64,000 bases of DNA from Achromobacter spanius (GTDB lineage Bacteria; Pseudomonadota; Gammaproteobacteria; Burkholderiales; Burkholderiaceae_B), in NCBI RefSeq assembly GCF_002812705.1, contig NZ_CP025030.1:3410001-3474000 (forward strand). Reading direction: 5' to 3'. Below the pieces are notes generated by a model, which was not told where the DNA came from, ran no database searches, and was given only the letters and a program-made list of their open reading frames with translations. The first letter of the stretch is position 1. The number at the start of each line of letters is the position of its first letter. A program made the position numbers and the translations under genes. Shown here in pieces: positions 1 through 64,000 of the stretch.

Positions 1-58
1 ATGGCAATGGCAATGGCCATCGCGATCGCAATGGCAATCGCGATGGCGATGGCGATGT
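1..58 (+). repeat. Degenerate hexanucleotide repeat in LysR coding sequence
   Basis: The first 58 bases are almost entirely variants of a 6-base unit (ATGGCA, ATCGCG, ATGGCG). In the LysR frame they read as alternating Gly/Arg with Asn/Asp. The unit length is a multiple of three, so gain or loss of units would lengthen or shorten the protein without a frameshift. The left edge is outside the window, so the full array length is unknown. Confidence 0.75.
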
Positions 59-491
59 GCCCTTGGTGGCGTTCGAGGCGCCGTGCCTGTTTCGCACTTG
101 CGCCACCGATGCCCTGGACCGTGCCGGCCTGCATTGGCTACCCGCGTTCACCAGCCCCAGCCTGGCTGGGCTGTGGGCAGCGGTGTCGGCGGGTTTAGGC
201 TTGGCCGTGCGCACGCCCTTGGGCTTGCCCGCCGGCGTGCGCGCGTTGGCGCCGGGCGAACAGGGCCTGCCGGCATTGCCGTCGATTGCGCTGTCGCTGT
301 ATCTTGCCCATGCGCAGCCCGATCCCGTGACCGCCGCCTTGGGCGATATCGTGCGGCGATGCATCCAGGACAGCGCCGCCGCCTGGGCGGCCCCTGCCGT
401 TTCCTCCTCCCCGTCTTCCCCAACCGCTTCCCCCTCCGCTTCCCCCTCATCCTCCCCATTCAAGCCCCCGCGCGCCAAGGTCCATCCATGA
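1..491 (+). CDS. LysR-family regulator, C-terminal part only (5' end outside window)
   Basis: The reading frame is open from base 3 to the TGA at 489-491. From about base 57 it encodes a stretch typical of the second half of a LysR effector-binding domain (LPAFTSPSLAGLWAAVSAGL, then GLAVRTPLGLP), where the co-inducer pocket lies. The DNA-binding half is upstream of the window. The first 18 codons visible encode only G, N, D, R and H residues from a hexanucleotide repeat, which is unusual for the fold. The C-terminal tail, rich in Ser, Pro and Ala, looks like a disordered extension. The TGA overlaps the ATG of the next LysR gene (ATGA), suggesting coupled translation. Target genes cannot be inferred. 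Confidence 0.72.
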   Translation, partial: GNGNGHRDRNGNRDGDGDVPLVAFEAPCLFRTCATDALDRAGLHWLPAFTSPSLAGLWAAVSAGLGLAVRTPLGLPAGVRALAPGEQGLPALPSIALSLYLAHAQPDPVTAALGDIVRRCIQDSAAAWAAPAVSSSPSSPTASPSASPSSSPFKPPRAKVHP

Positions 492-1393
492 ATCGCTTCC
501 ACGAAATGTCGGTGTTCCTGGCCGTGGCCGAGGCGCAGAGCTTTGCCGCCGCCGCGCGGCGCCTGGACATGTCCGCGCCCACCGTGACGCGCAGCGTCGC
601 GGCGCTGGAGCGGCGGCTGGGCGCCTTGCTGCTGGTGCGCACCACGCGCAGCCTGCGCCTGACCGAAGCCGGCCAGCGCTACGCCGCCGACTGCCGGCGC
701 ATTCTTGAAGAGGTTGAACAGGCCGACGACGCCGCCGCCGGCGTAATGGCCGTGCCGCGCGGCGCGCTGCATGTCACCGCGCCCGCCTTCTTTGGCGAAC
801 TGCACGTGATGCCGGTGGTGCTGGGATATCTGCGCGCCCATCGCGAAGTCTCGCTGCGCACGCTGTTGGTGGACCGCGTCGTCAACCTGTTGGACGAAGG
901 CGTGGACGTTGCGGTGCGCATCGGGGCCTTGCCGGATTCCACGCTGACGGCGGTGCCCGTTGGGCACGTGCGCCGCGTGGTGTGCGCCGCGCCCGCGTTT
1001 TTGCAGGAACACGGCGCGCCCGAACACCCCGATGCGCTGGCGCGTTTTTGCACGATCACCGCGGCAATGGAAGGGCGCGGCGCGCAGTGGCGCTTCATGC
1101 AGGACGGGGAGCCGCGGCGGATGAACGTGTCATCGCAGTTGACGGTGACGTCGTTTCAGGCCGCCGTGCTGGCCGCCTGCGAAGGGTGGGGGCTGACGCA
1201 GGTGGTGTCGTACCAGGTGGCCCGCCACCTGAAAAGCGGCGCCTTGCAGGTGGTGCTGCGCGACTTTGAATTGCCGCCGATGCCGGTGCACGTGGTGTAC
1301 CCGGAAGGCCGCCGCAGTTCGGCCAAGGTGCGCAGCTTTGTTGAATTCTGCGTGGAGGCCTTGCGCTGCGATCTGGCGGCGCTGCCGGTCTGA
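488..1393 (+). CDS. LysR-family transcriptional regulator
   Basis: 301 aa, the usual LysR length. The N-terminal winged helix-turn-helix is clear at about residues 15-65 (AAAARRLDMSAPTVTRSVA, then RTTRSLRLTEAG), followed by a linker helix and a two-lobed effector domain. I chose the ATG at 488 because the LysR domain begins exactly there and it forms an ATGA overlap with the upstream LysR gene; the open frame extends further 5' but that part is only a shadow of the upstream gene. Such regulators usually control a neighbouring or divergent gene. The GST gene 160 bases downstream on the same strand is a possible target, but this is inference. Confidence 0.9.
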   Translation: MNRFHEMSVFLAVAEAQSFAAAARRLDMSAPTVTRSVAALERRLGALLLVRTTRSLRLTEAGQRYAADCRRILEEVEQADDAAAGVMAVPRGALHVTAPAFFGELHVMPVVLGYLRAHREVSLRTLLVDRVVNLLDEGVDVAVRIGALPDSTLTAVPVGHVRRVVCAAPAFLQEHGAPEHPDALARFCTITAAMEGRGAQWRFMQDGEPRRMNVSSQLTVTSFQAAVLAACEGWGLTQVVSYQVARHLKSGALQVVLRDFELPPMPVHVVYPEGRRSSAKVRSFVEFCVEALRCDLAALPV

Positions 1394-1556
1394 ACCGCCG
1401 CGCCCGGGGCGGCGCTGCGCGTTTCCCGTTTTCCTCGCTGTCCTTTCAGCGCTGTCCTTTCATTTTCGGCAATAGTGTCTTGTTGCGGCTGGCCGTTCAC
1501 GCGGCGGGCGGGGAGGGCCAACATGGAGCCCTCGTTCACCCACTCTGGAAATCTCC

Positions 1557-2186
1557 ATGTCCGCCGCCCCGTTGATCTTCTATAGCTTTCCCCTGTCTGG
1601 CCACGCGCATCGAGTCGCCTTGATGCTGTCGCTGCTGAACGTGCCGCACCAGCGTGTTGACGTCGACCTGCGCGGCGGTGAACACAAGCGGCCGGCATTC
1701 CTGGCGCTCAATGCGTTCGGCCAGGTGCCGGTGATTGATGACAACGGCACGGTGGTGGCCGACTCGAACGCCATCCTGGTTTACCTGGCCACGCGATACG
1801 GCGGCCAGGCCTGGTTGCCCAGCGACCCGGTGGGTGCTGCCGCCGTGCAACGCTGGCTATCGGTGGCAGCGGGGCCCTTGGCCTACGGCCCGGCAACGGC
1901 GCGCCTGATCACGGTGTTTGGCGCGCCCCACGACGCGGACACCACCATGGCGCGCGCGCATGCCTTGTTGACGGTCATGAACGGCGAGCTGAGCGGCCGC
2001 GATTTCCTGACGGGATCCACGCCGACGATCGCGGATGTGGCTTGCTATGCCTACGTGTCGCACGCGCCCGAAGGCAACGTGTCGCTGGCGGATTATCCGC
2101 ATGTGCGCGCATGGCTGGACCGTATCGAAAACCTGCCCGGGTTCGTGCCCATGGCACGTACCGCCGCGGGTCTGCAAGCGGCTTGA
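1557..2186 (+). CDS. Glutathione S-transferase family protein
   Basis: 209 aa. The N-terminal thioredoxin-like domain (about residues 5-80) has the GST signature [11 protein letters not shown], with the cis-proline at residue 58 and a D-S pair at 69-70 for the glutathione gamma-glutamyl group. Ser14 is placed like the catalytic Ser of bacterial theta/beta-type enzymes. The C-terminal half is the all-helical domain with [20 protein letters not shown], the family's N-capping motif. Likely conjugates glutathione to electrophiles in the cytosol; the substrate is unknown. The flavin split-barrel gene follows on the same strand after 34 bases, so the two are probably co-transcribed. Confidence 0.9.
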
Positions 2187-2220
2187 AACCGGCAACAGCC
2201 CCCACGGCAAGGACCACATC

Positions 2221-3252
2221 ATGACGAACGCTGACGCTACGCTGCACAATGCATCCCCCTGGCATGCGGGCGAACGCCTGCTGCAAACGCATGTCGGCAT
2301 GGCCGAGCGCATGGCGCAGATCGGCCCCAAGGTCATCCGCGACTACATGCCGGACCAGCACCGCGCGTTCTTTGCGCAGTTGCCCTTTATGGTGATGGGC
2401 ACGGTGGACCCGCAGGGCGACCCCTGGGCCGGCGTGCTGGAAGGCGAACCGGGCTTTGCCGTATCGCCCGACCCGCACACGCTTAGTGTGGCCGCAGCGC
2501 CCGACGCCGACGACCCACTGCGCGCGGGACTGGGCCAGGGTCAGCCGGTGGGCCTCTTGGGGATTGAATTGCACACGCGCCGCCGCAATCGCATGAACGG
2601 CCGCGTTGCCGCGTGGGATGGCCAGCGCTTTGATGTGGCGGTCACGCAGTCGTTCGGCAATTGCCCGCAGTACATCCAGGCTCGCGACTTCAGCTTTTCG
2701 CGTCCGCCGTCGTTGCGCGTTGCCACGGCGCAAGCCGAAACAAACCAGTTGGACGACGCGGCGCGCGCGCTGATCCGCGCGTCCGATACGTTTTTCGTGG
2801 CGTCGTATGTGGACGCCCCGGACATGGACCCCGCTGTGAACTCCGACTTAAACCCGGACGTAGCCCCGGCCATGGCCCACAACCCGCGCGCCGGCCGGGC
2901 GGTGGACGTCTCGCACCGGGGCGGCAAGCCAGGCTTCGTGCGGGTGGACGGCAATGTGCTGACCATTCCCGACTTCTCCGGCAACCGCTTTTTCAACACC
3001 CTGGGTAATTTGACGGCGAACCCGCGCGCCGGACTGGTGTTCATCGACTTTGAGAATGGCGACGTATTGCAGGTGTCCGGCCGCGCGGAAGTGGTGTTGG
3101 ACAGCCCTGAAATTCAGACCTTCGCGGGCGCGGAACGACTGTGGCGCGTGCACGTGCGCCGCGTGGTGCGCCGCCCCGGCGCCTTGGCGCTGCGGTGGCG
3201 GTTCCACGACTACGCCCCGACCGCACTCGCCACGGGGCAGTGGCCCGTTTAG
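2221..3252 (+). CDS. Pyridoxamine 5'-phosphate oxidase-like FMN-binding split-barrel protein
   Basis: 343 aa. Two split-barrel regions are visible: one around residues 50-150 (PFMVMGTVDPQGDPWAGVLEG) and the better conserved one around residues 235-320 (HRGGKPGFVRVDG, GNRFFNTLGNLTANPRAGLVFIDF), typical of the PPOX/flavin-nucleotide-binding family. The start at 2221 follows GGCAAGGACC and sits 34 bases after the GST stop. These proteins bind FMN or F420 and act as oxidoreductases or flavin reductases; the substrate is not deducible. The stop TAG (3250-3252) overlaps the stop of the convergent HxlR gene by four bases. Confidence 0.82.
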   Translation: MTNADATLHNASPWHAGERLLQTHVGMAERMAQIGPKVIRDYMPDQHRAFFAQLPFMVMGTVDPQGDPWAGVLEGEPGFAVSPDPHTLSVAAAPDADDPLRAGLGQGQPVGLLGIELHTRRRNRMNGRVAAWDGQRFDVAVTQSFGNCPQYIQARDFSFSRPPSLRVATAQAETNQLDDAARALIRASDTFFVASYVDAPDMDPAVNSDLNPDVAPAMAHNPRAGRAVDVSHRGGKPGFVRVDGNVLTIPDFSGNRFFNTLGNLTANPRAGLVFIDFENGDVLQVSGRAEVVLDSPEIQTFAGAERLWRVHVRRVVRRPGALALRWRFHDYAPTALATGQWPV

Positions 3253-3707
3253 GTGGCGGGCGGCGTCGTCTTCTGCACGACCGTGTCGTCGGGTTCCAGC
3301 AGGCGGCCGTCCTGCGCGCGGATTTCCAGGCGCCGCACGGCCTGGCCGCGCTTGCGGTCGATCAGCGTGGAATGGGCTTCGGCGGGGCCGTAGTAGTGCT
3401 CTTCGCCCCATTGGCGCAAGCCGACGATCACCGGAAACAAGGCGCGGCCTTTGTCCGTCAGCACGTATTCCTGGTAGGCGCTGCCGTCCGATGCGGGGGC
3501 CACGGCAAGAATGCCGTGGGCGACCAGCGTGCGCAGCCGGTCGCTAAGAATGTTCTTCGCCACGCCCAGGCTTTTCTGGAATTCGCCAAACCGCCGGATG
3601 CCGTCAAACGCATCCCGCACGATCAGCAGCGACCACCAGTCGCCGATGGCATCTAACGAGCGCGCCACCGGACAGGCGGCGCCTTCAAGGCTGGTGCGTT
3701 TGACCAT
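3249..3707 (-). CDS. HxlR-family winged-helix regulator
   Basis: 152 aa with the HxlR/DUF24 pattern: an N-terminal Cys12 in ACPVARSLDAIGDWWSLLIV, then the recognition region FGEFQKSLGVAKNILSDRLRTL and the wing AYQEYVLTDKGRAL. In this family the N-terminal cysteine often senses electrophiles or oxidants, which would suit the neighbouring GST and flavin protein. The gene is divergent from the MFS transporter at 3830 with 122 bases between the start codons, so the transporter is the most likely target. An inverted repeat lies in that gap. Confidence 0.9.
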   Translation of the reverse strand: MVKRTSLEGAACPVARSLDAIGDWWSLLIVRDAFDGIRRFGEFQKSLGVAKNILSDRLRTLVAHGILAVAPASDGSAYQEYVLTDKGRALFPVIVGLRQWGEEHYYGPAEAHSTLIDRKRGQAVRRLEIRAQDGRLLEPDDTVVQKTTPPAT

Positions 3708-3779
3708 GTTGGGTCCTCAAGCAAAAGGGATGGGCGTAGGGACGGCGGGAACGGCACTAGACAGAACGGTTGCATTATA

Positions 3780-3818
3780 AAACCTAAAGATCTAGCATTC
3801 TGGTTTCTTAATAAAACC
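3780..3818. promoter_or_regulatory. Candidate HxlR operator(s) upstream of MFS gene
   Basis: Three half-sites occur in the AT-rich gap between the HxlR gene and the MFS gene: AAACC (3780-3784), GGTTT (3802-3806) and AAACC (3814-3818). The last two form a GGTTT-N7-AAACC dyad 11 bases before the MFS start codon, suitable for repression by a dimeric winged-helix protein. No footprint data; assignment is by position. Confidence 0.5.
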
Positions 3819-3829
3819 GAATAGAACCT

Positions 3830-5086
3830 ATGCCTGACCCCTCACATACTCGTGCCAATCCCGGCGGCTCAGCGGATTCCGTACCCAGCCCCATGCCGAC
3901 CTCGCTAGTCATGCTGCTGGCCGTTGCTTGCGCCTTGAGCGTGGCCAACGTGTACTACGCCCAGCCCTTGCTGGACGCGATCGGCCGCGAATTCGCGCTC
4001 GATCAGGCGGCGGTGGGCGTGGTGGTCACGGCCACCCAATTGGGCTGCGCGGTGGCGCTGCTGTTGGTGGTGCCGTTGGGCGATCTGCTGGATCGGCGCA
4101 AATTGATGCTGGGCCAGTTGGCCCTCTTGATGCTGGCCTTGGTGGCGGTGGCGCTGTCAGCCAACACGCCCTGGCTGCTGGCGGGCATGGTGGCGCTGGG
4201 CCTGCTGGGCACGGCGATGACGCAGGGCTTGCTGGCCTTGTCCGCCGCCCTGGCCGCGCCCGGCGAACGCGGTCGGGTGGTGGGCGCCGCGCAGGGTGGG
4301 GTGGTGATCGGCCTGCTGCTGGCGCGCACGGTGGCCGGCGTGGTGTCCGATGCCTGGGGCTGGCGCGCCGTGTACGGGGTGTCGGCGGTGGTGGCTGCCG
4401 TGCTGGCTCTGGTGCTCATGCATCGCCTGCCCCAGCGCCGGCTGCCCACGGCCAACCTGTCTTACGTTGCCCTGCTGCGTTCCATGGCGACGCTGCTGGC
4501 CACGGAACCCGTGCTGCGTGTGCGCGGCATGATCGCCTTGCTGATGTTCGCCGCCATCAGCGCGTTCTGGACGGCGCTGGTGTTGCCGCTGAGCGCGCCG
4601 CCGCATTCCTTGTCGCACACGGCGGTGGGCGCGTTTGGCCTGGTGGGGGTGTTGGGGGTGCTGATGGCGGCGCGTGCCGGCCGCTGGGCCGATCGCGGCT
4701 TGGGCCAGCGCACCACCGGCGCGGGCCTGTTGCTGCTGTGCCTGGCGTGGGCGCCCATCGCGTTGCTGGACTACAGCCTGTGGGCTTTGGCGCTGGGCGT
4801 GCTGGTGCTGGACGTGGCGCTGCAAGCCCTGCATGTGACCAATCAGACGATGATCTTCAGCATCAGCACGCAGGCGCATAGCCGGCTGGTCGGGGGCTAC
4901 ATGATGTTCTACGCGGTGGGCAGCGGGCTGGGGGCAATTGCGTCGACGGCGGTGTATGCGCGCGCGGGCTGGCTGGGTGTCTGCGCGCTGGGCGCCGCCA
5001 TCAGCGTGACGGCGCTGTTGTTCTGGGTGGCGACGCTGCCCGCCAAGGCCGCGCCGCCACCTTCCGGTCAGGGTTGTACCGCGTAG
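3830..5086 (+). CDS. MFS transporter (drug/metabolite efflux type)
   Basis: 418 aa with 12 predicted hydrophobic segments. The first half carries the opening NVYYAQPLLDAI (typical of YdhP/YnfM-like and arabinose-efflux-type MFS proteins) and the loop 2-3 motif GDLLDRRKL. The second half repeats the layout. The N-terminal 20 residues are polar. Placed divergently from an HxlR regulator, it is probably an inducible exporter in the inner membrane; the substrate is unknown. Its last 19 bases overlap the 3' end of the convergent acyl-CoA dehydrogenase gene. Confidence 0.9.
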   Translation: MPDPSHTRANPGGSADSVPSPMPTSLVMLLAVACALSVANVYYAQPLLDAIGREFALDQAAVGVVVTATQLGCAVALLLVVPLGDLLDRRKLMLGQLALLMLALVAVALSANTPWLLAGMVALGLLGTAMTQGLLALSAALAAPGERGRVVGAAQGGVVIGLLLARTVAGVVSDAWGWRAVYGVSAVVAAVLALVLMHRLPQRRLPTANLSYVALLRSMATLLATEPVLRVRGMIALLMFAAISAFWTALVLPLSAPPHSLSHTAVGAFGLVGVLGVLMAARAGRWADRGLGQRTTGAGLLLLCLAWAPIALLDYSLWALALGVLVLDVALQALHVTNQTMIFSISTQAHSRLVGGYMMFYAVGSGLGAIASTAVYARAGWLGVCALGAAISVTALLFWVATLPAKAAPPPSGQGCTA

Positions 5087-6837
5087 TCCTTGGACCCCAG
5101 CACCACGGCCGCCAGGCCGGGCGCCTGCGTCAGCTTATGCAGGGCATACGTCTGCACCGTGGCGATCTTGGCCTGATGGAATTCAGGGTCTTCAGCCTGG
5201 TGTTCCAGGCTGGCCAAGAGCGCGCGCGCCATCTGCCAGCCCGCCAGCGTGGTGCCGGCCAGCAGCAGATAGGGCACGGCCGACCCGAACACGGCGTTCG
5301 GCGCGCCGGCCGCATTGGCCAGCACGAAGTCCACCACGTTGGCCAGCGCCAGACGGGCTTGCCGCAGCGGCTTCAGCACCAGGCCAGCGGCGGGTTCGCT
5401 GCGCGATTCCAATTCCGTTTCGGTCTGGCGGATGGCTTCCAGCAGGCCCTGCGCCACGGCGCCGCCATCGCGCAGGGTCTTGCGGCCGACGAGATCATTG
5501 GCCTGGATGGCGGTGGTGCCTTCGTAGATGGTCAGGATGCGGGCATCGCGGTAGTACTGCGCCGCGCCGGTTTCTTCGATGAAGCCCATGCCGCCATGCA
5601 CCTGCACGCCCAGGCTGGCGACGTCGATGGACATTTCGGTGCACCAGCCCTTGACGATGGGCACCAGGAATTCCTGGATGGCCAGGTGGCGCTTGCGCTC
5701 GTCGGCGTCGGGGCTGGCATGGGCCAGGTCGGCGTGTCCGGCGGTGACGTAAGCCAGCGCGCGGCCGGCCTCGGTCAGGGCGCGCATGGTGCCCAGCATG
5801 CGGCGCACGTCGGGGTGATGGATGATGGTCACGGCCTCGCGCGCCGACCCGTCCACCGGACGGCTTTGCACGCGGTCGGCGGCATAGGCCAGCGCGTGCT
5901 GGTAGGCGCGGTCGGCAATGGCGATGCCCTGCACGCCCACCGCGTAGCGCGCGGCGTTCATCATGATGAACATGGCGTCCAGCCCACGGTTTTCCTGGCC
6001 GACCAGATAGCCCAGCGCGCCGCCCGCGTCGCCAAATTGCAAGGTGGCCGTGGGGCTGGCCTTGATGCCCAGCTTGTGTTCGATGGACACGCAGGTGACG
6101 TCGTTGCGCGCGCCCAGCGAGCCGTCTTCGTTGACCAGGAACTTGGGCACCAGGAACAGGGAAATACCCTTCACGCCCTCGGGCGCGTCCGGCAAGCGCG
6201 CCAGCACCAGGTGCAGGATGTTCTCGGTCAGGTCGTGGTCGCCGTAGGTGATGAAGATCTTGGTGCCGGACAGGCGGTACGTGCCGTCGCCCACCGGTTG
6301 CGCGCGCGTGCGGATCATGGCCAGATCGGACCCGGCTTGCGGCTCGGTCAGGTTCATGGTGCCGGTCCATTGCCCGGAAATCATCGGGCCGATGAAGCGC
6401 GTTTTCAGTTCCGGCGAACCGGCCGTCAGCAGCGCCTCGATGGCGCCGTTGGTCAGCAAGGGGCACAGCGCGAAAGACAGGTTGGCGGCGTTCAGCATTT
6501 CAGAGCAGGGCGAGCCGATCAGCCCGGGCAAGCCCTGGCCACCGTATTCCTGCGGATGCGACATGCCTTGCCAGCCGGCCCCGGTGTATTGCCGAAAGGC
6601 CTGCTTGAAGCCGGGCGACGTAGTGACGGCGCCGTCGCGCCAGGCGCTGGGTTCGCGGTCGGCCGGGTGGTTCAGGGGAGCCAGCACCTCGGCGGCGAAG
6701 TGGGCGGATTCTTCCAGCACGGCTTGGGCGGTGTCGGGCGTGGCCTCCTCAAAACCGGGCAGGGCGGCAACTTGCGGCAGGCCGGCCAGATGGTTCAACA
6801 CAAACAGCATGTCTTTCACGGGGGCTTGGTACGTCAT
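5068..6837 (-). CDS. Acyl-CoA dehydrogenase (long form with C-terminal extension)
   Basis: 589 aa, the ~600-residue class of acyl-CoA dehydrogenases. Visible motifs: MNLTEPQAGSDLAMIRTRA (FAD/substrate region, about residue 160), then VQVHGGMGFIEETGAAQYYR and ILTIYEGTTAIQANDL near residues 420-450, whose Glu in IYEGT is the expected catalytic base. The last ~130 residues match the extra C-terminal domain of this class. It oxidises an acyl-CoA to the 2-enoyl-CoA, passing electrons to ETF. The acyl-CoA synthetase gene lies 42 bases upstream on the same strand, so activation and the first oxidation are encoded together. SD AGGAG is 11 bases before the ATG. Confidence 0.93.
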   Translation of the reverse strand: MTYQAPVKDMLFVLNHLAGLPQVAALPGFEEATPDTAQAVLEESAHFAAEVLAPLNHPADREPSAWRDGAVTTSPGFKQAFRQYTGAGWQGMSHPQEYGGQGLPGLIGSPCSEMLNAANLSFALCPLLTNGAIEALLTAGSPELKTRFIGPMISGQWTGTMNLTEPQAGSDLAMIRTRAQPVGDGTYRLSGTKIFITYGDHDLTENILHLVLARLPDAPEGVKGISLFLVPKFLVNEDGSLGARNDVTCVSIEHKLGIKASPTATLQFGDAGGALGYLVGQENRGLDAMFIMMNAARYAVGVQGIAIADRAYQHALAYAADRVQSRPVDGSAREAVTIIHHPDVRRMLGTMRALTEAGRALAYVTAGHADLAHASPDADERKRHLAIQEFLVPIVKGWCTEMSIDVASLGVQVHGGMGFIEETGAAQYYRDARILTIYEGTTAIQANDLVGRKTLRDGGAVAQGLLEAIRQTETELESRSEPAAGLVLKPLRQARLALANVVDFVLANAAGAPNAVFGSAVPYLLLAGTTLAGWQMARALLASLEHQAEDPEFHQAKIATVQTYALHKLTQAPGLAAVVLGSKDYAVQP

Positions 6838-6879
6838 GGCCGAAAAACTCCTGGATGAAGGTTGCTGGGGGGCCGGCGT

Positions 6880-8580
6880 TCAGGCGGCTTTGTTGGGGTT
6901 GTCTTGGGTGGGGGCAGTGTCGGCCGACGTGCCTGCCGACGGGCCGGCCAGATCGATGGCCTGGGTCGCGCCGATGGCGGCGCGCAGTTCAAACTTCTGG
7001 ATCTTGCCGGTGGAGGTCTTGGGCAGTTCGCCGAAGCGCACCGCGCGCGGCACCTTGAAGCCCGCCAGCAGCAGCTTGCAATGCGCAATGATCTCTTCGG
7101 CGGTGGCGGTGCTGCCGGCCTTCAGTTCGACAAAGGCGCAAGGCGTTTCGCCCCACTTCGGGTCGGGCATGGCCACCACGGCCACGGCCGCCACGGCGGG
7201 GTGGCGGTAGAGCGCGTCTTCCACTTCGATGCTGGAAATGTTCTCGCCGCCCGAGATGATGATGTCCTTGCTGCGGTCTTTGATGCGCACATACCCGTCT
7301 GGCGTCATCACGCCCAGGTCGCCGGTGTGGAACCAGCCGCCCGCGAAGGCCTCGTCGGTGGCACGTTCGTTTTTCAGATAGCCCTTCATGCAGATGTTGC
7401 CGCGGAACATGATCTCGCCCACGGTCTGCTCATCGGCGGGCACTTCCTGCATGGTGTCGGGGTTGCGCACGGACACGCCCGCCTGCAAGTGGTAGCGCAC
7501 GCCCTGGCGCGCGGTCAGCAAGGCGCGGCGTTCATCGTCCAGCGCGTCCCAGGCTTCCTGGCGGGCGCAGACGGCGGCTGGTCCGTAAACCTCGGTCAGG
7601 CCATATACGTGCGTCAGTTCAAAGCCGATCTCGCGCATCTTGGCGATGACGGCCGGTGCCGGCGCGGCGCCCGCCACCATGGTGCGCACGGTGTGCGTGA
7701 TGCCCGCCCGTAGTTCGACAGGCGCGTTGGCCAGCGCGCTTTGCACGATGGGCGCGCCGCAATAGTGCGTGACGCCTTCGGCGCGGATCAGGTCGAATAC
7801 CGTCTTGGGATCGAACTTGCGCAGGCAGACGTTCACGCCCGCGCGCGCGGCGACGGTCCACGGAAAGCACCAGCCGTTGCAATGGAACATGGGCAGCGTC
7901 CACAGATAGACCGCGTGCTTGGGCATGTCCCATTCAAGAATGTTGCTGATGGCGTTCATATAGGCGCCGCGATAGTGGTAGACCACGCCTTTCGGGTCGC
8001 CGGTGGTGCCCGACGTGTAGTTCAGTGCAATGGCGTCCCATTCGTCGGCGGGCGGCTGCCAGTCGTAACGGGCGGGGGCGTCGGCCAGAAAGGCCTCGTA
8101 GTCGACGGCGCCGGGCAGGGTGGCGGGGGCGCCGTCCAGGTCATGGACCGAGATAACCGTCAGGTGGGGGAATTCGGCGCGGGCGCGTTGGGCGATGTCG
8201 GCATATTCGGTGTCGATGATCAGCGCGCGGGCTTCGCCGTGGCCCAGCATGAACAGCACGCTGGGCGCGTCCAGCCGGGTGTTCAGCGTGTTGAGCACGG
8301 CGCCCAGCATCGGCACGCCGAAGTGGGCTTCGACCATGGCGGGAATGTTGGGCAGCATGACGGCGACGGTGTCGCCACGCTTGATGCCGGCCCGTTCCAA
8401 TGCATTGGCCAGCCGCTGCGCGCGTTCGTAGGTCTGGCCCCATGTGCGCCGTACCTGGCCGTGCACCACGGCCAGCCGGTGGCCATAGACTTCCGCCGCG
8501 CGGGCGATGAAGTCCACGGGCGTCAAGGGGGTGTAGTTGGCGTCGCGGCGCCCCAAACCATGGTCGAACATGCTGCTCAT
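6880..8580 (-). CDS. AMP-forming acyl-CoA synthetase
   Basis: 566 aa. ANL superfamily: P-loop YTSGTTGDPKGV, the GLTEVYGPA motif, WFHTGDLGVMTPDGYVRIKDR hinge region, and the C-terminal catalytic lysine in PKTSTGKIQKFELR. The DGY-to-C-terminal arrangement resembles the medium/long-chain AlkK-like group. An upstream in-frame ATG at 8709 exists, but 8580 is preferred because GGAGA lies 7 bases upstream and the added 43 residues would be basic and unlike the family. It activates a carboxylic acid to its CoA ester; chain preference cannot be read from the sequence. First gene of a two-gene unit with the acyl-CoA dehydrogenase, divergent from a Crp/Fnr regulator. Confidence 0.92.
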   Translation of the reverse strand: MSSMFDHGLGRRDANYTPLTPVDFIARAAEVYGHRLAVVHGQVRRTWGQTYERAQRLANALERAGIKRGDTVAVMLPNIPAMVEAHFGVPMLGAVLNTLNTRLDAPSVLFMLGHGEARALIIDTEYADIAQRARAEFPHLTVISVHDLDGAPATLPGAVDYEAFLADAPARYDWQPPADEWDAIALNYTSGTTGDPKGVVYHYRGAYMNAISNILEWDMPKHAVYLWTLPMFHCNGWCFPWTVAARAGVNVCLRKFDPKTVFDLIRAEGVTHYCGAPIVQSALANAPVELRAGITHTVRTMVAGAAPAPAVIAKMREIGFELTHVYGLTEVYGPAAVCARQEAWDALDDERRALLTARQGVRYHLQAGVSVRNPDTMQEVPADEQTVGEIMFRGNICMKGYLKNERATDEAFAGGWFHTGDLGVMTPDGYVRIKDRSKDIIISGGENISSIEVEDALYRHPAVAAVAVVAMPDPKWGETPCAFVELKAGSTATAEEIIAHCKLLLAGFKVPRAVRFGELPKTSTGKIQKFELRAAIGATQAIDLAGPSAGTSADTAPTQDNPNKAA

Positions 8581-8640
8581 GCCTAGTCTCCGAATGGGGC
8601 GCGTCGTGCGGCCCCTGTCTTGTTCGAGGTGTGCTGATTG

Positions 8641-8658
8641 CGGGAAGCTTGATTCCCG
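8641..8658. promoter_or_regulatory. Palindrome CGGGAA-N6-TTCCCG in divergent promoter region
   Basis: A perfect dyad with 6-base arms and a 6-base spacer lies between the acyl-CoA synthetase start (8580, minus) and the Crp/Fnr-type regulator start (8761, plus). This is the half-site spacing usual for Crp/Fnr dimers, though the arms do not match CRP (TGTGA) or FNR (TTGAT). Probable site for the adjacent regulator; inferred from position and geometry. Confidence 0.5.
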
Positions 8659-8760
8659 TCGCTTGCGTGAGCTTAGGGGCGGCCGGAAAATACTGTCTGT
8701 CGCCTGCATGACAGACCGCCGGCCGACCCCGCAAACTTCCAGTTTTACACGGTTCCGCCC

Positions 8761-9471
8761 ATGTCCGACGTTTCAAACATTGTTTCCGATGCCGAGCTGG
8801 CCAGCCTGTTCCGGGCCTGTGCCTGGTTCGGCGCGCTGGACGCCCGGCACCAGGATTTGGTGCTGGCGACGTCGCGGGCGGAACACGTGGCGAACGGGGC
8901 CTGGATTGCGCGGCGCAACGCGCCATCGGACTACTGGCTGGGCGTGCATACGGGGCTGCTGAAGCTGGCCATCTATAACGAATCGGGACGCAGTTGCACG
9001 TTTTCCGGCGTGCCGCGCGGCGGCTGGTTCGGCGAGGGCAGCGTCATCAAGCGCGAACTGCGCAAATACGATGTGGTGGCGATCCAGCCGTCGCTGGTGA
9101 TGTTGGTGCCGGCCGCGACCTTTCACGCGCTGCTTGCCGCCAGCCTGCCGTTTTCGCATTTCGTCATTGGCCAGTTGAACGACCGCATGGGCGAATTCAT
9201 TGCGTCCATCCAGAACCACCGGCTGCTGGACGCCGATGCGCGCGTGGCGCAGTCATTGGCGCAGTTGTTCAATCCGCAGTTGTATCCGTCCACCGACCTG
9301 ACGCTGGCCATCTCGCAGGAAGAGCTGGGTTTTCTGACGGGCTTGTCGCGTCAGCGCGTGAACCAGGCCTTGCAAACCCTGGCGGACGCCGGGATCCTGG
9401 CGCTGGCGTACCACCAGATCAAGGTGCTGGACCTGGACCGCTTGCGGCAGTTTGGCCTGGATCAGATCTAG
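8761..9471 (+). CDS. Crp/Fnr-family transcriptional regulator
   Basis: 236 aa. Cyclic-nucleotide-binding-like beta barrel at about residues 20-135 (GGWFGEGSVIKRELRKYDVVAI), dimerisation helix, then a Crp-type helix-turn-helix near residues 175-215 (ISQEELGFLTGLSRQRVNQAL). The N-terminus lacks the cysteine cluster of oxygen-sensing FNR, so it is not an Fe-S FNR. Divergent from the acyl-CoA synthetase/dehydrogenase pair, which it likely regulates; the effector could be a metabolite of that pathway (inference). Confidence 0.92.
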   Translation: MSDVSNIVSDAELASLFRACAWFGALDARHQDLVLATSRAEHVANGAWIARRNAPSDYWLGVHTGLLKLAIYNESGRSCTFSGVPRGGWFGEGSVIKRELRKYDVVAIQPSLVMLVPAATFHALLAASLPFSHFVIGQLNDRMGEFIASIQNHRLLDADARVAQSLAQLFNPQLYPSTDLTLAISQEELGFLTGLSRQRVNQALQTLADAGILALAYHQIKVLDLDRLRQFGLDQI

Positions 9472-9477
9472 ACGCGT

Positions 9478-10182
9478 TCAGCGCGGCGCCAGGGCACGGG
9501 ACAGCGCGGCGCGCGCCAGGATGCGGGTGGAGTCCAGGGTGGGCAGGGCGCAATTGCCGTCGTTCAACACCAGCGGCAATTCGGTGCAGCCCAGCACCAC
9601 GGCATCGCAGCCGGCATCGCGCAGGCGCTCAGCAATGCCTTGCAGCCGCGCCACCGATTCGGGCTTGAATTCGCCATAGACCAGTTCGTCCATGATGATG
9701 CGGCCCAGCGTGATCCGGTCTGCTTCGGCGGGGCGCAGGTAATCCAGCCCCAGCGCACCCAGCCTGTCCGGGTAGACGCTGCTGTCGACCAGCCAGCGCG
9801 TGCCCAGGATGCCGATGCGCCGGTAGCCGCGCGCACGCGCCTCGGCCGCGACTTCTTCGGCGATATGCAGCCAGGGCAACGGGGAATCCGGCAGCACGTG
9901 GCCCAGCGCCTGGTGGATGGTGTTGTCGGGGCAGATCAGGAAGTCGGCGCCCGCGCGCGCCAGCTTGCCGGCCGACGACAGCATCAACGCACCCACGCCG
10001 GGCAGGTCGTTGTTGTCCAGGCAAACCACGTAATCCGCCAGCGAATGCGTGTGCAGGGAAATTTCGGGGTGCGCGTGCGGCCCCATGCGCTGCGCGCCTT
10101 CCGCGCACAGGGTGCGATAGCACAGCGCAGCGCCCTCGGCGGAGCAGGCGACGATACCGATATGCAGGGGGGCGGCTTTCAT
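9478..10182 (-). CDS. Aspartate/glutamate racemase family protein
   Basis: 234 aa. The two catalytic cysteines of the Asp/Glu racemase fold are present: Cys13 in GIVACSAEGAA and a second in VVLGCTELPLV near residue 200. Length agrees with cofactor-independent aspartate racemases; related proteins also act on hydantoins or maleate, so the substrate is open. The start at 10182 forms an ATGA overlap with the stop of the MarR gene upstream, so the two are one unit; the longer open frame 5' of it is a shadow of marR. Confidence 0.87.
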   Translation of the reverse strand: MKAAPLHIGIVACSAEGAALCYRTLCAEGAQRMGPHAHPEISLHTHSLADYVVCLDNNDLPGVGALMLSSAGKLARAGADFLICPDNTIHQALGHVLPDSPLPWLHIAEEVAAEARARGYRRIGILGTRWLVDSSVYPDRLGALGLDYLRPAEADRITLGRIIMDELVYGEFKPESVARLQGIAERLRDAGCDAVVLGCTELPLVLNDGNCALPTLDSTRILARAALSRALAPR

Positions 10183-10637
10183 GGGGTGGGGTCCTGGTTC
10201 ATGGCCCGCACGTGGCGGGCGATGTCGACAAAGCTCTTGGCCATGGCGGCTTGTTGCGCGGCAGGCAATCGCGACAGGAACAGTTCGTCGATGGCTGGGC
10301 CGTACACCTTCCACATCTCGCGCCGCAGGGCACGGCCCTTGGGCGTCAGGCGGGCATAGGTCGCGCGCCGATCCTCGTCGGAACGAAAGCGTTCGACCAG
10401 GCCGGCCGCTTCGATGCGGTCCATCAGGCGCGTGAGGTTATAGCGCGCGATCACCATGCGTTCGGCCATTTCAAACATGCGCGCCGTGCCCTCCGGCGCG
10501 CGCTCCAACGCCCATAGCGCGTCGTACCACGCCAGCGGCGGCAGCTCGGCGGCTGACAGCCGCTTTTCAATTTCCTCCACCACCAGCGCGTGCGCGGTCA
10601 GGAAGAGGCTCCATCCGTCGGGCTTGCCCGTGGCCAT
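10179..10637 (-). CDS. MarR-family transcriptional regulator
   Basis: 152 aa. Winged helix-turn-helix at about residues 50-105: FEMAERMVIARYNLTRLMDRIEAAG, wing DRRATYARLTPKGRAL with the family's DxR core. I chose the ATG at 10637 because AAGGAA lies upstream and the domain starts just after; the frame is open further but encodes a basic, atypical leader. Precedes and is coupled to the racemase gene, and is divergent from the E1 gene. Strong palindromes in the shared gap make autoregulation and control of the E1 gene likely. Confidence 0.92.
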   Translation of the reverse strand: MATGKPDGWSLFLTAHALVVEEIEKRLSAAELPPLAWYDALWALERAPEGTARMFEMAERMVIARYNLTRLMDRIEAAGLVERFRSDEDRRATYARLTPKGRALRREMWKVYGPAIDELFLSRLPAAQQAAMAKSFVDIARHVRAMNQDPTP

Positions 10638-10733
10638 TCGGTCGTTCCTTCTGATATCGGGAATGCAGCCGCGATTGTAAGAGCGGCTTGGCGGGATGCG
10701 CGACCGGGGGTGAGCTGCACGGCGCAAAGATAG

Positions 10734-10794
10734 TTGCACTTGCAATTGTTATTGTGTCGCCATACGATTGCAATTGCACATGATGCAATTGCAA
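10734..10794. promoter_or_regulatory. MarR-type palindromic operator region
   Basis: A perfect inverted repeat TTGCAATTGCA (10768-10778), spacer CATGA, TGCAATTGCAA (10784-10794) lies between marR and the E1 gene. Each arm is itself built around the palindrome TGCAATTGCA. A further imperfect copy (TTGCACTTGCAATTG) starts at 10734. The region is AT-rich against a GC-rich background. Size and symmetry fit MarR dimer sites. Confidence 0.72.
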
Positions 10795-10864
10795 CTCACA
10801 ATGTGAAACGCAGGTGCCGACGTCTTGCGGCTTGGCGCTGCCCACCCACCAAAGGAACCCATCC

Positions 10865-13528
10865 ATGGACACCCCGATCGATTCAACCGACGCCGACCCG
10901 CAAGAAACCCAGGAATGGCTTGACGCCATGCAGGCCGTGCTGGCCCACGAAGGCCGGCCGCGCACGCATTACCTGCTGGATCAGTTGATCCAGCAGGATC
11001 GCGCGGACAATGGGCGCTATGCGGCGCCGGGCGTCACCCCCTACGTGAACACGATCAGCGCCGCGTGCCAGCCCGCCTTTCCGGGCGATATCGGCATCGA
11101 GCAGCGGCTGGACGCCTACCTGCGCTGGAATGCCATGGCCATGGTGTTGCGAGCCGGCAAGACCTCGGGCGTGGGCGGCCACATCGCCACCTATGCGTCG
11201 GCCACGACGCTGTACGAAACGGGCTACCGCCATTTCTTTCGCGCCGCCACGCCCGACTTCCTGGGAGACCTGCTTTATATCCAGGGACATTCCGCGCCCG
11301 GCATCTACGCGCGTGCCTATCTGGAAGGCCGAATCTCCGAAGCTCAGTTGGACGGCTTTCGCCGCGAAATCGGCGGCGGTGGGCTGGCGTCCTATCCGCA
11401 CCCGCGCACCATGCCGGACTTTTGGCAATTTCCCACGGTGTCGATGGGCCTGGGGCCGTTGATGGCGGCCTACCAGGCGCGCTACATGCGTTATCTGGAA
11501 GACCGCGGGTTGATCCCCGCGCAGGGCCGCAAAGTGTGGGGCTTTCTGGGCGACGGCGAACAGGACCAGCCCGAAACGCTGGCCGCCGTGGCGATGGCCG
11601 GCCGTGAAAAACTGGACAACCTGATCTTCGTGGTCAATTGCAACCTGCAACGGCTGGACGGACCGGTGCGAGGCAATGCCAAGATCATCCAGGAACTGGA
11701 AAGCGTCTATCGCGGCGCGGGCTGGAATGTGATCAAGGTGGTCTGGGGCGCCGGCTGGGACGCGCTGCTGGCGCAGGACCACGACGGCCGCCTGCGCCGG
11801 CGCATGATGCAATGTGTGGACGGTGAATACCAGGTGTTCAAGGCGCGAGGCGGCGCCTACGTGCGCGAGCATTTCTTTGGGGTGGACGAGGTGCTGCTGG
11901 AACGCGTGGCCCATCTGTCGGACGAAGAGATCGGCGCGCTGAATCGGGGCGGCCACGACCCCGCCAAAGTGCATGCCGCCTATGCGGCGGCCGTGGCGCA
12001 TCGGGGCCAGCCCACCGTCATCCTGGCCAAGACCGTCAAGGGCTACGGCATGGGCGCCGCGGGCGAGGCCGCCAACACCAACCACCAGCAAAAGAAGATG
12101 GCGGACCCGGCCGTGCGCGCGTTTCGCGACCGATTCGCCATTGCCGTGCCAGACGATCAGCTTGCGCAAATTCCCTATATCAAGCCCACGCCCGGTAGCG
12201 CCGAACACAACTACTTCCAGGCCGCCATCGCGCGCGCGGGGGGCCATTTGCCGAAGCGTTCGGCGGGGCCGGGACCCTTGGCCACGCCGCCGCTCGCCGC
12301 GTTCGCCGCGCATCTTAAGGGCAGCGACGGCCGTGAATTTTCAAGCACGATGGCATTTGTGCGCGTGTTGGCGCAGTTGCTCAAAGACCCGGAGATCGGC
12401 CCGCGCGTGATTCCCATCGTGCCCGACGAGTCGCGCACGTTCGGCATGGACGGCATGTTCCGCCAGGTGGGCATCTATTCGCACGTCGGCCAGCTCTATA
12501 CGCCGCAGGACGCGGACCAGCTCAGCGTCTACCGCGAGGACCGCAAGGGCCAGATCCTGCAGGAAGGCATCAACGAATCCGGCGCGATGTCGTCGTGGAT
12601 CGCGGCGGGCACGGCGCACAGCACGCATGGGCTGGCCACGATTCCCTTCTACATCTTCTATTCCATGTTCGGCTTTCAGCGCGTGGGCGATCTGGCCTGG
12701 GCCGCGGGCGACATCCGCGCGCGCGGTTTCCTGTTGGGCGCCACGTCGGGGCGGACCACGCTGGAAGGCGAGGGCCTGCAACACGACGACGGCCACAGCC
12801 ACGTGCTGGCGTCGGTCATTCCGTCCTGCCGCGCCTATGACCCCGCCTACGCCTATGAAATCGCGGTGATCGTGCAGGACGGACTGCGCCGGATGTATCA
12901 GGACGGCGAAGACGTTTTCTATTACCTGACGCTGGTCAACGAGAAGACCGCGCATCCGCCGATGCCCGAAGACGCACAGGCCGGCATCCTGCAAGGCATG
13001 TATTGCCTGCGCCAAGGCGAGCCGGGCGCGTTGCGTGTGCAACTGCTGGGTAGCGGCGCGATTCTTGCCGAGACGCTGGCCGCCGCCGATCTCCTGCGGC
13101 AGGACTTCGGCGTGTCGGCGGATGTCTGGAGCGTGACAAGCTATTCCGAACTGACGCGTGACGGCCAGGAGGTCGAACGTTGGAACCGCTTGCATCCGCA
13201 GGCCCAGGCGCGGCGCGGCCATGCCGAAACCGCCTTCGCCGCCAGCGTGGGCCCGGTGGTGGCCGCGACGGACTATATGAAGACGGTGCCCGAGCAGATC
13301 CGTCCCTTCGTGGCGGGCCGGCGCTATGTCACGCTGGGCACCGACGGGTTCGGCCGCTCGGATACGCGGCAGGCGCTGCGTTCGTTCTTCGGCGTGGACC
13401 GCCATCACATCGCGCTGGCGGCGCTAAAGGCTCTGGCGGATGACGGGCGGGTAGACCCGGCCCAGGCCGCCCAGGCCATCGCCCGATACGGCATCGACGC
13501 CGAGGCCGTATCGGCCGCCTTGCCCTAG
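10865..13528 (+). CDS. aceE: Pyruvate dehydrogenase E1 component, homodimeric type (solo paralog)
   Basis: 887 aa, matching the ~885-residue single-chain E1 of proteobacteria. The thiamine-diphosphate motif starts GDGEQDQPETLAAVA near residue 229 and ends NLIFVVNCNLQRLDG. The central region has DESRTFGMDGMFRQVGIYS and the E1 pyrimidine-domain segment GINESGAMSSW. ATG at 10865 follows AAGGAA. E1 decarboxylates a 2-oxo acid and acetylates the lipoyl group of E2. No E2 or E3 gene is adjacent: glutathione reductase, not lipoamide dehydrogenase, follows. In pseudomonads an E1 homologue (MdeB) serves 2-oxobutyrate from methionine; a similar alternative role under MarR control is possible. Confidence 0.9.
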   Translation: MDTPIDSTDADPQETQEWLDAMQAVLAHEGRPRTHYLLDQLIQQDRADNGRYAAPGVTPYVNTISAACQPAFPGDIGIEQRLDAYLRWNAMAMVLRAGKTSGVGGHIATYASATTLYETGYRHFFRAATPDFLGDLLYIQGHSAPGIYARAYLEGRISEAQLDGFRREIGGGGLASYPHPRTMPDFWQFPTVSMGLGPLMAAYQARYMRYLEDRGLIPAQGRKVWGFLGDGEQDQPETLAAVAMAGREKLDNLIFVVNCNLQRLDGPVRGNAKIIQELESVYRGAGWNVIKVVWGAGWDALLAQDHDGRLRRRMMQCVDGEYQVFKARGGAYVREHFFGVDEVLLERVAHLSDEEIGALNRGGHDPAKVHAAYAAAVAHRGQPTVILAKTVKGYGMGAAGEAANTNHQQKKMADPAVRAFRDRFAIAVPDDQLAQIPYIKPTPGSAEHNYFQAAIARAGGHLPKRSAGPGPLATPPLAAFAAHLKGSDGREFSSTMAFVRVLAQLLKDPEIGPRVIPIVPDESRTFGMDGMFRQVGIYSHVGQLYTPQDADQLSVYREDRKGQILQEGINESGAMSSWIAAGTAHSTHGLATIPFYIFYSMFGFQRVGDLAWAAGDIRARGFLLGATSGRTTLEGEGLQHDDGHSHVLASVIPSCRAYDPAYAYEIAVIVQDGLRRMYQDGEDVFYYLTLVNEKTAHPPMPEDAQAGILQGMYCLRQGEPGALRVQLLGSGAILAETLAAADLLRQDFGVSADVWSVTSYSELTRDGQEVERWNRLHPQAQARRGHAETAFAASVGPVVAATDYMKTVPEQIRPFVAGRRYVTLGTDGFGRSDTRQALRSFFGVDRHHIALAALKALADDGRVDPAQAAQAIARYGIDAEAVSAALP

Positions 13529-13573
13529 GGTAAGGGTTGAATCGCGGGGGGCATGGGCGGGCTCGCACCGCGT

Positions 13574-13597
13574 CCCTGCCGCCCGCGCGCGGCAGGG
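13574..13597 (+). terminator. GC-rich hairpin after E1 gene (weak terminator candidate)
   Basis: Perfect 9-base stem CCCTGCCGC / GCGGCAGGG with a 6-base loop, 45 bases after the E1 stop. There is no T-run, so it is not a classical intrinsic terminator; it may be an mRNA 3' stabiliser or rho-assisted. Confidence 0.4.
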
Positions 13598-13672
13598 GGC
13601 GCGCCGGTAGTGTTAAATACGGTTTTCCCGGACCGTGAATGCGGGCGCTCGGGCTATAGCGAAGGAAACAAT

Positions 13673-15031
13673 ATGGCATTCGATTTTGATCTGTTTGTGA
13701 TCGGCGCGGGCTCGGGCGGCGTGCGCGCGGCCCGTTTCGCGGCGGGCTTCGGCGCGCGCGTGGCCGTGGCCGAAAGCCGCTACCTGGGCGGCACCTGCGT
13801 CAACGTGGGCTGTGTGCCCAAGAAGCTGCTGGTCTACGGCGCCCACTACAGCGAAGACTTCGAGCAGGCCCACGGCTTTGGCTGGTCCACCGGCAAACCG
13901 TCCTTCGACTGGCCCACGCTCATCGCCAACAAGAACCGCGAAATCGAGCGCCTTAACGGCATTTACCGCAACTTGCTGGTCAATAGCGGCGTGACGCTGC
14001 TGGAAGGCCACGCCCGCATCGTCGACCCGCATACTGTCGAGATCAACGGCCAACGCCACACCGCCGCCAACATCCTGGTGGCGACCGGTGGCTGGCCGCG
14101 CGTGCCGGACATTCCGGGCAAGGAACACGCCATCACCTCCAACGAGGCCTTCTTCCTGCCGGCGCTGCCGCGCCGCGTGCTGGTGGTGGGCGGCGGCTAT
14201 ATCGCCGTGGAATTCGCCTCTATTTTCAATGGAATGGGCGCGCAGACCGTCCAGGCGTATCGCGGCCCCTTGTTCCTGCGCGGCTTCGACCAAGGCGTGC
14301 GCGAGCATCTGCGTGACGAGCTCACGAAAAAAGGCGTCGACCTGCGCTTTTTCACGGACCTTGCCCGTATCGACAAGCAGCCCGACGGTTCGCTTGCAGC
14401 CACGCTGAAGGACGGCTCGGTGATTGAGACGGACTGCGTGTTCTACGCCACCGGACGCCGCCCCATGCTGGACAACCTGGGCCTGGAGAACACCGGCGTC
14501 AAGCTGCGTGAAGATGGCTTTATCGAAGTGGACGACGAATACCGCACGGCCGAGCCTTCCATCCTGGCCATTGGCGATGTGATCGGGCGCGTGCCATTGA
14601 CGCCGGTGGCGTTGGCCGAAGGCATGGCCGTGGCGCGCCGCCTGTTCCGTCCCGAGGAATACCGCAAGGTCGACTACAAGCTGATTCCGACCGCCGTGTT
14701 CAGCCTGCCGAACATCGGCACGGTGGGCATGACCACCGAAGAAGCGCGCGAGGCCGGCTACGAGGTCAAGCTCTTCGAAAGCCGGTTCCGTCCGATGAAG
14801 CTGACGCTGACGGAATCGCAGGAAAAGACGCTGATGAAACTGATCGTGGACGCCAAGACAGACCGCGTACTGGGTGTGCACATGGTGGGCCCGGATGCCG
14901 GCGAAATTATTCAGGGCATCGCCGTGGCGCTGAAGGCGGGCGCCACCAAGCAGGTGTTTGACGACACCATCGGCATCCACCCCACGGCCGCCGAAGAGTT
15001 CGTGACGCTGCGCACGCCGGTCGCGCAATAA
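13673..15031 (+). CDS. gor: Glutathione-disulfide reductase
   Basis: 452 aa. FAD-binding GAGSGG at residues 11-16, redox-active pair Cys42/Cys47 in [18 protein letters not shown]-binding [17 protein letters not shown], second FAD segment [18 protein letters not shown], and the C-terminal IHPTAAEE carrying the catalytic His/Glu pair. These fit glutathione reductase rather than lipoamide dehydrogenase; the regulator-free spacing to the E1 gene also argues against an E3 role, but this was not tested by alignment. Reduces GSSG with NADPH in the cytosol. Start chosen at 13673 with GAAGGAAAC upstream; the frame extends 5' but without domain content. Confidence 0.92.
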
Positions 15032-15034
15032 GGC

Positions 15035-15856
15035 TTACAGCCGTTCGATCATGGCGCGCGCCGCCGCCGGCGCGCGTTCTTTCGCCCCGTTGATGAAAAA
15101 GGCATAGACGTCCTGCGGGCGGGCCGCCCCGGGCGGCGGCTGGCCGACGCGGGGCAGGTCGGCCGGATCGGCCCCGCGCGCCCAGGTGCGCAGGCGTTCG
15201 GCCCAGGCGTCCAGCACCTTGGGCGCATAACCGGCCTTGAACGCGGTGCTGGCGCGCATCAGGCGCGCGTAGACGAAGTCAGCGGTGCGGTCGGCGATGG
15301 ACGGAAAATCCTCGCTGTCGGTGTAGACCGTGGCGGTGCGGTGGCGGCGGGCCAGTTCCAGGTATTCCTCGCAAGCAAAGCTGGGGTGGCGCACGTCCAG
15401 CACGTGGCGCAGCGGCAGACCATCAACCTTGTCGGGCAGCAGCGCCAGGAACGCGCCGAAATCCTCGGCGTTGAAGGTCTTGGTGGGGGCAAACTGCCAC
15501 ACCACCGGACCCAGCTTGGGGCCCAGTTCGGCGATGCCGCTGTTCACGAATCGCAGGATCGAGTCTTTCGCGCCCGCCAGTTCGCGCCGGTTGGTGGCGT
15601 AGCGCGAGGCTTTCAGCGAAAAGACAAAGCCGTCCGGTGTCTCGTCGCGCCACTTGGCGAAGGTGGCCGGCTTCTGCGTGCTGTAGTAGGTGCCGTTGAT
15701 TTCAATGGCGGTCAGCCGCTGGCTGGCATATTCCAGTTCGCGCGCATGCGGCAGGCCTTCTGGGAAGAACGTGCCGCGCCAGGGCGCATAGGTCCAGCCT
15801 CCGATGCCGACTCGAATGGTGGGGCCTGCCCCCTGGGACTGATGACGATTCGGCAT
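15035..15856 (-). CDS. DUF72 (YecE-like) family protein
   Basis: 273 aa. DUF72 pattern: IRVGIGGWTYAPWRGTFFPEGLP at the N-terminus, ASQRLTAIEINGTYYSTQKP, then FSLKASRYATNRREL and a central QFAPTKTFNAEDF. The family has a TIM-barrel-like fold and no agreed biochemical function. Two starts are possible: ATG at 15871 without a Shine-Dalgarno sequence, or ATG at 15856 with GGAG nine bases upstream; I prefer 15856. Convergent with glutathione reductase, 3 bases apart. Confidence 0.88.
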   Translation of the reverse strand: MPNRHQSQGAGPTIRVGIGGWTYAPWRGTFFPEGLPHARELEYASQRLTAIEINGTYYSTQKPATFAKWRDETPDGFVFSLKASRYATNRRELAGAKDSILRFVNSGIAELGPKLGPVVWQFAPTKTFNAEDFGAFLALLPDKVDGLPLRHVLDVRHPSFACEEYLELARRHRTATVYTDSEDFPSIADRTADFVYARLMRASTAFKAGYAPKVLDAWAERLRTWARGADPADLPRVGQPPPGAARPQDVYAFFINGAKERAPAAARAMIERL

Positions 15857-16083
15857 GTTCAGGTGCTCCATGCTGTCGAACGATGCCGTTCACTGTATCG
15901 CTACGCAGGCGCGGTCGTAAAGGCGAGGATGTTGCTCGGAAGGTCCTGCCCACGCCGGTGTGGCTTCGGCGATACGAGATGAAAGCGGGTTTGGGAACAT
16001 CAAAAAAATCCCTGTTCCGATACAGTTTTGAGATAACGTGTGCGAATCACTTTCCGACGACATCCGGCGCGCGCCGGCTCAAC

Positions 16084-16716
16084 ATGCCCGACCTGACTCA
16101 TCTTCTTGCCTTCGCCCTGGTGTCCTTGGGCATGGTGCTGACGCCCGGCCCCAACATGATCTACCTGGTGTCGCGTTCGATCTCCCAAGGCGCGCGCGCC
16201 GGCCTGATTTCGCTGGGCGGCGTGGCGGTCGGGTTCATCTTCTACGTGTGTTGCGCGGCATTCGGCATCACGGCCTTGCTGCTGACGGTGCCCATGGCCT
16301 ACGACGCGCTGCGCATCGGCGGCGCCCTGTATCTGCTGTACATGGCGTGGCAGGCCATCCGGCCGGGCGGCCGTTCGCCGTTCCAGGTGCGCGAGCTGCC
16401 CAAGAGCAGCGCGCGCACCCTGTTCACCATGGGCCTGGTGACGAACCTGCTTAACCCCAAGATCGCGGTGATGTATGTGTCGCTGCTGCCGCAGTTCATC
16501 CAGCCCGATCACGGCAGCGTGTTCACACAGTCGCTGGCCTTGGGCATGACGCAAGTGGTGATCAGCCTGTCGGTCAACGCCGTCATCGCCATCACCGCGG
16601 GTTCCATCGCCGTCTTTCTGGCGGGACGCCCCTTGTGGATGGTGATTCAGCGCTGGCTGATGGGAACCGTGCTGGCCGGCCTGGCCGTGCGCATGCTGAT
16701 GGACACGCGCCGCTGA
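16084..16716 (+). CDS. LysE/RhtB-family amino-acid exporter
   Basis: 210 aa, five to six hydrophobic segments. The LysE/RhtB hallmark LTPGPNMIYLVSRSISQGARAGL is at residues 19-41 and NLLNPKIAVMYVSLLPQF is near residue 120. Exports amino acids or homoserine-type compounds across the inner membrane; the substrate is unknown. The start is placed at 16084, directly at the family N-terminus (MPDLTHLLAFALVSLGM). The stop TGA shares a base with the ATG of the next small gene (TGATG), indicating coupling. Confidence 0.92.
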   Translation: MPDLTHLLAFALVSLGMVLTPGPNMIYLVSRSISQGARAGLISLGGVAVGFIFYVCCAAFGITALLLTVPMAYDALRIGGALYLLYMAWQAIRPGGRSPFQVRELPKSSARTLFTMGLVTNLLNPKIAVMYVSLLPQFIQPDHGSVFTQSLALGMTQVVISLSVNAVIAITAGSIAVFLAGRPLWMVIQRWLMGTVLAGLAVRMLMDTRR

Positions 16717-17012
16717 TGCCACAGGACGACGGATTTTTCGGATCGCTGGGCGTCATGCTCGGCGAAGCGCTGCGCGCCGTGGTGGCGGGCATCAAGTGGC
16801 TGCTGGGCGGCTTGGGCGGCGCCTTGGGCGACTTCTACGGCGGGCTGTCCAAGGCGATGGGCATGAGCCCATCCATCTTCAATTTCGTCTTGCTGGTGCT
16901 GGGGCTGATGTTCCTGTGGGCGGCCATCAAGGCGTTGTTGCGCCGCTCCATCCTGGGCTTTCTGTTCTGGCTGGTGCTGGCGGTGCTGGTGCTGGGCGGT
17001 TTGGTGAATTAG
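16716..17012 (+). CDS. Small hydrophobic membrane protein of unknown function
   Basis: 98 aa beginning MPQDDGFFGSLG. A short acidic head is followed by an amphipathic Gly-rich segment (KWLLGGLGGALGDFYGGLSKAMG, taken in parts) and two clear hydrophobic helices near residues 56-75 and 80-96, separated by a basic KALLRRS. I recognise no family. It is read by termination-reinitiation from the LysE-type exporter (TGATG, 16714-16718), so it may be an accessory subunit, stabiliser or unrelated passenger. Codon usage resembles its neighbours. A longer frame upstream (from 16635) only shadows the exporter gene. Confidence 0.72.
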   Translation: MPQDDGFFGSLGVMLGEALRAVVAGIKWLLGGLGGALGDFYGGLSKAMGMSPSIFNFVLLVLGLMFLWAAIKALLRRSILGFLFWLVLAVLVLGGLVN

Positions 17013-17040
17013 CGGCGTGCGTTAAGCGCCCGATGCTGCG

Positions 17041-17096
17041 GCGCTGATTCTCCAGCGCTGATTCTCCGACGCTGATTCTCCAGTGCCGCTCCTCTA
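17041..17096. repeat. 14-bp tandem repeat between convergent genes
   Basis: Three near-identical units GCGCTGATTCTCCA (17041-17054, 17055-17068, 17069-17082) and a fourth degenerate unit to 17096. They separate the small membrane protein gene from the MocR gene. The last unit supplies the MocR stop codon. Confidence 0.85.
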
Positions 17097-18866
17097 GCGC
17101 CGTGCCTGGCGCGCGAAGTCACCCAGGCGTTTGATCATGGTGGGGAAGTGGTCGGCGCTGGTGTTGCCGTAACCGATCACCAGGCCGTTGTCTTCCGGAC
17201 GCGGCACCATCGCGAACGACGATAGCGCGCTGGGGTTCATGCCCACTTGCCGCGCCTGCGCCACGATGGTCTGATCCGGAATGTCGGGCGGCAGGCGTAC
17301 CGTCAGATGCAGCCCGCTATGCCCGCCCAGCACCTCGTGGTCAACGCGCAAATGGGTGGCCAGCGCCTCGCGCAAGGCGGCTTGCCGGTCACGGTACAGG
17401 CGCCGCATGCGACCCAGGTGCCGCGAAAACTGGCCGTTGTCGATGAAGGCGGCCAGGGTAAGTTGTTCCAGCCGATGGCCGCCGCGCAGCATCTCAACGA
17501 CCGAGGGCAGCGCCGTCTGGGCAAGCGCCTCGGGCAGCACCAGAAAGCCCAGCCGCAAGGCTGGGAACAGCGTCTTGCTGAACGTGCCCACGTACAGCAC
17601 GGGCGCATCAGGCACCAGCCCCTGCATGGCGGCGATGGGTTCGCCCTGATGACGGAATTCGCTGTCGTAATCGTCTTCGATGATCCATGCGCCCGCGCGC
17701 CGGGCGCGTTCCAGCAAGTCCAGCCGACGCGCGACCGACAGCACGGCGCCCGTGGGGTATTGATGCGTGGGCGTGGTCTGGATCAGGCGCGGCGGCTGGG
17801 TGTGCCAGGCGTCTTCGGAGATGACAATGCCGTCGGCGTCCACGCGCATGGCCACCACGTTCAGGTCACCGCCATGAAAGGCCGACTTGGCGCCGCGATA
17901 GCCCGGATCTTCCAGCCAGGCCGTGTCGCCCGGGTTGGTCAGCAATTGCACGCACAAGGCCAAGGCGCCTTGGGCGCCTTCCGTGATGATGATGCGCGAG
18001 GCGTCGCAGTGCACGCCCCGCGACACGCGCAGGTATTGGGCGATGGCTTCGCGCAGCGCGGGTTCGCCGATGGGGTGGCCGTAGCCCAGTGTGGCGGCGG
18101 GTGCTGCGTGCAGGGCGCGGTCTTGCGCGCGGCGCCAGGCGTTCAAGGGGAACTGGGTCAGCGCCGGCGTGCCGGGCGTCATCGGCAGCGAACTGTCGCT
18201 GGGCGGGCGCGTGGCCACGATGCGTGACAGGCGCGTGGCGGTGGCGGGGGGCAGGGCGCGCTTGGCGGCACGGTTTGCTGAGGGCAGAGAGGCCGTGGAC
18301 AGAGGCGACGACAGGGGCGCCGACAGGGGGGCAACGCGCGTGCCCTGGCGGTCGGCAATGACGTAGCCTTCGGCCGTCAACTGCTCGTAGGCGATCAGCA
18401 CCGTGTTGCGCGAAATGGCCAGGTCTTCGGACAGCGCGCGCGACGATGGCAGCTTGCCGCCGGCAGGCAATTGGCCGGCCAGAATGGCTTGCTTCAAACG
18501 CTGGATAAGCTGGCGCTGGCGGGGCAGCGCACCGGGGCCACGCGCAAGCGGGCTGGACAGCAGGGCGCTGTCGGCGGGAAGGTTCGGGCTTGGCATTTGG
18601 GCTGATGTTTGGGCTGGCATTTGGATTGGCGCCGGGGTTGACGCTTGCGATGGCGCCTGGGCTGGTACGTGCAAGGGCGCAGGGGTTGGTGCCTGCGATG
18701 GTGCAGAGGTTGGCACGCGTGATCGCGCTGGGGTTGGCACGTGCAATGGCGCAGGGGTAGGCACGTGCAAGGGCGCAGGGGTTGGCACCTGCGATGGTGC
18801 GTGGGTTGGCATCTGGGATGGTGCCGGGGCTGCTGCCTGCGTCGGTGCCCGGGCTGGCATATTCAT
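17094..18866 (-). CDS. MocR/PdxR-type GntR regulator with aminotransferase-like domain
   Basis: 590 aa. After a repetitive N-terminal extension (about residues 1-100), the GntR winged helix is seen (LPSSRALSEDLAISRNTVLIAYEQL), a linker, then a fold-type I aminotransferase domain with YVGTFSKTLFPALRLGF holding the PLP-binding Lys, and IIEDDYDSEFR. Typical MocR proteins are 450-500 aa; the excess is the low-complexity extension of P-T-P-A-P-L-H-V-like repeats. Start at 18866 is taken because upstream codons add a non-family basic stretch. These regulators bind PLP and often control vitamin B6, GABA or amino-acid genes. Divergent from the GNAT-EamA pair, its likely targets. Confidence 0.9.
   Translation of the reverse strand: MNMPARAPTQAAAPAPSQMPTHAPSQVPTPAPLHVPTPAPLHVPTPARSRVPTSAPSQAPTPAPLHVPAQAPSQASTPAPIQMPAQTSAQMPSPNLPADSALLSSPLARGPGALPRQRQLIQRLKQAILAGQLPAGGKLPSSRALSEDLAISRNTVLIAYEQLTAEGYVIADRQGTRVAPLSAPLSSPLSTASLPSANRAAKRALPPATATRLSRIVATRPPSDSSLPMTPGTPALTQFPLNAWRRAQDRALHAAPAATLGYGHPIGEPALREAIAQYLRVSRGVHCDASRIIITEGAQGALALCVQLLTNPGDTAWLEDPGYRGAKSAFHGGDLNVVAMRVDADGIVISEDAWHTQPPRLIQTTPTHQYPTGAVLSVARRLDLLERARRAGAWIIEDDYDSEFRHQGEPIAAMQGLVPDAPVLYVGTFSKTLFPALRLGFLVLPEALAQTALPSVVEMLRGGHRLEQLTLAAFIDNGQFSRHLGRMRRLYRDRQAALREALATHLRVDHEVLGGHSGLHLTVRLPPDIPDQTIVAQARQVGMNPSALSSFAMVPRPEDNGLVIGYGNTSADHFPTMIKRLGDFARQARR
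18590..18860. repeat. 24-bp degenerate tandem repeat inside MocR gene
   Basis: About eleven degenerate units of 24 bases (best copies around 18730-18785, core GGTTGGCACGTGCAATGGCG) encode an 8-residue repeat resembling PAPLHVPT. The array forms almost the entire region between the start codon and the winged-helix domain. Confidence 0.85.
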
Positions 18867-18885
18867 GGCCCCATTAAATTCCAGG

Positions 18886-18926
18886 ATCGTGGTGCTTTTT
18901 ATGATGCCACGATTCCGATATCGTGA
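18886..18926. promoter_or_regulatory. Three ATCGTG half-sites between MocR and GNAT genes
   Basis: ATCGTGG (18886-18892), its inverse CCACGAT (18907-18913) and ATCGTGA (18920-18926) lie in the 125-base divergent gap. The outer pair are direct repeats 34 bases apart and the inner one is inverted to both. MocR-type proteins are known to use paired direct or inverted half-sites, so this is the best operator candidate. Confidence 0.55.
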
Positions 18927-18991
18927 GGTTCTGCGTGTTGCGTCCGCCACGGCCGGCGGCGCGCGCTTACCCCTTGATGAGGCCCCGCCGC

Positions 18992-19720
18992 ATGCCACCC
19001 CGCGTCAATGCATTCCAACAACCCATCGGCCCCGACGTACCCGGCTGGACGCCGCGTCCGCGACCCCCGCTGACACCCGCTACCGGCCGCTACTGCCGGC
19101 TGGAACCGTTGTCGGCCGAGCGTCACGCGGCAGACCTGTATCAGGCGTTCAGCCAGGCGCCGGACGATAGCGACTGGACCTACATGGGCGTTGGCCCGTA
19201 CGCCGATGAAGCCGCGTACCGCGCCTTTGCCGAAGCCGCCCAGGCGGGCAACGACCCGCTGCACCACGCCATCATCGACCTGCAAACGGGCCGGGCCATC
19301 GGCACGCTGGCCTTGATGCGCATCGACCCGGCCAATGGCGTCATCGAGGTCGGCTTCGTGTCGTTCTCGCGCCAGCTCAAGCGCACCCGCATCGCCACCG
19401 AGGCGCAGTTCCTGCTGATGCACCGCGCGTTCGACGAACTGGGTTATCGGCGATATGAATGGAAGTGCGACAGCCTGAACGCGCCGTCGCGCCAGGCCGC
19501 CGCGCGGCTGGGGTTCCAGTTTGAAGGCGTCTTCCGCCAAGCCACGATCTACAAGGGCCGCAGCCGCGACACCGCGTGGTTTTCGATCATCGATAGCGAA
19601 TGGCCGGCTCTGCGCGCCGCTTACGAGCGCTGGCTGGATCCCGCGAACTTCGATGAGCAAGGCAAGCAGCGTCAAGGGCTGTCCGAACTGATCGCCATGG
19701 AAAAAGCCGCGTGCGCCTGA
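18992..19720 (+). CDS. GNAT-family N-acetyltransferase (RimJ/RimL-like)
   Basis: 242 aa. The GNAT core covers about residues 35-195: RYCRLEPLSAERHAADLYQAF, IGTLALMRIDPANGVIEVGFVSFS, and RYEWKCDSLNAPSRQAAARLGFQFEG, the last being the RimJ/RimL-like motif with acetyl-CoA-binding region. It would transfer an acetyl group to an amine, possibly a small molecule or a protein N-terminus. Three in-frame ATGs exist; 18992 has GAGG nine bases upstream. Its last 10 bases overlap the GTG start of the EamA transporter, so both form an operon divergent from MocR. Confidence 0.88.
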   Translation: MPPRVNAFQQPIGPDVPGWTPRPRPPLTPATGRYCRLEPLSAERHAADLYQAFSQAPDDSDWTYMGVGPYADEAAYRAFAEAAQAGNDPLHHAIIDLQTGRAIGTLALMRIDPANGVIEVGFVSFSRQLKRTRIATEAQFLLMHRAFDELGYRRYEWKCDSLNAPSRQAAARLGFQFEGVFRQATIYKGRSRDTAWFSIIDSEWPALRAAYERWLDPANFDEQGKQRQGLSELIAMEKAACA

Positions 19721-20595
19721 TCCCGGTAGCGCTGGCCCTGTTCTGGGGCTTGAACTGGCCGGCGGTGAAGATCATCTTGGCGATCTTCCCGCCGTTTACG
19801 CTGCGCGTGCTGGGGCTGGGCAGCGGCGCCATCCTGTTGCTGCTGCTGGCGCGCGCCAAGCGGCTGGCGCTGCTGCCGCCTCGCGATGCGTGGCCCGGCA
19901 TCGTCGTGGGCGGGGTGCTGGCCGTGGCCGTCTTCAACCTGGCGGTGGCCTGGGCGCAACTCAGCACCAGTACGTCCCGCGCGGCGGTGCTGACCTTCAC
20001 CATGCCCATGATGTCGGCGGTGCTGGCGTGGCTGGTCCTGGGCGAACGCCTGGACCGGCGGCGCGGGCTGGCGTTGATGCTGGGCGCGATAGGCGTGGCC
20101 ATCCTGGCCTGGCCCGTGCTGCACGCGGTGTTCGCGGAACACGATCTGGCGGCAACCAAGGGCTTGATCTTCCCGCTGGTGGCGGCGTTCGGATGGGCGG
20201 CCGGCACCGTCTATCTGAAGCGCTGGCCCGTGAATGGGCATCGCATCGTCATCACGGCTTGGCAACTCGCCGTAGGCGCCGCCTGCGCGCTGACCGGTGT
20301 GTTGATCGCAGGCGAATTGTTTCCCACCCAAGGCTGGAACGGCCGCATCGTCGCGGCGCTGTCGTTCCACATCATCCTGGGCACGGCGGTGGCGTATTGG
20401 CTGTGGTTCGTCCTGAGCGAACGCGTCAGCGCCACGGTCGCCGCGCTGACAACGCTGATGGTGCCCGTGGTTGGCGTGCTGGGCGCAATGGCCCTGGTCG
20501 GCGACAGACCTGGCGCAGCCGACTGGTGGGGGTTTGGTTTTGTGCTGGCGGGCGCGGCGCTGATCGTGTTGAACCTGGGGCGCGGGCGTGGCTGA
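19711..20595 (+). CDS. EamA/DMT-family transporter
   Basis: 294 aa with ten hydrophobic segments in two EamA halves (first RLIPVALALFWGLNWPAVK, second beginning about residue 145 with LIFPLVAAFGWAAGTVYLKRW). GTG start overlapping the GNAT gene by 10 bases. Probably exports or imports a small metabolite; an acetyltransferase and exporter together could detoxify an amine (inference). DNA after the stop carries a repeat cluster. Confidence 0.9.
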   Translation: MRLIPVALALFWGLNWPAVKIILAIFPPFTLRVLGLGSGAILLLLLARAKRLALLPPRDAWPGIVVGGVLAVAVFNLAVAWAQLSTSTSRAAVLTFTMPMMSAVLAWLVLGERLDRRRGLALMLGAIGVAILAWPVLHAVFAEHDLAATKGLIFPLVAAFGWAAGTVYLKRWPVNGHRIVITAWQLAVGAACALTGVLIAGELFPTQGWNGRIVAALSFHIILGTAVAYWLWFVLSERVSATVAALTTLMVPVVGVLGAMALVGDRPGAADWWGFGFVLAGAALIVLNLGRGRG

Positions 20596-20648
20596 GCGAG
20601 ATGGGTTACGTGCGCTGGACGGCAGTTCCCAGTTGTTTGCCGTCCCGC

Positions 20649-20832
20649 ACTTCACCCATCCTACGAACGTGCACCCGTAGGATGGCCCGTAGGATGGGTG
20701 AAGCGCGGCAAAATCGACGCAAGAACACCCCCACAAATCGCGCGCAACCCATCACACCCGTCGCCGTAGGATGGGTGAAGCGCGGCAAAATCAACGCAAG
20801 AACACCCCCAAAAATCGCGCGCAACCCATCAC
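20649..20832. repeat. Cluster of GTAGGATGGGT-type palindromic repeats (two full copies, two fragments)
   Basis: Two copies of a 68-base element (20688-20755 and 20765-20832) repeat with a 77-base period and only two mismatches. Each has inverted ends GATGGGT / ACCCATC and a core GAAGCGCGGCAAAATC. A partial copy (GTAGGATGG, from about 20677) and an inverted copy of the left end (CTTCACCCATCCTACG, 20650-20665) lie just upstream, which could fold with copy 1. The 3' end of copy 2 contains the stop codon of the minus-strand EamA gene. I recognise this type as a dispersed proteobacterial intergenic repeat; the name and mobility mechanism are not known to me. Confidence 0.85.
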
Positions 20833-21797
20833 CCCCGCCGTCTACGCACCCACTCCCTGACCATTTCCCCGCCACTCACCAACGTGATGCCGATTAGCAC
20901 CAACACCGCGCCCACAGCAAACCCGGAGTCCAGCGGTTCATCAAGAATCAGCACGCCGAAGCTCACGCCAAACAACGGCGTCATGAATGACAGGATCGAC
21001 AGGCGCGACGCCAGGTATCGGCGCAGCAGCCAAAACCACGCCAGGTAGCTCGACAACGCCACCACCACGGATTGAAAGGCAACGCTCAAGATAGCGGCTT
21101 GCGTTGCGTGGATGGTGTGCTGGCCGGTGGCCGCGGCATAGGCCAGCAGGCCGACCGCCGCAACCATCATTTGATAAAGCAAGGTCTTGGACGGCGCGGC
21201 CTCTGACAGCGATGTTGCGCGAATGGCAACCGTGGTGGCGCCCCACAGCAGGCCGGCCGCCAAACCCATGGCGTCGCCCAGCAGCATGTTGGGGGCGCCG
21301 GCCGCCGCTTGTGGCGCATCGCCCTTGACCAGGAATGCCACCGCGATGCCGCCGAACGCCACCGCTACGCCCAGCCATTGCAGCGGCTGCATGCGTTCTT
21401 CGGGCAGCAGCCAGTGCAGGCCCAGCGCGGCGAAGATGGGGGCCGTGTACAGGAACACCGACATGTGCGAGGCCGTGGTGTGCAGCAACCCTTGCGCCAC
21501 GAACAGAAATTCGCCCGCGAACAGCAGCCCCACGATCAGCCCTGGCAGCGCCGTGCCGTCGCGCACCGCGCGCAAGCCTTCGGCCCGCCACACCACTACC
21601 GCCAACACCAACGCGGCGAAGGTCGAGCGCAGGCCGATCTGCATGATCGGGGCAATGTCGGCCGCGACCAGCTTGATGGCAATCTGCTGAAACCCCCAGC
21701 ACACGCACAGCACCAGCATGCCGGTGGTGGCCAACGCGTCCAGCGGCAGGCGCAGCGGTTTTGAAGCCGGGGCAGAACGCGACCCACGCGTACTCAT
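20829..21797 (-). CDS. EamA/DMT-family transporter
   Basis: 322 aa, ten hydrophobic segments; starts with a basic head (STRGSRSAPASKPLRLPLDA) then LATTGMLVLCVCWGFQQIAIK, the EamA opening. Second half starts near residue 165 (LLGDAMGLAAGLLWGATTVAIRA). Start at 21797 forms an ATGA overlap with the stop of the thioredoxin-like gene upstream. It differs from the EamA protein at 19711 in sequence and is convergent to it, so they are not a recent tandem duplicate. The C-terminus (REWVRRRRG) is completed within the repeat cluster. Confidence 0.9.
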   Translation of the reverse strand: MSTRGSRSAPASKPLRLPLDALATTGMLVLCVCWGFQQIAIKLVAADIAPIMQIGLRSTFAALVLAVVVWRAEGLRAVRDGTALPGLIVGLLFAGEFLFVAQGLLHTTASHMSVFLYTAPIFAALGLHWLLPEERMQPLQWLGVAVAFGGIAVAFLVKGDAPQAAAGAPNMLLGDAMGLAAGLLWGATTVAIRATSLSEAAPSKTLLYQMMVAAVGLLAYAAATGQHTIHATQAAILSVAFQSVVVALSSYLAWFWLLRRYLASRLSILSFMTPLFGVSFGVLILDEPLDSGFAVGAVLVLIGITLVSGGEMVREWVRRRRG

Positions 21798-22129
21798 GGC
21801 AATTCGGCGGGGTAGCTGTCCAGCGCCAGGCCGATCTGTTGGCGCAGGTCCCATTCGGCCAGCGTGGATTGCACCGGGCCGAAGAAAGCGCCGTCCCGCG
21901 TGACGAACATGGCGGGCAGGTGAAAGACCTCATACCGTTCCACCAGGCCGCGGTTGTCGCCGGCATCCACCCAGCAGACGCGCTCCACCGGCAGTTCCAG
22001 CGCGGGCAGTTGTTCGCGCGCGATGCGGCAGGTGCCGCAGGTGCGGCTATGGAAGACCAGCAGCGTAAGACCGGGGGCGTCCAGCAGGTAGCGGTCGGCG
22101 GTGCTGTCGTTGAGTTCTATCTGTTCCAT
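21794..22129 (-). CDS. Thioredoxin-family protein
   Basis: 111 aa, cytosolic (no signal peptide). The active-site pair Cys31/Cys34 is in FHSRTCGTCRIAREQLPAL, a CGTC variant of the usual CGPC, and the cis-proline is in VFHLPAMFVTRDG. Thus a small dithiol/disulfide protein, but with an atypical redox dipeptide. It overlaps the downstream EamA gene by four bases (ATGA), implying co-expression; a functional link between them is not obvious. Confidence 0.88.
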   Translation of the reverse strand: MEQIELNDSTADRYLLDAPGLTLLVFHSRTCGTCRIAREQLPALELPVERVCWVDAGDNRGLVERYEVFHLPAMFVTRDGAFFGPVQSTLAEWDLRQQIGLALDSYPAELP

Positions 22130-22232
22130 GGCGTATCAAATCCGGGGCGAGGCAGCGGGGCAAGGCAGCCATTATGGCAGCGCGCCGCCCCGGCGCCGGC
22201 GATAACCGCAAGGGCGTGATGGGCGGGCCGCC

Positions 22233-23516
22233 TCAGGCGCCGCGCAGCACCCGATCCAGTTCCAATACCGATTGGTACAAGACCCGCGTGCCGTCCAGCA
22301 ACTGTGCCGGTTCAATCCATTCTTCCGGGCAATGGCTGCGGCCGTTCAGGCACGGGATGAAGATCATGCCGATGGGGCCGGTGGGCGCCATGTAGACGGC
22401 GTCGTGGCCGGCGCCGCTGGGCAGGCGCATCGACGCGTAGCCCAATTGGTCGGCCGCCGCCTTGACGGCGTCCATCACCAAGGGCGAGCAGTCGGTGGGC
22501 TGGGCGCGGCTTAGCGGGGTGAAGCCCGCCGTCAGGCGCAACGCCTTCAGGTCGCTGGCCACGCCGGCCATCAGCGTTTCCGGGAAGGTGTCAAGCACCG
22601 CGTTGCTGTCGCTGCGCATTTCCAGGGTCATTTCCACGCGCCCCGGCACCGCGTTGGCGGCGTTGGGCGTCATCGACAGACGGCCCACGGTGGCCACCAC
22701 GTAATGCGGGTTGCCGCTGGCGGCGCTGGCCTGGCGGCTGGCCGCGTCGATGATGCGGGCGGCGCCCACCAGGGCGTCGCGGCGGATGTCCATGGGCGTG
22801 GTGCCGGCGTGGTCGGGCTGGCCTTCCACCACGATCTGCACGCGGCGGATGCCCACAATGTTGGTCACCACGCCTATGGGCAGGCCACGGCTTTCCAGCA
22901 CGGGGCCTTGTTCGATATGCAATTCGACGAACGCGGCGGTGCCCCCGGGGCCACGCAGCGGCGCGTGCAGCGCGGCGGGGTCGCCGCCGATGCGCGCAAT
23001 GCCTTCGGCCAGCGATTCGCCGTCGGGGTTACAGGCGGCCAGCATGTCGGCCGTGAGCAGGCCGCTGAGCGCGCGGCTGCCCACGCACGAGATGCCGTAG
23101 TCGCTGGGTTCTTCGGACAGGAAATCGATGACTTCAAACGGGTGCGCCAGTTCGATGCCGTGCTCTTGCAGCGTGTGCGCGACTTCAATGCCGGCCAGCA
23201 CGCCGATGATGCCGTCAAAGCGGCCCCCGGCCATGACCGTGTCGCAATGCGAGCCGGTGGCGATGGGTTTGCGCAAGGGATCGCGGCCTGCGCGCGTGCC
23301 GACCAGGTTGCCGCCCGCATCCAGCCGAGTGGCCAGTCCGGCGGCCTCGAATTCGCCGCGCAACCAGGCGCGTGCGTCATCGAACAGCGGCGAAAAGGCG
23401 CGGCGCGTCCAGGGGACGTCGGGCAGGGTGAATTGGGACAAGGCTTCAACGCGGGCCCACAGGCGGTCGGCGTTGAGCGGCGGGAATGCGGGGGAGGGGG
23501 AAGTCGGATGCGGCAT
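22233..23516 (-). CDS. M20-family Zn-dependent amidohydrolase (N-carbamoyl-amino-acid/allantoate type)
   Basis: 427 aa. Metal-binding residues of the hydantoinase/carbamoylase group are visible: ATGSHCDTVMAGGRFDG (His90, bridging Asp near residue 101), SEEPSDYG, and ELHIEQGPVLE. The dimerisation domain has IVGIRRVQIVVEGQPDHAGTTPM with the substrate-contacting His. It likely hydrolyses an N-carbamoyl amino acid, ureidoglycolate or allantoate; no purine- or pyrimidine-catabolic partners are adjacent, so the substrate stays open. Confidence 0.88.
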   Translation of the reverse strand: MPHPTSPSPAFPPLNADRLWARVEALSQFTLPDVPWTRRAFSPLFDDARAWLRGEFEAAGLATRLDAGGNLVGTRAGRDPLRKPIATGSHCDTVMAGGRFDGIIGVLAGIEVAHTLQEHGIELAHPFEVIDFLSEEPSDYGISCVGSRALSGLLTADMLAACNPDGESLAEGIARIGGDPAALHAPLRGPGGTAAFVELHIEQGPVLESRGLPIGVVTNIVGIRRVQIVVEGQPDHAGTTPMDIRRDALVGAARIIDAASRQASAASGNPHYVVATVGRLSMTPNAANAVPGRVEMTLEMRSDSNAVLDTFPETLMAGVASDLKALRLTAGFTPLSRAQPTDCSPLVMDAVKAAADQLGYASMRLPSGAGHDAVYMAPTGPIGMIFIPCLNGRSHCPEEWIEPAQLLDGTRVLYQSVLELDRVLRGA

Positions 23517-23632
23517 GAAGAAATTCCTGAAGATGCGCCAGGGATTATGTCATGCGTGCAAGTGGTGTCCCGCCCATGGGCGACGTATTCAGCCCGCTGC
23601 GGGCTTTGCAACGCCGCCTTTGCAACCCCGCC

Positions 23633-24427
23633 TCAGGACCCCCGCCGCCAGGAAGGTTCACGCTTTTCCAGGAAGGCCGCCACGCCTTCGCGCGCTTCCT
23701 CGGTGCTGCGACACGCGGCGATGCGTTCGACGGTGTCGGCGATCAAGGCGGCGTTGATGGGGGCGCCGGCAAAGTCGCGCACCAACCGCTTGCTGGCCTT
23801 GACCGCGTCGGGGCCGTTGGCGCAGAGCGTGCGGCACAGCGCGTCGACCGCCTCGCCCAGCCGATCAGCGGGAACGACGTCATGCAGCAGGCCGAGGCGC
23901 AGCGCGGTGGCGGCGTCAAACCGTTCAGCCGTCAGGAAGTAGCGGTTCGCCGCGCGTTCGCCCATGGCGCGAATCACGTAAGGGCTGATGGTGGCCGGTA
24001 GCAGCCCCAAGCGGGTTTCCGACAGGCAGAAGTGCGCGCTGTCGGCCGCGATGGCGATGTCACACGCCGACAGCAGGCCCATGCCGCCCGCATAGGCGTC
24101 GCCGTTCACGCACGCCACCACCGGCTTTGAGCACGCCCAGATGGTGTGCAGCATGTCCGCCAGCCGGGTGGCGTCGGCGCGGTTGTCCGCATCCGTGTGC
24201 GTGGCCATCTTGCGCATCCAGTTCAGGTCGCCACCCGCGCAAAACGCCTTGCCGGCGCCGGTCAACAGCAGCACGCGCACGTCAGGGTCTTGCTCGGCCT
24301 GCCGCACTGCGCTTGTCAGCGCGGCGATCAGCGCCTCGTCGAAGGCGTTACGCATGTCGGGCCGGTTCAGCGTCAGGCGGGCGATGGCGCCGTCGCGCGC
24401 GACGTCCAGCGGGGGGGGTGCAGTCAT
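23633..24427 (-). CDS. Enoyl-CoA hydratase/isomerase family protein
   Basis: 264 aa crotonase fold: LLTGAGKAFCAGGDLNWM (first oxyanion-hole segment), ACVNGDAYAGGMGLLSACDIAIA (second, with the GG loop), and FCLSETRLGLLPATISPYVIRAMG. It resembles short-chain enoyl-CoA or methylglutaconyl/isohexenyl-glutaconyl-CoA hydratases; the latter is suggested by the LGLLPATISPYV segment, but this is recall without alignment. Divergent from the SDR gene with a 137-base AT-rich gap containing two copies of the operator motif shared with the TetR/ligase promoter. Confidence 0.9.
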   Translation of the reverse strand: MTAPPPLDVARDGAIARLTLNRPDMRNAFDEALIAALTSAVRQAEQDPDVRVLLLTGAGKAFCAGGDLNWMRKMATHTDADNRADATRLADMLHTIWACSKPVVACVNGDAYAGGMGLLSACDIAIAADSAHFCLSETRLGLLPATISPYVIRAMGERAANRYFLTAERFDAATALRLGLLHDVVPADRLGEAVDALCRTLCANGPDAVKASKRLVRDFAGAPINAALIADTVERIAACRSTEEAREGVAAFLEKREPSWRRGS

Positions 24428-24444
24428 GCGGGTCTCCTCTTTCT

Positions 24445-24461
24445 TTGAATAGTGCTCAATA
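24445..24461 (-). promoter_or_regulatory. Shared operator copy 1 (TATTGAG-N6-TCAA), hydratase promoter
   Basis: Read on the minus strand the site is TATTGAGCACTATTCAA, 18 bases upstream of the hydratase start codon. The core is a TTGA-N7-TCAA dyad. It matches copies 2 and 3 at all eleven fixed positions. Confidence 0.65.
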
Positions 24462-24528
24462 AATAATAGGGGTTTAGTCAGAAGATTCTATGGGTAAAAC
24501 TACCTTTATGGGATGCGTGGGTTGTAAG

Positions 24529-24545
24529 TATTGAGTTATCCTCAA
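24529..24545 (+). promoter_or_regulatory. Shared operator copy 2, SDR promoter
   Basis: TATTGAGTTATCCTCAA, with the arms extended to TTGAG-N5-CTCAA, ends 19 bases before the SDR start codon (24565). Same motif as at 24445 and 26242. Confidence 0.65.
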
Positions 24546-24564
24546 AAAAATATCGGAGCGATCC

Positions 24565-25518
24565 ATGGACCCACAAGCAAACCAACATGCGGCCCCTCAA
24601 GCAGGCAACCACACCGCCACCACGCGATACGCCTCGGTCTTTCGGCCGGGCCTATTCGACGGCAAGACCCTGGTGGTGACGGGCGGCGGCAGCGGCTTGG
24701 GACGTTGCACCGCGCACGAGCTTGCGTCATTGGGCGCGAACCTGGCGCTGGTGGGACGCAAGCCGGAAAAGCTGGAAGCGGCAAGCGCGGAAATCGCGCG
24801 CATCTACCCCGAAGCGGCGGGGCGCATCAGCCTGCACGCTTGCGACATCCGCGACGAAGCCGGCGTGCGCGGCGCGGTGGCGGATGTGCTGGCCCGGCAC
24901 GGCGCGATCGACGGGCTGTTCAATTGCGCGGGCGGGCAGTTTCCCGCTCCGCTGGACCGCATCAGCCTGAATGGCTGGAACGCCGTGGTGCAGAACAATC
25001 TGCACGGCACCTTCCTGATGGCGCGCGAGGTCTACACGCAGCATATGCGCCAGCACGGCGGGGCCATCGTGAACATGCTGGCCGACATCTGGGGCGGCAT
25101 GCCGGGCATGGGGCATTCGGGCGCGGCGCGCGCCGGCGTGTGGAACCTGACTGAAACCGCGGCCTGCGAATGGGCGCATGCGGGCGTGCGGGTGAATGCG
25201 GTGGCGCCAGGGTGGATCGCGTCCAGCGGCATGGACAGCTACGACGACGATTACCGCGCGGTGCTGCGCGACCTGAAAACCAAGGTGCCGCTGCAACGCT
25301 TCGGCACCGAGGCCGAGCTGGCGGCGGCGGTGGTGTTCCTGCTGTCGCCCGCGTCAGCCTTCATCAACGGCACGGTCATCCGGGTGGACGGCGGCGTGCC
25401 CAACGCTCGCCATTCCTGGACCTTGCAGCCGGCCGAGCGCGGCGAGGTCTATAACGGCTTTCCTCAGTACGTGCCGCCATCCTTGTTTTCAGAGCCCGCC
25501 GATTCCTCGGCGGCCTGA
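24565..25518 (+). CDS. SDR-family oxidoreductase lacking the usual Tyr/Lys pair
   Basis: 317 aa. The NAD(P)-binding TGGGSGLG is at about residues 33-40 and the NAG-like motif appears as NCAGG. Where classical SDRs have YxxxK, this protein reads GHSGAARAGVWNLTETAA: the Tyr position is His or absent and the Lys is Arg. The same region in 2,4-dienoyl-CoA reductases also lacks Tyr, so it may belong to that branch or to the citronellol/citronellal-dehydrogenase-like branch. SD GGAG is 9 bases before the ATG. The last 55 bases overlap the 3' end of the convergent TetR gene. Confidence 0.85.
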   Translation: MDPQANQHAAPQAGNHTATTRYASVFRPGLFDGKTLVVTGGGSGLGRCTAHELASLGANLALVGRKPEKLEAASAEIARIYPEAAGRISLHACDIRDEAGVRGAVADVLARHGAIDGLFNCAGGQFPAPLDRISLNGWNAVVQNNLHGTFLMAREVYTQHMRQHGGAIVNMLADIWGGMPGMGHSGAARAGVWNLTETAACEWAHAGVRVNAVAPGWIASSGMDSYDDDYRAVLRDLKTKVPLQRFGTEAELAAAVVFLLSPASAFINGTVIRVDGGVPNARHSWTLQPAERGEVYNGFPQYVPPSLFSEPADSSAA

Positions 25519-26207
25519 AGCCGATGCAGGGCGTCGCGCACTTCGCCGCGAAAGCGGGCCAACGCCAGCGCATGCTGGCGTGGGGGCTGCAAGGCCTGCC
25601 ACAAAAAGCCGACCAGTTGCTCGGCCGTGCCGGCCACGTCCACGCGCGCGCCACGCAGAATGGCGTCCCACAGCACATGCTCCATCGGCCCGTAGACCGT
25701 GGAACGCAGCAGCCGCAACGGCATGTCCTGGCGGATGTCGCCGTCGGCCTGCCCCTGGGCCAGAATGCGCATCAGCGGCGCGGTATAGCGGCGCTGCAAA
25801 CCCGCGTAGATCTCACCGAAATCGTCGTTGCGCGCACGCCCCTCCGACAGAATGAACGCGCACAGGCCCGGCCCTTCGGCCAGCAGGTGCCGCAAATGCG
25901 TGTGCACCAGGTAGTGCAATTGCGCACGCGCGCCCTGCACGTGCGGCAGGTTGTCTTCCACCTTGGCGATGATCTCGTCATACCAATCGCTGATTACCCG
26001 CACGCACAGTTCACGCTTGCCGCCGAAGTACGTGAAGATGGTGGCTTCGGACACGCCCAGCCGCTGGGCGATCTCGGTCGTCGTGGCGGCCTGGAACCCG
26101 GCTTCGGAAAAGACTTGGCGGGCCATGTGCAGAATGTCGCGGATGCGTTGCTCGGACTTGGCGCTGGCCGGCGGGCGGCGGGTCGGGACGACGGGGGTTT
26201 TTTCCAT
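25464..26207 (-). CDS. TetR/AcrR-family transcriptional regulator
   Basis: 247 aa. Helix-turn-helix near residues 20-65: RIRDILHMARQVFSEAGFQ, then TTTEIAQRLGVSEATIFTYFGGKRELC, followed by an all-helical ligand domain. Divergent from the CoA ligase and placed inside the hydratase/SDR/ligase module. All three promoter regions of the module share a 17-base palindromic motif, which makes this regulator the probable local controller; the ligand is likely an acyl-CoA of the pathway (inference). Confidence 0.92.
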   Translation of the reverse strand: MEKTPVVPTRRPPASAKSEQRIRDILHMARQVFSEAGFQAATTTEIAQRLGVSEATIFTYFGGKRELCVRVISDWYDEIIAKVEDNLPHVQGARAQLHYLVHTHLRHLLAEGPGLCAFILSEGRARNDDFGEIYAGLQRRYTAPLMRILAQGQADGDIRQDMPLRLLRSTVYGPMEHVLWDAILRGARVDVAGTAEQLVGFLWQALQPPRQHALALARFRGEVRDALHRLQAAEESAGSENKDGGTY

Positions 26208-26241
26208 GCGGACGGCAAAAGGGCGGTGGGGCGGGGCTTAT

Positions 26242-26258
26242 TATTGAGCCAGGGTCAA
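26242..26258 (+). promoter_or_regulatory. Shared operator copy 3, TetR/CoA-ligase divergent promoter
   Basis: TATTGAGCCAGGGTCAA lies 34 bases before the TetR start codon and 50 before the ligase start codon. A wider inverted repeat CCAGGG-N18-CCCTGG (26249-26278) overlaps it. Same motif as at 24445 and 24529. Confidence 0.65.
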
Positions 26259-26308
26259 GCAAGTTGAGCAAGCCCTGGATTATTCATAACAACATCAGAG
26301 ACAAAACC

Positions 26309-27931
26309 ATGCTGTCCCGAGCCGAATCCTACAAGCAGCTTGTGTCCCAATTCCAATGGCAGGTGCCGGAATACTTCAACATCGGCGTGGACGCCTGCGA
26401 CAAATGGGCAGACGGCAGTGGCCGCCTGGCCCTGATCTTCGAAAAAAGCGACGGCGCCCAAACGCGCTATTCGTTCGACGACATCAAGGCGCAATCCAAC
26501 CGCCTGGCGCATAGCCTGACGCGCCACGGCGTAGCGCGCGGCGACCGCGTGGCCGTGTACCTGCCGCAAGCGCCCGAAACCGCGGTCACGCATATTGCCG
26601 TCTACAAGATGGGCGCGGTGGCGGTACCGCTGTTCACGCTGTTTGGCGTGGACGCCATCCAGTTCCGCCTGGCCAACAGCGGCGCGGTGGCGCTGGTGAC
26701 GGATACGGAAGGGTGCCGAAAACTGCACGAGATACGCGCCAGCCTGCCGAACTTGAAGGTCGTGTATTGCATCGACGGCGACGGCGAGGACGGCACGGTG
26801 CCGTTTCACGCGGCCTCGGCCCAAGAGTCCGACGACTACACCCCGGTGAACACCGCCGCGGATGATCCTGCCGTGATCATCTACACATCGGGCACCACGG
26901 GCAAGCCCAAGGGCGCGCTGCACGCGCACCGCGTCCTGTTGGGCCACCTGCCGGGCGTGGAGATGTCGCACGAGTTCTTTCCCGAAAACGCCGCCTTGAT
27001 GTGGACGCCGGCCGACTGGGCCTGGATCGGCGGCCTGCTGGATGTATTGCTGCCGGCCTGGCACCACGGCGTGCCGGTGCTGGCCCGGCGCTTTGAAAAA
27101 TTCGACGGCACGTCCGCGCTGGAATTGATGGCGCGCCACGGCGTCACCCACACCTTCCTGCCGCCCACCGCGCTGAAGATGATGCGCGGTTCGGCCTACC
27201 CGGAAGGCGCCGGCCCGCTGGCGCTACGCTCGGTGGCCAGCGGCGGCGAATCGTTGGGCGCCGAACTGATCGACTGGGGTCGCCGCGTGCTGGGGGTGAC
27301 CATCAACGAGTTCTACGGCCAGACCGAATGCAACATGCTGGTGTCGTCGTGCTCGTCGCTGTTCGACCCGGAAATCGGGTCGATCGGCCGCGCGGCGCCG
27401 GGCCATCGCGTGGTTATTGTGGATGACCTGGGTGTTGAAGTGGCCGATGGACAGGAGGGCAACATCGGCGTATTGCGGCCCGACCCCGTCATGTTCCTGG
27501 GCTACTGGAACAACCCCGATGCCACCGCCGAGAAATTCGTGGGCGACACCCTGCTGACCGGCGACCTGGGCGTGCGCGACGCGCGCGGCTTCATCCGCTT
27601 CGTGGGCCGCAACGACGACGTCATCACCAGCGCCGGCTACCGCATCGGCCCCGCGCCCATCGAAGATTGCCTGATCGGCCACCCGGCCGTGCGCATGGCC
27701 GCGGTGGTGGGCGTGCCCGACGAACAGCGCACCGAAATCGTCATGGCGTATGTGGTGCTGAACGATGGCTTCGACGGCGACGACGCCTTGGTCAAGGCCT
27801 TGCAGGCGCATGTGCGCACCCGTCTGGCCGCGCACGAATACCCGCGCGCCATCCGCTTTGTAACCAGTTTGCCAACGACCGCCACCGGCAAGATCATTCG
27901 TCGAGAGTTGCGCGACGGAAGCTACCGTTGA
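26309..27931 (+). CDS. AMP-forming acyl-CoA ligase (acetyl/medium-chain type)
   Basis: 540 aa. ANL superfamily: P-loop YTSGTTGKPKGALHAHRV, EFYGQTECNM, TGDLGVRDARGFIRFVGRNDDVI and C-terminal LPTTATGKIIRRELR with the catalytic Lys. The segment after the P-loop (GHLPGVEMSHEFFPENA, DWAWIGGLLDVLLP) resembles the acetate/medium-chain acyl-CoA synthetase group. Start at 26309 is preferred; the frame also offers a TTG at 26264 without ribosome-binding site. Divergent from TetR; supplies the CoA ester that the hydratase and SDR would act on. Confidence 0.9.
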   Translation: MLSRAESYKQLVSQFQWQVPEYFNIGVDACDKWADGSGRLALIFEKSDGAQTRYSFDDIKAQSNRLAHSLTRHGVARGDRVAVYLPQAPETAVTHIAVYKMGAVAVPLFTLFGVDAIQFRLANSGAVALVTDTEGCRKLHEIRASLPNLKVVYCIDGDGEDGTVPFHAASAQESDDYTPVNTAADDPAVIIYTSGTTGKPKGALHAHRVLLGHLPGVEMSHEFFPENAALMWTPADWAWIGGLLDVLLPAWHHGVPVLARRFEKFDGTSALELMARHGVTHTFLPPTALKMMRGSAYPEGAGPLALRSVASGGESLGAELIDWGRRVLGVTINEFYGQTECNMLVSSCSSLFDPEIGSIGRAAPGHRVVIVDDLGVEVADGQEGNIGVLRPDPVMFLGYWNNPDATAEKFVGDTLLTGDLGVRDARGFIRFVGRNDDVITSAGYRIGPAPIEDCLIGHPAVRMAAVVGVPDEQRTEIVMAYVVLNDGFDGDDALVKALQAHVRTRLAAHEYPRAIRFVTSLPTTATGKIIRRELRDGSYR

Positions 27932-27971
27932 GCTCGTCTCAACCCGTGACAATCTCGTCCATGTGGATGGG

Positions 27972-28042
27972 TTGACGGGTTGCCCGGCGCTGCAAGTATG
28001 ATGGCGCAAATTACATACGGCCCCACGCAATCGGGGCCGTAT
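27972..28042 (+). promoter_or_regulatory. pckG promoter and leader hairpin
   Basis: A sigma-70-like promoter can be read: TTGACG (27972-27977), 19-base spacer, TATGAT (27997-28002). Just after the predicted start of transcription is a perfect 10-base inverted repeat ATACGGCCCC (28015-28024) / GGGGCCGTAT (28033-28042) with an 8-base loop. No T-run follows it, so it is not a plain terminator of the upstream ligase gene; it may act as an operator or as an mRNA 5' structure. Confidence 0.6.
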
Positions 28043-28074
28043 CACCATTTGTCTAAAGCATGGAGATAGCCCCA

Positions 28075-29931
28075 ATGAATAAGCCATTGGATGGGGGTTT
28101 GGCTGCGTTGAACGTGCCTGCCTACGTCAAGCATCGCGGCCTGATCGACTGGGTCGCCAGTTTTGTTGCGCTGGCCAAGCCCGATCACGTTGTATGGTGC
28201 GACGGCTCGCAAGAAGAATACGACCGCCTGTGTGAACAAATGGTCCAGGCCGGCACGATGCGCAGGCTCAACCCCGCCAAGCGGCCCAATTCCTTCCTGG
28301 CCTGCTCGGACCCGTCCGACGTGGCGCGCGTAGAAGACCGCACGTTCATCTGCTCCGACCGGCCTGAAGACGCCGGCCCCACCAACAACTGGGCCGATCC
28401 GGCCGAGATGCGCGACACGCTCAACGGCCTGTTCGACGGCGCCATGCGCGGCCGCACGCTGTACGTGGTGCCGTTCTCGATGGGCCCGCTGGGTTCCGAC
28501 ATCGCCCACATCGGCGTCGAACTGTCCGACAGCCCCTACGTGGCCGTGAACATGCGCATCATGACGCGCATGGGCAAGCAGGTGTATGACGTGCTGGGCG
28601 CGGATGGCGACTTCGTGCCCTGCGTGCATTCCGTGGGCAAGCCGCTGGCGGCGGGCGAGGCCGACGTGGCGTGGCCGTGCAACCCCACCAAGTACATCGT
28701 GCACTTCCCCAAGAGCCGCGAAATCTGGAGCTTCGGTTCGGGCTACGGCGGCAATGCGCTGCTGGGCAAGAAGTGCTTCGCCTTGCGTATCGCGTCCACG
28801 ATGGGGCGTGACCAGGGCTGGCTGGCCGAACACATGCTGATCCTGGGCGTCACGTCGCCCAAGGGTCGCAAGTACCACGTGGCCGCGGCATTCCCGTCGG
28901 CCTGCGGCAAGACCAACTTCGCCATGCTGATCCCGCCGCAAGGCATGGACGGCTGGAAGGTCACCACCATTGGCGACGACATCGCCTGGATCAAACCCGG
29001 CCCCGACGGCCGCCTGCATGCCATCAACCCGGAAGCGGGCTATTTCGGCGTGGCCCCGGGCACCAGCGAGCAGACCAACTTCAACGCGATGGCCACCTTG
29101 AAGGCCAACGTCATCTTTACCAACGTGGCGCTGACCGATGATGGCGACGTCTGGTGGGAAGGCATGACCGACACGCCGCCCGCGCACCTGATCGACTGGC
29201 AGGGCCAGGACTGGACGCCCGCCATCGCCCGCGAAACGGGCCGCAAGGCCGCGCACCCGAACGCGCGCTTCACCGCGCCGGCCGCGCAATGCCCGTCGAT
29301 CGACCCCGAATGGGAAAACCCCAAGGGCGTGGTCATCGACGCCTTCATCTTCGGCGGCCGCCGCTCCACCACCGTGCCGCTGGTGACCGAAGCGCGCAAC
29401 TGGGTCGAAGGCGTGTACATGGCCGCCACCATGGGTTCGGAAACCACCGCCGCCGCCGTTGGGCAGCAGGGCGTGGTGCGCCGCGACCCGTTCGCCATGC
29501 TGCCGTTCTGCGGCTACAACATGAGCGACTACTTCAACCACTGGCTCAAGCTGGGCAAGCAACTGGAAGCCACCGGCGCCACCTTGCCGCGCATCTACTG
29601 CGTGAACTGGTTCCGCAAGGGCCCCGACGGCAAGTTCGTCTGGCCGGGCTTTGGTGAAAACATGCGCGTGCTGCGCTGGATGCTGGGCCGCATCGACGGC
29701 GAATCCAAGGGCGTGGACCAGGTGTTTGGCGTATCGCCCAGCTACCAGGACATCGACTGGACCGGCCTGGAGTTCACGCCGGACAAATTCGAACAGGTCA
29801 TGTCGGTGGACGCCGCGGCCTGGCGCGATGAGCTGGCGCTACACCACGAACTGTTCGGCCAATTGTCCCAGGGCTTGCCCGAAGACCTGCCGGCCACCAA
29901 GACCAAGATTGAAGGGCGCCTGGCTGCCTGA
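28075..29931 (+). CDS. pckG: Phosphoenolpyruvate carboxykinase (GTP)
   Basis: 618 aa, the size of GTP-dependent PEPCK. Kinase-1a P-loop [16 protein letters not shown] near residue 275 contains the hyperreactive Cys; metal and substrate region [11 protein letters not shown]; nucleotide-binding [12 protein letters not shown]; and [11 protein letters not shown] of the GTP-type enzyme. Converts oxaloacetate to PEP plus CO2 for gluconeogenesis, important on acids and amino acids. ATG at 28075 is chosen because the ATG at 28060 forms part of GGAG, the ribosome-binding site for it. Followed by an intrinsic terminator. Confidence 0.96.
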
Positions 29932-29948
29932 CGCTGACTTGGTCCGAT

Positions 29949-29982
29949 AAGCCCGTGTGCCCCATAGGCGCGCGGGCTTTTC
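29949..29982 (+). terminator. Intrinsic terminator after pckG
   Basis: Stem AAGCCCG (29949-29955) / CGGGCTT (29973-29979), with extra pairing in the 17-base loop, followed by TTTTCT. It begins 17 bases after the pckG stop. Confidence 0.8.
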
Positions 29983-30027
29983 TATTCCATGATGGCTCTC
30001 TTCATTCGGCTTTTTTGAGGAGTTGTC

Positions 30028-30573
30028 GTGGTGGCGAAATGGAATCTGGACGAATTTCGGGGCGACCCGGGCAGGGCGGCATGGCGCGACCCCGGCCCGG
30101 ACGGCGATCTGCAAGTGGCCGTCATCCGCGACATGGAGTCCTTCCTGCTGGAACTGGACATGGGGTTTGCCTTCATCGGCCGGCAGGTGCGCACTCCCAT
30201 CGACGGCGATGACGCTTGCCTGGATCTGCTGTTCTACCACCGCAAGCTACGCCGGCTGGTGGCGGTTGATTTGAAGGTTGATGAGTTCAGGGCGGCCTAC
30301 AAGAGCCAAATGGAACGCCACCTGCATTGGCTGGACAAGTTCGAACGCGAACCCGATGAAGCCGCGCCGCTGGGCATCATTGTTTGCGCGGGCATGCAGA
30401 GCGAGCAAATCGAATTGCTGGAACTGGACAAGTCCGGCGTACAGGTGGCGCAATACCTGACCGACCTGCCGCCACGCGCGGTGATGGCGCAACGGCTGCA
30501 ACAGGCGGCCAGGCGGGCGCGTTCGCGGATCGAGCAACGCGCCATGCGTGATCCAGGCACAATGACCCCATGA
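30028..30573 (+). CDS. Solo DUF1016 (YhcG-type) PD-(D/E)xK nuclease domain protein
   Basis: 181 aa. The middle matches the C-terminal nuclease domain of YhcG/DUF1016 proteins: FAFIGRQVRTPIDGDDACLDLLFYHRKLRRLVAVDLKVDEF (read in parts), with the acidic residue in CLDLLF and the D-L-K that replaces the usual E-x-K. Full YhcG proteins are about 350 aa with an N-terminal DUF1016_N domain; here that half is missing, yet a good ribosome site (GAGGAG) precedes tandem GTG codons, so the short form looks intentional. Ends in an ATGA overlap with a methyltransferase gene. Nuclease activity is inferred from family membership only. Confidence 0.78.
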   Translation: MVAKWNLDEFRGDPGRAAWRDPGPDGDLQVAVIRDMESFLLELDMGFAFIGRQVRTPIDGDDACLDLLFYHRKLRRLVAVDLKVDEFRAAYKSQMERHLHWLDKFEREPDEAAPLGIIVCAGMQSEQIELLELDKSGVQVAQYLTDLPPRAVMAQRLQQAARRARSRIEQRAMRDPGTMTP

Positions 30574-31199
30574 AACTTGATCCCGAAGACCTGGCCAAGA
30601 TCACCGCGCTGACCTTGGCGAACTACGAAGAAAACGCGGTGGACTTCGAGGCCGGCACGCGCGGCCACGATGTCAGCCAGAACATCGCCGCCTTGTTGCG
30701 GCACATCCAGGGCGTAGCGCCCTTTGACGTGCTGGATCTGGGCTGCGGGCCGGGCCGCGACCTGAAGACGTTTGCCGCGCTGGGCCATCGGCCGGTGGGG
30801 CTGGACGGCACGCCCAGCTTTGTCGAGATGGCGCGCGCCGCATCCGGTTGCGAGGTCTGGCACCAGGATTTCCTGCAACTGTCTCTGCCCCCGGCACGCT
30901 TTGATGGCGTCTTCGCCAATGCCGTGCTGTTTCACGTGCCAGGCCAGGAGTTGCCGCGCGTGCTGCGCGACCTGTGGGCCACGCTGCGCCCGGGCGGCGT
31001 GCTGTTCTGCTCCAACCCAAGGGGCGGCAACCAGGAAGGCTGGAACCGAGGACGCTATGGCGCGTATCACGATCTGGACGGCTGGCGCACGCTGATGATC
31101 GAGGCCGGCTTCGACGAGCTTGAACACTATTACCGGCCTGATGGGCTGCCACGTGAGCAACAACCGTGGCTGGCCAGCGTGTGGCGGCGAGTCGGCTAG
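30570..31199 (+). CDS. Class I SAM-dependent methyltransferase
   Basis: 209 aa. Motif I VLDLGCGPGRDL near residue 53, motif II GLDGTPSFVEMAR, motif III GVFANAVLFHVP and LRPGGVLFCSNPR. The pattern is that of Methyltransf_11/25 small-molecule or protein methyltransferases. There is no DPPY/NPPF catalytic motif, so it is not a DNA base methyltransferase. Translationally coupled (ATGA) to the upstream nuclease-domain gene. Substrate unknown. Confidence 0.87.
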   Translation: MKLDPEDLAKITALTLANYEENAVDFEAGTRGHDVSQNIAALLRHIQGVAPFDVLDLGCGPGRDLKTFAALGHRPVGLDGTPSFVEMARAASGCEVWHQDFLQLSLPPARFDGVFANAVLFHVPGQELPRVLRDLWATLRPGGVLFCSNPRGGNQEGWNRGRYGAYHDLDGWRTLMIEAGFDELEHYYRPDGLPREQQPWLASVWRRVG

Positions 31200-31257
31200 G
31201 GACGCAGCGTGCGTCACTGCGCAACGGGAGCGGGCGCAATGCCCGTCCCAAATGCTT

Positions 31258-31283
31258 CACTCCAGGGCGTCACTCCAGGGCGT
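31258..31283. repeat. 13-bp tandem duplication
   Basis: CACTCCAGGGCGT occurs twice head to tail (31258-31270, 31271-31283) between the convergent methyltransferase and pirin genes. Confidence 0.8.
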
Positions 31284-31310
31284 TAGCCCCCAGCGCGCCG
31301 CCCCGGCCCG

Positions 31311-32180
31311 TCAGTGCATCTGCCCGTAGCGGCCGGCGTTGAAGTCCTGGATGGCTTCGATGATTTCGGCCTGCGTGTTCATCACGAACGGGCCGTAGCC
31401 CACCACCGGCTCGCTGATCGGCTCGCCGCTCAGCACCAGGAATACCGCGTCGTTGTTGGCTTCGACGGTGATGTCTTCGCCATCCTGCGAGAACAGCGCC
31501 AGTTGCGCATCGCGCGCCACGGATTCGCCATTGATCAGCACCGTGCCGCGCAGCACGACCAGCATGCTGTTGCGGCCCGCCTCGATCGGAAAGCTTGCCG
31601 CCTTGCCCGCGTTCAGGCGCACGTCCCACACGTCCATCGGCGTAAAGGTGCGCGCGGGGCCGGCCACGCCCGCGAAGTTGCCCGCGATGACGCGCACGCT
31701 GCCTGCGCCGTCGGGCAGGGCGGCCGTGGGGATGTCGGCATTCAGAATGCCCTGATAGCCCGCCGCCGCGGCCTTGTCCTTGGCCGGCAGGTTGACCCAT
31801 AGCTGCACCATTTCCAGTTCGCCGCCCGAGCGGGTGAACGCGGGCGAGTGGAACTCTTCGTGCAGGATGCCTGACGCCGCCGTCATCCATTGCACGTCGC
31901 CAGGGCCGATGACGCCGCCATTGCCGGTGGAGTCGCGATGCTCGACCTCGCCGCTGTAGACGATGGTGACGGTCTCAAAGCCGCGATGGGGATGCTGGCC
32001 CACGCCGCGCGGACGGTCGGCCGGCTCGAACTTGGCCGGGCCCGCGTAATCCAGCAGCAGAAACGGGCTGACATTCTGGATCTTGTCGTTGTCGTGATAC
32101 GAGAACATCGAGCGCACCGGGAACCCGTCGCCCACCCAGTGGGGGCGCGGAGCGGCATGCAGGCCGAGGATCTTCTTCAT
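31311..32180 (-). CDS. Pirin family protein
   Basis: 289 aa bicupin. The N-terminal cupin has the metal-binding cluster GQHPHRGFETVTIVYSGEVEHRD, followed by GDVQWMTAASGILHEEFHS, both diagnostic for pirins. The C-terminal cupin lacks the metal ligands, as usual. Some pirins are quercetin 2,3-dioxygenases, others are redox or metabolic regulators; no choice can be made here. The ATG at 32180 has AGGAA nine bases upstream; the longer open frame upstream is not supported. Confidence 0.92.
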   Translation of the reverse strand: MKKILGLHAAPRPHWVGDGFPVRSMFSYHDNDKIQNVSPFLLLDYAGPAKFEPADRPRGVGQHPHRGFETVTIVYSGEVEHRDSTGNGGVIGPGDVQWMTAASGILHEEFHSPAFTRSGGELEMVQLWVNLPAKDKAAAAGYQGILNADIPTAALPDGAGSVRVIAGNFAGVAGPARTFTPMDVWDVRLNAGKAASFPIEAGRNSMLVVLRGTVLINGESVARDAQLALFSQDGEDITVEANNDAVFLVLSGEPISEPVVGYGPFVMNTQAEIIEAIQDFNAGRYGQMH

Positions 32181-32480
32181 GGCATCTATTCCTATTGCGC
32201 GGCCCCTTCGGGGCCGTTCGTCATGAGGGTAAAGATAGGGGCGGACCCACGTTTGAGTAGTACTGGTTTCTGATAAGGACTGTTCCATGAATCGGACGAT
32301 TGCCAGCCCGTACTGAAGACGCTTTCGGGCCAGTTTGATACCGTGCCGATGCTGCTTCGATACCTCTTTGATACCTTGTTCAGTCCGTCTTTGAAGCCTT
32401 GATCATGAGCATCGAGGCCGGGATTTTTAAGAATAATCTGATTTTTTGAGCCCGGCCCCCGTCTGACGTATCCTGCCGCC
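32181..32480. other. Intergenic region between pirin and glycosylase genes
   Basis: 300 bases, AT-richer than surroundings, with no convincing small gene. It holds three GATACC copies (about 32337-32383) and an inverted repeat GGCCGGG (32416-32422) / CCCGGCC (32451-32457) enclosing a 28-base AT-rich stretch just before the glycosylase gene. Promoters for both divergent genes must lie here, but I could not place them confidently. Confidence 0.5.
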
Positions 32481-33014
32481 ATGGAACATCGCGTCACCCT
32501 TGCGCCGGCCGCGCGCATCGATCAGGTTTGGGGCTTTGCCCCCGTCGCCGCGCCCGATGCGCGGGTGCTGGTGCTGGGCTCCATGCCCGGCGTGGCGTCG
32601 CTCAAGCAGGCACGCTACTACGCCCATCCGCGCAATGCCTTCTGGCCCATTGCCGCGCAGGTGCTGGGTTTTGACGCGGGCCTGGACTATGCAGAGCGGC
32701 TGCAAGCCCTGCAAGCCGCCGGCGTTGCGCTATGGGACGTGCTGCACGCCTGCGAACGGCCCGGCAGCCTGGACGCCGACATCCGCCGCGACACGCTGGT
32801 GCCCAACGATTTCGCGTCCTTCCTGGACCGCCATCCGGCCATTACGCGGATCTGCTTCAACGGCGGCAAGGCCGCCGCGCTGTATCGCCGACACGTCCTG
32901 TCCACGTTGGACCGATCGGTGGATTATGTAGACCTGCCATCCACCAGCCCCGCCCACGCCGCCGCGTCGTTCGACATGAAGCTCGCGGCGTGGCGCCGCG
33001 CGCTGACGATGTAG
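32481..33014 (+). CDS. DNA-deoxyinosine glycosylase (UDG superfamily, family 6-like)
   Basis: 177 aa. The N-terminal active-site motif reads VLVLGSMPGVASLKQARYYAHPRNAFW (in parts), matching the hypoxanthine-DNA-glycosylase group rather than UNG or MUG, and the second motif is LPSTSPAHA. It would excise hypoxanthine (deaminated adenine) from DNA as a repair step. Length equals that of the family. The start is directly after a short GC-rich stretch with no strong ribosome site. Confidence 0.87.
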   Translation: MEHRVTLAPAARIDQVWGFAPVAAPDARVLVLGSMPGVASLKQARYYAHPRNAFWPIAAQVLGFDAGLDYAERLQALQAAGVALWDVLHACERPGSLDADIRRDTLVPNDFASFLDRHPAITRICFNGGKAAALYRRHVLSTLDRSVDYVDLPSTSPAHAAASFDMKLAAWRRALTM

Positions 33015-33070
33015 TTGCACGCGGCAGGACTGAAGTCGCAGCCTTTAGCCCGCAGCCCGCGGCCCGCAGC

Positions 33071-33098
33071 CGAAGCCCGAAGCCCGAAGCCCGAAGCC
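33071..33098. repeat. 7-bp tandem repeat (CGAAGCC x4)
   Basis: Four perfect head-to-tail CGAAGCC units, flanked by further degenerate AGCCCG-like units from about 33050, between the glycosylase gene and its terminator. Confidence 0.85.
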
Positions 33099-33118
33099 CA
33101 GGGCGGAGCCCAAGGCCC

Positions 33119-33144
33119 AGCCCGCCCCTCTTGGCGGGCTTTTT
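33119..33144 (+). terminator. Intrinsic terminator after glycosylase gene
   Basis: Perfect 8-base stem AGCCCGCC / GGCGGGCT, 6-base loop, then TTTTT. It isolates the ttr operon promoter from upstream transcription. Confidence 0.88.
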
Positions 33145-33174
33145 ACCGTCCATCGCTTGATCTCCGTCCCCGAT

Positions 33175-33188
33175 TTGATTCAGATCAA
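33175..33188. promoter_or_regulatory. FNR box upstream of ttrBCA
   Basis: TTGAT-N4-ATCAA is a perfect match to the FNR consensus (33175-33179 and 33184-33188). It lies 68 bases before the ttrB start codon. If centred at -41.5, transcription would begin near 33223, with AT-rich -10 material around 33211-33219. This predicts oxygen-repressed, FNR-activated expression. Confidence 0.82.
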
Positions 33189-33255
33189 CTGTCTATATAA
33201 CCAAAAGTGATAAGTTAATAGCAACAAAAAGCTACCCGTCTGGAGTTCGTCCGTC

Positions 33256-34026
33256 ATGCCTGCCTCACCCGTTCCCCCCGACCCTGCCCTGCGCGGCAAA
33301 CGCGGTTTTCTCAAAGGGCTGCTTGGCCTGAGCGCCGCCGCCACGATCATCCCCATCCATGCCGAAGCCACGGGCATGAACGGCCAGCCGCCGCGCCGTC
33401 CCGGCATGCCCGGCAAGCGCTATGGCATGGTGGTCGACCTGCGCAAGTGCATCGGCTGCCAGGCCTGTACGGTCAGTTGTTCCCTGGAAAACCTGCCGCC
33501 CATCGGGCAGTTCCGCACCACTGTCCTGCAATACGAAGTCACCCCCGACGCCGGGGGGCCAAGCGCCATGGTCATGCTGCCGCGCCTGTGCAACCACTGC
33601 GACAACCCGCCCTGTGTGCCGGTCTGCCCCGTGCAGGCCACGTTCCAGCGTGAAGACGGCATCGTGCTGGTCGACAACGAACGCTGCGTGGGCTGCGCCT
33701 ACTGCGTGCAAGCCTGTCCCTACGACGCCCGCTTCATCAACCACGACACGCAGACGGCCGACAAATGCACGTTCTGCGAACACCGCCTGGAAGTCGGCCT
33801 GTTGCCGGCCTGCGTGGAAAGCTGCGTGGGCGGCGCGCGCGTCATCGGCGACATGAACGACCCCGACAGCGCCATCTCGACGCTGCTTGAGGAACACAAG
33901 GCCGACATCAAGGTGCTCAAGCCCGACATGAAGACCGACCCCCACGTCTATTACATCGGCCTGCCCGACGCCTTTGTCCACCAGGTCGATGGCCAGGCGG
34001 GCGTGCGCCTGGCCGGCGGACATTGA
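33256..34026 (+). CDS. ttrB: Tetrathionate reductase subunit B (4Fe-4S electron-transfer protein)
   Basis: 256 aa. Four ferredoxin-type cysteine groups: KCIGCQACTVSC, LCNHCDNPPCVPVCP, RCVGCAYCVQACP and KCTFCEHRLE with ACVESC, enough for four [4Fe-4S] clusters. The N-terminal signal has KRGFLK at residues 15-20 and a hydrophobic stretch ending AEA, a Tat signal with Lys in place of the first Arg. Salmonella TtrB is known for the same Lys-Arg variant. It carries electrons from membrane TtrC to catalytic TtrA in the periplasm. First gene of ttrBCA, under the FNR box; the ttrRS sensor genes are not in the window. Confidence 0.9.
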   Translation: MPASPVPPDPALRGKRGFLKGLLGLSAAATIIPIHAEATGMNGQPPRRPGMPGKRYGMVVDLRKCIGCQACTVSCSLENLPPIGQFRTTVLQYEVTPDAGGPSAMVMLPRLCNHCDNPPCVPVCPVQATFQREDGIVLVDNERCVGCAYCVQACPYDARFINHDTQTADKCTFCEHRLEVGLLPACVESCVGGARVIGDMNDPDSAISTLLEEHKADIKVLKPDMKTDPHVYYIGLPDAFVHQVDGQAGVRLAGGH

Positions 34027-34045
34027 GCCATTGAAGGGGACTTTC

Positions 34046-35080
34046 ATGCAGATCTCGGAATTGCTCACGCCGGTCTATGACGCCGCCTGGCTGCCGTGGG
34101 CCGTGCAGTACTTCTTTCTTATCGGCATTGCGGCCACCACGGCGCTGACCGCCGTCTTCGCCGCCTTCGGCGAGGCCGGCTCGCCCTTGCGCCGCCTGTT
34201 GCCGGCCGCGGCCACCGTGCTGCTGGTCAGCGCCGTCGCCGCGCCCGTGTCGCTATTGGCCGACCTGCACCAGCCCGGCCGATTCTGGCATTTCTACGCG
34301 CACATCACGCCCTGGTCGTGGATGTGGCTGGGCGCCTTGCTGCTGCCCGTGTTCGTGGGCCTGTCGGTGCTGTTCTGCGCCGCGTGGTGGTGGGGCCGCA
34401 TCGTCTGGCTGCGTGTGCTGGGCGTGGGGCTGGCGCTGTCCGCCGCGTCCATCCTGGTCTACACCGGCGCGGAAGTCATGGTGCTGCGCTCGCGGCCCTT
34501 GTGGCACACCGCGTTCCTGCCCGTGAACTTTGCCTTGACGGCCTGGCTGGGCGCGCTGGGCGCCATGTTCCTGGTGGGCCGTTGGCTGCCGGGCGGCATG
34601 AAGGCCTTGCCGGTGGCGTGCTTGCGCGGGCTGAGCCTGACCGCAGTGATCCTGATGGCGGTGGGGGCGGGCGCCTGGGCGGCGCTGGGCCTGCTGGGGG
34701 CCGACCCGTCGTTTGACGCGGCCTTGCGGCTGTTCGCGGAATTTCCCATCTGGCGCCTGAGCCTGGCGGGCGCCGTCATCACGGGCTTTTGCATGATCGC
34801 ACTGTTGCAGCGGCCCGCGCGCGCGCTGGCCGCGCCGCTGCCTTCGGCCGTGTTGGCGCTGACGATGCTGGGCGCCGCCTGGATTTTTCGCTGGGTGGTC
34901 TTCATGAGCGTGCAGGGCGTGCCCAAGTATGGCGCCGGCCTGTACCTGTACGACATGCCCTGGGGCAGCGATGGGCTGCTGGGCATGGTGGGGGTGTTGG
35001 GCTTGTGCGTGGCCCTGATCACCGCGGTGACCTGGGCCCTGGAAGCCTACCCGGCGCGTGCACGTGGCATGGCGGCCTGA
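34046..35080 (+). CDS. ttrC: Tetrathionate reductase subunit C (NrfD-family quinol oxidase)
   Basis: 344 aa with about nine transmembrane helices, NrfD/PsrC type. It begins MQISELLTPVYDAAWLPWAVQYFF; conserved LLADLHQPGRFWHFYAHITPWSWM lies around residues 70-95, the region that forms the quinol site in this family. It would oxidise membrane quinol and pass electrons to TtrB. Start at 34046 follows AAGGGGA and is 19 bases after ttrB; ttrA follows within 20 bases. Confidence 0.88.
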   Translation: MQISELLTPVYDAAWLPWAVQYFFLIGIAATTALTAVFAAFGEAGSPLRRLLPAAATVLLVSAVAAPVSLLADLHQPGRFWHFYAHITPWSWMWLGALLLPVFVGLSVLFCAAWWWGRIVWLRVLGVGLALSAASILVYTGAEVMVLRSRPLWHTAFLPVNFALTAWLGALGAMFLVGRWLPGGMKALPVACLRGLSLTAVILMAVGAGAWAALGLLGADPSFDAALRLFAEFPIWRLSLAGAVITGFCMIALLQRPARALAAPLPSAVLALTMLGAAWIFRWVVFMSVQGVPKYGAGLYLYDMPWGSDGLLGMVGVLGLCVALITAVTWALEAYPARARGMAA

Positions 35081-35099
35081 AGCAATGGAACACAAAGCA

Positions 35100-38000
35100 A
35101 TGAACAAGCAACACGAAGACGACAAGCCCGGCGCGAAGCCGGGCCGGAACGCAAGCCCTGGCGAGAGCGCAACCTCGGGCCGGAACACAAGCCCGGTCCA
35201 GGGCTCCCGCCCGGACTCGTCGCAGGACACGCCCCAGGACGCCGCGCGGCGCAAGCTGATGGTGCGGGGCGGCATGGTCGCCGGTGGCATGGCCGCCTTT
35301 GCGGCCGGCTACGGTGAAACCGTCACACGCGCCGTGAAGGGTCTGGCCCACGGCACGGCCGGCGTGCCCACGGCGCATGCCGTGCGCGGCAATTCGTTGA
35401 CCCCGGAATTCCGTATCGACCCGCTGACCGGCGTCCTGAGCCCGCAGCCTGGCCAGACGGTCAGCCCGTCCAGTTGCCTGGGCTGTTGGACCCAATGCGG
35501 CGTGCGGCTGCGCGTGGACACGGCGGAAAACCGCATCCTGCGCGTGGCGGGCAACCCCTATCATCCGCTGGCCACCACGCGCCCGGCCGCCATGGAAACC
35601 CCCGTGCGCGAGGTCTACGCGCAACTGGGCGGCGACAACGGCCTGGAAGGGCGCGCCACGTCGTGTGCGCGCGGCTCGGCCATGCTGGAACAACTGCAAA
35701 GCCCGTACCGGGTGCTGCAACCGCTCAAGCGCGTAGGCGCGCGCGGGGCAGGCCAGTGGCAGAGCATCTCGTTTGAACAACTGGTGCAGGAAGTGTGCGA
35801 AGGCGGCGACCTGTTCGGCGAAGGCCACGTCGATGGCCTGCGCGCCATCTTCGACCGCGACACGCTGCTGGACCCCGCCAACCCCGAGTACGGTGCGCGC
35901 GTGAACCAGTTCCTGTTCACCGATGCCTCCAACGAAGGCCGCACGCCGCTGATCCAGCGCTTTGCCGCGCAGTCCTTCGGCACGGTCAACTTCAGCAACC
36001 ACGGCTCGTATTGCGGCCAGAGCTTCCGGGTGGGGGCGGGCGCCGCACTGGGCGATTTGAAGGGTATGCCGCATGGCAAGCCTGATTGGGACAACGCCCG
36101 CTTTGGCCTCTTCATCGGCGCCGCGCCCGCGCAGGCCGGCAACCCGTTCCAGCGCCAGGCCCGGCAGTTGGCTGAAGCGCGCGTGCGTCCGGAAGAAAAC
36201 AGCTTCACCTACGTGGTCGTGTCGCCCGTGCTGCCCGCGTCCTCCAGCCTGTCGGCCGGGTCGGGCAACGAATGGCTGCCGGTGAACCCGGCGAGCGACC
36301 TGGCCTTGGTCATGGGCCTGATCCGCTGGATTCTCGACCACGAGCGCTTCGACGCCAAAGCCTTGGCGCAGCCCGGCCCGCAGGCCATGCAGGCGGCGGG
36401 CGAAGCCGCCTGGACCAACGCCACGCACCTGGTCGTGGCCGAATCCGGCCACCCGCGCCTGGGCAGCTTCCTGCGCGGCGCGGACCTGGGCTGGCCGCGC
36501 CCGTCGGACGCCGATGACAAATGGCAAGACGTGTATGTCGTTCGCCTGGATGACGGCACGCTGGCGCCGCACACCGGCGCGACGCCCGCGACCTTGTTCG
36601 TGGACGAACGCATCGCGGCGCCCGGCATGGCAGGTGCGCCGCAAGCCTTGCGCGTGTGTTCTTCGCTTGCGCTGCTGCGCGAGGAATCGCATCGTAAAAC
36701 CCTGGACGAATATGCCGACCTGTGCGGCGTGCCGGCCGACAAGATCGCCCAGTTGGCCCAACGCTTCACCAGCCACGGCAAGCGCGCCGTGGCCGACGCC
36801 CACGGCGGCACGATGAGCGGCGCGGGCTTCTACACCGCTTATGCCATCGCCATGTTGAACACCCTGGTGGGCAATCTGAACGTGGACGGCGGCCTGGTGC
36901 TGGACGCCGGCCCGTTCCCGCCCTACGGCCCCGGCCCGCGCTACAACATTGCCGGCTTTGCCAACCGCGCCACACCCAAGGGCGTCGCGCTGTCGCGCAA
37001 CCGTTACCCCTACGAGAAGTCCAGCGAATTCAAGCGCAAGCAGGCGGCTGGGCAGCCCGCCTATCCGGCTGCCGCGCCCTGGTATCCGGCCACCGGCGGG
37101 CTCAGTTCGGAAATGCTGGCGTCCGCGCTGGCGGGCTATCCCTATCGCGCCAAGGTGTGGTTCAACCACATGAGCAACCCGGTCTACGGCATTGCGGGCT
37201 TCAAGTCCGTGCTGGCCGACAAGATGAAGGACCCGCGCATCCTGCCGCTATCGGTGTCGATCAACCCCTTCATCAACGAGACCAACGCGCTTGCCGACTA
37301 CATCGTGCCGGACACCGTCACCTACGAAAGCTGGGGCGTGTCGGCGCCGTGGGCCGACGTGGTCGCCAAGGCGTCCACGGTGCGCTGGCCCGCCGTCCGC
37401 CCGCGCGTGGCGCGCACGGCCACGGATGAACCGGTGTGCCTGGAAACGTTCTTGATCGCCTGCGCCAAGCGCCTGGGCATGCCGGGTTTCGGCGCCAACG
37501 CCATCACCGACAAGGACGGCGGCAAGCACGCGCTGGACACGCCCGAAGACTTCTTCCTGCGCGGCATGGCCAACATCGCCTTCTCGGCCGGCCGCCCCGT
37601 GCCCGAAGCCAGCGACGAAGACATGGCGCTGACCGGCGTGGACCGCTATCGCGCCCTGCTCGAACACAAGCTGAAGCCGGGCGAGTGGCGGCAAGTGGCC
37701 ATGCTGATGAGCCGTGGCGGGCGCTTCGACAAGATGGACGACGCCTGGGTGCAAAACGAGACCCGTCAAACCCGCCAGACACGCGCCGCCTACGCCAAGC
37801 CCTTGCACATATGGAGCGAAGATCTGGCGGCGTTCCGGCATGCCATGACGGGCGAACGCTACAGCGGCTGTCCGACCTGGTATCCGCCACGCCTGGCGGA
37901 TGGTCGCGATGTGCGCGCCGAGTATCCCGCTGCGGACTGGCCCTTCCTGCTGAGTTCGTTCAAGTCGAACCTGATGAGCTCGATGTCCATCGGCGTGAGC

Positions 38001-38378
38001 CGGCTGCGCCAGGTCCATCCGCACAACCCGGTATCGATCAACCGGCAGGACGGCGAACGGCTGGGCATCCGCAACGGCGATGCCGTGCGCATCGTGACGC
38101 CGGGCGGCGCGGTGACGGGGCTGGCCTTGCTGCGCGATGGCATCCAGCCGGGCGCGGTCGGCATTGAACATGGCTACGGCCATACCGAGCTGGGGGCGCG
38201 CGCGCACGTGGTGGACGGCAAGCCCATGCCGCACGACGCCACGCTGGCGGCGGGCGTCAACCTGAACGACCTGGGCTTTGGCGACGCCACGCGCGGCGAA
38301 CACGCCAACGTCTGGATCGACTGGGTGTCCGGCGCGGCGGTGCGTCAGGGCTTGCCGGCGCGGATCGAGCGGGTGTAG
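35100..38378 (+). CDS. ttrA: Tetrathionate reductase subunit A (molybdopterin catalytic subunit)
   Basis: 1092 aa. Tat motif RRKLMV at residues 50-55 followed by a Gly/Ala hydrophobic stretch; [4Fe-4S] ligands in SSCLGCWTQCGVRL with the fourth Cys in ATSCARGS; the likely Mo-ligand Cys in NHGSYCGQSFRVG; and a C-terminal molybdopterin-dinucleotide domain (HPHNPVSINRQDGERLGIRNGD). Long DMSO-reductase-family enzyme, matching TtrA. Reduces tetrathionate to thiosulfate in the periplasm during anaerobic respiration. Two nearby starts (35085, 35100) are possible; 35100 has GGAA upstream. The polar leader before RR is longer than usual. Confidence 0.87.
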   Translation: MNKQHEDDKPGAKPGRNASPGESATSGRNTSPVQGSRPDSSQDTPQDAARRKLMVRGGMVAGGMAAFAAGYGETVTRAVKGLAHGTAGVPTAHAVRGNSLTPEFRIDPLTGVLSPQPGQTVSPSSCLGCWTQCGVRLRVDTAENRILRVAGNPYHPLATTRPAAMETPVREVYAQLGGDNGLEGRATSCARGSAMLEQLQSPYRVLQPLKRVGARGAGQWQSISFEQLVQEVCEGGDLFGEGHVDGLRAIFDRDTLLDPANPEYGARVNQFLFTDASNEGRTPLIQRFAAQSFGTVNFSNHGSYCGQSFRVGAGAALGDLKGMPHGKPDWDNARFGLFIGAAPAQAGNPFQRQARQLAEARVRPEENSFTYVVVSPVLPASSSLSAGSGNEWLPVNPASDLALVMGLIRWILDHERFDAKALAQPGPQAMQAAGEAAWTNATHLVVAESGHPRLGSFLRGADLGWPRPSDADDKWQDVYVVRLDDGTLAPHTGATPATLFVDERIAAPGMAGAPQALRVCSSLALLREESHRKTLDEYADLCGVPADKIAQLAQRFTSHGKRAVADAHGGTMSGAGFYTAYAIAMLNTLVGNLNVDGGLVLDAGPFPPYGPGPRYNIAGFANRATPKGVALSRNRYPYEKSSEFKRKQAAGQPAYPAAAPWYPATGGLSSEMLASALAGYPYRAKVWFNHMSNPVYGIAGFKSVLADKMKDPRILPLSVSINPFINETNALADYIVPDTVTYESWGVSAPWADVVAKASTVRWPAVRPRVARTATDEPVCLETFLIACAKRLGMPGFGANAITDKDGGKHALDTPEDFFLRGMANIAFSAGRPVPEASDEDMALTGVDRYRALLEHKLKPGEWRQVAMLMSRGGRFDKMDDAWVQNETRQTRQTRAAYAKPLHIWSEDLAAFRHAMTGERYSGCPTWYPPRLADGRDVRAEYPAADWPFLLSSFKSNLMSSMSIGVSRLRQVHPHNPVSINRQDGERLGIRNGDAVRIVTPGGAVTGLALLRDGIQPGAVGIEHGYGHTELGARAHVVDGKPMPHDATLAAGVNLNDLGFGDATRGEHANVWIDWVSGAAVRQGLPARIERV

Positions 38379-38455
38379 CGGATCCAGCGGGCTTAGCGGA
38401 TCCAGCGGTCTAGCGGGTCTAGCGGACCTGGCGGACCTGGCGGACCTGGCGGATC
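38376..38455. repeat. 9-bp degenerate tandem repeat after ttrA
   Basis: About nine units of a 9-mer (TAGCGGATC, CAGCGGGCT, TAGCGGGTC, TAGCGGACC, then TGGCGGACC twice and TGGCGGATC) run from the ttrA stop codon, which is itself the first TAG, toward the convergent ccmI gene. Confidence 0.85.
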
Positions 38456-38479
38456 GCGGGCCGACACCCGGGGAGTGCC

Positions 38480-39871
38480 TCAGCGCACCACGGTGTCGGC
38501 CACCAGATTCAGGTCGCGCGCCCGGATGTTTACATCGGGCAGCACGCCCGACAAGTCGCCCGGCTGGGCGGCGGCCTTGCCTGAACGGCTGATGCGGATT
38601 TCGACCTGCACGCGGCTGGCCCCAGACAGCTTGGCCTGTGGCGACATGGCGCTGCTGTCATCCAGCACGAAGGCGCGCGGCAGGTCCGACACGCGCCATT
38701 GCGTGATGGCCAGCGGCATGCGCGAGCCGGCGACGGGGCGCGCCAGGATGAAGACGGTATCGCCGGGCTGAACCTGATCGCGCAGCGGGTCAGCGATGCT
38801 CGCGGTGCCCGAAATGCGGGCGGGAGACGGGTCGGCGACGGGCGAGACGGTGTTTGCTGTGGCGTCGTTGGCATCGGTGGCGGCATCGTCCGTGTTGCTG
38901 ATCGAAGCGCCCATGCCACTACCCGACCGCGCGGCCGGCGCACCAGCCGACATGGCACGCGCCTGGGCGATGTTCGACTGAATCTGACGCGCGGCCTCGG
39001 AGTCCGCCGGCAGCAGCGCTTGCAGGCGTTCCCAATGCACCAGCGCTTCGGCTGCGTCGCCACGGCGCAGCGCCATCATGCCGGCCAGCGCCAGGGCCTT
39101 GGGCTGGTCCGGGTCGGCCACCAGCGCCTGCGCCACCGCCGCGATGGCGTCGGTGTCCGGCTTGCCCTGATTGGCCGAGAGCAGGGCATCGGCCAGGTCC
39201 GCCAACACGGCGGGCTGCCCCGGCGCCAGCCGCAGCACTTGCCGATACGCCGCTACCGCATCCGGATAGCGCCCCAATGTTTCGTAGGAACGCGCCAGCG
39301 TATACCAGCCGTCAGCATCGTCAGGGCTGGCGCGCAGCCGTTGCGCCAGGGCATTGATGGCCACGGCCATGTCGGCGCCGTCGCTTGCCGGGCCTGCCGC
39401 ACTGCCTGCCGCGCCATTATTCGCGCCATTGCCTGCGGTGTTACCCACGCCATTCCCCGCGTTGCTGGCATGGGCGGGCGCCGTGCGCATGTGCGTCATG
39501 TCGGCCACGGCGCGCGGGTTGCCCACCTTGCCGTACAGCAGCACGGCAGCCACGGGGATCAGCACGCTCAAGAGGCAGGCGGCGGCCAGGCCGGCGCGCT
39601 GGCCGCCGACCAGTCCCACGCGGGGTTGACGCGCCGCCAGGTCTTGCAGCAGTTCACGCTGCAATTCTTCTTCCGCGCGCAGGGCGGCCTCGCGGGTCAA
39701 GCTGCCCGCGCGCAGGTCGCGCTGCAACTGCTCGCGCTGCGCCCGATAGAAGGCGCGCAGGTTCTCATCGGCGGCGGGAGCGGGGGACGACGCGCGGCGC
39801 AGCAGCGGAGGAATCAGGCACAGCAGGGTGGCCAGCAACAACAGCACAACGACAATCCAAAGCGAGGTCAT
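38480..39871 (-). CDS. ccmI: Cytochrome c biogenesis protein CcmI (apocytochrome chaperone)
   Basis: 463 aa. N-terminal membrane segment (SLWIVVVLLLLATLLCLIPPLL) followed by a cytosolic leucine-rich stretch (REQLQRDLRAGSLTREAALRAEEEL), a second membrane helix, and TPR-like repeats in the periplasm (DGWYTLARSYETLGRYPDAVAAYRQVL). It presents apocytochrome c to the CcmF/H ligation complex. The Ala/Gly/Asn-rich linker at about residues 130-165 is low complexity. Start at 39871 overlaps the ccmH stop (ATGA). Last gene of the nap-ccm unit; convergent with ttrA. Confidence 0.9.
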   Translation of the reverse strand: MTSLWIVVVLLLLATLLCLIPPLLRRASSPAPAADENLRAFYRAQREQLQRDLRAGSLTREAALRAEEELQRELLQDLAARQPRVGLVGGQRAGLAAACLLSVLIPVAAVLLYGKVGNPRAVADMTHMRTAPAHASNAGNGVGNTAGNGANNGAAGSAAGPASDGADMAVAINALAQRLRASPDDADGWYTLARSYETLGRYPDAVAAYRQVLRLAPGQPAVLADLADALLSANQGKPDTDAIAAVAQALVADPDQPKALALAGMMALRRGDAAEALVHWERLQALLPADSEAARQIQSNIAQARAMSAGAPAARSGSGMGASISNTDDAATDANDATANTVSPVADPSPARISGTASIADPLRDQVQPGDTVFILARPVAGSRMPLAITQWRVSDLPRAFVLDDSSAMSPQAKLSGASRVQVEIRISRSGKAAAQPGDLSGVLPDVNIRARDLNLVADTVVR

Positions 39872-40377
39872 GGGTCGGTGTCCAGAAAGCGGGTGGCGCG
39901 GGCGCGCTCGTCGGCCGTCAATGGCGCGCGCGCCACGGCGCGCCGCTTGAGCGTGCGTACCAGCACCCAGAAGCCCAAGGCCAGCAAGGTGAACGGACCC
40001 AGCCACAGCAGCCAGGTAATCGGTTTGAAGGGCGGGTCATAGCGCACGAAGTCGCCGTAGCGGTCTTCAAAAAAACGCATGATCTGCGCGTCGCTGCGGC
40101 CCTCGGCCAATTGCGCGTGGATCAGCTTGCGCATGTCTTGGGCAAGCGGCGCGTTGGAGTCGGCCAGGGTCTGGTTCTGGCAGACCAGGCAGCGCAGGCC
40201 GTGCGCCAGCTTGTCGGCGCGCTGCTGGTCGGTGGGTGACAGGGCGGGCAGGCCAGGCGCTGCGGGCGAGGGCGAGGCTGCCTGCGCGATCGTCGCGCTC
40301 AAGGCCAGCATGATCGCGACCATCAGCACTGGCATCAACGCCTGCCGCAGCGTCAACGGACGCCACCGCCCGCTCAT
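39868..40377 (-). CDS. ccmH: Cytochrome c biogenesis protein CcmH (short form)
   Basis: 169 aa. Signal-like N-terminus, redox motif Cys63/Cys66 in GLRCLVCQNQTLADSNAPLA, and the conserved AQIMRFFEDRYGDFVRYDPPFKP (in parts) before a C-terminal membrane helix. It reduces the apocytochrome CxxCH disulfide or receives it from CcmG. In Escherichia coli CcmH is fused to a CcmI-like domain; here they are two genes overlapping by ATGA. Start at 40377 also overlaps the ccmG stop. Confidence 0.93.
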   Translation of the reverse strand: MSGRWRPLTLRQALMPVLMVAIMLALSATIAQAASPSPAAPGLPALSPTDQQRADKLAHGLRCLVCQNQTLADSNAPLAQDMRKLIHAQLAEGRSDAQIMRFFEDRYGDFVRYDPPFKPITWLLWLGPFTLLALGFWVLVRTLKRRAVARAPLTADERARATRFLDTDP

Positions 40378-40892
40378 TTCAGCGCCTCGATGATCGGCAG
40401 GATCCGCGTGCGGAAAATCTCGGGTGTGATCAGGCCCAGATGCTTGTGGCGGATGCGGCCGGCGCCGTCGATGACGAAGGTTTCCGGCACGCCGTAGACG
40501 CCATATTCGATGCCGACGCGGCCGTCCGTGTCGCTGGCCGAGGCCACGTACGGGTTGCCATTGCGCGCCAGCCACGCGACGGCGTCTTCGGGCTTGTCCT
40601 TGTAGTTCAAACCGTACAGCGGGATGGCGTGACGCTGGGCAGCGTCGCGCAGCACCGGTAATTCTTCCCGGCATGGCGCGCACCACGATGCCCATACGTT
40701 CAGCAACCACACTTGCCCACGCAGCGCTTGCACGTCCAGTTGTTCGCCCGGCGATTGCAGCACCGGCAGGTTGATGGGCGGGGCCGGCTTGTCGATCATG
40801 GCGGACGGTACGGCGCGCGGGTCACGTGACAGGCCCATCGCCAGGAACACGGCCATTGCCATGAAGACGGCCAGCGGCAGCACGTAGCGCAT
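40374..40892 (-). CDS. ccmG: Thiol:disulfide oxidoreductase CcmG/DsbE
   Basis: 172 aa, anchored by an N-terminal helix. The thioredoxin fold has Cys71/Cys74 in VWASWCAPCREELP and cis-Pro in YGVYGVPETFVID. It passes reducing power to CcmH or apocytochrome c in the periplasm. The ATG shares one base with the ccmF stop (TGATG at 40894-40890). Confidence 0.94.
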   Translation of the reverse strand: MRYVLPLAVFMAMAVFLAMGLSRDPRAVPSAMIDKPAPPINLPVLQSPGEQLDVQALRGQVWLLNVWASWCAPCREELPVLRDAAQRHAIPLYGLNYKDKPEDAVAWLARNGNPYVASASDTDGRVGIEYGVYGVPETFVIDGAGRIRHKHLGLITPEIFRTRILPIIEALK

Positions 40893-42916
40893 CAGTAGCC
40901 CTCCCGCGCCGGGCGCTGCGCCGTGGCCAGGCCTGGCTGGGCCTGACGCGCAGCGGCTTCCTGCTGGCGGCGATAGCGCTTGTCGCCAGCAGCCAGCAAG
41001 CCGCCCAACGCCATCAGCACGCAACCCGCCCAGATCCACATCATGAAAGGCTTGACCTGGATGCGCACGGTCCAGGCGACCTTGCCCCCGGGTTCGCCCA
41101 CCGGTTCGCCCAGCGCCACGAAGAGGTCGCGCGTGGGGCCGCTGTCGATGTCGGCCTGGCTCAAGGCCATGTCCTGCACGGTGTACAGGCGCTTTTCGGG
41201 ATACAGCGTCACCACCGGCTTGCCGTTGCGCGTGACCTTGAACTCGGCGCGCTGGGCGCTGTAGTTGGGGCCGGTGGCGGGCGCGATGCCGGCAAACGTG
41301 AACTGGTAGCCGCCCGCTTCCTGGGTGGCGCCCAGGTCGAGGCGGACTTCGTGTTTGACTTCATAGCCGTTGGCCAAGGTGACGCCCGCGATGAAGACGC
41401 CGATGCCGGCGTGCGCCAGCAGCATGCCGTACCAGGAGCGTGGCTGCCGCCCAAGGCGGCGCAGCCATTGGCCGTCGGCGCCGTCGGTCAGTCGTTGCCA
41501 CGCATGCGCGCCGGCGGCGGCCACCGACCAGGCGGCCAGCCACAACCCCAGCATGACCAACGGCGAGCCCAGGCGCGCCGGCCCCGGCATGGCCAGCGGC
41601 AGCAACACGGCGGTCAACACACTGACGACGAACGCAGCGCGCAGCTTGCACGCCAGGTCGGGTACTTCGGCTTGCTTCCAGCGCGCAACCGGCCCCACGC
41701 CCATCAGGAAGATCGCGGGCGTCATCAGCGGTACGAATACCGCTTCAAAGTAGGGCGGGCCGATGGAGATCTTGCCCCAGTCCAACACGTCGAGCACCAC
41801 GGGGTACAGGGTGCCCAACAGCACTGAGCCCGCCGCCACCGTTAGCACGACATTGTTGGACAGCAACAGAGATTCGCGCGACAGCAGCGAGAAGCCGCCG
41901 CCCAGGCCCACCGAGGGCGCGCGCCAGGCGTACAGCACCAATGAGCCGCCGACGATCACGGTCATGAACGCCAGGATGTACAGGCCCCGGCCGGGGTCCA
42001 CCGCAAAGGCGTGCACCGAGGTCAACACGCCGGAGCGGACCAGGAAGGTGCCCAGGATGCTGAGCGAAAACGTGCAGATGGCCAGCAGCACCGTCCAACT
42101 GCGGAACGCGCCCCGGCGCTCGGTGACGATCAGCGAATGGATCAGCGCGGTGCCCGCCAGCCAGGGCATGAACGAGGCGTTCTCCACCGGGTCCCAGAAC
42201 CACCAGCCGCCCCAGCCCAATACGTAATAGGCCCATGCGCTGCCCAGCAAGATGCCCACGGTCAGGAATGTCCACGCGGCCAAGGTCCACGGACGCACCC
42301 AGCGCGCCCACAGCGCGTCCAGCTCGCCCGACAGCAGCGCCGCGATCGCAAAGGCGAAGGCCACGGAAAAACCCACGTAGCCCATGTACAGCATCGGCGG
42401 GTGCACGATCATGCCGGGGTCCTGCAGCAGCGGGTTCAGGTCGCGGCCGGCCATGGCGGGCGGCATCAGCCGTTCAAACGGGTTGGACAGGAACAGCAGG
42501 AACAGCAACAAGCCCACGCTGATCCAGCCCATGACCGCCAGCACGCGCCCGGTGAAAGCCAAAGGCAGGCGGCGGCTGAAGACGGCGACGGCCACTGTCC
42601 AGGCGGTCAGCAGGTACAGCCACAGCAACAACGACCCTTCATGCCCGCCCCACACGGCGGCAAAGCGGTAGGCGGCGGGCAGGTCGGCGTGCGAGTTGCC
42701 CGCCACGTACAACACCGAAAAGTCGTTGTCGACGAACGACCAGGCCAGGCAGCCAAACGCCAGCGTCGTCAGACAGAACTGGCCCACGGCGGCGGGCCGC
42801 GCCACGCGCAGGCCCGCTTGCCAGCCGGTGGCGGCGCCGATCAGCGGCAACGTGGCCTGCGTCAACGCGACCAGCAACGCCAGGATCAGGCTGAACAGGC
42901 CTATCTCGGGAATCAT
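40892..42916 (-). CDS. ccmF: Heme lyase subunit CcmF
   Basis: 674 aa with about 15 membrane helices. The WWD heme-handling motif is [19 protein letters not shown]; the flanking region has [14 protein letters not shown] and PFERLMPP. It accepts heme from holo-CcmE and ligates it to apocytochrome c with CcmH and CcmI. Overlaps ccmE by four bases (ATGA). Confidence 0.95.
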
Positions 42917-43497
42917 CGGGCCTCCGGAGGCAACGCGTTGGTCGCTTTGTTGCCGGCCGTGCCGGTTGGGGCAGCGGCGTTGCCTGATGCCGCGGTCGCG
43001 TAGCCAGGTTTGCCTGCGGCAGGGCGAGGTGCGCCAGCGGCGTCGCCAGTCACCGCAAGCGGGCCACCGGATGCGCCAGCCGCGCGCTTGAGCGCGTCGG
43101 CGGCTTCGGGCGGCATGTAATTTTCGTCGTGCTTGGCCAGCACCTGCGTGGCGCGGAACACGCCGTCCGCGTCCAGCTTGCCCGCCGCCACCACACCCTT
43201 GCCTTCACGGAACAGGTCCGGCAACAGGCCCTGGTAGGCGACTTGCACGGTGTGCGCGGTATCGGTCACGACGAAGCGCAAGGTCACGCCGTCCGGTTCG
43301 CGGCGCACCGAGCCTTGTTCGACCAATCCGCCCACGCGGAAGCTGCCGCTGGTTGGGGCCTCTTTCGCGGCGATCTGGCTGGGGCTGAAGAAGAACACCA
43401 GGTTCGATTGCAGCGCGTTCAGCACCAGCGCCGTGGCCAGGGCCAGCAGCGCCAGCCCGCCCGCGGTGGCCCATGCGCGACGCTTGCGCGGGCTCAT
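42913..43497 (-). CDS. ccmE: Heme chaperone CcmE
   Basis: 194 aa. N-terminal membrane anchor, OB-fold periplasmic domain, and the heme-binding motif HDENY with His123 (covalent heme) and Tyr127. The C-terminal tail is longer than in Escherichia coli and rich in Ala, Gly and Pro. Start at 43497 chosen by the MSPRKRRAW head and by the ATGA overlap with the ccmD stop; the longer open frame is a shadow of ccmD/ccmC. Confidence 0.94.
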
Positions 43498-43676
43498 GGG
43501 CGCCCCGATTCCGCGCGCGGGTCGGACGATACGCGCGACGCGCGTGAGCCGGACCGCCCGCGCGCGCGACGCCACAGCAAAAAGACTTCCAGGCCCATCA
43601 GCGCCACCGTCACCCCATAGGCGCCCAGGATGTACGGGCCATGGCCTTGCAGCGAAAACAGTGCGTCCCAACTCAT
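43494..43676 (-). CDS. ccmD: Heme exporter subunit CcmD
   Basis: 60 aa, one membrane helix ([21 protein letters not shown]) and a basic cytosolic tail ([13 protein letters not shown]). Standard CcmD layout; it helps release holo-CcmE from the CcmABC complex. ATGA overlaps on both sides. Confidence 0.9.
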
Positions 43677-44449
43677 GGCGCCTCCTGGCGGCCGGGCTGG
43701 CCCGCGTGGTCATGGCTACCCCTGACGCCCGAACGCACGGCGCCCGGTTCGCGTTGCGCGATCAATCCGCGCACGCGCGCCAGCGCCACCGCCGCGCTGT
43801 ACAGCCAGAACGCCGCCACCATCAGCAGCATGGCCGTCAGCATGATGCGCGCCATGCTGGGCGCGGTGGTCAGGTTGATGGACGCGCCCTGATGCAGCGT
43901 GCTCCACCATCGCACCGAAAAATAGATGATGGGCACGTTGACCACGCCGGCCAGCAGCAGGATGGCGCCACTGCGGTCGGCCCGGCGGACGTCGTCAGTG
44001 GCCGCTTGCAGGGCGATGAACCCCAGGTACAGAAACAGCAGGATCAACTCGGACGTCAGCCGCGCGTCCCAGACCCACCATGCGCCCCAGGTTGGCTTGC
44101 CCCAGAGCGCGCCCGTCCACAAGGTCAGGAAGGTGAAGAGCGCACCGGTGGGCGCCAGCGCGCGCATCATCATGAACGACAGGCGCGTGTTGTAGATCAG
44201 GCCCAGCGCGGCGTAGGCCGCCATCACCAGGTAAAGGAACATCGACATCCACGCGGCCGCCACATGAATGAACAGGATGCGATAGACCTCGCCCTGCTGG
44301 CTGTCCGCGGGTGCGACGACCAGGCCCACGTACAAGCCGGCGGCGGCAAAAAGGGCGGCGGCCAGCGCCAGCCCGGGAATCCATCGGCCGGCCAGCGGGT
44401 AGAACAGCGCGGGCGAGGCATAGCGCATCCAGCCAGGTTGCTTGTGCAT
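43673..44449 (-). CDS. ccmC: Heme exporter/handling protein CcmC
   Basis: 258 aa, six membrane helices. The WWD motif is [19 protein letters not shown], flanked by the heme-ligand histidines in [11 protein letters not shown] and [10 protein letters not shown]. It loads heme onto CcmE. Two in-frame starts are possible: 44461, overlapping the ccmB stop (ATGA), or 44449, with AGAGG upstream; I prefer 44449. Confidence 0.93.
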
Positions 44450-44457
44450 GGGCCCTC

Positions 44458-45135
44458 TCATTCCAGCGCCACGCGCAGCGCGGCGGACGCGCTCCAGGGG
44501 CAGAGCAGAATCGCCAGGCACAGGCACGCGCCCAGCAGCGACAGTTGTGGCCCCGCGCCCAGCCCGGCGTGCGTGGCCGACACCGCGCCCGCGCCGAAGA
44601 TCAGCACCGGTACATACAGCGGCAACACCAGCAAGGGCAATAGCGCGGCGCCGCGCAGGCCCAGCGTCAACGCCGCGCCCAGGCCGCCCACCAGTGCCAG
44701 CGTGGGGGTACCCAGCAGCAAGGAGAGGACCAGGACGCCGATGGCGTGCGGCGGCAAATCAAACTGCAATGCCAGGATGGGGCTGGCAAGAATCAGCGGC
44801 ACACAGCCGCTGAACCAGTGCGCCGCCAGCTTCACGCCCACCAGCAGGGGCAGTGGGTGGGGCGACACCAGCAGTTGCTCCAGCGCGCCGTTATCGTGGT
44901 CTTGGGTAAACGGGCGGTGCAGGCTCAGCAAGATGCCCAGCAGCGCGCACACCCACAGCACCCCCGGCCCGATGGCGCGCAGCAGCGCCGGGTCGGGGCC
45001 GACCGCCAGCGGAAACAGCGATCCGGCCACCACGAAGAACAGGGTGGCGCCCAGCGTGTCGGCGGGCCGCCGCCAGGCCAGCCGGATGTCACGCAACACC
45101 AACTGAGACAGCGTAGCCAGCATCCGCGTAGTCAT
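44458..45135 (-). CDS. ccmB: Heme exporter membrane subunit CcmB
   Basis: 225 aa, six membrane helices. Typical segments: [24 protein letters not shown] and the conserved FTQDHDNGALEQLLVSPHPLPLLV. Membrane part of the CcmAB transporter, whose ATP hydrolysis releases holo-CcmE. Its 5' end overlaps ccmA by 47 bases. Confidence 0.93.
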   Translation of the reverse strand: MTTRMLATLSQLVLRDIRLAWRRPADTLGATLFFVVAGSLFPLAVGPDPALLRAIGPGVLWVCALLGILLSLHRPFTQDHDNGALEQLLVSPHPLPLLVGVKLAAHWFSGCVPLILASPILALQFDLPPHAIGVLVLSLLLGTPTLALVGGLGAALTLGLRGAALLPLLVLPLYVPVLIFGAGAVSATHAGLGAGPQLSLLGACLCLAILLCPWSASAALRVALE

Positions 45136-45778
45136 CCATGTTCAGGGTTTGCAGGCGATCGGGGGCAGTGACGGGTTGCCGATGGCAGGCCACCACCGCC
45201 GCGCCGCCAGCGTCCAGGTGCGCGTCCAGCGCGGCCCACAATTGTTCGAGGCTGGCCGCGTCCAGCCCCGCGTCGGGTTCGTCCAGCAGCCATAACGGCT
45301 TGCCGCTAAGCATCACCGCCGCCAGCGCCACCCGACGCGCCTGCCCTTGCGACAGGCGGGCCGCCGGGGTATGCAGGCAGGCGTGCAGGCGCCAGGCAGC
45401 CAGTCCGGCATCGATGGCGCCATCGCCTTGCGGCGCGCCCGCCACATGCAGGCTGTAGCGCAGGTTTTCCAATGCGCTCAGGTCCGCGCACAGCCCGTTG
45501 GCGTGGCCCAGATACGCCACGCGCGCGAAGTAGGACGACGGGTCGCGCGACACGTCGCGGCCCAAGGCATGCAGCGAGCCCGCCACCGGCCGTAGCAAGC
45601 CGGCCAACATGCGCAGCACGCTGGTCTTGCCGCTGCCATTGGCGCCGTGCAAGTGCAACAGCTGGCCGGCGTGCAGGTCGAAGTGCAACGCGCCCAGTCC
45701 TTGCCCCGGCGCACCACCACGCGGGCAGCACAGACCGTGGGCGGCAAGTAGAGGCGGCGGCGCGTCAGCGGGCCGCAT
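45089..45778 (-). CDS. ccmA: Heme exporter ATP-binding subunit CcmA
   Basis: 229 aa ABC ATPase: Walker [10 protein letters not shown], signature [12 protein letters not shown], Walker [13 protein letters not shown]. Shorter than general ABC ATPases, as CcmA is. Start at 45778 overlaps the 3' end of napC by 14 bases, joining the ccm genes to nap. The extended frame upstream lies entirely in napC. Confidence 0.93.
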
Positions 45779-46418
45779 TGGCTGGCCCCGCCTTGGCGAT
45801 TTCCTTGGGTGTGCCGGCGGCCGGCGTCGCATCGGACGTCTGCCCCGGCGGAATATGCGGCAAGGTGTGCGCGATGCCCTTGTGACAATCGATGCAAGTC
45901 TTGGACTTGTCCGCCAGATAGGTCGAATGCATGTTCTGCGCGCGCACGCTCTGGCGCGTGAAGTCCATGTATTCGTAGTTGTGGCAGTTGCGGCATTCCA
46001 GCGAATCGTTTGCCTTGAAGCGCGCCCATTCGTGCTGGGCCAGTTCCAGCCGCTTGTCGACGAATTTTTCGCGCGTGTCGATGGTGCCGAAGATCTTGCC
46101 CCAGACTTCCTTGGACGCCTGCATCTTGCGCGCGATCTTGTCCGTCCAGTTGTGCGGCACGTGGCAGTCCGAACACAGTGCGCGCACGCCCGAGCGGTTG
46201 GTGAAGTGGATGGTGCCTTTCAGTTCCGCATAGACGTTGTCGCGCATCTCGTGGCAGCCGGTGCAGAACTTCTCGGTGTTGGTCAGCTCCATCGCGGTGT
46301 TGAAGGCGCCCCAGAACAGGATGCCGCCGATGAAACCGCCTATCGTCAGAAAGCCCAGGCTGAAATGCACGCTGGGGCGGCGGATGATGTTCCAGTAGCG
46401 CTTTAGAAGCTTGACCAT
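45765..46418 (-). CDS. napC: Tetraheme cytochrome c NapC (quinol oxidase)
   Basis: 217 aa. N-terminal membrane anchor ([20 protein letters not shown]) and four CxxCH sites: 52-56 (CTGCH), 82-86 (CSDCH), 142-146 (CRNCH) and 175-179 (CIDCH), the NapC/NirT pattern. It oxidises membrane quinol and reduces NapB/NapA in the periplasm. The Ala/Pro-rich C-terminal tail is variable. Requires the ccm genes downstream for heme attachment. Confidence 0.95.
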
Positions 46419-46434
46419 GGCTGCGTCCTGTCCC

Positions 46435-46923
46435 TTACTTCTTGTCTGTCGCCGGGGCGGTCAGGCGCTTGAGGATTACGTCGATGTCCTGATAGGTATT
46501 GGACACCAGCGGCTTGGCCTCGGCTTGCGGCACATGGCATTGCACACAGAAATACCGGCGTGGCGACACCTCGGCCAGTACATTGCTGTCGCGGTCCATG
46601 TAGTGCGTGACGCTTAGCGGTGGCGCCTGGGTTTCCTCGGTGTTCACGCGCGCATGGCAGGCCAGGCAGCGGTTGTAATTCTTGTCGATCTGATAGCCGT
46701 CGATCTTGTGCGGAATGGTGGGCGGCTGCATCGAATACGTGCGCATCCGCTTGATGTCTTTGTTTTCGATGGGGCTGATCAGGGGCGGGGTGGTCTCGTC
46801 GGCAACGGGCGTGGGCCCCCGCATGGGGTCTTCGACCTCGAAGGGCGGCGCGGCCCAGGCGGACGAGCCCAACAGGGAACCCGCAACGAGTGCAAGGGCG
46901 ATGGCGGCGGTGCGCGTGTTCAT
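46435..46923 (-). CDS. napB: Diheme cytochrome c NapB
   Basis: 162 aa. Signal peptide ending near SSAWA (residue 24), then two c-heme sites CLACH (86-90) and CVQCH (126-130), with His72 and His107 as likely distal ligands, as in known NapB. Small electron-transfer subunit of the nitrate reductase, 19 bases after napA. Confidence 0.95.
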
Positions 46924-46942
46924 GGCTGTCTCCCCCAGGCCT

Positions 46943-49438
46943 TCAGACCTTGACGATCCGGACCGCGCACTTCTTGAAGTCGGTCTGGAACGAGATCGGG
47001 TCGGTGGCGTCCAGCGTGACCTTGTTGATCAGTTGGCCGGCGTCGAACCAGGGCACGAACACCAGGCCGCGCGGTGGCTTGTTGCGCCCGCGCGTTTCCA
47101 GCCGGGTGCGCATCTTGCCGCGCCGCGATTCGATTTCGACTTCCACGCCGCGTCGCAAGCCCATCGCCTGGGCGTCGTCCGGGTGCATGAAACAGACGGC
47201 ATTCGGAAAGGCGCGGTACAGCTCGGGCACGCGGCGCGTCATGGACCCGGAATGCCAGTGTTCCAGGATGCGGCCGGTGGACAGCCAGAAGGGGTATTCC
47301 TTGTCGGGCGATTCCGGCGGCGGTTCGTAGGGCAGGGCATAGATGATGGCGCGGCCGTCGGGGTGGCCGTAGAACTCGAAGCCCGCGCCGGCCTTCACGT
47401 AGGGGTCGCTGCCTTCGCGGTAGCGCCACAGGGTTTCCTTGCCGTTGACCACCGGCCAGCGCAGGCCGCGCACCTCGTGGTAGGTGTCGAACGGCGCCAG
47501 ATCGTGGCCATGGCCCCGGCCGAACTCGGCGTATTCCTCGAACAGGCCCTTTTGCGCATAGAAGCCGAACGCCTCGGCCTCATGGTTTTCGTATTCCGCG
47601 TTCAATTCGCTGTTGGGGAATTTGTTGACCTTGCCGTTGGCGTACAGCACGTCAAACAAGGTCTTGCCGCGATACTCCGGCTTCTTGGCCAGCAGGTCGG
47701 CGGGCCAGACTTCTTCCACCTTGAAGCGCTTGGAAAATTCCATCAACTGCCACAGGTCGGAGCGCGCGTCGCCGGGCGCGTTCACCAGTTGATGCCAGAA
47801 CTGCGTGCGCCGTTCGGCGTTGCCGTAAGCGCCTTCTTTTTCCACCCACATGGCGGTGGGCAGGATCAGGTCGGCCGAAATGGTCGTGACCGTGGGGTAG
47901 GCATCCGACACCACGATGAAGTTGGCCGGGTTGCGGTAGCCGGGCAGCCCTTCGTTCATCAGGTTGGCGGCCGCCTGCATGTTGTTGTTGACCATCACCC
48001 AATAGGCGTTGATGGTGCCGTCCTTCAGCATGCGGTTCTGCAACACCGCGTGCGCGCCCACCTTGTCGGGGATGGTGCCGTCCGGCAGTTGCCAGATCTC
48101 TTCCGCGTGGGCCCGATGCTTGGGGTTGGTGACCACCAGGTCGGCCGGCAGCCGATGCGAAAACGTGCCCACTTCGCGCGCGGTGCCACAGGCCGACGGC
48201 TGGCCCGTCAGCGAGAACGGGCTGTTGCCCGGCGTCGAGATCTTGCCGGTCAACAGGTGGATGTTGTAGGCCATGTTGTTGGCCCACACGCCGCGCGTGT
48301 GCTGGTTGAAACCCATCGTCCAGAAAGACGTCACGCGGATCTTCGGGTCGGCATATAGCTCGGCCAGATCACGCAACTGCTTTTGCGGAACACCCGTCAG
48401 CTTGGACGTGTATTCCAGATCGTATTTCGACACGAACTTGGCGAATTCATCGAAGGTGATGGGCTTGGATCCGCCGGCCTTGTCCGCGTTCTTGGCGGCC
48501 TTTTGCAAGGGGTGGTCGGGGCGCAGGCCATAGCCGATGTCGGTATTGCCTTCGTGGAATACGGTGTGCTTGTCGACGAAGTCGCGGTTCACCCGCTTGG
48601 TCTGGATGATGTAGTTGGCGATGTAGTTCAGGATGGCCAGGTCGGTCTGCGGCGTGAAGGTCAGCGTCAGGTCGGCCAGCTCGTACGAGCGGTGTTCGAA
48701 GGTGGACAGCACCACCACGCGCGTCTTGGGCGCGGACAGGCGGCGGTCGGTGACGCGGGTCCACAGGATGGGGTGCATCTCGGCCATGTTCGAGCCCCAC
48801 AGCACGAAGGCGTCGGCGTTCTCGATGTCGTCATAACAGCCCATGGGCTCATCCGCGCCGAAGGTGCGCATGAAGCCCACCGCCGCCGACGCCATGCAGT
48901 GGCGCGCGTTCGGGTCCAGGTTGTTCGACCGAAAGCCCGCCTTCATCAGCTTGAGCGCGGCGTAGCCTTCCCAGATGGTCCATTGGCCCGAGCCGAACAT
49001 GCCCACGGCGGTCGGCCCCTTGTCTTTGAGGACGCGCTTGAACTGCTCGGCCATCACGTCAAACGCCTGGTCCCACGACACCGGGGCGAATTCACCGTCC
49101 TTGGCGTACTTGCCGTCTTTCATGCGCAGCAGCGGCGTGGTCAGCCGGTCGTTGCCGTACATGATCTTTGACAGGAAATAGCCTTTTACGCAGTTCAGGC
49201 CCTTGTTCACATCGGCATTGAAATCGCCGTGCGTGGCCACGACCTGGTTGTCCTTTACCGCGACGTTCACGCCGCAGCCGGTCCCGCAGAACCTACAGGG
49301 CGCCTTGGACCACTTGAGCTTGGCGGCCTCGGATTCGGTCACGATGTTCTGCGTCATGCCGACGATGGGTATGCCCGCCACGGTGGCGGCGGCCGCGGCG
49401 GCGGACTGCTTGATGAAATCTCTACGAGCCATGGACAT
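46943..49438 (-). CDS. napA: Periplasmic nitrate reductase catalytic subunit NapA
   Basis: 831 aa. Tat signal ARRDFIKQ (residues 4-11); [4Fe-4S] ligands Cys48, Cys51, Cys55 and Cys83 ([15 protein letters not shown]); Mo-ligand Cys181 in [12 protein letters not shown]-terminal molybdopterin domain ending [11 protein letters not shown]. Reduces nitrate to nitrite in the periplasm. The ATG at 49438 is preferred since GAGGAG lies 7 bases upstream; 49432 is an alternative. Overlaps napD by 17 bases. Confidence 0.96.
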
Positions 49439-49763
49439 CGCCAATCTCCTCGTTCATCGCGGCCAGCGTGTCGGCGTGCTGATAGACCAGCGCCGAAGCC
49501 AGTACGCCATCCAGGCGCTGAATCTCGGAGATCCGCGCCATCATGTCGTCGGTGGTGGGCGCTTCCAGCGTGACGACCAGCTTGCCGGTGTCGGACGCGC
49601 CATGGATGTCCGAACCCGCTATCGCCAGGATGGCGGCGCGCACGTCGGGCAAGCGGTGGGGCAGGGCATGCACAACCAGACTGGCGATGTGCAGCTCGGG
49701 CGGCGCCGGAGGCGGCGCGTTGGGGGAGAGCGCGGACATGGAAGGGGTTCCGTCGCGTGGCAT
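49422..49763 (-). CDS. napD: NapA signal-peptide chaperone NapD
   Basis: 113 aa. The NapD ferredoxin-like fold is visible from residue 25: [55 protein letters not shown]. It binds the NapA Tat signal until cofactor loading is finished. The start at 49763 shares a base with the napE stop (TGATG); an ATG at 49739 is also possible and would remove eight residues. The N-terminal Pro/Ala stretch is longer than in Escherichia coli. Confidence 0.9.
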
Positions 49764-49921
49764 CAGCTGCCCGGGGGGCCGGCGATCAGCTGATAGATCC
49801 AGACGATGAACCCGTAGCCCGCCACGATGATGACCGTAAGAACGGGGGCCATGACAGCCGTCAGGAACAGAAAACTTCGCAGCTCCTGGGGCTTGGTGTA
49901 GCCATCAGACTCGTTTTGCAC
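49763..49921 (-). CDS. napE: Small membrane protein NapE
   Basis: 52 aa, start GTG at 49921 with GAGG six bases upstream. Deduced product begins M-QNESDGYTKPQELRSF and continues with one hydrophobic helix (LTAVMAPVLTVIIVAGYGF), then IVWIYQLIAGPPGS at the C-terminus. This is the NapE pattern: short polar head plus one helix ending in a GPPG-like motif. Function undefined; often the first nap gene in proteobacteria. The stop TGA overlaps the napD start. Confidence 0.85.
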   Translation of the reverse strand: MQNESDGYTKPQELRSFLFLTAVMAPVLTVIIVAGYGFIVWIYQLIAGPPGS

Positions 49922-49975
49922 ACACCACCTCACTTTGACAGTTGGGGTATTGCATTGAACGTGCGGATGTCGAAG

Positions 49976-50016
49976 TTTTTAGCAGTGCTTTTACATCGCG
50001 TCAATGTTGCATGACG
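49976..50016 (-). promoter_or_regulatory. nap promoter with overlapping palindrome
   Basis: On the minus strand: -35 TTGACG (50004-49999), 17-base spacer, -10 TAAAAA (49981-49976), giving a start near 49969, about 48 bases before napE. A dyad CGTCA-N8-TGACG (49999-50016) covers the -35 element. A NarL-like heptamer variant (TACCCCA on the minus strand, about 49951-49945) lies downstream. No good FNR consensus is seen. Confidence 0.55.
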
Positions 50017-50076
50017 GCGAAACAATTTGCGGCGCTGCAATAACGCGGCCCATGGTGCGGCACATCGCGCGGCGAT

Positions 50077-50131
50077 AAAAAAGCGTGCCGGATGCGTCGG
50101 CCGGATCGATCCGGCCTAGCATTCGGCACGC
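50077..50131 (-). terminator. Long intrinsic terminator of the BKACE operon
   Basis: On the minus strand, nearly perfect arms of about 24 bases (outer GCGTGCCG/CGGCACGC, inner GGCCGGATC/GATCCGGCC) form a long hairpin followed by TTTTTT. It lies 32 bases after the BKACE stop and separates it from the nap promoter. Confidence 0.88.
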
Positions 50132-50162
50132 GACACGCCATCGGCGTTGACGCGAGTTTGAA

Positions 50163-51017
50163 TCAGGCAATCGCGCCGTAGATGCGGCGCGCGTCGGCGG
50201 CCGTGGCGATGGGGCGGCCCAGCGCGCGCGCGCCGTCGGCCGCTTGGCGGACCAGCGCCGCGTTATCCGGTGCGACGCTTCCATCACGCAGCTTCAGGTT
50301 GTTTTCAAAGCCCACGCGCATGTGGCCCCCAAACGCCGCCGCCGTCGTGACGCATGCGTTTTCCTCGGGGCCGAACGCGCATACCGCCCAGGGCAAGGAC
50401 TGATCGTAGGCACCCAGGAACGGCAGCAGGTCATACGCCGACGAGGTCTGGCCCGCGCTGTAGCGGCCCAGCACGAACAGCACCGACCACGCGCCCGGCG
50501 GCACCAGCCCACGCGCGCGCAGCGACAGCCAGCGGCGCACGTCGCCTTCGTCGTACAGGATGATCTGCGTCATGATGCGGCGCTCGGCCAGCCAGGCCAG
50601 GAACGCCGCCAGTTCCGTCTCCGGAATGTCCGGCACGGCAATCTCGCGCAGGCCGATCGACACGGCTTCCGGCTGCAATTCGCGCACCAGCGCAATCTGT
50701 TCGGCGGCCTTGTACACGCTGGCTGCTTCGCTGGTGACCTGCACCAGCAATTCGCGGCCCACGGCGCGTTCCACGGCGGCCAGGGCGTCGCGGTAGGCGG
50801 TAGCGTCCAGCAGATGGCTGCCGTCCGGCTTGCGCACATGCATGTGCATCATGCCGGCGCCCGCGTCCAGGCAGGCGCGCGCTTCACGCGCCAGATCGTC
50901 GGCGGTCAGCGGCACGGCCGGATGGTCGGCCGCCTTCTTGTAGGCGCCGTTGGGCGCCACGGTGATGATGACGGGGGAGTCGGCCAGCGCGGCGCGCGGC
51001 AGGGCAGGGGCGTTCAA
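50163..51017 (-). CDS. BKACE family protein (beta-keto acid cleavage enzyme)
   Basis: 284 aa. BKACE/DUF849 pattern: VIITVAPNGAYKK, the zinc-binding AGMMHMHVRKPDG (His-x-His), VTSEA, SIGLREIAVPD, and GGHMRVGFENNLKLRDG near the C-terminus. The family cleaves beta-keto acids with acetyl-CoA, giving acetoacetate and a new CoA ester; founding members act on 3-keto-5-aminohexanoate (lysine fermentation) or dehydrocarnitine. Overlap ATGA with the dehydrogenase gene upstream shows an operon. With a 3-hydroxyacyl/carnitine-dehydrogenase-like partner a 3-hydroxy acid pathway is likely; the substrate is unresolved. Confidence 0.9.
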   Translation of the reverse strand: MNAPALPRAALADSPVIITVAPNGAYKKAADHPAVPLTADDLAREARACLDAGAGMMHMHVRKPDGSHLLDATAYRDALAAVERAVGRELLVQVTSEAASVYKAAEQIALVRELQPEAVSIGLREIAVPDIPETELAAFLAWLAERRIMTQIILYDEGDVRRWLSLRARGLVPPGAWSVLFVLGRYSAGQTSSAYDLLPFLGAYDQSLPWAVCAFGPEENACVTTAAAFGGHMRVGFENNLKLRDGSVAPDNAALVRQAADGARALGRPIATAADARRIYGAIA

Positions 51018-51976
51018 GGCTGGATCTCCGGCAATTCCGGGTTGATAAGGTCAAGGCCGGCTCGCAGCAGGCGGTCGTAGCGGGCGCGTTCGGCCGCAAT
51101 GGTCTCGGGCGTCCAGGCGTAGAAGCCTTCGCCCGCCTTCATGCCATGGCGGCCGTCGGCGGCGCGCTCGGTCAGGCAGCGCGCGGGGTGGTCCGCGTTG
51201 CAGAACGTGGGGTACATCGTGGCGCCGGCCGCGGCGTGCACGTCGATGCCGGCGTGGTCGCGCTGCATGACGGGGCCGGCGGCCAGGAAGCGGAAGCCAA
51301 AGCCGAAGCGCACGGCGGCGTCCACGTCTTCCGGCGACGCAATGCCACGGTCGATCAGGTCAAACGCCTCGCGCGACAACGCATGCTGCAAGCGGTTGGC
51401 CAGAAAGCCCGGCAGGTCCTGCTTGACCTTCACCGGCACGCTGCCGCAGCGGCGCATGAAGGCAATCAGCGAATCGGCGCAGGCGTTGTCGCTGGCTTCG
51501 CCCAGCACCACTTCTACCAAGGGCACCAGATGCGCGGGCATGAAGAAATGCAGGCCCAGCATGCGGCCGCGCGTGTCCAGGCCCTGGCTGATGGCGCTGA
51601 TCGGAAAGCTGGAGCTGTTGCTTGCCAGAATGGCGTCGGGGCGCGCACGCTGCCCGAGGTCCGCGAACAATGCTTGTTTGATGTCCAGGCGTTCGGGGAT
51701 GCATTCGATGACCAGGTTCACCGTGGACCAGTCCACCTCGTCCAGGCTGGCGGCCGTGGCCAGCAACGGGGCGTTCGCCTCGCGCCCGATGGTCTTCAGA
51801 TTTTCCGCCACGCGCGCGGGCAGGCCCAAAGCGCGTTCCGCGTTCGATTCGATCACGGTGGTGCGGCAGGCGGCGCGGGTCAACACCACCGCCACGTCCG
51901 CGCCCATCGTGCCGCCGCCCACCACCACTGCATGCGCCGCGCCCGGGTTGGGCAGCGCTGTTGCGTCCGTCTGCAT
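51014..51976 (-). CDS. 3-hydroxyacyl-CoA (or carnitine-type) dehydrogenase, NAD-binding
   Basis: 320 aa. Rossmann motif VVGGGTMGADVAVVL, then LVIECIPERLDIKQALF, SNSSSFPISAI, LHFFMPAHLVPLVEVV, and PGFLANRLQHALSREAFDLIDRGIAS (in parts), all typical of the 3-hydroxyacyl-CoA dehydrogenase superfamily, which also includes carnitine dehydrogenase (about 320 aa). Would oxidise a 3-hydroxy compound to the 3-keto form that the coupled BKACE protein cleaves. First gene of a two-gene unit divergent from a LysR regulator. Confidence 0.9.
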   Translation of the reverse strand: MQTDATALPNPGAAHAVVVGGGTMGADVAVVLTRAACRTTVIESNAERALGLPARVAENLKTIGREANAPLLATAASLDEVDWSTVNLVIECIPERLDIKQALFADLGQRARPDAILASNSSSFPISAISQGLDTRGRMLGLHFFMPAHLVPLVEVVLGEASDNACADSLIAFMRRCGSVPVKVKQDLPGFLANRLQHALSREAFDLIDRGIASPEDVDAAVRFGFGFRFLAAGPVMQRDHAGIDVHAAAGATMYPTFCNADHPARCLTERAADGRHGMKAGEGFYAWTPETIAAERARYDRLLRAGLDLINPELPEIQP

Positions 51977-52029
51977 GGTTTGCTCCTGTCATTGCATCGT
52001 CGTTGGGGGCGAGTGTAGAGAAGGGCGTT

Positions 52030-52043
52030 TGATAGATGAATCA
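52030..52043. promoter_or_regulatory. Candidate LysR operator in divergent gap
   Basis: The dyad TGAT-N6-ATCA (52030-52043) lies in the 123-base gap between the dehydrogenase and LysR genes, with further ATC/GAT-rich half-sites to 52079. LysR sites usually contain a T-N11-A dyad. Weak, by position only. Confidence 0.35.
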
Positions 52044-52099
52044 GATTTTTTGGATAGAATGATCGACAAAACAGATCAATACGACCCGGGTGTAGAGAC

Positions 52100-53008
52100 A
52101 TGCAGATCAACCTTTCGATGCGCGACATTGACACCACGCTGGTGCTGGGCCGTACGCTGAATTTCCGGCAGGCGGCGGCGCAATTGCATTTGTCGCAATC
52201 GGCGCTATCCACGCAGATACAGCGCATTGAAGAGGCCTTGGCCGTGCGCCTGTTTGACCGCACCACGCGCACCGTGCGGCTGACGGCGGCGGGCGAGGTC
52301 TTCATGCAGCAGGCCGCCACCTTGCAGGCGGCGTTTCGCGACGCCATCGCAGCGGTCAGCAGCATCACCAGCGCCGAGCAGGGGCAGGTGTCGGTGGCCG
52401 CGCTGCCCTCGCTTGCCGCCCGCCTGCTGCCGCGCGTGCTGATGACCTACCGCCAGGCGCACCCGCACGTCGCCCTGAAAGTGCGCGACACCTTGTCGGG
52501 CCCGGCCTTCGATCTGGTGCGCGCGGGCGAAGTCGACTTCGCGCTCACCGCCGCCGACCCGCAGCACGCCGACCTGCACTATGTGCCGCTGATGTCCGAC
52601 AGCTTTCTGCTGCTGATCCCCGAGTCGCATCCGCTGGCCAAGTCCCGTGGCCCGCTGCGCTGGGCCGACACCGCTTCGGCCGAGCACGTGTCGATGGTGC
52701 AACCCAGCAGCGTGCGGCAATACACGGAATGGGCGTTTCTGCAAAACCGCATCCGCTTCACGCCCGCGTTTGAAGCCGAACACCTGACCACCATCGTGGC
52801 GATGGTGGAATGCGGTTTCGGCGTGGCCGCACTGCCCGAGATCGCGGCGGGCGCCGTGGCGCAGACGGGAATCGTGCAACGCCCGCTGATCGGGCCGGTG
52901 GCGGAACGGTCGATTGGCTTGGTCACGTCACGCAATCGCAGCTTGTCGCCGGCGGCGGCGGCGTTGGTGGGGACGTTGAAGGAGTATCTGGCGTTGCAGG
53001 GGCGGTGA
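52100..53008 (+). CDS. LysR-family transcriptional regulator
   Basis: 302 aa. Helix-turn-helix at about residues 17-36 (NFRQAAAQLHLSQSALSTQIQRIEEAL), then FDRTTRTVRLTAAGE, and a two-lobed effector domain (GQVSVAALPSLAARLLPRVL). Divergent from the dehydrogenase-BKACE operon, its probable target, with a beta-keto or 3-hydroxy acid as possible co-inducer. Confidence 0.92.
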   Translation: MQINLSMRDIDTTLVLGRTLNFRQAAAQLHLSQSALSTQIQRIEEALAVRLFDRTTRTVRLTAAGEVFMQQAATLQAAFRDAIAAVSSITSAEQGQVSVAALPSLAARLLPRVLMTYRQAHPHVALKVRDTLSGPAFDLVRAGEVDFALTAADPQHADLHYVPLMSDSFLLLIPESHPLAKSRGPLRWADTASAEHVSMVQPSSVRQYTEWAFLQNRIRFTPAFEAEHLTTIVAMVECGFGVAALPEIAAGAVAQTGIVQRPLIGPVAERSIGLVTSRNRSLSPAAAALVGTLKEYLALQGR

Positions 53009-53068
53009 GGCATATCAGGCTAAGACCACGCCGACCCCGTGTCGCGGAAGATCATCTTCGCGTATCAT

Positions 53069-53093
53069 GGATATACATTTTTCGTGTATATCC
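53069..53093. promoter_or_regulatory. Palindromic operator of the toxin-antitoxin genes
   Basis: Perfect 9-base inverted repeat GGATATACA (53069-53077) / TGTATATCC (53085-53093), spacer TTTTTCG, ending 14 bases before the antitoxin start and immediately before its AAGGAG. This is the expected place for autorepression by the AbrB-like antitoxin or its toxin complex. Confidence 0.75.
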
Positions 53094-53107
53094 AAAAAGG
53101 AGCTCAT

Positions 53108-53344
53108 ATGCGAGTCGCCAAGTGGGGAAATAGTCTGGCCGTGCGTCTTCCCGCCAGCGTGGTTGATGCGTTGAATCTGCAAGAGGGCGACGATATCGAA
53201 ATCCACATTCAGGGTGATCGTCATTTCGAAGTGCGCAAGACGGCCGGCGAGGAAGGGGTATTGGCGAAGCTGCGTCAATTCCGCGGAATGTTGCCGGCAG
53301 ACTTTGTTTTTAACCGTGACGAGGCGAATCGCCGTGATAAGTGA
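53108..53344 (+). CDS. vapB: AbrB/MazE-type antitoxin (VapB-like)
   Basis: 78 aa. The swapped-hairpin DNA-binding domain is MRVAKWGNSLAVRLPASVVDAL, then LQEGDDIEIHI, characteristic of MazE/VapB antitoxins. The C-terminus (KLRQFRGMLPADFVFNRDEANRRDK, in parts) would wrap the toxin. SD AAGGAG nine bases upstream. The stop overlaps the toxin start by 11 bases. Confidence 0.9.
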   Translation: MRVAKWGNSLAVRLPASVVDALNLQEGDDIEIHIQGDRHFEVRKTAGEEGVLAKLRQFRGMLPADFVFNRDEANRRDK

Positions 53345-53774
53345 CGCGCGCGTTTTTCTTGATAGCAACATCCTGATCTATCTGCTGAGCGCCGATGCAC
53401 GCCGGGCCGACATTGCTGAAGTCCTGCTCAAAGGCAAGCCATTCATCAGCGTCCAGGTGCTGAATGAGGTAACGAATGTCTGCGTGCGCAAGCTGAAAAG
53501 ACAGTGGGAAGAGACTAACGAGTTTCTGGCAATGGTCAGGATGTTCTGTCGTGTTGTGCCACTGACTGTTGACGTCCACGACAAGGCGCGTCAATTGGCT
53601 GAACGCTATCAAATGTCGTTCTATGACGCTTGCATCGCGGCATCGGCGTTGGCCGTCGACTGCCAGATTCTCTACACGGAAGACATGCAGGCCGATATGT
53701 CGATTGATCAGCGGCTCACGCTTATCAACCCGTTTACGCAACAGCGTTCGCGCTTGGCTGAGCCGGGTTTTTGA
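53334..53774 (+). CDS. vapC: PIN-domain toxin (VapC-like ribonuclease)
   Basis: 146 aa from the GTG at 53334. PIN-domain acidic residues: Asp10 in VFLDSNILIYLLS, Glu in VLNEVTN, Asp in MSFYDACIAASAL, and Asp in ILYTEDMQAD. These would hold Mg2+ for RNA cleavage. Initiation within the antitoxin gene gives the usual coupling. The pair sits alone between a LysR gene and the GntR gene, and its base composition is more AT-rich than its neighbours, which suggests later acquisition. Confidence 0.9.
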   Translation: MISDARVFLDSNILIYLLSADARRADIAEVLLKGKPFISVQVLNEVTNVCVRKLKRQWEETNEFLAMVRMFCRVVPLTVDVHDKARQLAERYQMSFYDACIAASALAVDCQILYTEDMQADMSIDQRLTLINPFTQQRSRLAEPGF

Positions 53775-53844
53775 AGCGATTTCTTTACTCATTAGTGTCG
53801 AATCATTGGCTGACTTAAGCCCAAACAGCCTTAAGCCCGCGGCC

Positions 53845-54528
53845 TCACGCCCGCAACCGCGTCTGCTCCGACGCCAGATAGGCGTCTCTTGAAGGCAGCA
53901 AATGATCCCGGCAGATCGCCATCAGCGCGTCCCGGTCGCCCGCGCGCAGCGCCTGGATCATGGCCCAGTGTTCCTGTCTTGCGCGCTCACGGTAGGCGGG
54001 GGCGACCAGGGTGCCGAAGCGGATTGGGTGGGTGCGGCGGGCGTATTCCTCAATCGCCTGGCCCAGCACGGCGTTGTCCAGCAGGCCGAAGAATTCGCGG
54101 TGAAAGCGTTGATTGCTGCGGAACACGCGGCGCGCGTCGCCGTCGGCCACGGCAGCGTCGTGTTCGCGCTGCACCATGACCAACGCCGCCAGCCGCGCTT
54201 CGGGAACGGGTAGCGGCATCTGGCTGGCGGCGTGGACTTCCAGCACTTCGCGCAGCGCGTACAGCTCCATGACTTCGCGCGCGGAAAACGTCCGCACAAC
54301 GGCGCCGACGTTGCGCTTTTTTTCCACCGCGCCCAGCAGTTCAAGCCCGGTCAATACTTGCCGCACGGCATGGCGCTTCATGGAAAAGCGCGCCATCAGC
54401 TCGTCTTCGGTCAGGCGTTCGCGCGGGTGCAGCCGGCCGAAGACGATGTCTTCTTCCAGGGCTGCCACCGCGGATTGCGTGGCGTCGGGGGCCTCTGCTT
54501 GCAGGGCGTCGGGCGTGATGGCGTTCAT
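53845..54528 (-). CDS. GntR-family (FadR/FCD subfamily) regulator
   Basis: 227 aa. Winged helix near residues 25-80 (LHPRERLTEDELMARFSMKRHAVRQVL), then the FCD helical effector domain with metal-binding positions in REVLEVHAA, FHREFFGLL and HWAMIQAL. It lies 21 bases after the dehydratase gene on the same strand, so the pair is probably one unit. Likely regulates the dehydratase and the divergent Bug gene in response to a sugar acid. Confidence 0.92.
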   Translation of the reverse strand: MNAITPDALQAEAPDATQSAVAALEEDIVFGRLHPRERLTEDELMARFSMKRHAVRQVLTGLELLGAVEKKRNVGAVVRTFSAREVMELYALREVLEVHAASQMPLPVPEARLAALVMVQREHDAAVADGDARRVFRSNQRFHREFFGLLDNAVLGQAIEEYARRTHPIRFGTLVAPAYRERARQEHWAMIQALRAGDRDALMAICRDHLLPSRDAYLASEQTRLRA

Positions 54529-54549
54529 GTCGGATTGCTTTGAGTCGGT

Positions 54550-56325
54550 TTACTTCTTGGGCACGGTGTCATGCGTCACGCCGGCGCGCAGGAAGTCGAA
54601 ATCAACGCCCTGATCGGCCTGCGTCACGGTTTGCAGGAACAGCTTGCGGTAGCCACGCTCGGCGGTCGGTCGCGTGATCGGCTTTTCCGCCGCGCGGCGC
54701 GCGAGTTCGGCGTCGTCCACCAGCAGCGCGATTTCCCGATTGGCCACCGACAGCCGGATGCGGTCGCCATTCTGCACGTAAGCCAGCGGGCCGCCAATCG
54801 CGGATTCGGGCGTGACGTGCAGCACGATGGTGCCGGCCGCCGTGCCGCTCATGCGGCCGTCTGAAATGCGGACCATGTCCTTCACACCCGCGCGCGCCAG
54901 CTTCTTGGGGATCGGCATGTAGCCGGCTTCGGGCATGCCGGGCGCGCCGGTCGGACCGATGCGCTTGAGCACCAGGATGTCGTCGGCGGTTACGTCCAGC
55001 GCGTCGTCGTCGATGCGGCGCGCCATGTCCTCGGCGTCTTCGAACACCACGGCGCGGCCTTCGTGTTCCATCAGCTTGGGGTTGGCGGCCGACTGCTTGA
55101 TGATGGCGCCGCCCGGCGCCAGATTGCCGCGCAACACAGCCAGGCCGCCCACGGGGTAGATCGGTTGCTCGGCGGTGCGGATCACGTCCTGCTTGAAGGG
55201 CGCGGGCGCGTCGTCCAGTTCCTGGCCCAGCGTGCGGCCGGACACGGTCATCACGTCCAGGTGCAGGTAAGGGCGCAGTTCGCGCAGCAACGCCAGCATG
55301 CCGCCGGCGTCGTGGAAGTCTTCCATGTAGTGCTGGCCCGAGGGCTTCAGGTCGACCAGCACGGGGGTTTCGCGGCTGATGCGGTCCAGGCCCGCCAGAT
55401 CGATGTCGATACCCAGGCGGCCGGCGATGGCGGTCAGGTGCACGATGCCGTTGGTGGACCCGCCAATCGAGAGCAGGACGCGCAAGGCGTTCTCAATGGA
55501 CTTGCCATTGATGATCTGGTCGGGCGTCAAGCGCGACGCGGCCATGGCGACGGCGGTGGCGCCGGTGCGTTCGGCCACGCGCACGCGGTCGGCGGTGACG
55601 GCCGGGGCGGACGCGCCGCCCGCCACCATCATGCCCAGCGCTTCGGTGATGCAGGCCATGGTGCTGGCCGTGCCCATCACCGAACAGGTGCCCACGCTGG
55701 CGACCAGCTGGTTGTTGACGTCGGCGATCTCGGGCGCGTCGATCTCGTCGGCGCGGTAGCGGCCCCAGTAGCGGCGGCAGTCGGTGCAGGCGCCGACCCG
55801 TTCGCCACGGTGCGAACCGGTCAGCATCGACCCCGTGACCAATTGAATGGCGGGCACGCCGGCGGACGCCGCGCCCATCAATTGCGCGGGCACGGTCTTG
55901 TCGCAGCCGCCGATCAGCACCACGGCGTCCATGGGCTGCGCGCGGATCATTTCCTCGGTGTCCATGGACATGAGGTTGCGCAGGTACATGCTGGTGGGTT
56001 GCGAGAAGCTCTCGTGCACCGAAATGGTCGGGAAGTCCATGGGCAGGCCGCCGGCCAGCATGACGCCGCGCTTGACGGCTTCGATCAGTTGCGGCGCGTT
56101 GCCGTGGCAGGGGTTGTAGCTGCTGCCGGTGTTGACGATGCCGATGATCGGACGGGCCAGGGCGTCGTCGGACAAGCCGGCGCCCTTGATGAACGCCTTG
56201 CGCAAGAACAGCGAAAAGCCCTTGTCGCCGTAGTTCGTGAGCCCGCGCGCCACGCCCTGCGCGGTGGCACTGTCGCTATCAAAAGGGCCCATCGCGGGCT
56301 TGGCGCCCTTGGTCTCGTCCGTCAT
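54550..56325 (-). CDS. IlvD/Edd-family dehydratase (aldonic acid or dihydroxy-acid type)
   Basis: 591 aa. Fe-S ligands are in SSYNPCHGNAPQLIEAV, IGGCDKTVPAQLMG and VASVGTCSVMGTASTM, the three-cysteine pattern of [2Fe-2S]/[4Fe-4S] dehydratases. Length and sequence context favour sugar-acid dehydratases (arabonate, xylonate, gluconate-like), because a GntR regulator and a Bug binding protein are adjacent and no other ilv genes are. Start at 56325 (MTDETKGAKP); the longer frame upstream lacks support. Confidence 0.88.
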   Translation of the reverse strand: MTDETKGAKPAMGPFDSDSATAQGVARGLTNYGDKGFSLFLRKAFIKGAGLSDDALARPIIGIVNTGSSYNPCHGNAPQLIEAVKRGVMLAGGLPMDFPTISVHESFSQPTSMYLRNLMSMDTEEMIRAQPMDAVVLIGGCDKTVPAQLMGAASAGVPAIQLVTGSMLTGSHRGERVGACTDCRRYWGRYRADEIDAPEIADVNNQLVASVGTCSVMGTASTMACITEALGMMVAGGASAPAVTADRVRVAERTGATAVAMAASRLTPDQIINGKSIENALRVLLSIGGSTNGIVHLTAIAGRLGIDIDLAGLDRISRETPVLVDLKPSGQHYMEDFHDAGGMLALLRELRPYLHLDVMTVSGRTLGQELDDAPAPFKQDVIRTAEQPIYPVGGLAVLRGNLAPGGAIIKQSAANPKLMEHEGRAVVFEDAEDMARRIDDDALDVTADDILVLKRIGPTGAPGMPEAGYMPIPKKLARAGVKDMVRISDGRMSGTAAGTIVLHVTPESAIGGPLAYVQNGDRIRLSVANREIALLVDDAELARRAAEKPITRPTAERGYRKLFLQTVTQADQGVDFDFLRAGVTHDTVPKK

Positions 56326-56417
56326 TTTCAGTCCCGATAATATTATTGATAATCCAGGTCCAAGATCATATCCAGCCTTTGAAAGCGACGGCAAGCGGTT
56401 TATGCATGCGTAAACAT

Positions 56418-56436
56418 TGATCGAAATTAACGATCA
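56418..56436. promoter_or_regulatory. Candidate GntR operator in divergent gap
   Basis: Perfect dyad TGATCG-N7-CGATCA (56418-56436) in the 222-base AT-rich gap between the dehydratase and the Bug gene. A second AT palindrome, ATAATATTAT, lies near 56338, next to the dehydratase start. Confidence 0.5.
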
Positions 56437-56547
56437 GTCGATAGAAAAATTCTGATTCTTCAATCAAGTTCGCGCTCCTAAACTGGCGCGGTTGACGAGC
56501 CGGGCGTCCGTCCATTCCTATACTCAACCCGGCTGGAGAGAGACCTT

Positions 56548-57543
56548 ATGTCAGACCTGCGTCTGCGGCCGCGCCGTGCCGTCCTGCTATCCCTGCTGGC
56601 CTTGTGTGCCGGCGTGTCCGCCCCGGCCATGTCCGCCGATGCCTACCCGGACAAGCCCATCCGCCTGATCGTGCCGTACCCGCCCGGGGGCGCAACCGAT
56701 GTGATCGGCCGCGTGCTGGCGCAGGAACTGACGGGCGCGCTGGGCCAGTCCGTGATTGTGGAAAACCGCGCGGGCGCGGCGGGCAACATTGGCGCCGACC
56801 AGGTCGCCAAGGCGCAGCCGGATGGCTACACCTTGCTGATGGGCGCGCTGACCAGCCACTCCATCAATGCCGCCTTGTACCGTGGCCGCGTCACGTATGA
56901 CGTGGAAAAGAGCTTCGCGCCGGTGTCCATCGTGGGCACGGTGCCGCTGGTGTTCGTGGTGAACCCGTCGGTGCAGGCCAAGACCTTGTCCGAGTTCATT
57001 GCCTTGGCCAAGTCCAAGCCGGGCTACATCACCATGGCGTCGGCCGGCAACGGTTCGCCGCAACATCTGGCGGGCGAAATGTTCAAGCGCGCCGCCGGCG
57101 TCGACATCCTGCACGTGCCCTACAAGGGCAGCGGCCCCGCCATGACCGACCTGATGGGCGGCCAGGTGTTGAGCATGATCGAAACCGTGCCGGCCGCGCA
57201 GGGCAACATCAAGGCGGGCAAGCTGCGCGCGTTGGCGGTGACGTCCCCCGCGCGCGTGGACGCGCTGCCCGACGTGCCGACCGCGGCGGAGGCGGGCCTG
57301 AAGGATTTCGAGGTCAGCTCCATGTTCGGCATCGTTGCGCCCGCCAATACGCCGGCGCCGGTAATCGAACGTTTGAATGGCGAGTTGAAGAAGATCCTGG
57401 CCAAGCCAGAGGTGAAGGCGTCGTTGTTGAACCAGGGCGCCATCGCCACCTGGACCACGCCGGCCGATGCAAGCAAGCGGGTGTCGGCGGAAGTCGCCCG
57501 CTGGACCAAGGTGATCGACGAAGCCGGCGTGAAGCCGGAGTAA
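56548..57543 (+). CDS. Bug-family tripartite tricarboxylate transporter substrate-binding protein
   Basis: 331 aa. Signal peptide through about residue 30 (ending SAPAMSADA), then YPDKPIRLIVPYPPGGATDVIGRVLA, the Bug hallmark, and ENRAGAAGNIGADQVAKA, GYTLLMG, HVPYKGSGPAMTDLMGGQV. Periplasmic; binds a carboxylate. No TctA/TctB membrane genes are adjacent, as is common for the many Bug genes of this bacterial group. Divergent from the sugar-acid dehydratase, so a sugar acid may be its ligand. Ends before an intrinsic terminator. Confidence 0.95.
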   Translation: MSDLRLRPRRAVLLSLLALCAGVSAPAMSADAYPDKPIRLIVPYPPGGATDVIGRVLAQELTGALGQSVIVENRAGAAGNIGADQVAKAQPDGYTLLMGALTSHSINAALYRGRVTYDVEKSFAPVSIVGTVPLVFVVNPSVQAKTLSEFIALAKSKPGYITMASAGNGSPQHLAGEMFKRAAGVDILHVPYKGSGPAMTDLMGGQVLSMIETVPAAQGNIKAGKLRALAVTSPARVDALPDVPTAAEAGLKDFEVSSMFGIVAPANTPAPVIERLNGELKKILAKPEVKASLLNQGAIATWTTPADASKRVSAEVARWTKVIDEAGVKPE

Positions 57544-57584
57544 GCCTGATCGCTGCGCCTCTCGGCTGAACCATTTAAGCCACA

Positions 57585-57624
57585 CGCCGAAGATTTCCGA
57601 ACGAAGTCTTCGGCGTTATTTTTT
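57585..57624 (+). terminator. Intrinsic terminator after Bug gene
   Basis: Perfect 9-base stem CGCCGAAGA / TCTTCGGCG with a 13-base loop, then TTATTTTTT. It separates the Bug gene from rpfR. Confidence 0.9.
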
Positions 57625-57752
57625 GTGCGACGCCAAAAGCTGCCGCGCAACAAGACGTTCGTCGCAGGGGAACCCGGCGCACTAAAGGGCGCGGGGAAGC
57701 AGGTGGGTGCGCCGCCGGTTCAGACTGCCGTTGCAATAATCCGTAATACAGG

Positions 57753-57804
57753 GTTTGTTGCACCGCAAACGGGTATTGACCCTGTTCGGACTACGCCGTA
57801 ATGT
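57753..57804 (+). promoter_or_regulatory. rpfR promoter with upstream dyad
   Basis: The 300-base gap 57544-57843 contains the Bug terminator and then a sigma-70-like promoter: TTGACC (57776-57781), 17-base spacer, TAATGT (57799-57804). A dyad GTTTG-N8-CAAAC (57753-57770) sits just upstream of the -35. Predicted leader about 33 bases. Confidence 0.5.
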
Positions 57805-57843
57805 ACTTTGCGGTCCAGCCTAGGACAGTGGGGGGATACCACG

Positions 57844-59841
57844 ATGACAGAGAATCAAGACGAAAAGTCGATCCTGTACACGCAGTTCGGTACGCACAGC
57901 CCTTATTGGCGTCTGTCGGCCGATAGCGACGCCATACAGTTGGCCGCCATCAAGGGGGCGACCAACATCGCATTGGCGCTGCGGCCGGATCAGGCAGACA
58001 CGGTTCGATCGCTGACGGGGATTACCTCCAGCGTGCGCATCGACATCTTGCTGTACGGCGATCTGCTGCGCTTGCACCTGGTGGGCCGCAAGATCAACCC
58101 AAACGAATGGGCCGGCACCGCGTCCGCCTATTCCGATACCGAATCCGTCGCGAAGGACCTGGTCGAAGGCCTGTCGTTTGCCGAGACGGTGGTGTCCGAA
58201 GCCAATTCGGTAATCGTCATCGTGGACCAGAACGGCCGCGTGCAGCGCTTCAACAAGCTCAGCGAGGAATACACCGGCAAGCGCGAGCAAGACATCGTCG
58301 GGCGCAGCGTGTTCGAAATGTTCATGACGCGCGAAGAGGCCATTGCTTCGCGCCGCAATATCGCGGAATTCTACAAACGCGGCCAGTCGTATGAGGTCGA
58401 GCGCCTCATCAACACGGTCAAGGGCCCACGGCTCTTCCTGTTTCGCAACAAGTTCGTCACCAGCGGCAGCGGTGAAAAGCGTGTCTACCTGATCTGCTCG
58501 GGCACCGACATCACCGAAGAACGCCAGGCGCAGGAACGGCTGCGCGTGCTGGCCAATACCGACATGCTGACCAACCTGCCCAATCGGCATGCCATTACGT
58601 CGCGCCTGAAAGCGGCGTTGACGGCGGGGCAGGACGGGCGCGGCGGCGTGCTGTTCCTGGACCTGGACAACTTCAAGCGCATCAACGACCACTATGGCCA
58701 CGGCTTCGGCGACCGCCTGCTCAAGGCCGTGTCGGTGGCGATTTCAACCTGCCTGTCGCCGGGCCAGACGCTGGCCCGCCTGGGGGGCGATGAGTTCATC
58801 GTGTTGCAGGAACAGGCGCAGGCCTGGGAATTGGAAGCCACTGCCGAACGCATCATCGAACGGCTGCGCGAGCCGTTCCGCCAGGGCTTGATCGAGGTCT
58901 ACACCAGTTGCTCGATCGGCATCGCCATGTACCCCGACCACGGCGCCGACCTGGACAGTGTGGTGCGCAGCGCCGACATCGCCATGTATGTGGCCAAGGA
59001 AGCAGGGCGGCATACCTACCGCGTGTTCCAGCCCGACATGGACCGCCGCAACGCCGACTACGTGTGGCTGGACACGAACCTGCGCAAGGCCTTGTCCGAG
59101 AATCACCTGATGCTGTATTACCAGCCCAAGCTGGTGGGCCGCACCGGTGAAGTCCACAGCGTCGAAGCGCTGTTGCGCTGGCGCTCGCCCGATCGTGGCA
59201 TGGTCTGCCCCGGCACCTTCATTCCCTATGCCGAAGAGTCGGGCCTGATCTCGCCGCTGGGCGTGTGGGTGATGCGCGAAGCCGCGCGCCAGGCCGCGGC
59301 CTGGAAGCGCGACGGCCTGAACATCCGCATCGCCATCAACATGTCGGCGCGGCAGTTGGACGACAAGGGCGTGGTCAGCGACTTCATGCGCGCCATTGGC
59401 GATGCGGGGCTTGCGCCCTGCATGCTGGATATCGAGCTCACGGAAAGCTGCCTGATCGATGACGAGGACGCCGCCATCGATCTCATCAAACAGTTCCGCC
59501 AATTGGGCGCGCGCGTGCACCTGGACGACTTCGGCACCGGCTATTCGTCGCTGTCGCAACTCGCGCGCATTCCGCTGGATGCCATCAAGCTGGACGCCAG
59601 CTTTGTGCGCGGCGTGAACGAGAACCCGGTGTCGCAAGCGCTGGCCCGCGCCATCGTGGCCGTGGCGCGCACGCTGGAATTGAAGGTGATTGCGGAAGGC
59701 GTGGAAACGCTTGAGGAAACCGCCTTCCTGGATACGCTGGGCGTGGACGCCAAGCAAGGCTATCTGTACGCCAAGCCCATGCCCGCGACTGAATTCGTTG
59801 CCTGGCTGGCTCAGCGGCGCCGGCTGCATCTGATCGCCTGA
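57844..59841 (+). CDS. rpfR: RpfR-type DSF receptor: FI-PAS-GGDEF-EAL protein
   Basis: 665 aa. N-terminal ~95 residues (SPYWRLSADSDAIQL opening) match the RpfF-interaction region of RpfR; PAS at about 105-220 (VIVIVDQNGRVQRFNKLSEEYTG, in parts); GGDEF from about 235 with intact GGDEF near residue 315; EAL from about 415 with intact EALLRW at 441, and the later NMSARQL, ELTES, LDDFGTGYSSL and EGVET motifs of active phosphodiesterases. No RxxD inhibitory site before GGDEF. In Burkholderia the protein binds BDSF through PAS and then lowers cyclic-di-GMP; Escherichia coli PdeR (YciR) is a relative. Convergent with rpfF, 27 bases apart. Confidence 0.9.
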   Translation: MTENQDEKSILYTQFGTHSPYWRLSADSDAIQLAAIKGATNIALALRPDQADTVRSLTGITSSVRIDILLYGDLLRLHLVGRKINPNEWAGTASAYSDTESVAKDLVEGLSFAETVVSEANSVIVIVDQNGRVQRFNKLSEEYTGKREQDIVGRSVFEMFMTREEAIASRRNIAEFYKRGQSYEVERLINTVKGPRLFLFRNKFVTSGSGEKRVYLICSGTDITEERQAQERLRVLANTDMLTNLPNRHAITSRLKAALTAGQDGRGGVLFLDLDNFKRINDHYGHGFGDRLLKAVSVAISTCLSPGQTLARLGGDEFIVLQEQAQAWELEATAERIIERLREPFRQGLIEVYTSCSIGIAMYPDHGADLDSVVRSADIAMYVAKEAGRHTYRVFQPDMDRRNADYVWLDTNLRKALSENHLMLYYQPKLVGRTGEVHSVEALLRWRSPDRGMVCPGTFIPYAEESGLISPLGVWVMREAARQAAAWKRDGLNIRIAINMSARQLDDKGVVSDFMRAIGDAGLAPCMLDIELTESCLIDDEDAAIDLIKQFRQLGARVHLDDFGTGYSSLSQLARIPLDAIKLDASFVRGVNENPVSQALARAIVAVARTLELKVIAEGVETLEETAFLDTLGVDAKQGYLYAKPMPATEFVAWLAQRRRLHLIA

Positions 59842-59868
59842 TGCAGCCCGCGCGATGCGGGGGCGCGC

Positions 59869-60753
59869 TCAGTGCATGGTGGCTTCCTGCACGGCCTCGC
59901 TGCTGACGGCGCTGCGGCGGTTCTGCGCCAGCACCAGGCGCTCCATGTAGGCGCGGTCTTTCGGGTCGATCGAGAACGCGGCCTCGACCCAATCCTCGGT
60001 GATGTCCATCAGTTCGGAACGCGACAGGTTCAGCACGCGCTGGCGGGCGCGCAGCATGGCGCGCATGCCGTTGAGCTTGGGCCGCATCACATCGATGAAG
60101 GTGCGCGTGGCGCGGTACGCCTCGCCCGGTTCAAACAGGGTGTCCACCAGCCCCTTGCCGTGGAACCATTCCGCCGTATGCGATTCGCCTGAGCTGATCA
60201 GCTCTTCAGCCAGCTTCATGCCCGAACGGCGCGCCACCAGCGAATAGCCGCCCATGCCCGGAAACAGGTTGAACGCCATTTCCGGAAAGCCCATGCGCGC
60301 ATTGTTCTGCGCCAGCACGAAGTGGTGCGCCAGCGCGGCTTCAAAGCCGCCGCCCAGCGCCGTGCCCTCGATCATCGCCAACGAGATCGCACCGGTGTCG
60401 AAACCGCGCGAGGCTGCGTGCACGCAGTCCACGCAAGCGCGTGCATAGGCCCGCAGCGCTTCGCGCTTGCCGTTGCGGATGGCTTCGGCGAAGAAATTCA
60501 AGTCGCCGCCCACGTTGTAGATCTGCGGCACCAGCGAACCGGTGACCCAGAAGTCGATGGGCAGGCCCGAGTCCTTGGCGGCGCGCGCCAGGGTCATGAT
60601 TTCGTCGATGAGTTCGTGGTTAAAGCACGGCCGCGGTTGTGCGCGCAGCATCATCCACATGACTCGGCGTCCCTCCTCATAAAAGGCCGAGATCTGCTTC
60701 ATATTGCCCGCGGCGGTGAAGGGGTGGCAGTCTGTATGAATGAGTTGATTCAT
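59869..60753 (-). CDS. rpfF: RpfF-type DSF-family signal synthase (crotonase fold)
   Basis: 294 aa. RpfF-type segments FWVTGSLVPQIYNVGGDLNFFAEAIRNG (in parts) and CVDCVHAASRGFDT. The two catalytic glutamates are Glu138 (GGGFEAALAHHF) and Glu158 (MGFPEMAFNLFPG), 20 residues apart like Glu141/Glu161 of Xanthomonas RpfF. It converts 3-hydroxyacyl-ACP to a cis-2-unsaturated fatty acid signal by dehydration and thioester cleavage. The enclosed PGMGGYSL is also typical. Convergent to rpfR, whose product would bind it and sense its signal. Confidence 0.9.
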   Translation of the reverse strand: MNQLIHTDCHPFTAAGNMKQISAFYEEGRRVMWMMLRAQPRPCFNHELIDEIMTLARAAKDSGLPIDFWVTGSLVPQIYNVGGDLNFFAEAIRNGKREALRAYARACVDCVHAASRGFDTGAISLAMIEGTALGGGFEAALAHHFVLAQNNARMGFPEMAFNLFPGMGGYSLVARRSGMKLAEELISSGESHTAEWFHGKGLVDTLFEPGEAYRATRTFIDVMRPKLNGMRAMLRARQRVLNLSRSELMDITEDWVEAAFSIDPKDRAYMERLVLAQNRRSAVSSEAVQEATMH

Positions 60754-61040
60754 TTGCTTTCGTCCAATCGATCAAGGTGAGTCGGAGTACTGCCGGGTCA
60801 GCCTAAACCAGAGCTTCCGGGTGCCGTCTCATGCAAACCTCGTCCGACTGGCCAGACTTGGCCGTAGGTCGAACCGCCGAGTGATTAATGAAAAAGTTCT
60901 GCCAACCGATGCAAGGTCTCGGCCTGTCGGGCGAGACGCGCATCGCCGCAACGGATGACCAAGCTCGCAAATTCGCGACCTTGCGGGCAGGGCGCCAAAC
61001 CGCTTGCGGTCCGCATGCCGTCATGCGTTCGGATGAGGAT

Positions 61041-61056
61041 GTTGCAGCACTGCAAC
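61041..61056. promoter_or_regulatory. Palindrome GTTGCAG-CA-CTGCAAC upstream of receptor gene
   Basis: Perfect 7-2-7 dyad about 85 bases before the TonB receptor start. The regulator is unknown. Confidence 0.5.
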
Positions 61057-61061
61057 AAGAT

Positions 61062-61094
61062 TGAGTCTCATTTGTAAATAGAATCAATTCTCGA
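61062..61094. promoter_or_regulatory. Possible Fur-binding region
   Basis: Contains TGAGTCTCATTT and AGAAT-CA-ATTCTC, both reminiscent of the TGAGAAT/ATTCTCA half-sites of beta-proteobacterial Fur boxes, 47-79 bases before the siderophore-receptor start. Match to the consensus is partial. Confidence 0.45.
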
Positions 61095-61140
61095 TAGCAT
61101 CGCGCCTTTCATTTTCCTGAACCGACGTAAAGGTCTTGCG

Positions 61141-63240
61141 ATGCATCCGCCGTTTGTCCCACGCTCCCTCTCTTTGGCGGTAGCGTTCGCCCTGTCATCC
61201 GCCTTGCCGCAGGCACTGGCGCAGACCGCCCAATTGCCCGCCATCAGTGTCGAAGGCACTAACGCCGACGACCCGCGTGTGCCGGAAGTCACCACCGCCA
61301 CGCGCACGCAGACGCCGGCCCGCTACGTGCCGCAGACCATCGACACCGTGAAGGTCGAAAACGTGCAGAACTACGGCGTCACGGCGATCAGCGACGCACT
61401 GTCGGGCATGCCCAACGTGTCCAGTGCGCAAGACACCCGCTTTGACTCGGTGCGTATACGCGGCTTTGACGCCAGTAATGATTTCTATCTGGACGGCATC
61501 CGCGACGACAGCCAGTACGTGCGCGACCTGCACAACATTGAACGCATCGAAGTGCTGAAGGGGCCGGCCGCCGTGCTGTATGGACGGGGCAGCCAGGGCG
61601 GTATCGTCAACCGCGTCAGCAAGGCGCCGCAGCCGGGCCGCGAATCCAGCATCGAAGCGCAGACCGGCAGTTGGGATTTGCGCAGCGTGTACGGCGACTT
61701 CAGCGCCGACCCCAGCGATAACGTCAGCGTGCGCCTGAACGTGGGCCAGGAAGACAGCAACAGCTTCCGCCACAAGATCGGCGGCACGCGCCAACTAGTG
61801 GCGCCCGCGATCAACTGGCGCATCACGCCCAACCTGGACTGGCTGGTGCAGTACGAATACAGCCGCTACGACCGCACGCCCGACCGCGGCATTCCCAGCG
61901 TCAACGGCCGGCCCGCCGACGTAGGCCGCAGCACCGTCTACGGCGACCCCGACCGCGACTACATCGACGACCGCGCGCAATCCTTCCGCTCGCGCCTGGC
62001 CTACACGCTGGCGCCCGATTGGCAACTGCGCTACACGCTGGGCGTGTTCAAGCTGGACAGCGATTTCGACAACACCTACCTGACGGGCTACAACGCCGCC
62101 ACCGGCAAGGTCACGCGCACGCGCTGGCAGCAGGACCTCAGCACGCGCAACATCACCAACAACCTGGAAACCGAAGGCCTGTTCCGCACGGGCAGCATCG
62201 AGCACCGCGTGCTGTTCGGGGTGGAACTGGCCCACCAGGACAGGTCGCCCACCTTGTATTCCGCCGCCACGCGCGGGCCGGGCGCGCAGCCCGTGCCGGC
62301 GCTGGATCTCTATGATCCGGACTTGTCCCGGCAGCACAACGGCGCCATGGCGCTCAGCAGCGATGCGCGCCACAAGGTCAAGAGCCAGGGCTACTACGTG
62401 CAGGATCAGATCCGGCTGAACGACGCCTGGCAGGTATTGCTGGGCGTGCGCATGGACCGCTTCAACATCGATTCCACCAACCGCCTGCTGGATGCCTCGG
62501 CGTCGCACGACAGCAGCGGCGTCAGCCCGCGCGTGGGCCTGGTGTGGTCGCCGCTACGCGACCATTCTTTCTATGCGTCGTACAGCAAGACGTTTTCACC
62601 CACGGGCGGCGGCACCATCGGCATCACGCCGAACGCGCGCGGCAACACCAACGAGCTGGACCCGGAACACACGCGCCAGACGGAAGTGGGCGTCAAGAGC
62701 GATTGGCTGGACGGGCAGCTGAGCACCACGCTGTCGCTGTACCAGCTTGAACTCTATAACCGCCGCACCACCGACCCCAATGACCCGACGCTGGTGCTGC
62801 TGACCGGCAAGCAGCGTTCACGCGGCATCGAGCTGACCGCCGCCGGACGGCTGACGGGCAACTGGTATCTGCGTGGCGGAATCGGCCTGCAAAACGCCGC
62901 CATCATCGAAGACAACAACGGCATGGCGGGCAACCGCGTCAGCAACGTGGCGCGGCGCAACGGCAGCGTCTTCCTGACCTACAAGCCGGCCGAAGGCCTG
63001 TATGGCGAAACCGGGCTGACCTTCGTGGGCGAACGCTACGCCGACAACACCAACCTGACGACGCTGCCGGGCTATGCGCGGTGGGACGCGCTGGTGGGTT
63101 ATCGCACCGGCAAGTGGGACTGGCGCCTGGCCATGCGCAACATCACCGACAAGACCTACTACGGCTCGGCCACCAGCGCCGGGCAGATCCAGGTGGGCGA
63201 GCCGCGCACCGTGGTGGCCACGGCGCAATACCGGTTCTAA
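61141..63240 (+). CDS. TonB-dependent siderophore receptor
   Basis: 699 aa outer-membrane receptor. Signal peptide to about residue 28 (ALPQALAQ); probable TonB box LPAISVEG; plug domain with YGVTAISDALSGMPNVSSAQ, VRIRGFDASNDFYLDGIRDD and IERIEVLKGPAAVLYGRGSQGG (in parts); then a 22-strand barrel ending in the aromatic ATAQYRF. It resembles the Fiu/BfrZ catecholate or xenosiderophore group. Imports ferric siderophores using TonB-ExbBD energy; no biosynthesis or regulator genes adjoin. Preceded by a possible Fur site, so iron-repressed expression is likely. Confidence 0.93.
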   Translation: MHPPFVPRSLSLAVAFALSSALPQALAQTAQLPAISVEGTNADDPRVPEVTTATRTQTPARYVPQTIDTVKVENVQNYGVTAISDALSGMPNVSSAQDTRFDSVRIRGFDASNDFYLDGIRDDSQYVRDLHNIERIEVLKGPAAVLYGRGSQGGIVNRVSKAPQPGRESSIEAQTGSWDLRSVYGDFSADPSDNVSVRLNVGQEDSNSFRHKIGGTRQLVAPAINWRITPNLDWLVQYEYSRYDRTPDRGIPSVNGRPADVGRSTVYGDPDRDYIDDRAQSFRSRLAYTLAPDWQLRYTLGVFKLDSDFDNTYLTGYNAATGKVTRTRWQQDLSTRNITNNLETEGLFRTGSIEHRVLFGVELAHQDRSPTLYSAATRGPGAQPVPALDLYDPDLSRQHNGAMALSSDARHKVKSQGYYVQDQIRLNDAWQVLLGVRMDRFNIDSTNRLLDASASHDSSGVSPRVGLVWSPLRDHSFYASYSKTFSPTGGGTIGITPNARGNTNELDPEHTRQTEVGVKSDWLDGQLSTTLSLYQLELYNRRTTDPNDPTLVLLTGKQRSRGIELTAAGRLTGNWYLRGGIGLQNAAIIEDNNGMAGNRVSNVARRNGSVFLTYKPAEGLYGETGLTFVGERYADNTNLTTLPGYARWDALVGYRTGKWDWRLAMRNITDKTYYGSATSAGQIQVGEPRTVVATAQYRF

Positions 63241-63248
63241 CGCCGCGC

Positions 63249-64000
63249 TCAGGCCATGCCGCCATTGGCGCGCAGCACCTGCCCATTGACCCAGCCGCTG
63301 TCGGGGCCGGCCAGGAAGGACACGATGCCCGAGATGTCGTCCGGCTGGCCCAGCCGTTCCAACGGCGGCATCTTGGCAAAGTGCTCGATCAGTTCGGGGC
63401 TCTTGCCCTTCAGGAACAGCTCGGTGGCCACCGGGCCGGGCGCCACGGCGTTGACCGTGATGCGGCGCCCGCGCAATTCCTTGGCGAACACGTGCGTCAG
63501 GCTTTCCACCGCGGCCTTGCTGGCGATGTAGATGGCGTAGCCCGGCAGGTTGGTCGCCACGGTGGTGCTGGACACGTTGACGATGCTGCCGCCGTCGGCA
63601 AGGCGCGTGGCGGCTTCGCGCAGCGTGTTGAAGGTGCCTCGGGTATTGATGTCGAAGGTCTGGTCGTAGTCCTCGTCGCTGGTCTGCGCCAGCGGCTGCA
63701 CCTTCAGTACGCCGGCGCTGTTGACCAGCGCGCTGACGCGGCCCAATTCCGATTCCACCTTGTCGAACAGCGCGCGCACTTCGGCGGGCTTGGCCACGTC
63801 GGCACGCACCGCCAGGGCGCGGCCGCCGGCCTGGCGGATCTCGTCGGCCAAGGCCTCGGCGTGCGAGGCGCTGGCCGCGTAATTGATGGCGACGGCGTAA
63901 CCGTCCTGGGCCAGGCGGCGCACGATGGCGGCGCCAATACCGCGCGACCCGCCGGTAACCAGGGCGACGCGTTGAGATGCGTGATCAAGGGCTTGCGTAT
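63249..64000 (-). CDS. SDR-family oxidoreductase, 5' end outside window
   Basis: About 250 residues visible; the frame runs off the right edge at 64000, but RVALVTGGSRGIGAAIV (the NAD(P)-binding glycine motif) is inside, so only a few N-terminal codons are missing. Classical features are intact: NSAGVLKV, VNVSST, and YAIYIASKAAVESL with the catalytic Tyr/Lys. The C-terminal GWVNGQVLRANGGMA is typical of 3-oxoacyl-ACP reductase-like and glucose-dehydrogenase-like SDRs. Convergent with the receptor gene, 8 bases apart. A GTG inside the frame at 63923 is not the start because the Rossmann motif precedes it. Confidence 0.9.
   Translation of the reverse strand, partial: TQALDHASQRVALVTGGSRGIGAAIVRRLAQDGYAVAINYAASASHAEALADEIRQAGGRALAVRADVAKPAEVRALFDKVESELGRVSALVNSAGVLKVQPLAQTSDEDYDQTFDINTRGTFNTLREAATRLADGGSIVNVSSTTVATNLPGYAIYIASKAAVESLTHVFAKELRGRRITVNAVAPGPVATELFLKGKSPELIEHFAKMPPLERLGQPDDISGIVSFLAGPDSGWVNGQVLRANGGMA

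Follow-up and report, generated by a model that had tools for sequence, protein, structure and literature searches.

In the 64,000-nt window of the Achromobacter spanius genome analysed here, a small acyl-CoA gene module carries three copies of a short palindromic motif, which on sequence evidence are most likely operators of the TetR-family regulator encoded within the module (25464–26207, minus strand). Sequence comparison places this regulator as a sister branch of the TetRs that accompany leucine-breakdown (liu) genes in other Burkholderiales, with the same operator. We consider it probable that it is an acyl-CoA-released TetR, sister to those liu-linked proteins, that represses a side branch feeding a branched acid into leucine breakdown.

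Gene order and putative operator sites of the module

The module comprises, in order, genes for an enoyl-CoA hydratase/crotonase of the liuC-like kind (23633–24427, minus strand), a short-chain dehydrogenase (SDR; 24565–25518, plus strand) with closest likeness to AtuG and PECR, the FadR-like TetR (a likely repressor, minus strand) and an AMP-forming acyl-CoA ligase of the acetyl/medium-chain synthetase group (26309–27931, plus strand), followed by a 623-aa frame 3′ of the ligase whose sequence reads as phosphoenolpyruvate carboxykinase. An amidohydrolase adjoins the module (22233–23516, minus strand); its 667 bits against the NCBIfam model for N-carbamyl-L-glutamate amidohydrolase ErtE exceed the cut-off of 520.

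The preliminary description had located a copy of TATTGAG-N6-TCAA in each promoter region, and all three are exact: site 1 (24445–24461, minus strand) 17 bases before the hydratase start, site 2 (24529–24545, plus strand) 19 bases before the SDR start, and site 3 (26242–26258, plus strand) between the TetR and ligase starts, 34 and 50 bases from each (ligase ATG at 26309). These are the only exact copies of the 17-mer in the 6,425,783-base single-contig genome, where base composition predicts ~0.3. The motif, described earlier as centred on a TTGA-N7-TCAA dyad, has to be redrawn: the true unit is a 15-bp palindrome, TTGAG-N5-CTCAA, and related sequences do not conserve the leading TA. Among the three sites the palindrome is perfect at site 2 only (24531–24545), sites 1 and 3 being off by one arm base. 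The surroundings had been called GC-rich, which is true of the window (G+C 0.66) but not of the site-bearing gaps themselves (0.39 between hydratase and SDR; 0.53 between TetR and ligase). Scans of three gaps for sigma-70-type promoters returned 0 promoter-like sites, and a terminator-like site is present at 26318–26298.

The motif had also been offered as a means of finding further regulon members, an expectation that the A. spanius genome does not bear out. Whichever form of the motif is used, matches with at most one mismatch are about as frequent as in the control (15 versus 12 for a reversed control pattern with the 17-mer, no clear excess; 25 versus 28 with TTGAG-N5-CTCAA), so that the motif alone indicates no wider regulon in this genome. 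With up to two mismatches allowed, the window contains 8 matches to the 17-mer against 3.5 expected, a number reached by 6 of 100 shuffles. A further perfect palindrome (27928–27942) lies across the ligase stop codon; only 2 of the 26 Achromobacter loci compared have it in perfect form, so it is probably due to chance. The third perfect palindrome of the genome (G000:C1:3495804–3495818; L225:805–819) is directly before a frame that appears LysR-like from its translation. One single-mismatch site (G000:1728584) has the best candidate for an HMG-CoA lyase 3.8 kb away; the locus around the site (L181) gave no tblastn match to the liu or module proteins.

Conservation of the operator with its regulator

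Related loci were collected with a profile from eight aligned TetRs, and the best 80 of 405 were kept (27 from Achromobacter, L042–L068, and 53 others, L069–L121), a selection that favours close kin. In all 28 Achromobacter rows (the window plus the 27 loci) the hydratase–SDR gap contains exactly two TTGA-N7-TCAA dyads, 84–87 bases apart (85 in 23/28). The dyad arms are at 100% identity because the search pattern selects them, while their flanks drift (mean column identity 0.63 and 0.56); both blocks also stand out in a free alignment of the gaps, in which the inferred SDR start leaves several rows beginning within the SDR-side site. Of the 27 Achromobacter loci, 17 have an exact site 3, two have it with one mismatch (L043, L047), and in eight it is degenerate or absent (L049, L052, L059, L062, L063, L064, L065, L067). 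The earlier statement that all promoters of the module are marked is thus correct for the A. spanius genome but not genus-wide. A conserved block, CGTTATGATAG, is found in place of the lost site in the ligase–TetR gap of L049, L052, L059, L062, L063, L064 and L065. A search of 200 family genomes found the TetR in 12, 11 of which are Achromobacter; the twelfth (G135) has an SDR, a ligase and two sites.

A matrix built from the 71 exact Achromobacter dyads alone was used to scan the 53 non-Achromobacter loci, nearly all from Burkholderiales. In 47 of them its best match lay no more than 420 bases upstream of the TetR start, against 1.5 expected; the misses are L082, L086, L095, L098, L118 and L120, and in L082 the site sits between the TetR and its liu genes. 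None of 200 column-shuffled matrices reached 47 (mean 5.2, highest 46), the high-scoring ones sharing columns with the real matrix. Scored by plain consensus, the 53 upstream stretches yielded 34 perfect TTGAG-N5-CTCAA palindromes, 13 with one mismatch and six with two or more. In the controls, at most one mismatch was seen in 0/53 stretches taken from the 5′-terminal 420 bases of the TetR gene and in 31/1060 random stretches of the same loci, some of these overlapping real sites. Conservation of the motif upstream of orthologues had been proposed as a check in the preliminary description, and it was found on both scales, in the genus for the hydratase–SDR sites and outside it in the transfer test. 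Together, the two results make the sites most likely operators of this TetR and agree with their earlier assignment to the local regulator. In L090, L104 and L115 a second element, TTACGTATACGTCAA or TTACGTAAGCGTCAA, occurs near the TetR site, ~165–185 bases before the TetR start, and is perhaps the site of a second regulator acting on the same liu promoter.

The TetR carries the Pfam domains TetR_N and TetR_C_4, both over cut-off. Its predicted model (mean pLDDT 91.4) was used in a fold search, in which 11 of the 13 best chains were named FadR (TM 0.73–0.87 by target length) and the other two belong to 1vi0; some of the matched FadR chains carry stearoyl-CoA. With FadR chains as best matches of the model, an acyl-CoA is the obvious candidate for the releasing ligand, and the acyl-CoA-type ligand suggested earlier would fit both the FadR-like sequence and the model. 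Bacillus FadR, an acyl-CoA-released TetR repressor, provides the best sequence and fold matches and likewise has a TetR_C_4 domain, but the Achromobacter protein reaches 79.4 bits against the NCBIfam FadR equivalog, under its 200-bit cut-off, and comes from another phylum with other targets. Literature searches by title and abstract start, with subscription papers mostly uncovered, found no study of this regulator in Achromobacter, and a search with the motif string returned only unrelated papers.

Outside Achromobacter, tblastn placed the TetR near liuA and/or liuB homologues in 44/53 loci, 41 of which also have a hydratase in the locus; by family model the liu-set proteins are an acyl-CoA dehydrogenase, a carboxyltransferase, a crotonase and a biotin carboxylase. 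The A. spanius sites, for their part, precede one liu-like hydratase. In 6/53 loci (four Caballeronia, Burkholderia sp. S171 and a Paraburkholderia) the TetR is beside the same SDR, with the ligase in reach in five, and in L091, L093 and L095 tblastn found no liu, SDR or ligase homologue in reach. A quick TetR tree of 67 rows, including 6 of the 27 Achromobacter loci and all 53 others and subject to a long-branch warning, separates the 48 liu-labelled rows by a branch with SH-aLRT 99 (L091, L093 and L095, with no liu gene in reach, are counted among them) from the Achromobacter rows, G135 and the six rows linked to the SDR. In the branching order Achromobacter is joined to the liu rows first, and the Caballeronia SDR–ligase rows come later (SH-aLRT 82). 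The Achromobacter TetR has 54–63% identity to the liu-linked TetRs and the operator in common with them, and both TetR kinds occur in one genome (G315; L032 and L040).

Enzymes of the module and the pathways they may serve

The hydratase (Pfam ECH_1) is the best of 16 matches in the A. spanius genome to a Paraburkholderia liu-operon hydratase (65% identity; next 36%). As the closest relative of the liu-operon hydratases in the genome it resembles LiuC, methylglutaconyl-CoA hydratase, and may catalyse the same reaction. Among NCBIfam models it is below every cut-off shown, that for gamma-carboxygeranoyl-CoA hydratase included. Relatives outside Achromobacter (43–55% identity) were found in 19 of 121 family genomes searched, with an adjoining liuB or liuD homologue in six of these 19 loci and a ligase relative (63%) in two. 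These two loci (L223 and L224, from two genomes that belong to another genus within the family) have the ligase relative beside the hydratase relative (49–50%) and neither TetR nor SDR.

The liu cluster of A. spanius itself is at ~1.224–1.233 Mb (dehydrogenase, AceK, thiolase, carboxyltransferase, biotin carboxylase); the names liuA, liuB, liuC and liuD, and the corresponding steps of leucine breakdown, are assigned by operon order and family. No hydratase was found by tblastn in that 18 kb, nor within 1.5 kb on either side of liuB in 30 loci (11 from Achromobacter, that of A. spanius included), and the liuABD cluster of A. spanius has no TTGAG site within two mismatches. A palindrome, TTTACGTTTACGTAAACGTAA, precedes its liuA (L134, ~2175–2205) and resembles what we take to be the LiuR motif.

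The SDR matches PDB 6lln, which we take to be AtuG (E ~1e-106, residues 22–308), and 1yxm, human peroxisomal trans-2-enoyl-CoA reductase (PECR; E ~5e-63), aligning over nearly its whole length and having the stretch HSGAAR in common with both; 9 of 369 genomes of the class contain matches at E 1e-85 or better. Unlike AtuG, it is outside any atu cluster (AtuA plus geranyl-CoA carboxylase genes) in its own genome. The ligase (Pfam AMP-binding) matches PDB 5u2a, ACSM2A and 3etc; among NCBIfam models there were hits below cut-off only, and the matches included no solved or named enzyme that would fix its substrate. The pathway, which the preliminary description could not name, is therefore nameable in part, with a hydratase nearest to those of liu operons and an SDR of the AtuG kind.

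This SDR invites a different assignment, in which the sites are still operators of the TetR but the module serves breakdown of acyclic terpenes of the citronellol/geraniol type, not leucine. Its closest structure, 6lln, is named for citronellol catabolism, and four of eight wider loci around SDR relatives have a carboxyltransferase beside the SDR (L226, L227, L228 and L231, the last ending at a contig end; SDR identity 50–58%), with AtuA in L228 (482 bits), the sole locus tested for it; the other four (L229, L230, L232, L233) have none beside the SDR. Two AtuA-family genes in the A. spanius genome (L234, G000:C1:239663–240988, and L235, G000:C1:4312467–4313777; 484 and 458 bits) leave room for terpene-type chemistry. 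We nevertheless regard this assignment as unlikely. Carboxylase relatives are missing near the module and from the 1.5-kb flanks of both AtuA-family genes, one of which has an SDR relative at 33% in its flank; one close carboxyltransferase (80% to liuB) was found genome-wide, and the only other is 31% identical. Other crotonases give higher scores with the hydratase (212 and 210 bits) than does the solved isohexenylglutaconyl-CoA hydratase 4zu2 (141 bits), and the operator is unlike that of AtuR. AtuR/RdmA of Pseudomonas is described in PMC9973270 as a TetR repressor of acyclic terpene genes with two sites in its target promoter and the operator AGCAAGCGCTTGG and its complement. The Achromobacter module is similar in its predicted TetR repressor, two sites in a target promoter and AtuG-like SDR, but has TTGAG-N5-CTCAA in place of AGCAAGCGCTTGG and no Atu carboxylase. 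Identity of the module with Atu was rejected for want of a second close carboxylase, the AtuA-family genes elsewhere in the genome notwithstanding.

LiuQ, reportedly first described by Kazakov in 2009, is the closest comparison on the leucine side. According to PMC5343134 it is a TetR-family protein that regulates the use of branched-chain amino acids in betaproteobacteria, its group covering 14 genomes in 3 taxa; the main text of that paper nowhere mentions Achromobacter, Alcaligenaceae or Bordetella. The Achromobacter TetR is of the same family, in a betaproteobacterial host, with relatives that adjoin liu genes and share its operator, and kin and operator suggest the LiuQ group. It differs in lying outside the liu-linked clade and in its local targets (SDR, ligase and one hydratase), liuABD being elsewhere without a site. 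Equating it with LiuQ outright was rejected, since the tree separates the Achromobacter rows from that clade. Somewhat more doubtful than the terpene assignment is the view that the TetR is the Achromobacter orthologue of LiuQ and the module a leucine-regulon remnant, liuABD having been lost to another regulator and the SDR and ligase being incidental passengers. The common operator, the identity to liu-linked TetRs, the liu-like hydratase and the junction with the liu rows ahead of Caballeronia all accord with this, whereas the liu-linked rows form one clade without Achromobacter and one genome carries both TetR kinds. Moreover, the SDR and ligase accompany the same TetR kind in Caballeronia and others (the six SDR-linked loci) and in G135, which argues that they are not incidental.

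That the three matches are chance or promoter elements with no common regulator is very improbable, as near-matches at control level elsewhere in the genome would allow it but conservation across the genus and the transfer test with its shuffle control speak against it.

Proposed mechanism and biological meaning

If the module is, as we favour, a side branch into leucine breakdown under an acyl-CoA-released repressor, a TetR dimer would bind the 15-bp TTGAG-N5-CTCAA and repress the hydratase, SDR and ligase genes and its own. The two hydratase–SDR sites, about eight helical turns apart, may be occupied on one face of the DNA, and an acyl-CoA would free the repressor from DNA as in FadR, judging from the fold. 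A small acid, branched or isoprenoid, would be activated by the ligase; the acyl-CoA would undergo a redox reaction catalysed by the AtuG/PECR-like SDR; and the methylglutaconyl-CoA step absent from the liuABD cluster of A. spanius would fall to the liu-type hydratase, the module presumably draining into leucine breakdown. To judge from the operator shared with liu-linked TetRs and from the displaced hydratase, the inducer would be a branched acyl-CoA from the breakdown of leucine or of isoprenoid acids. A more specific proposal, which we advance tentatively, is that the module is an unrecognised entry route for a branched or isoprenoid carboxylic acid, via the ligase and the AtuG-like SDR, into leucine breakdown, and that in Achromobacter the liu hydratase has left liuABD and is now under the regulator of this route.

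A repressor switch of a familiar type, in an Achromobacter instance that is new, is well supported by these data. A TetR group found across Burkholderiales now has a concrete operator, TTGAG-N5-CTCAA; the AtuG-like SDR and the ligase are both tied to one inducer, and leucine breakdown in Achromobacter is suggested to be divided between two regulators. If the entry-route proposal is true, an outside acid would, via its CoA ester, govern one step of leucine breakdown, while liuABD would answer to another regulator.
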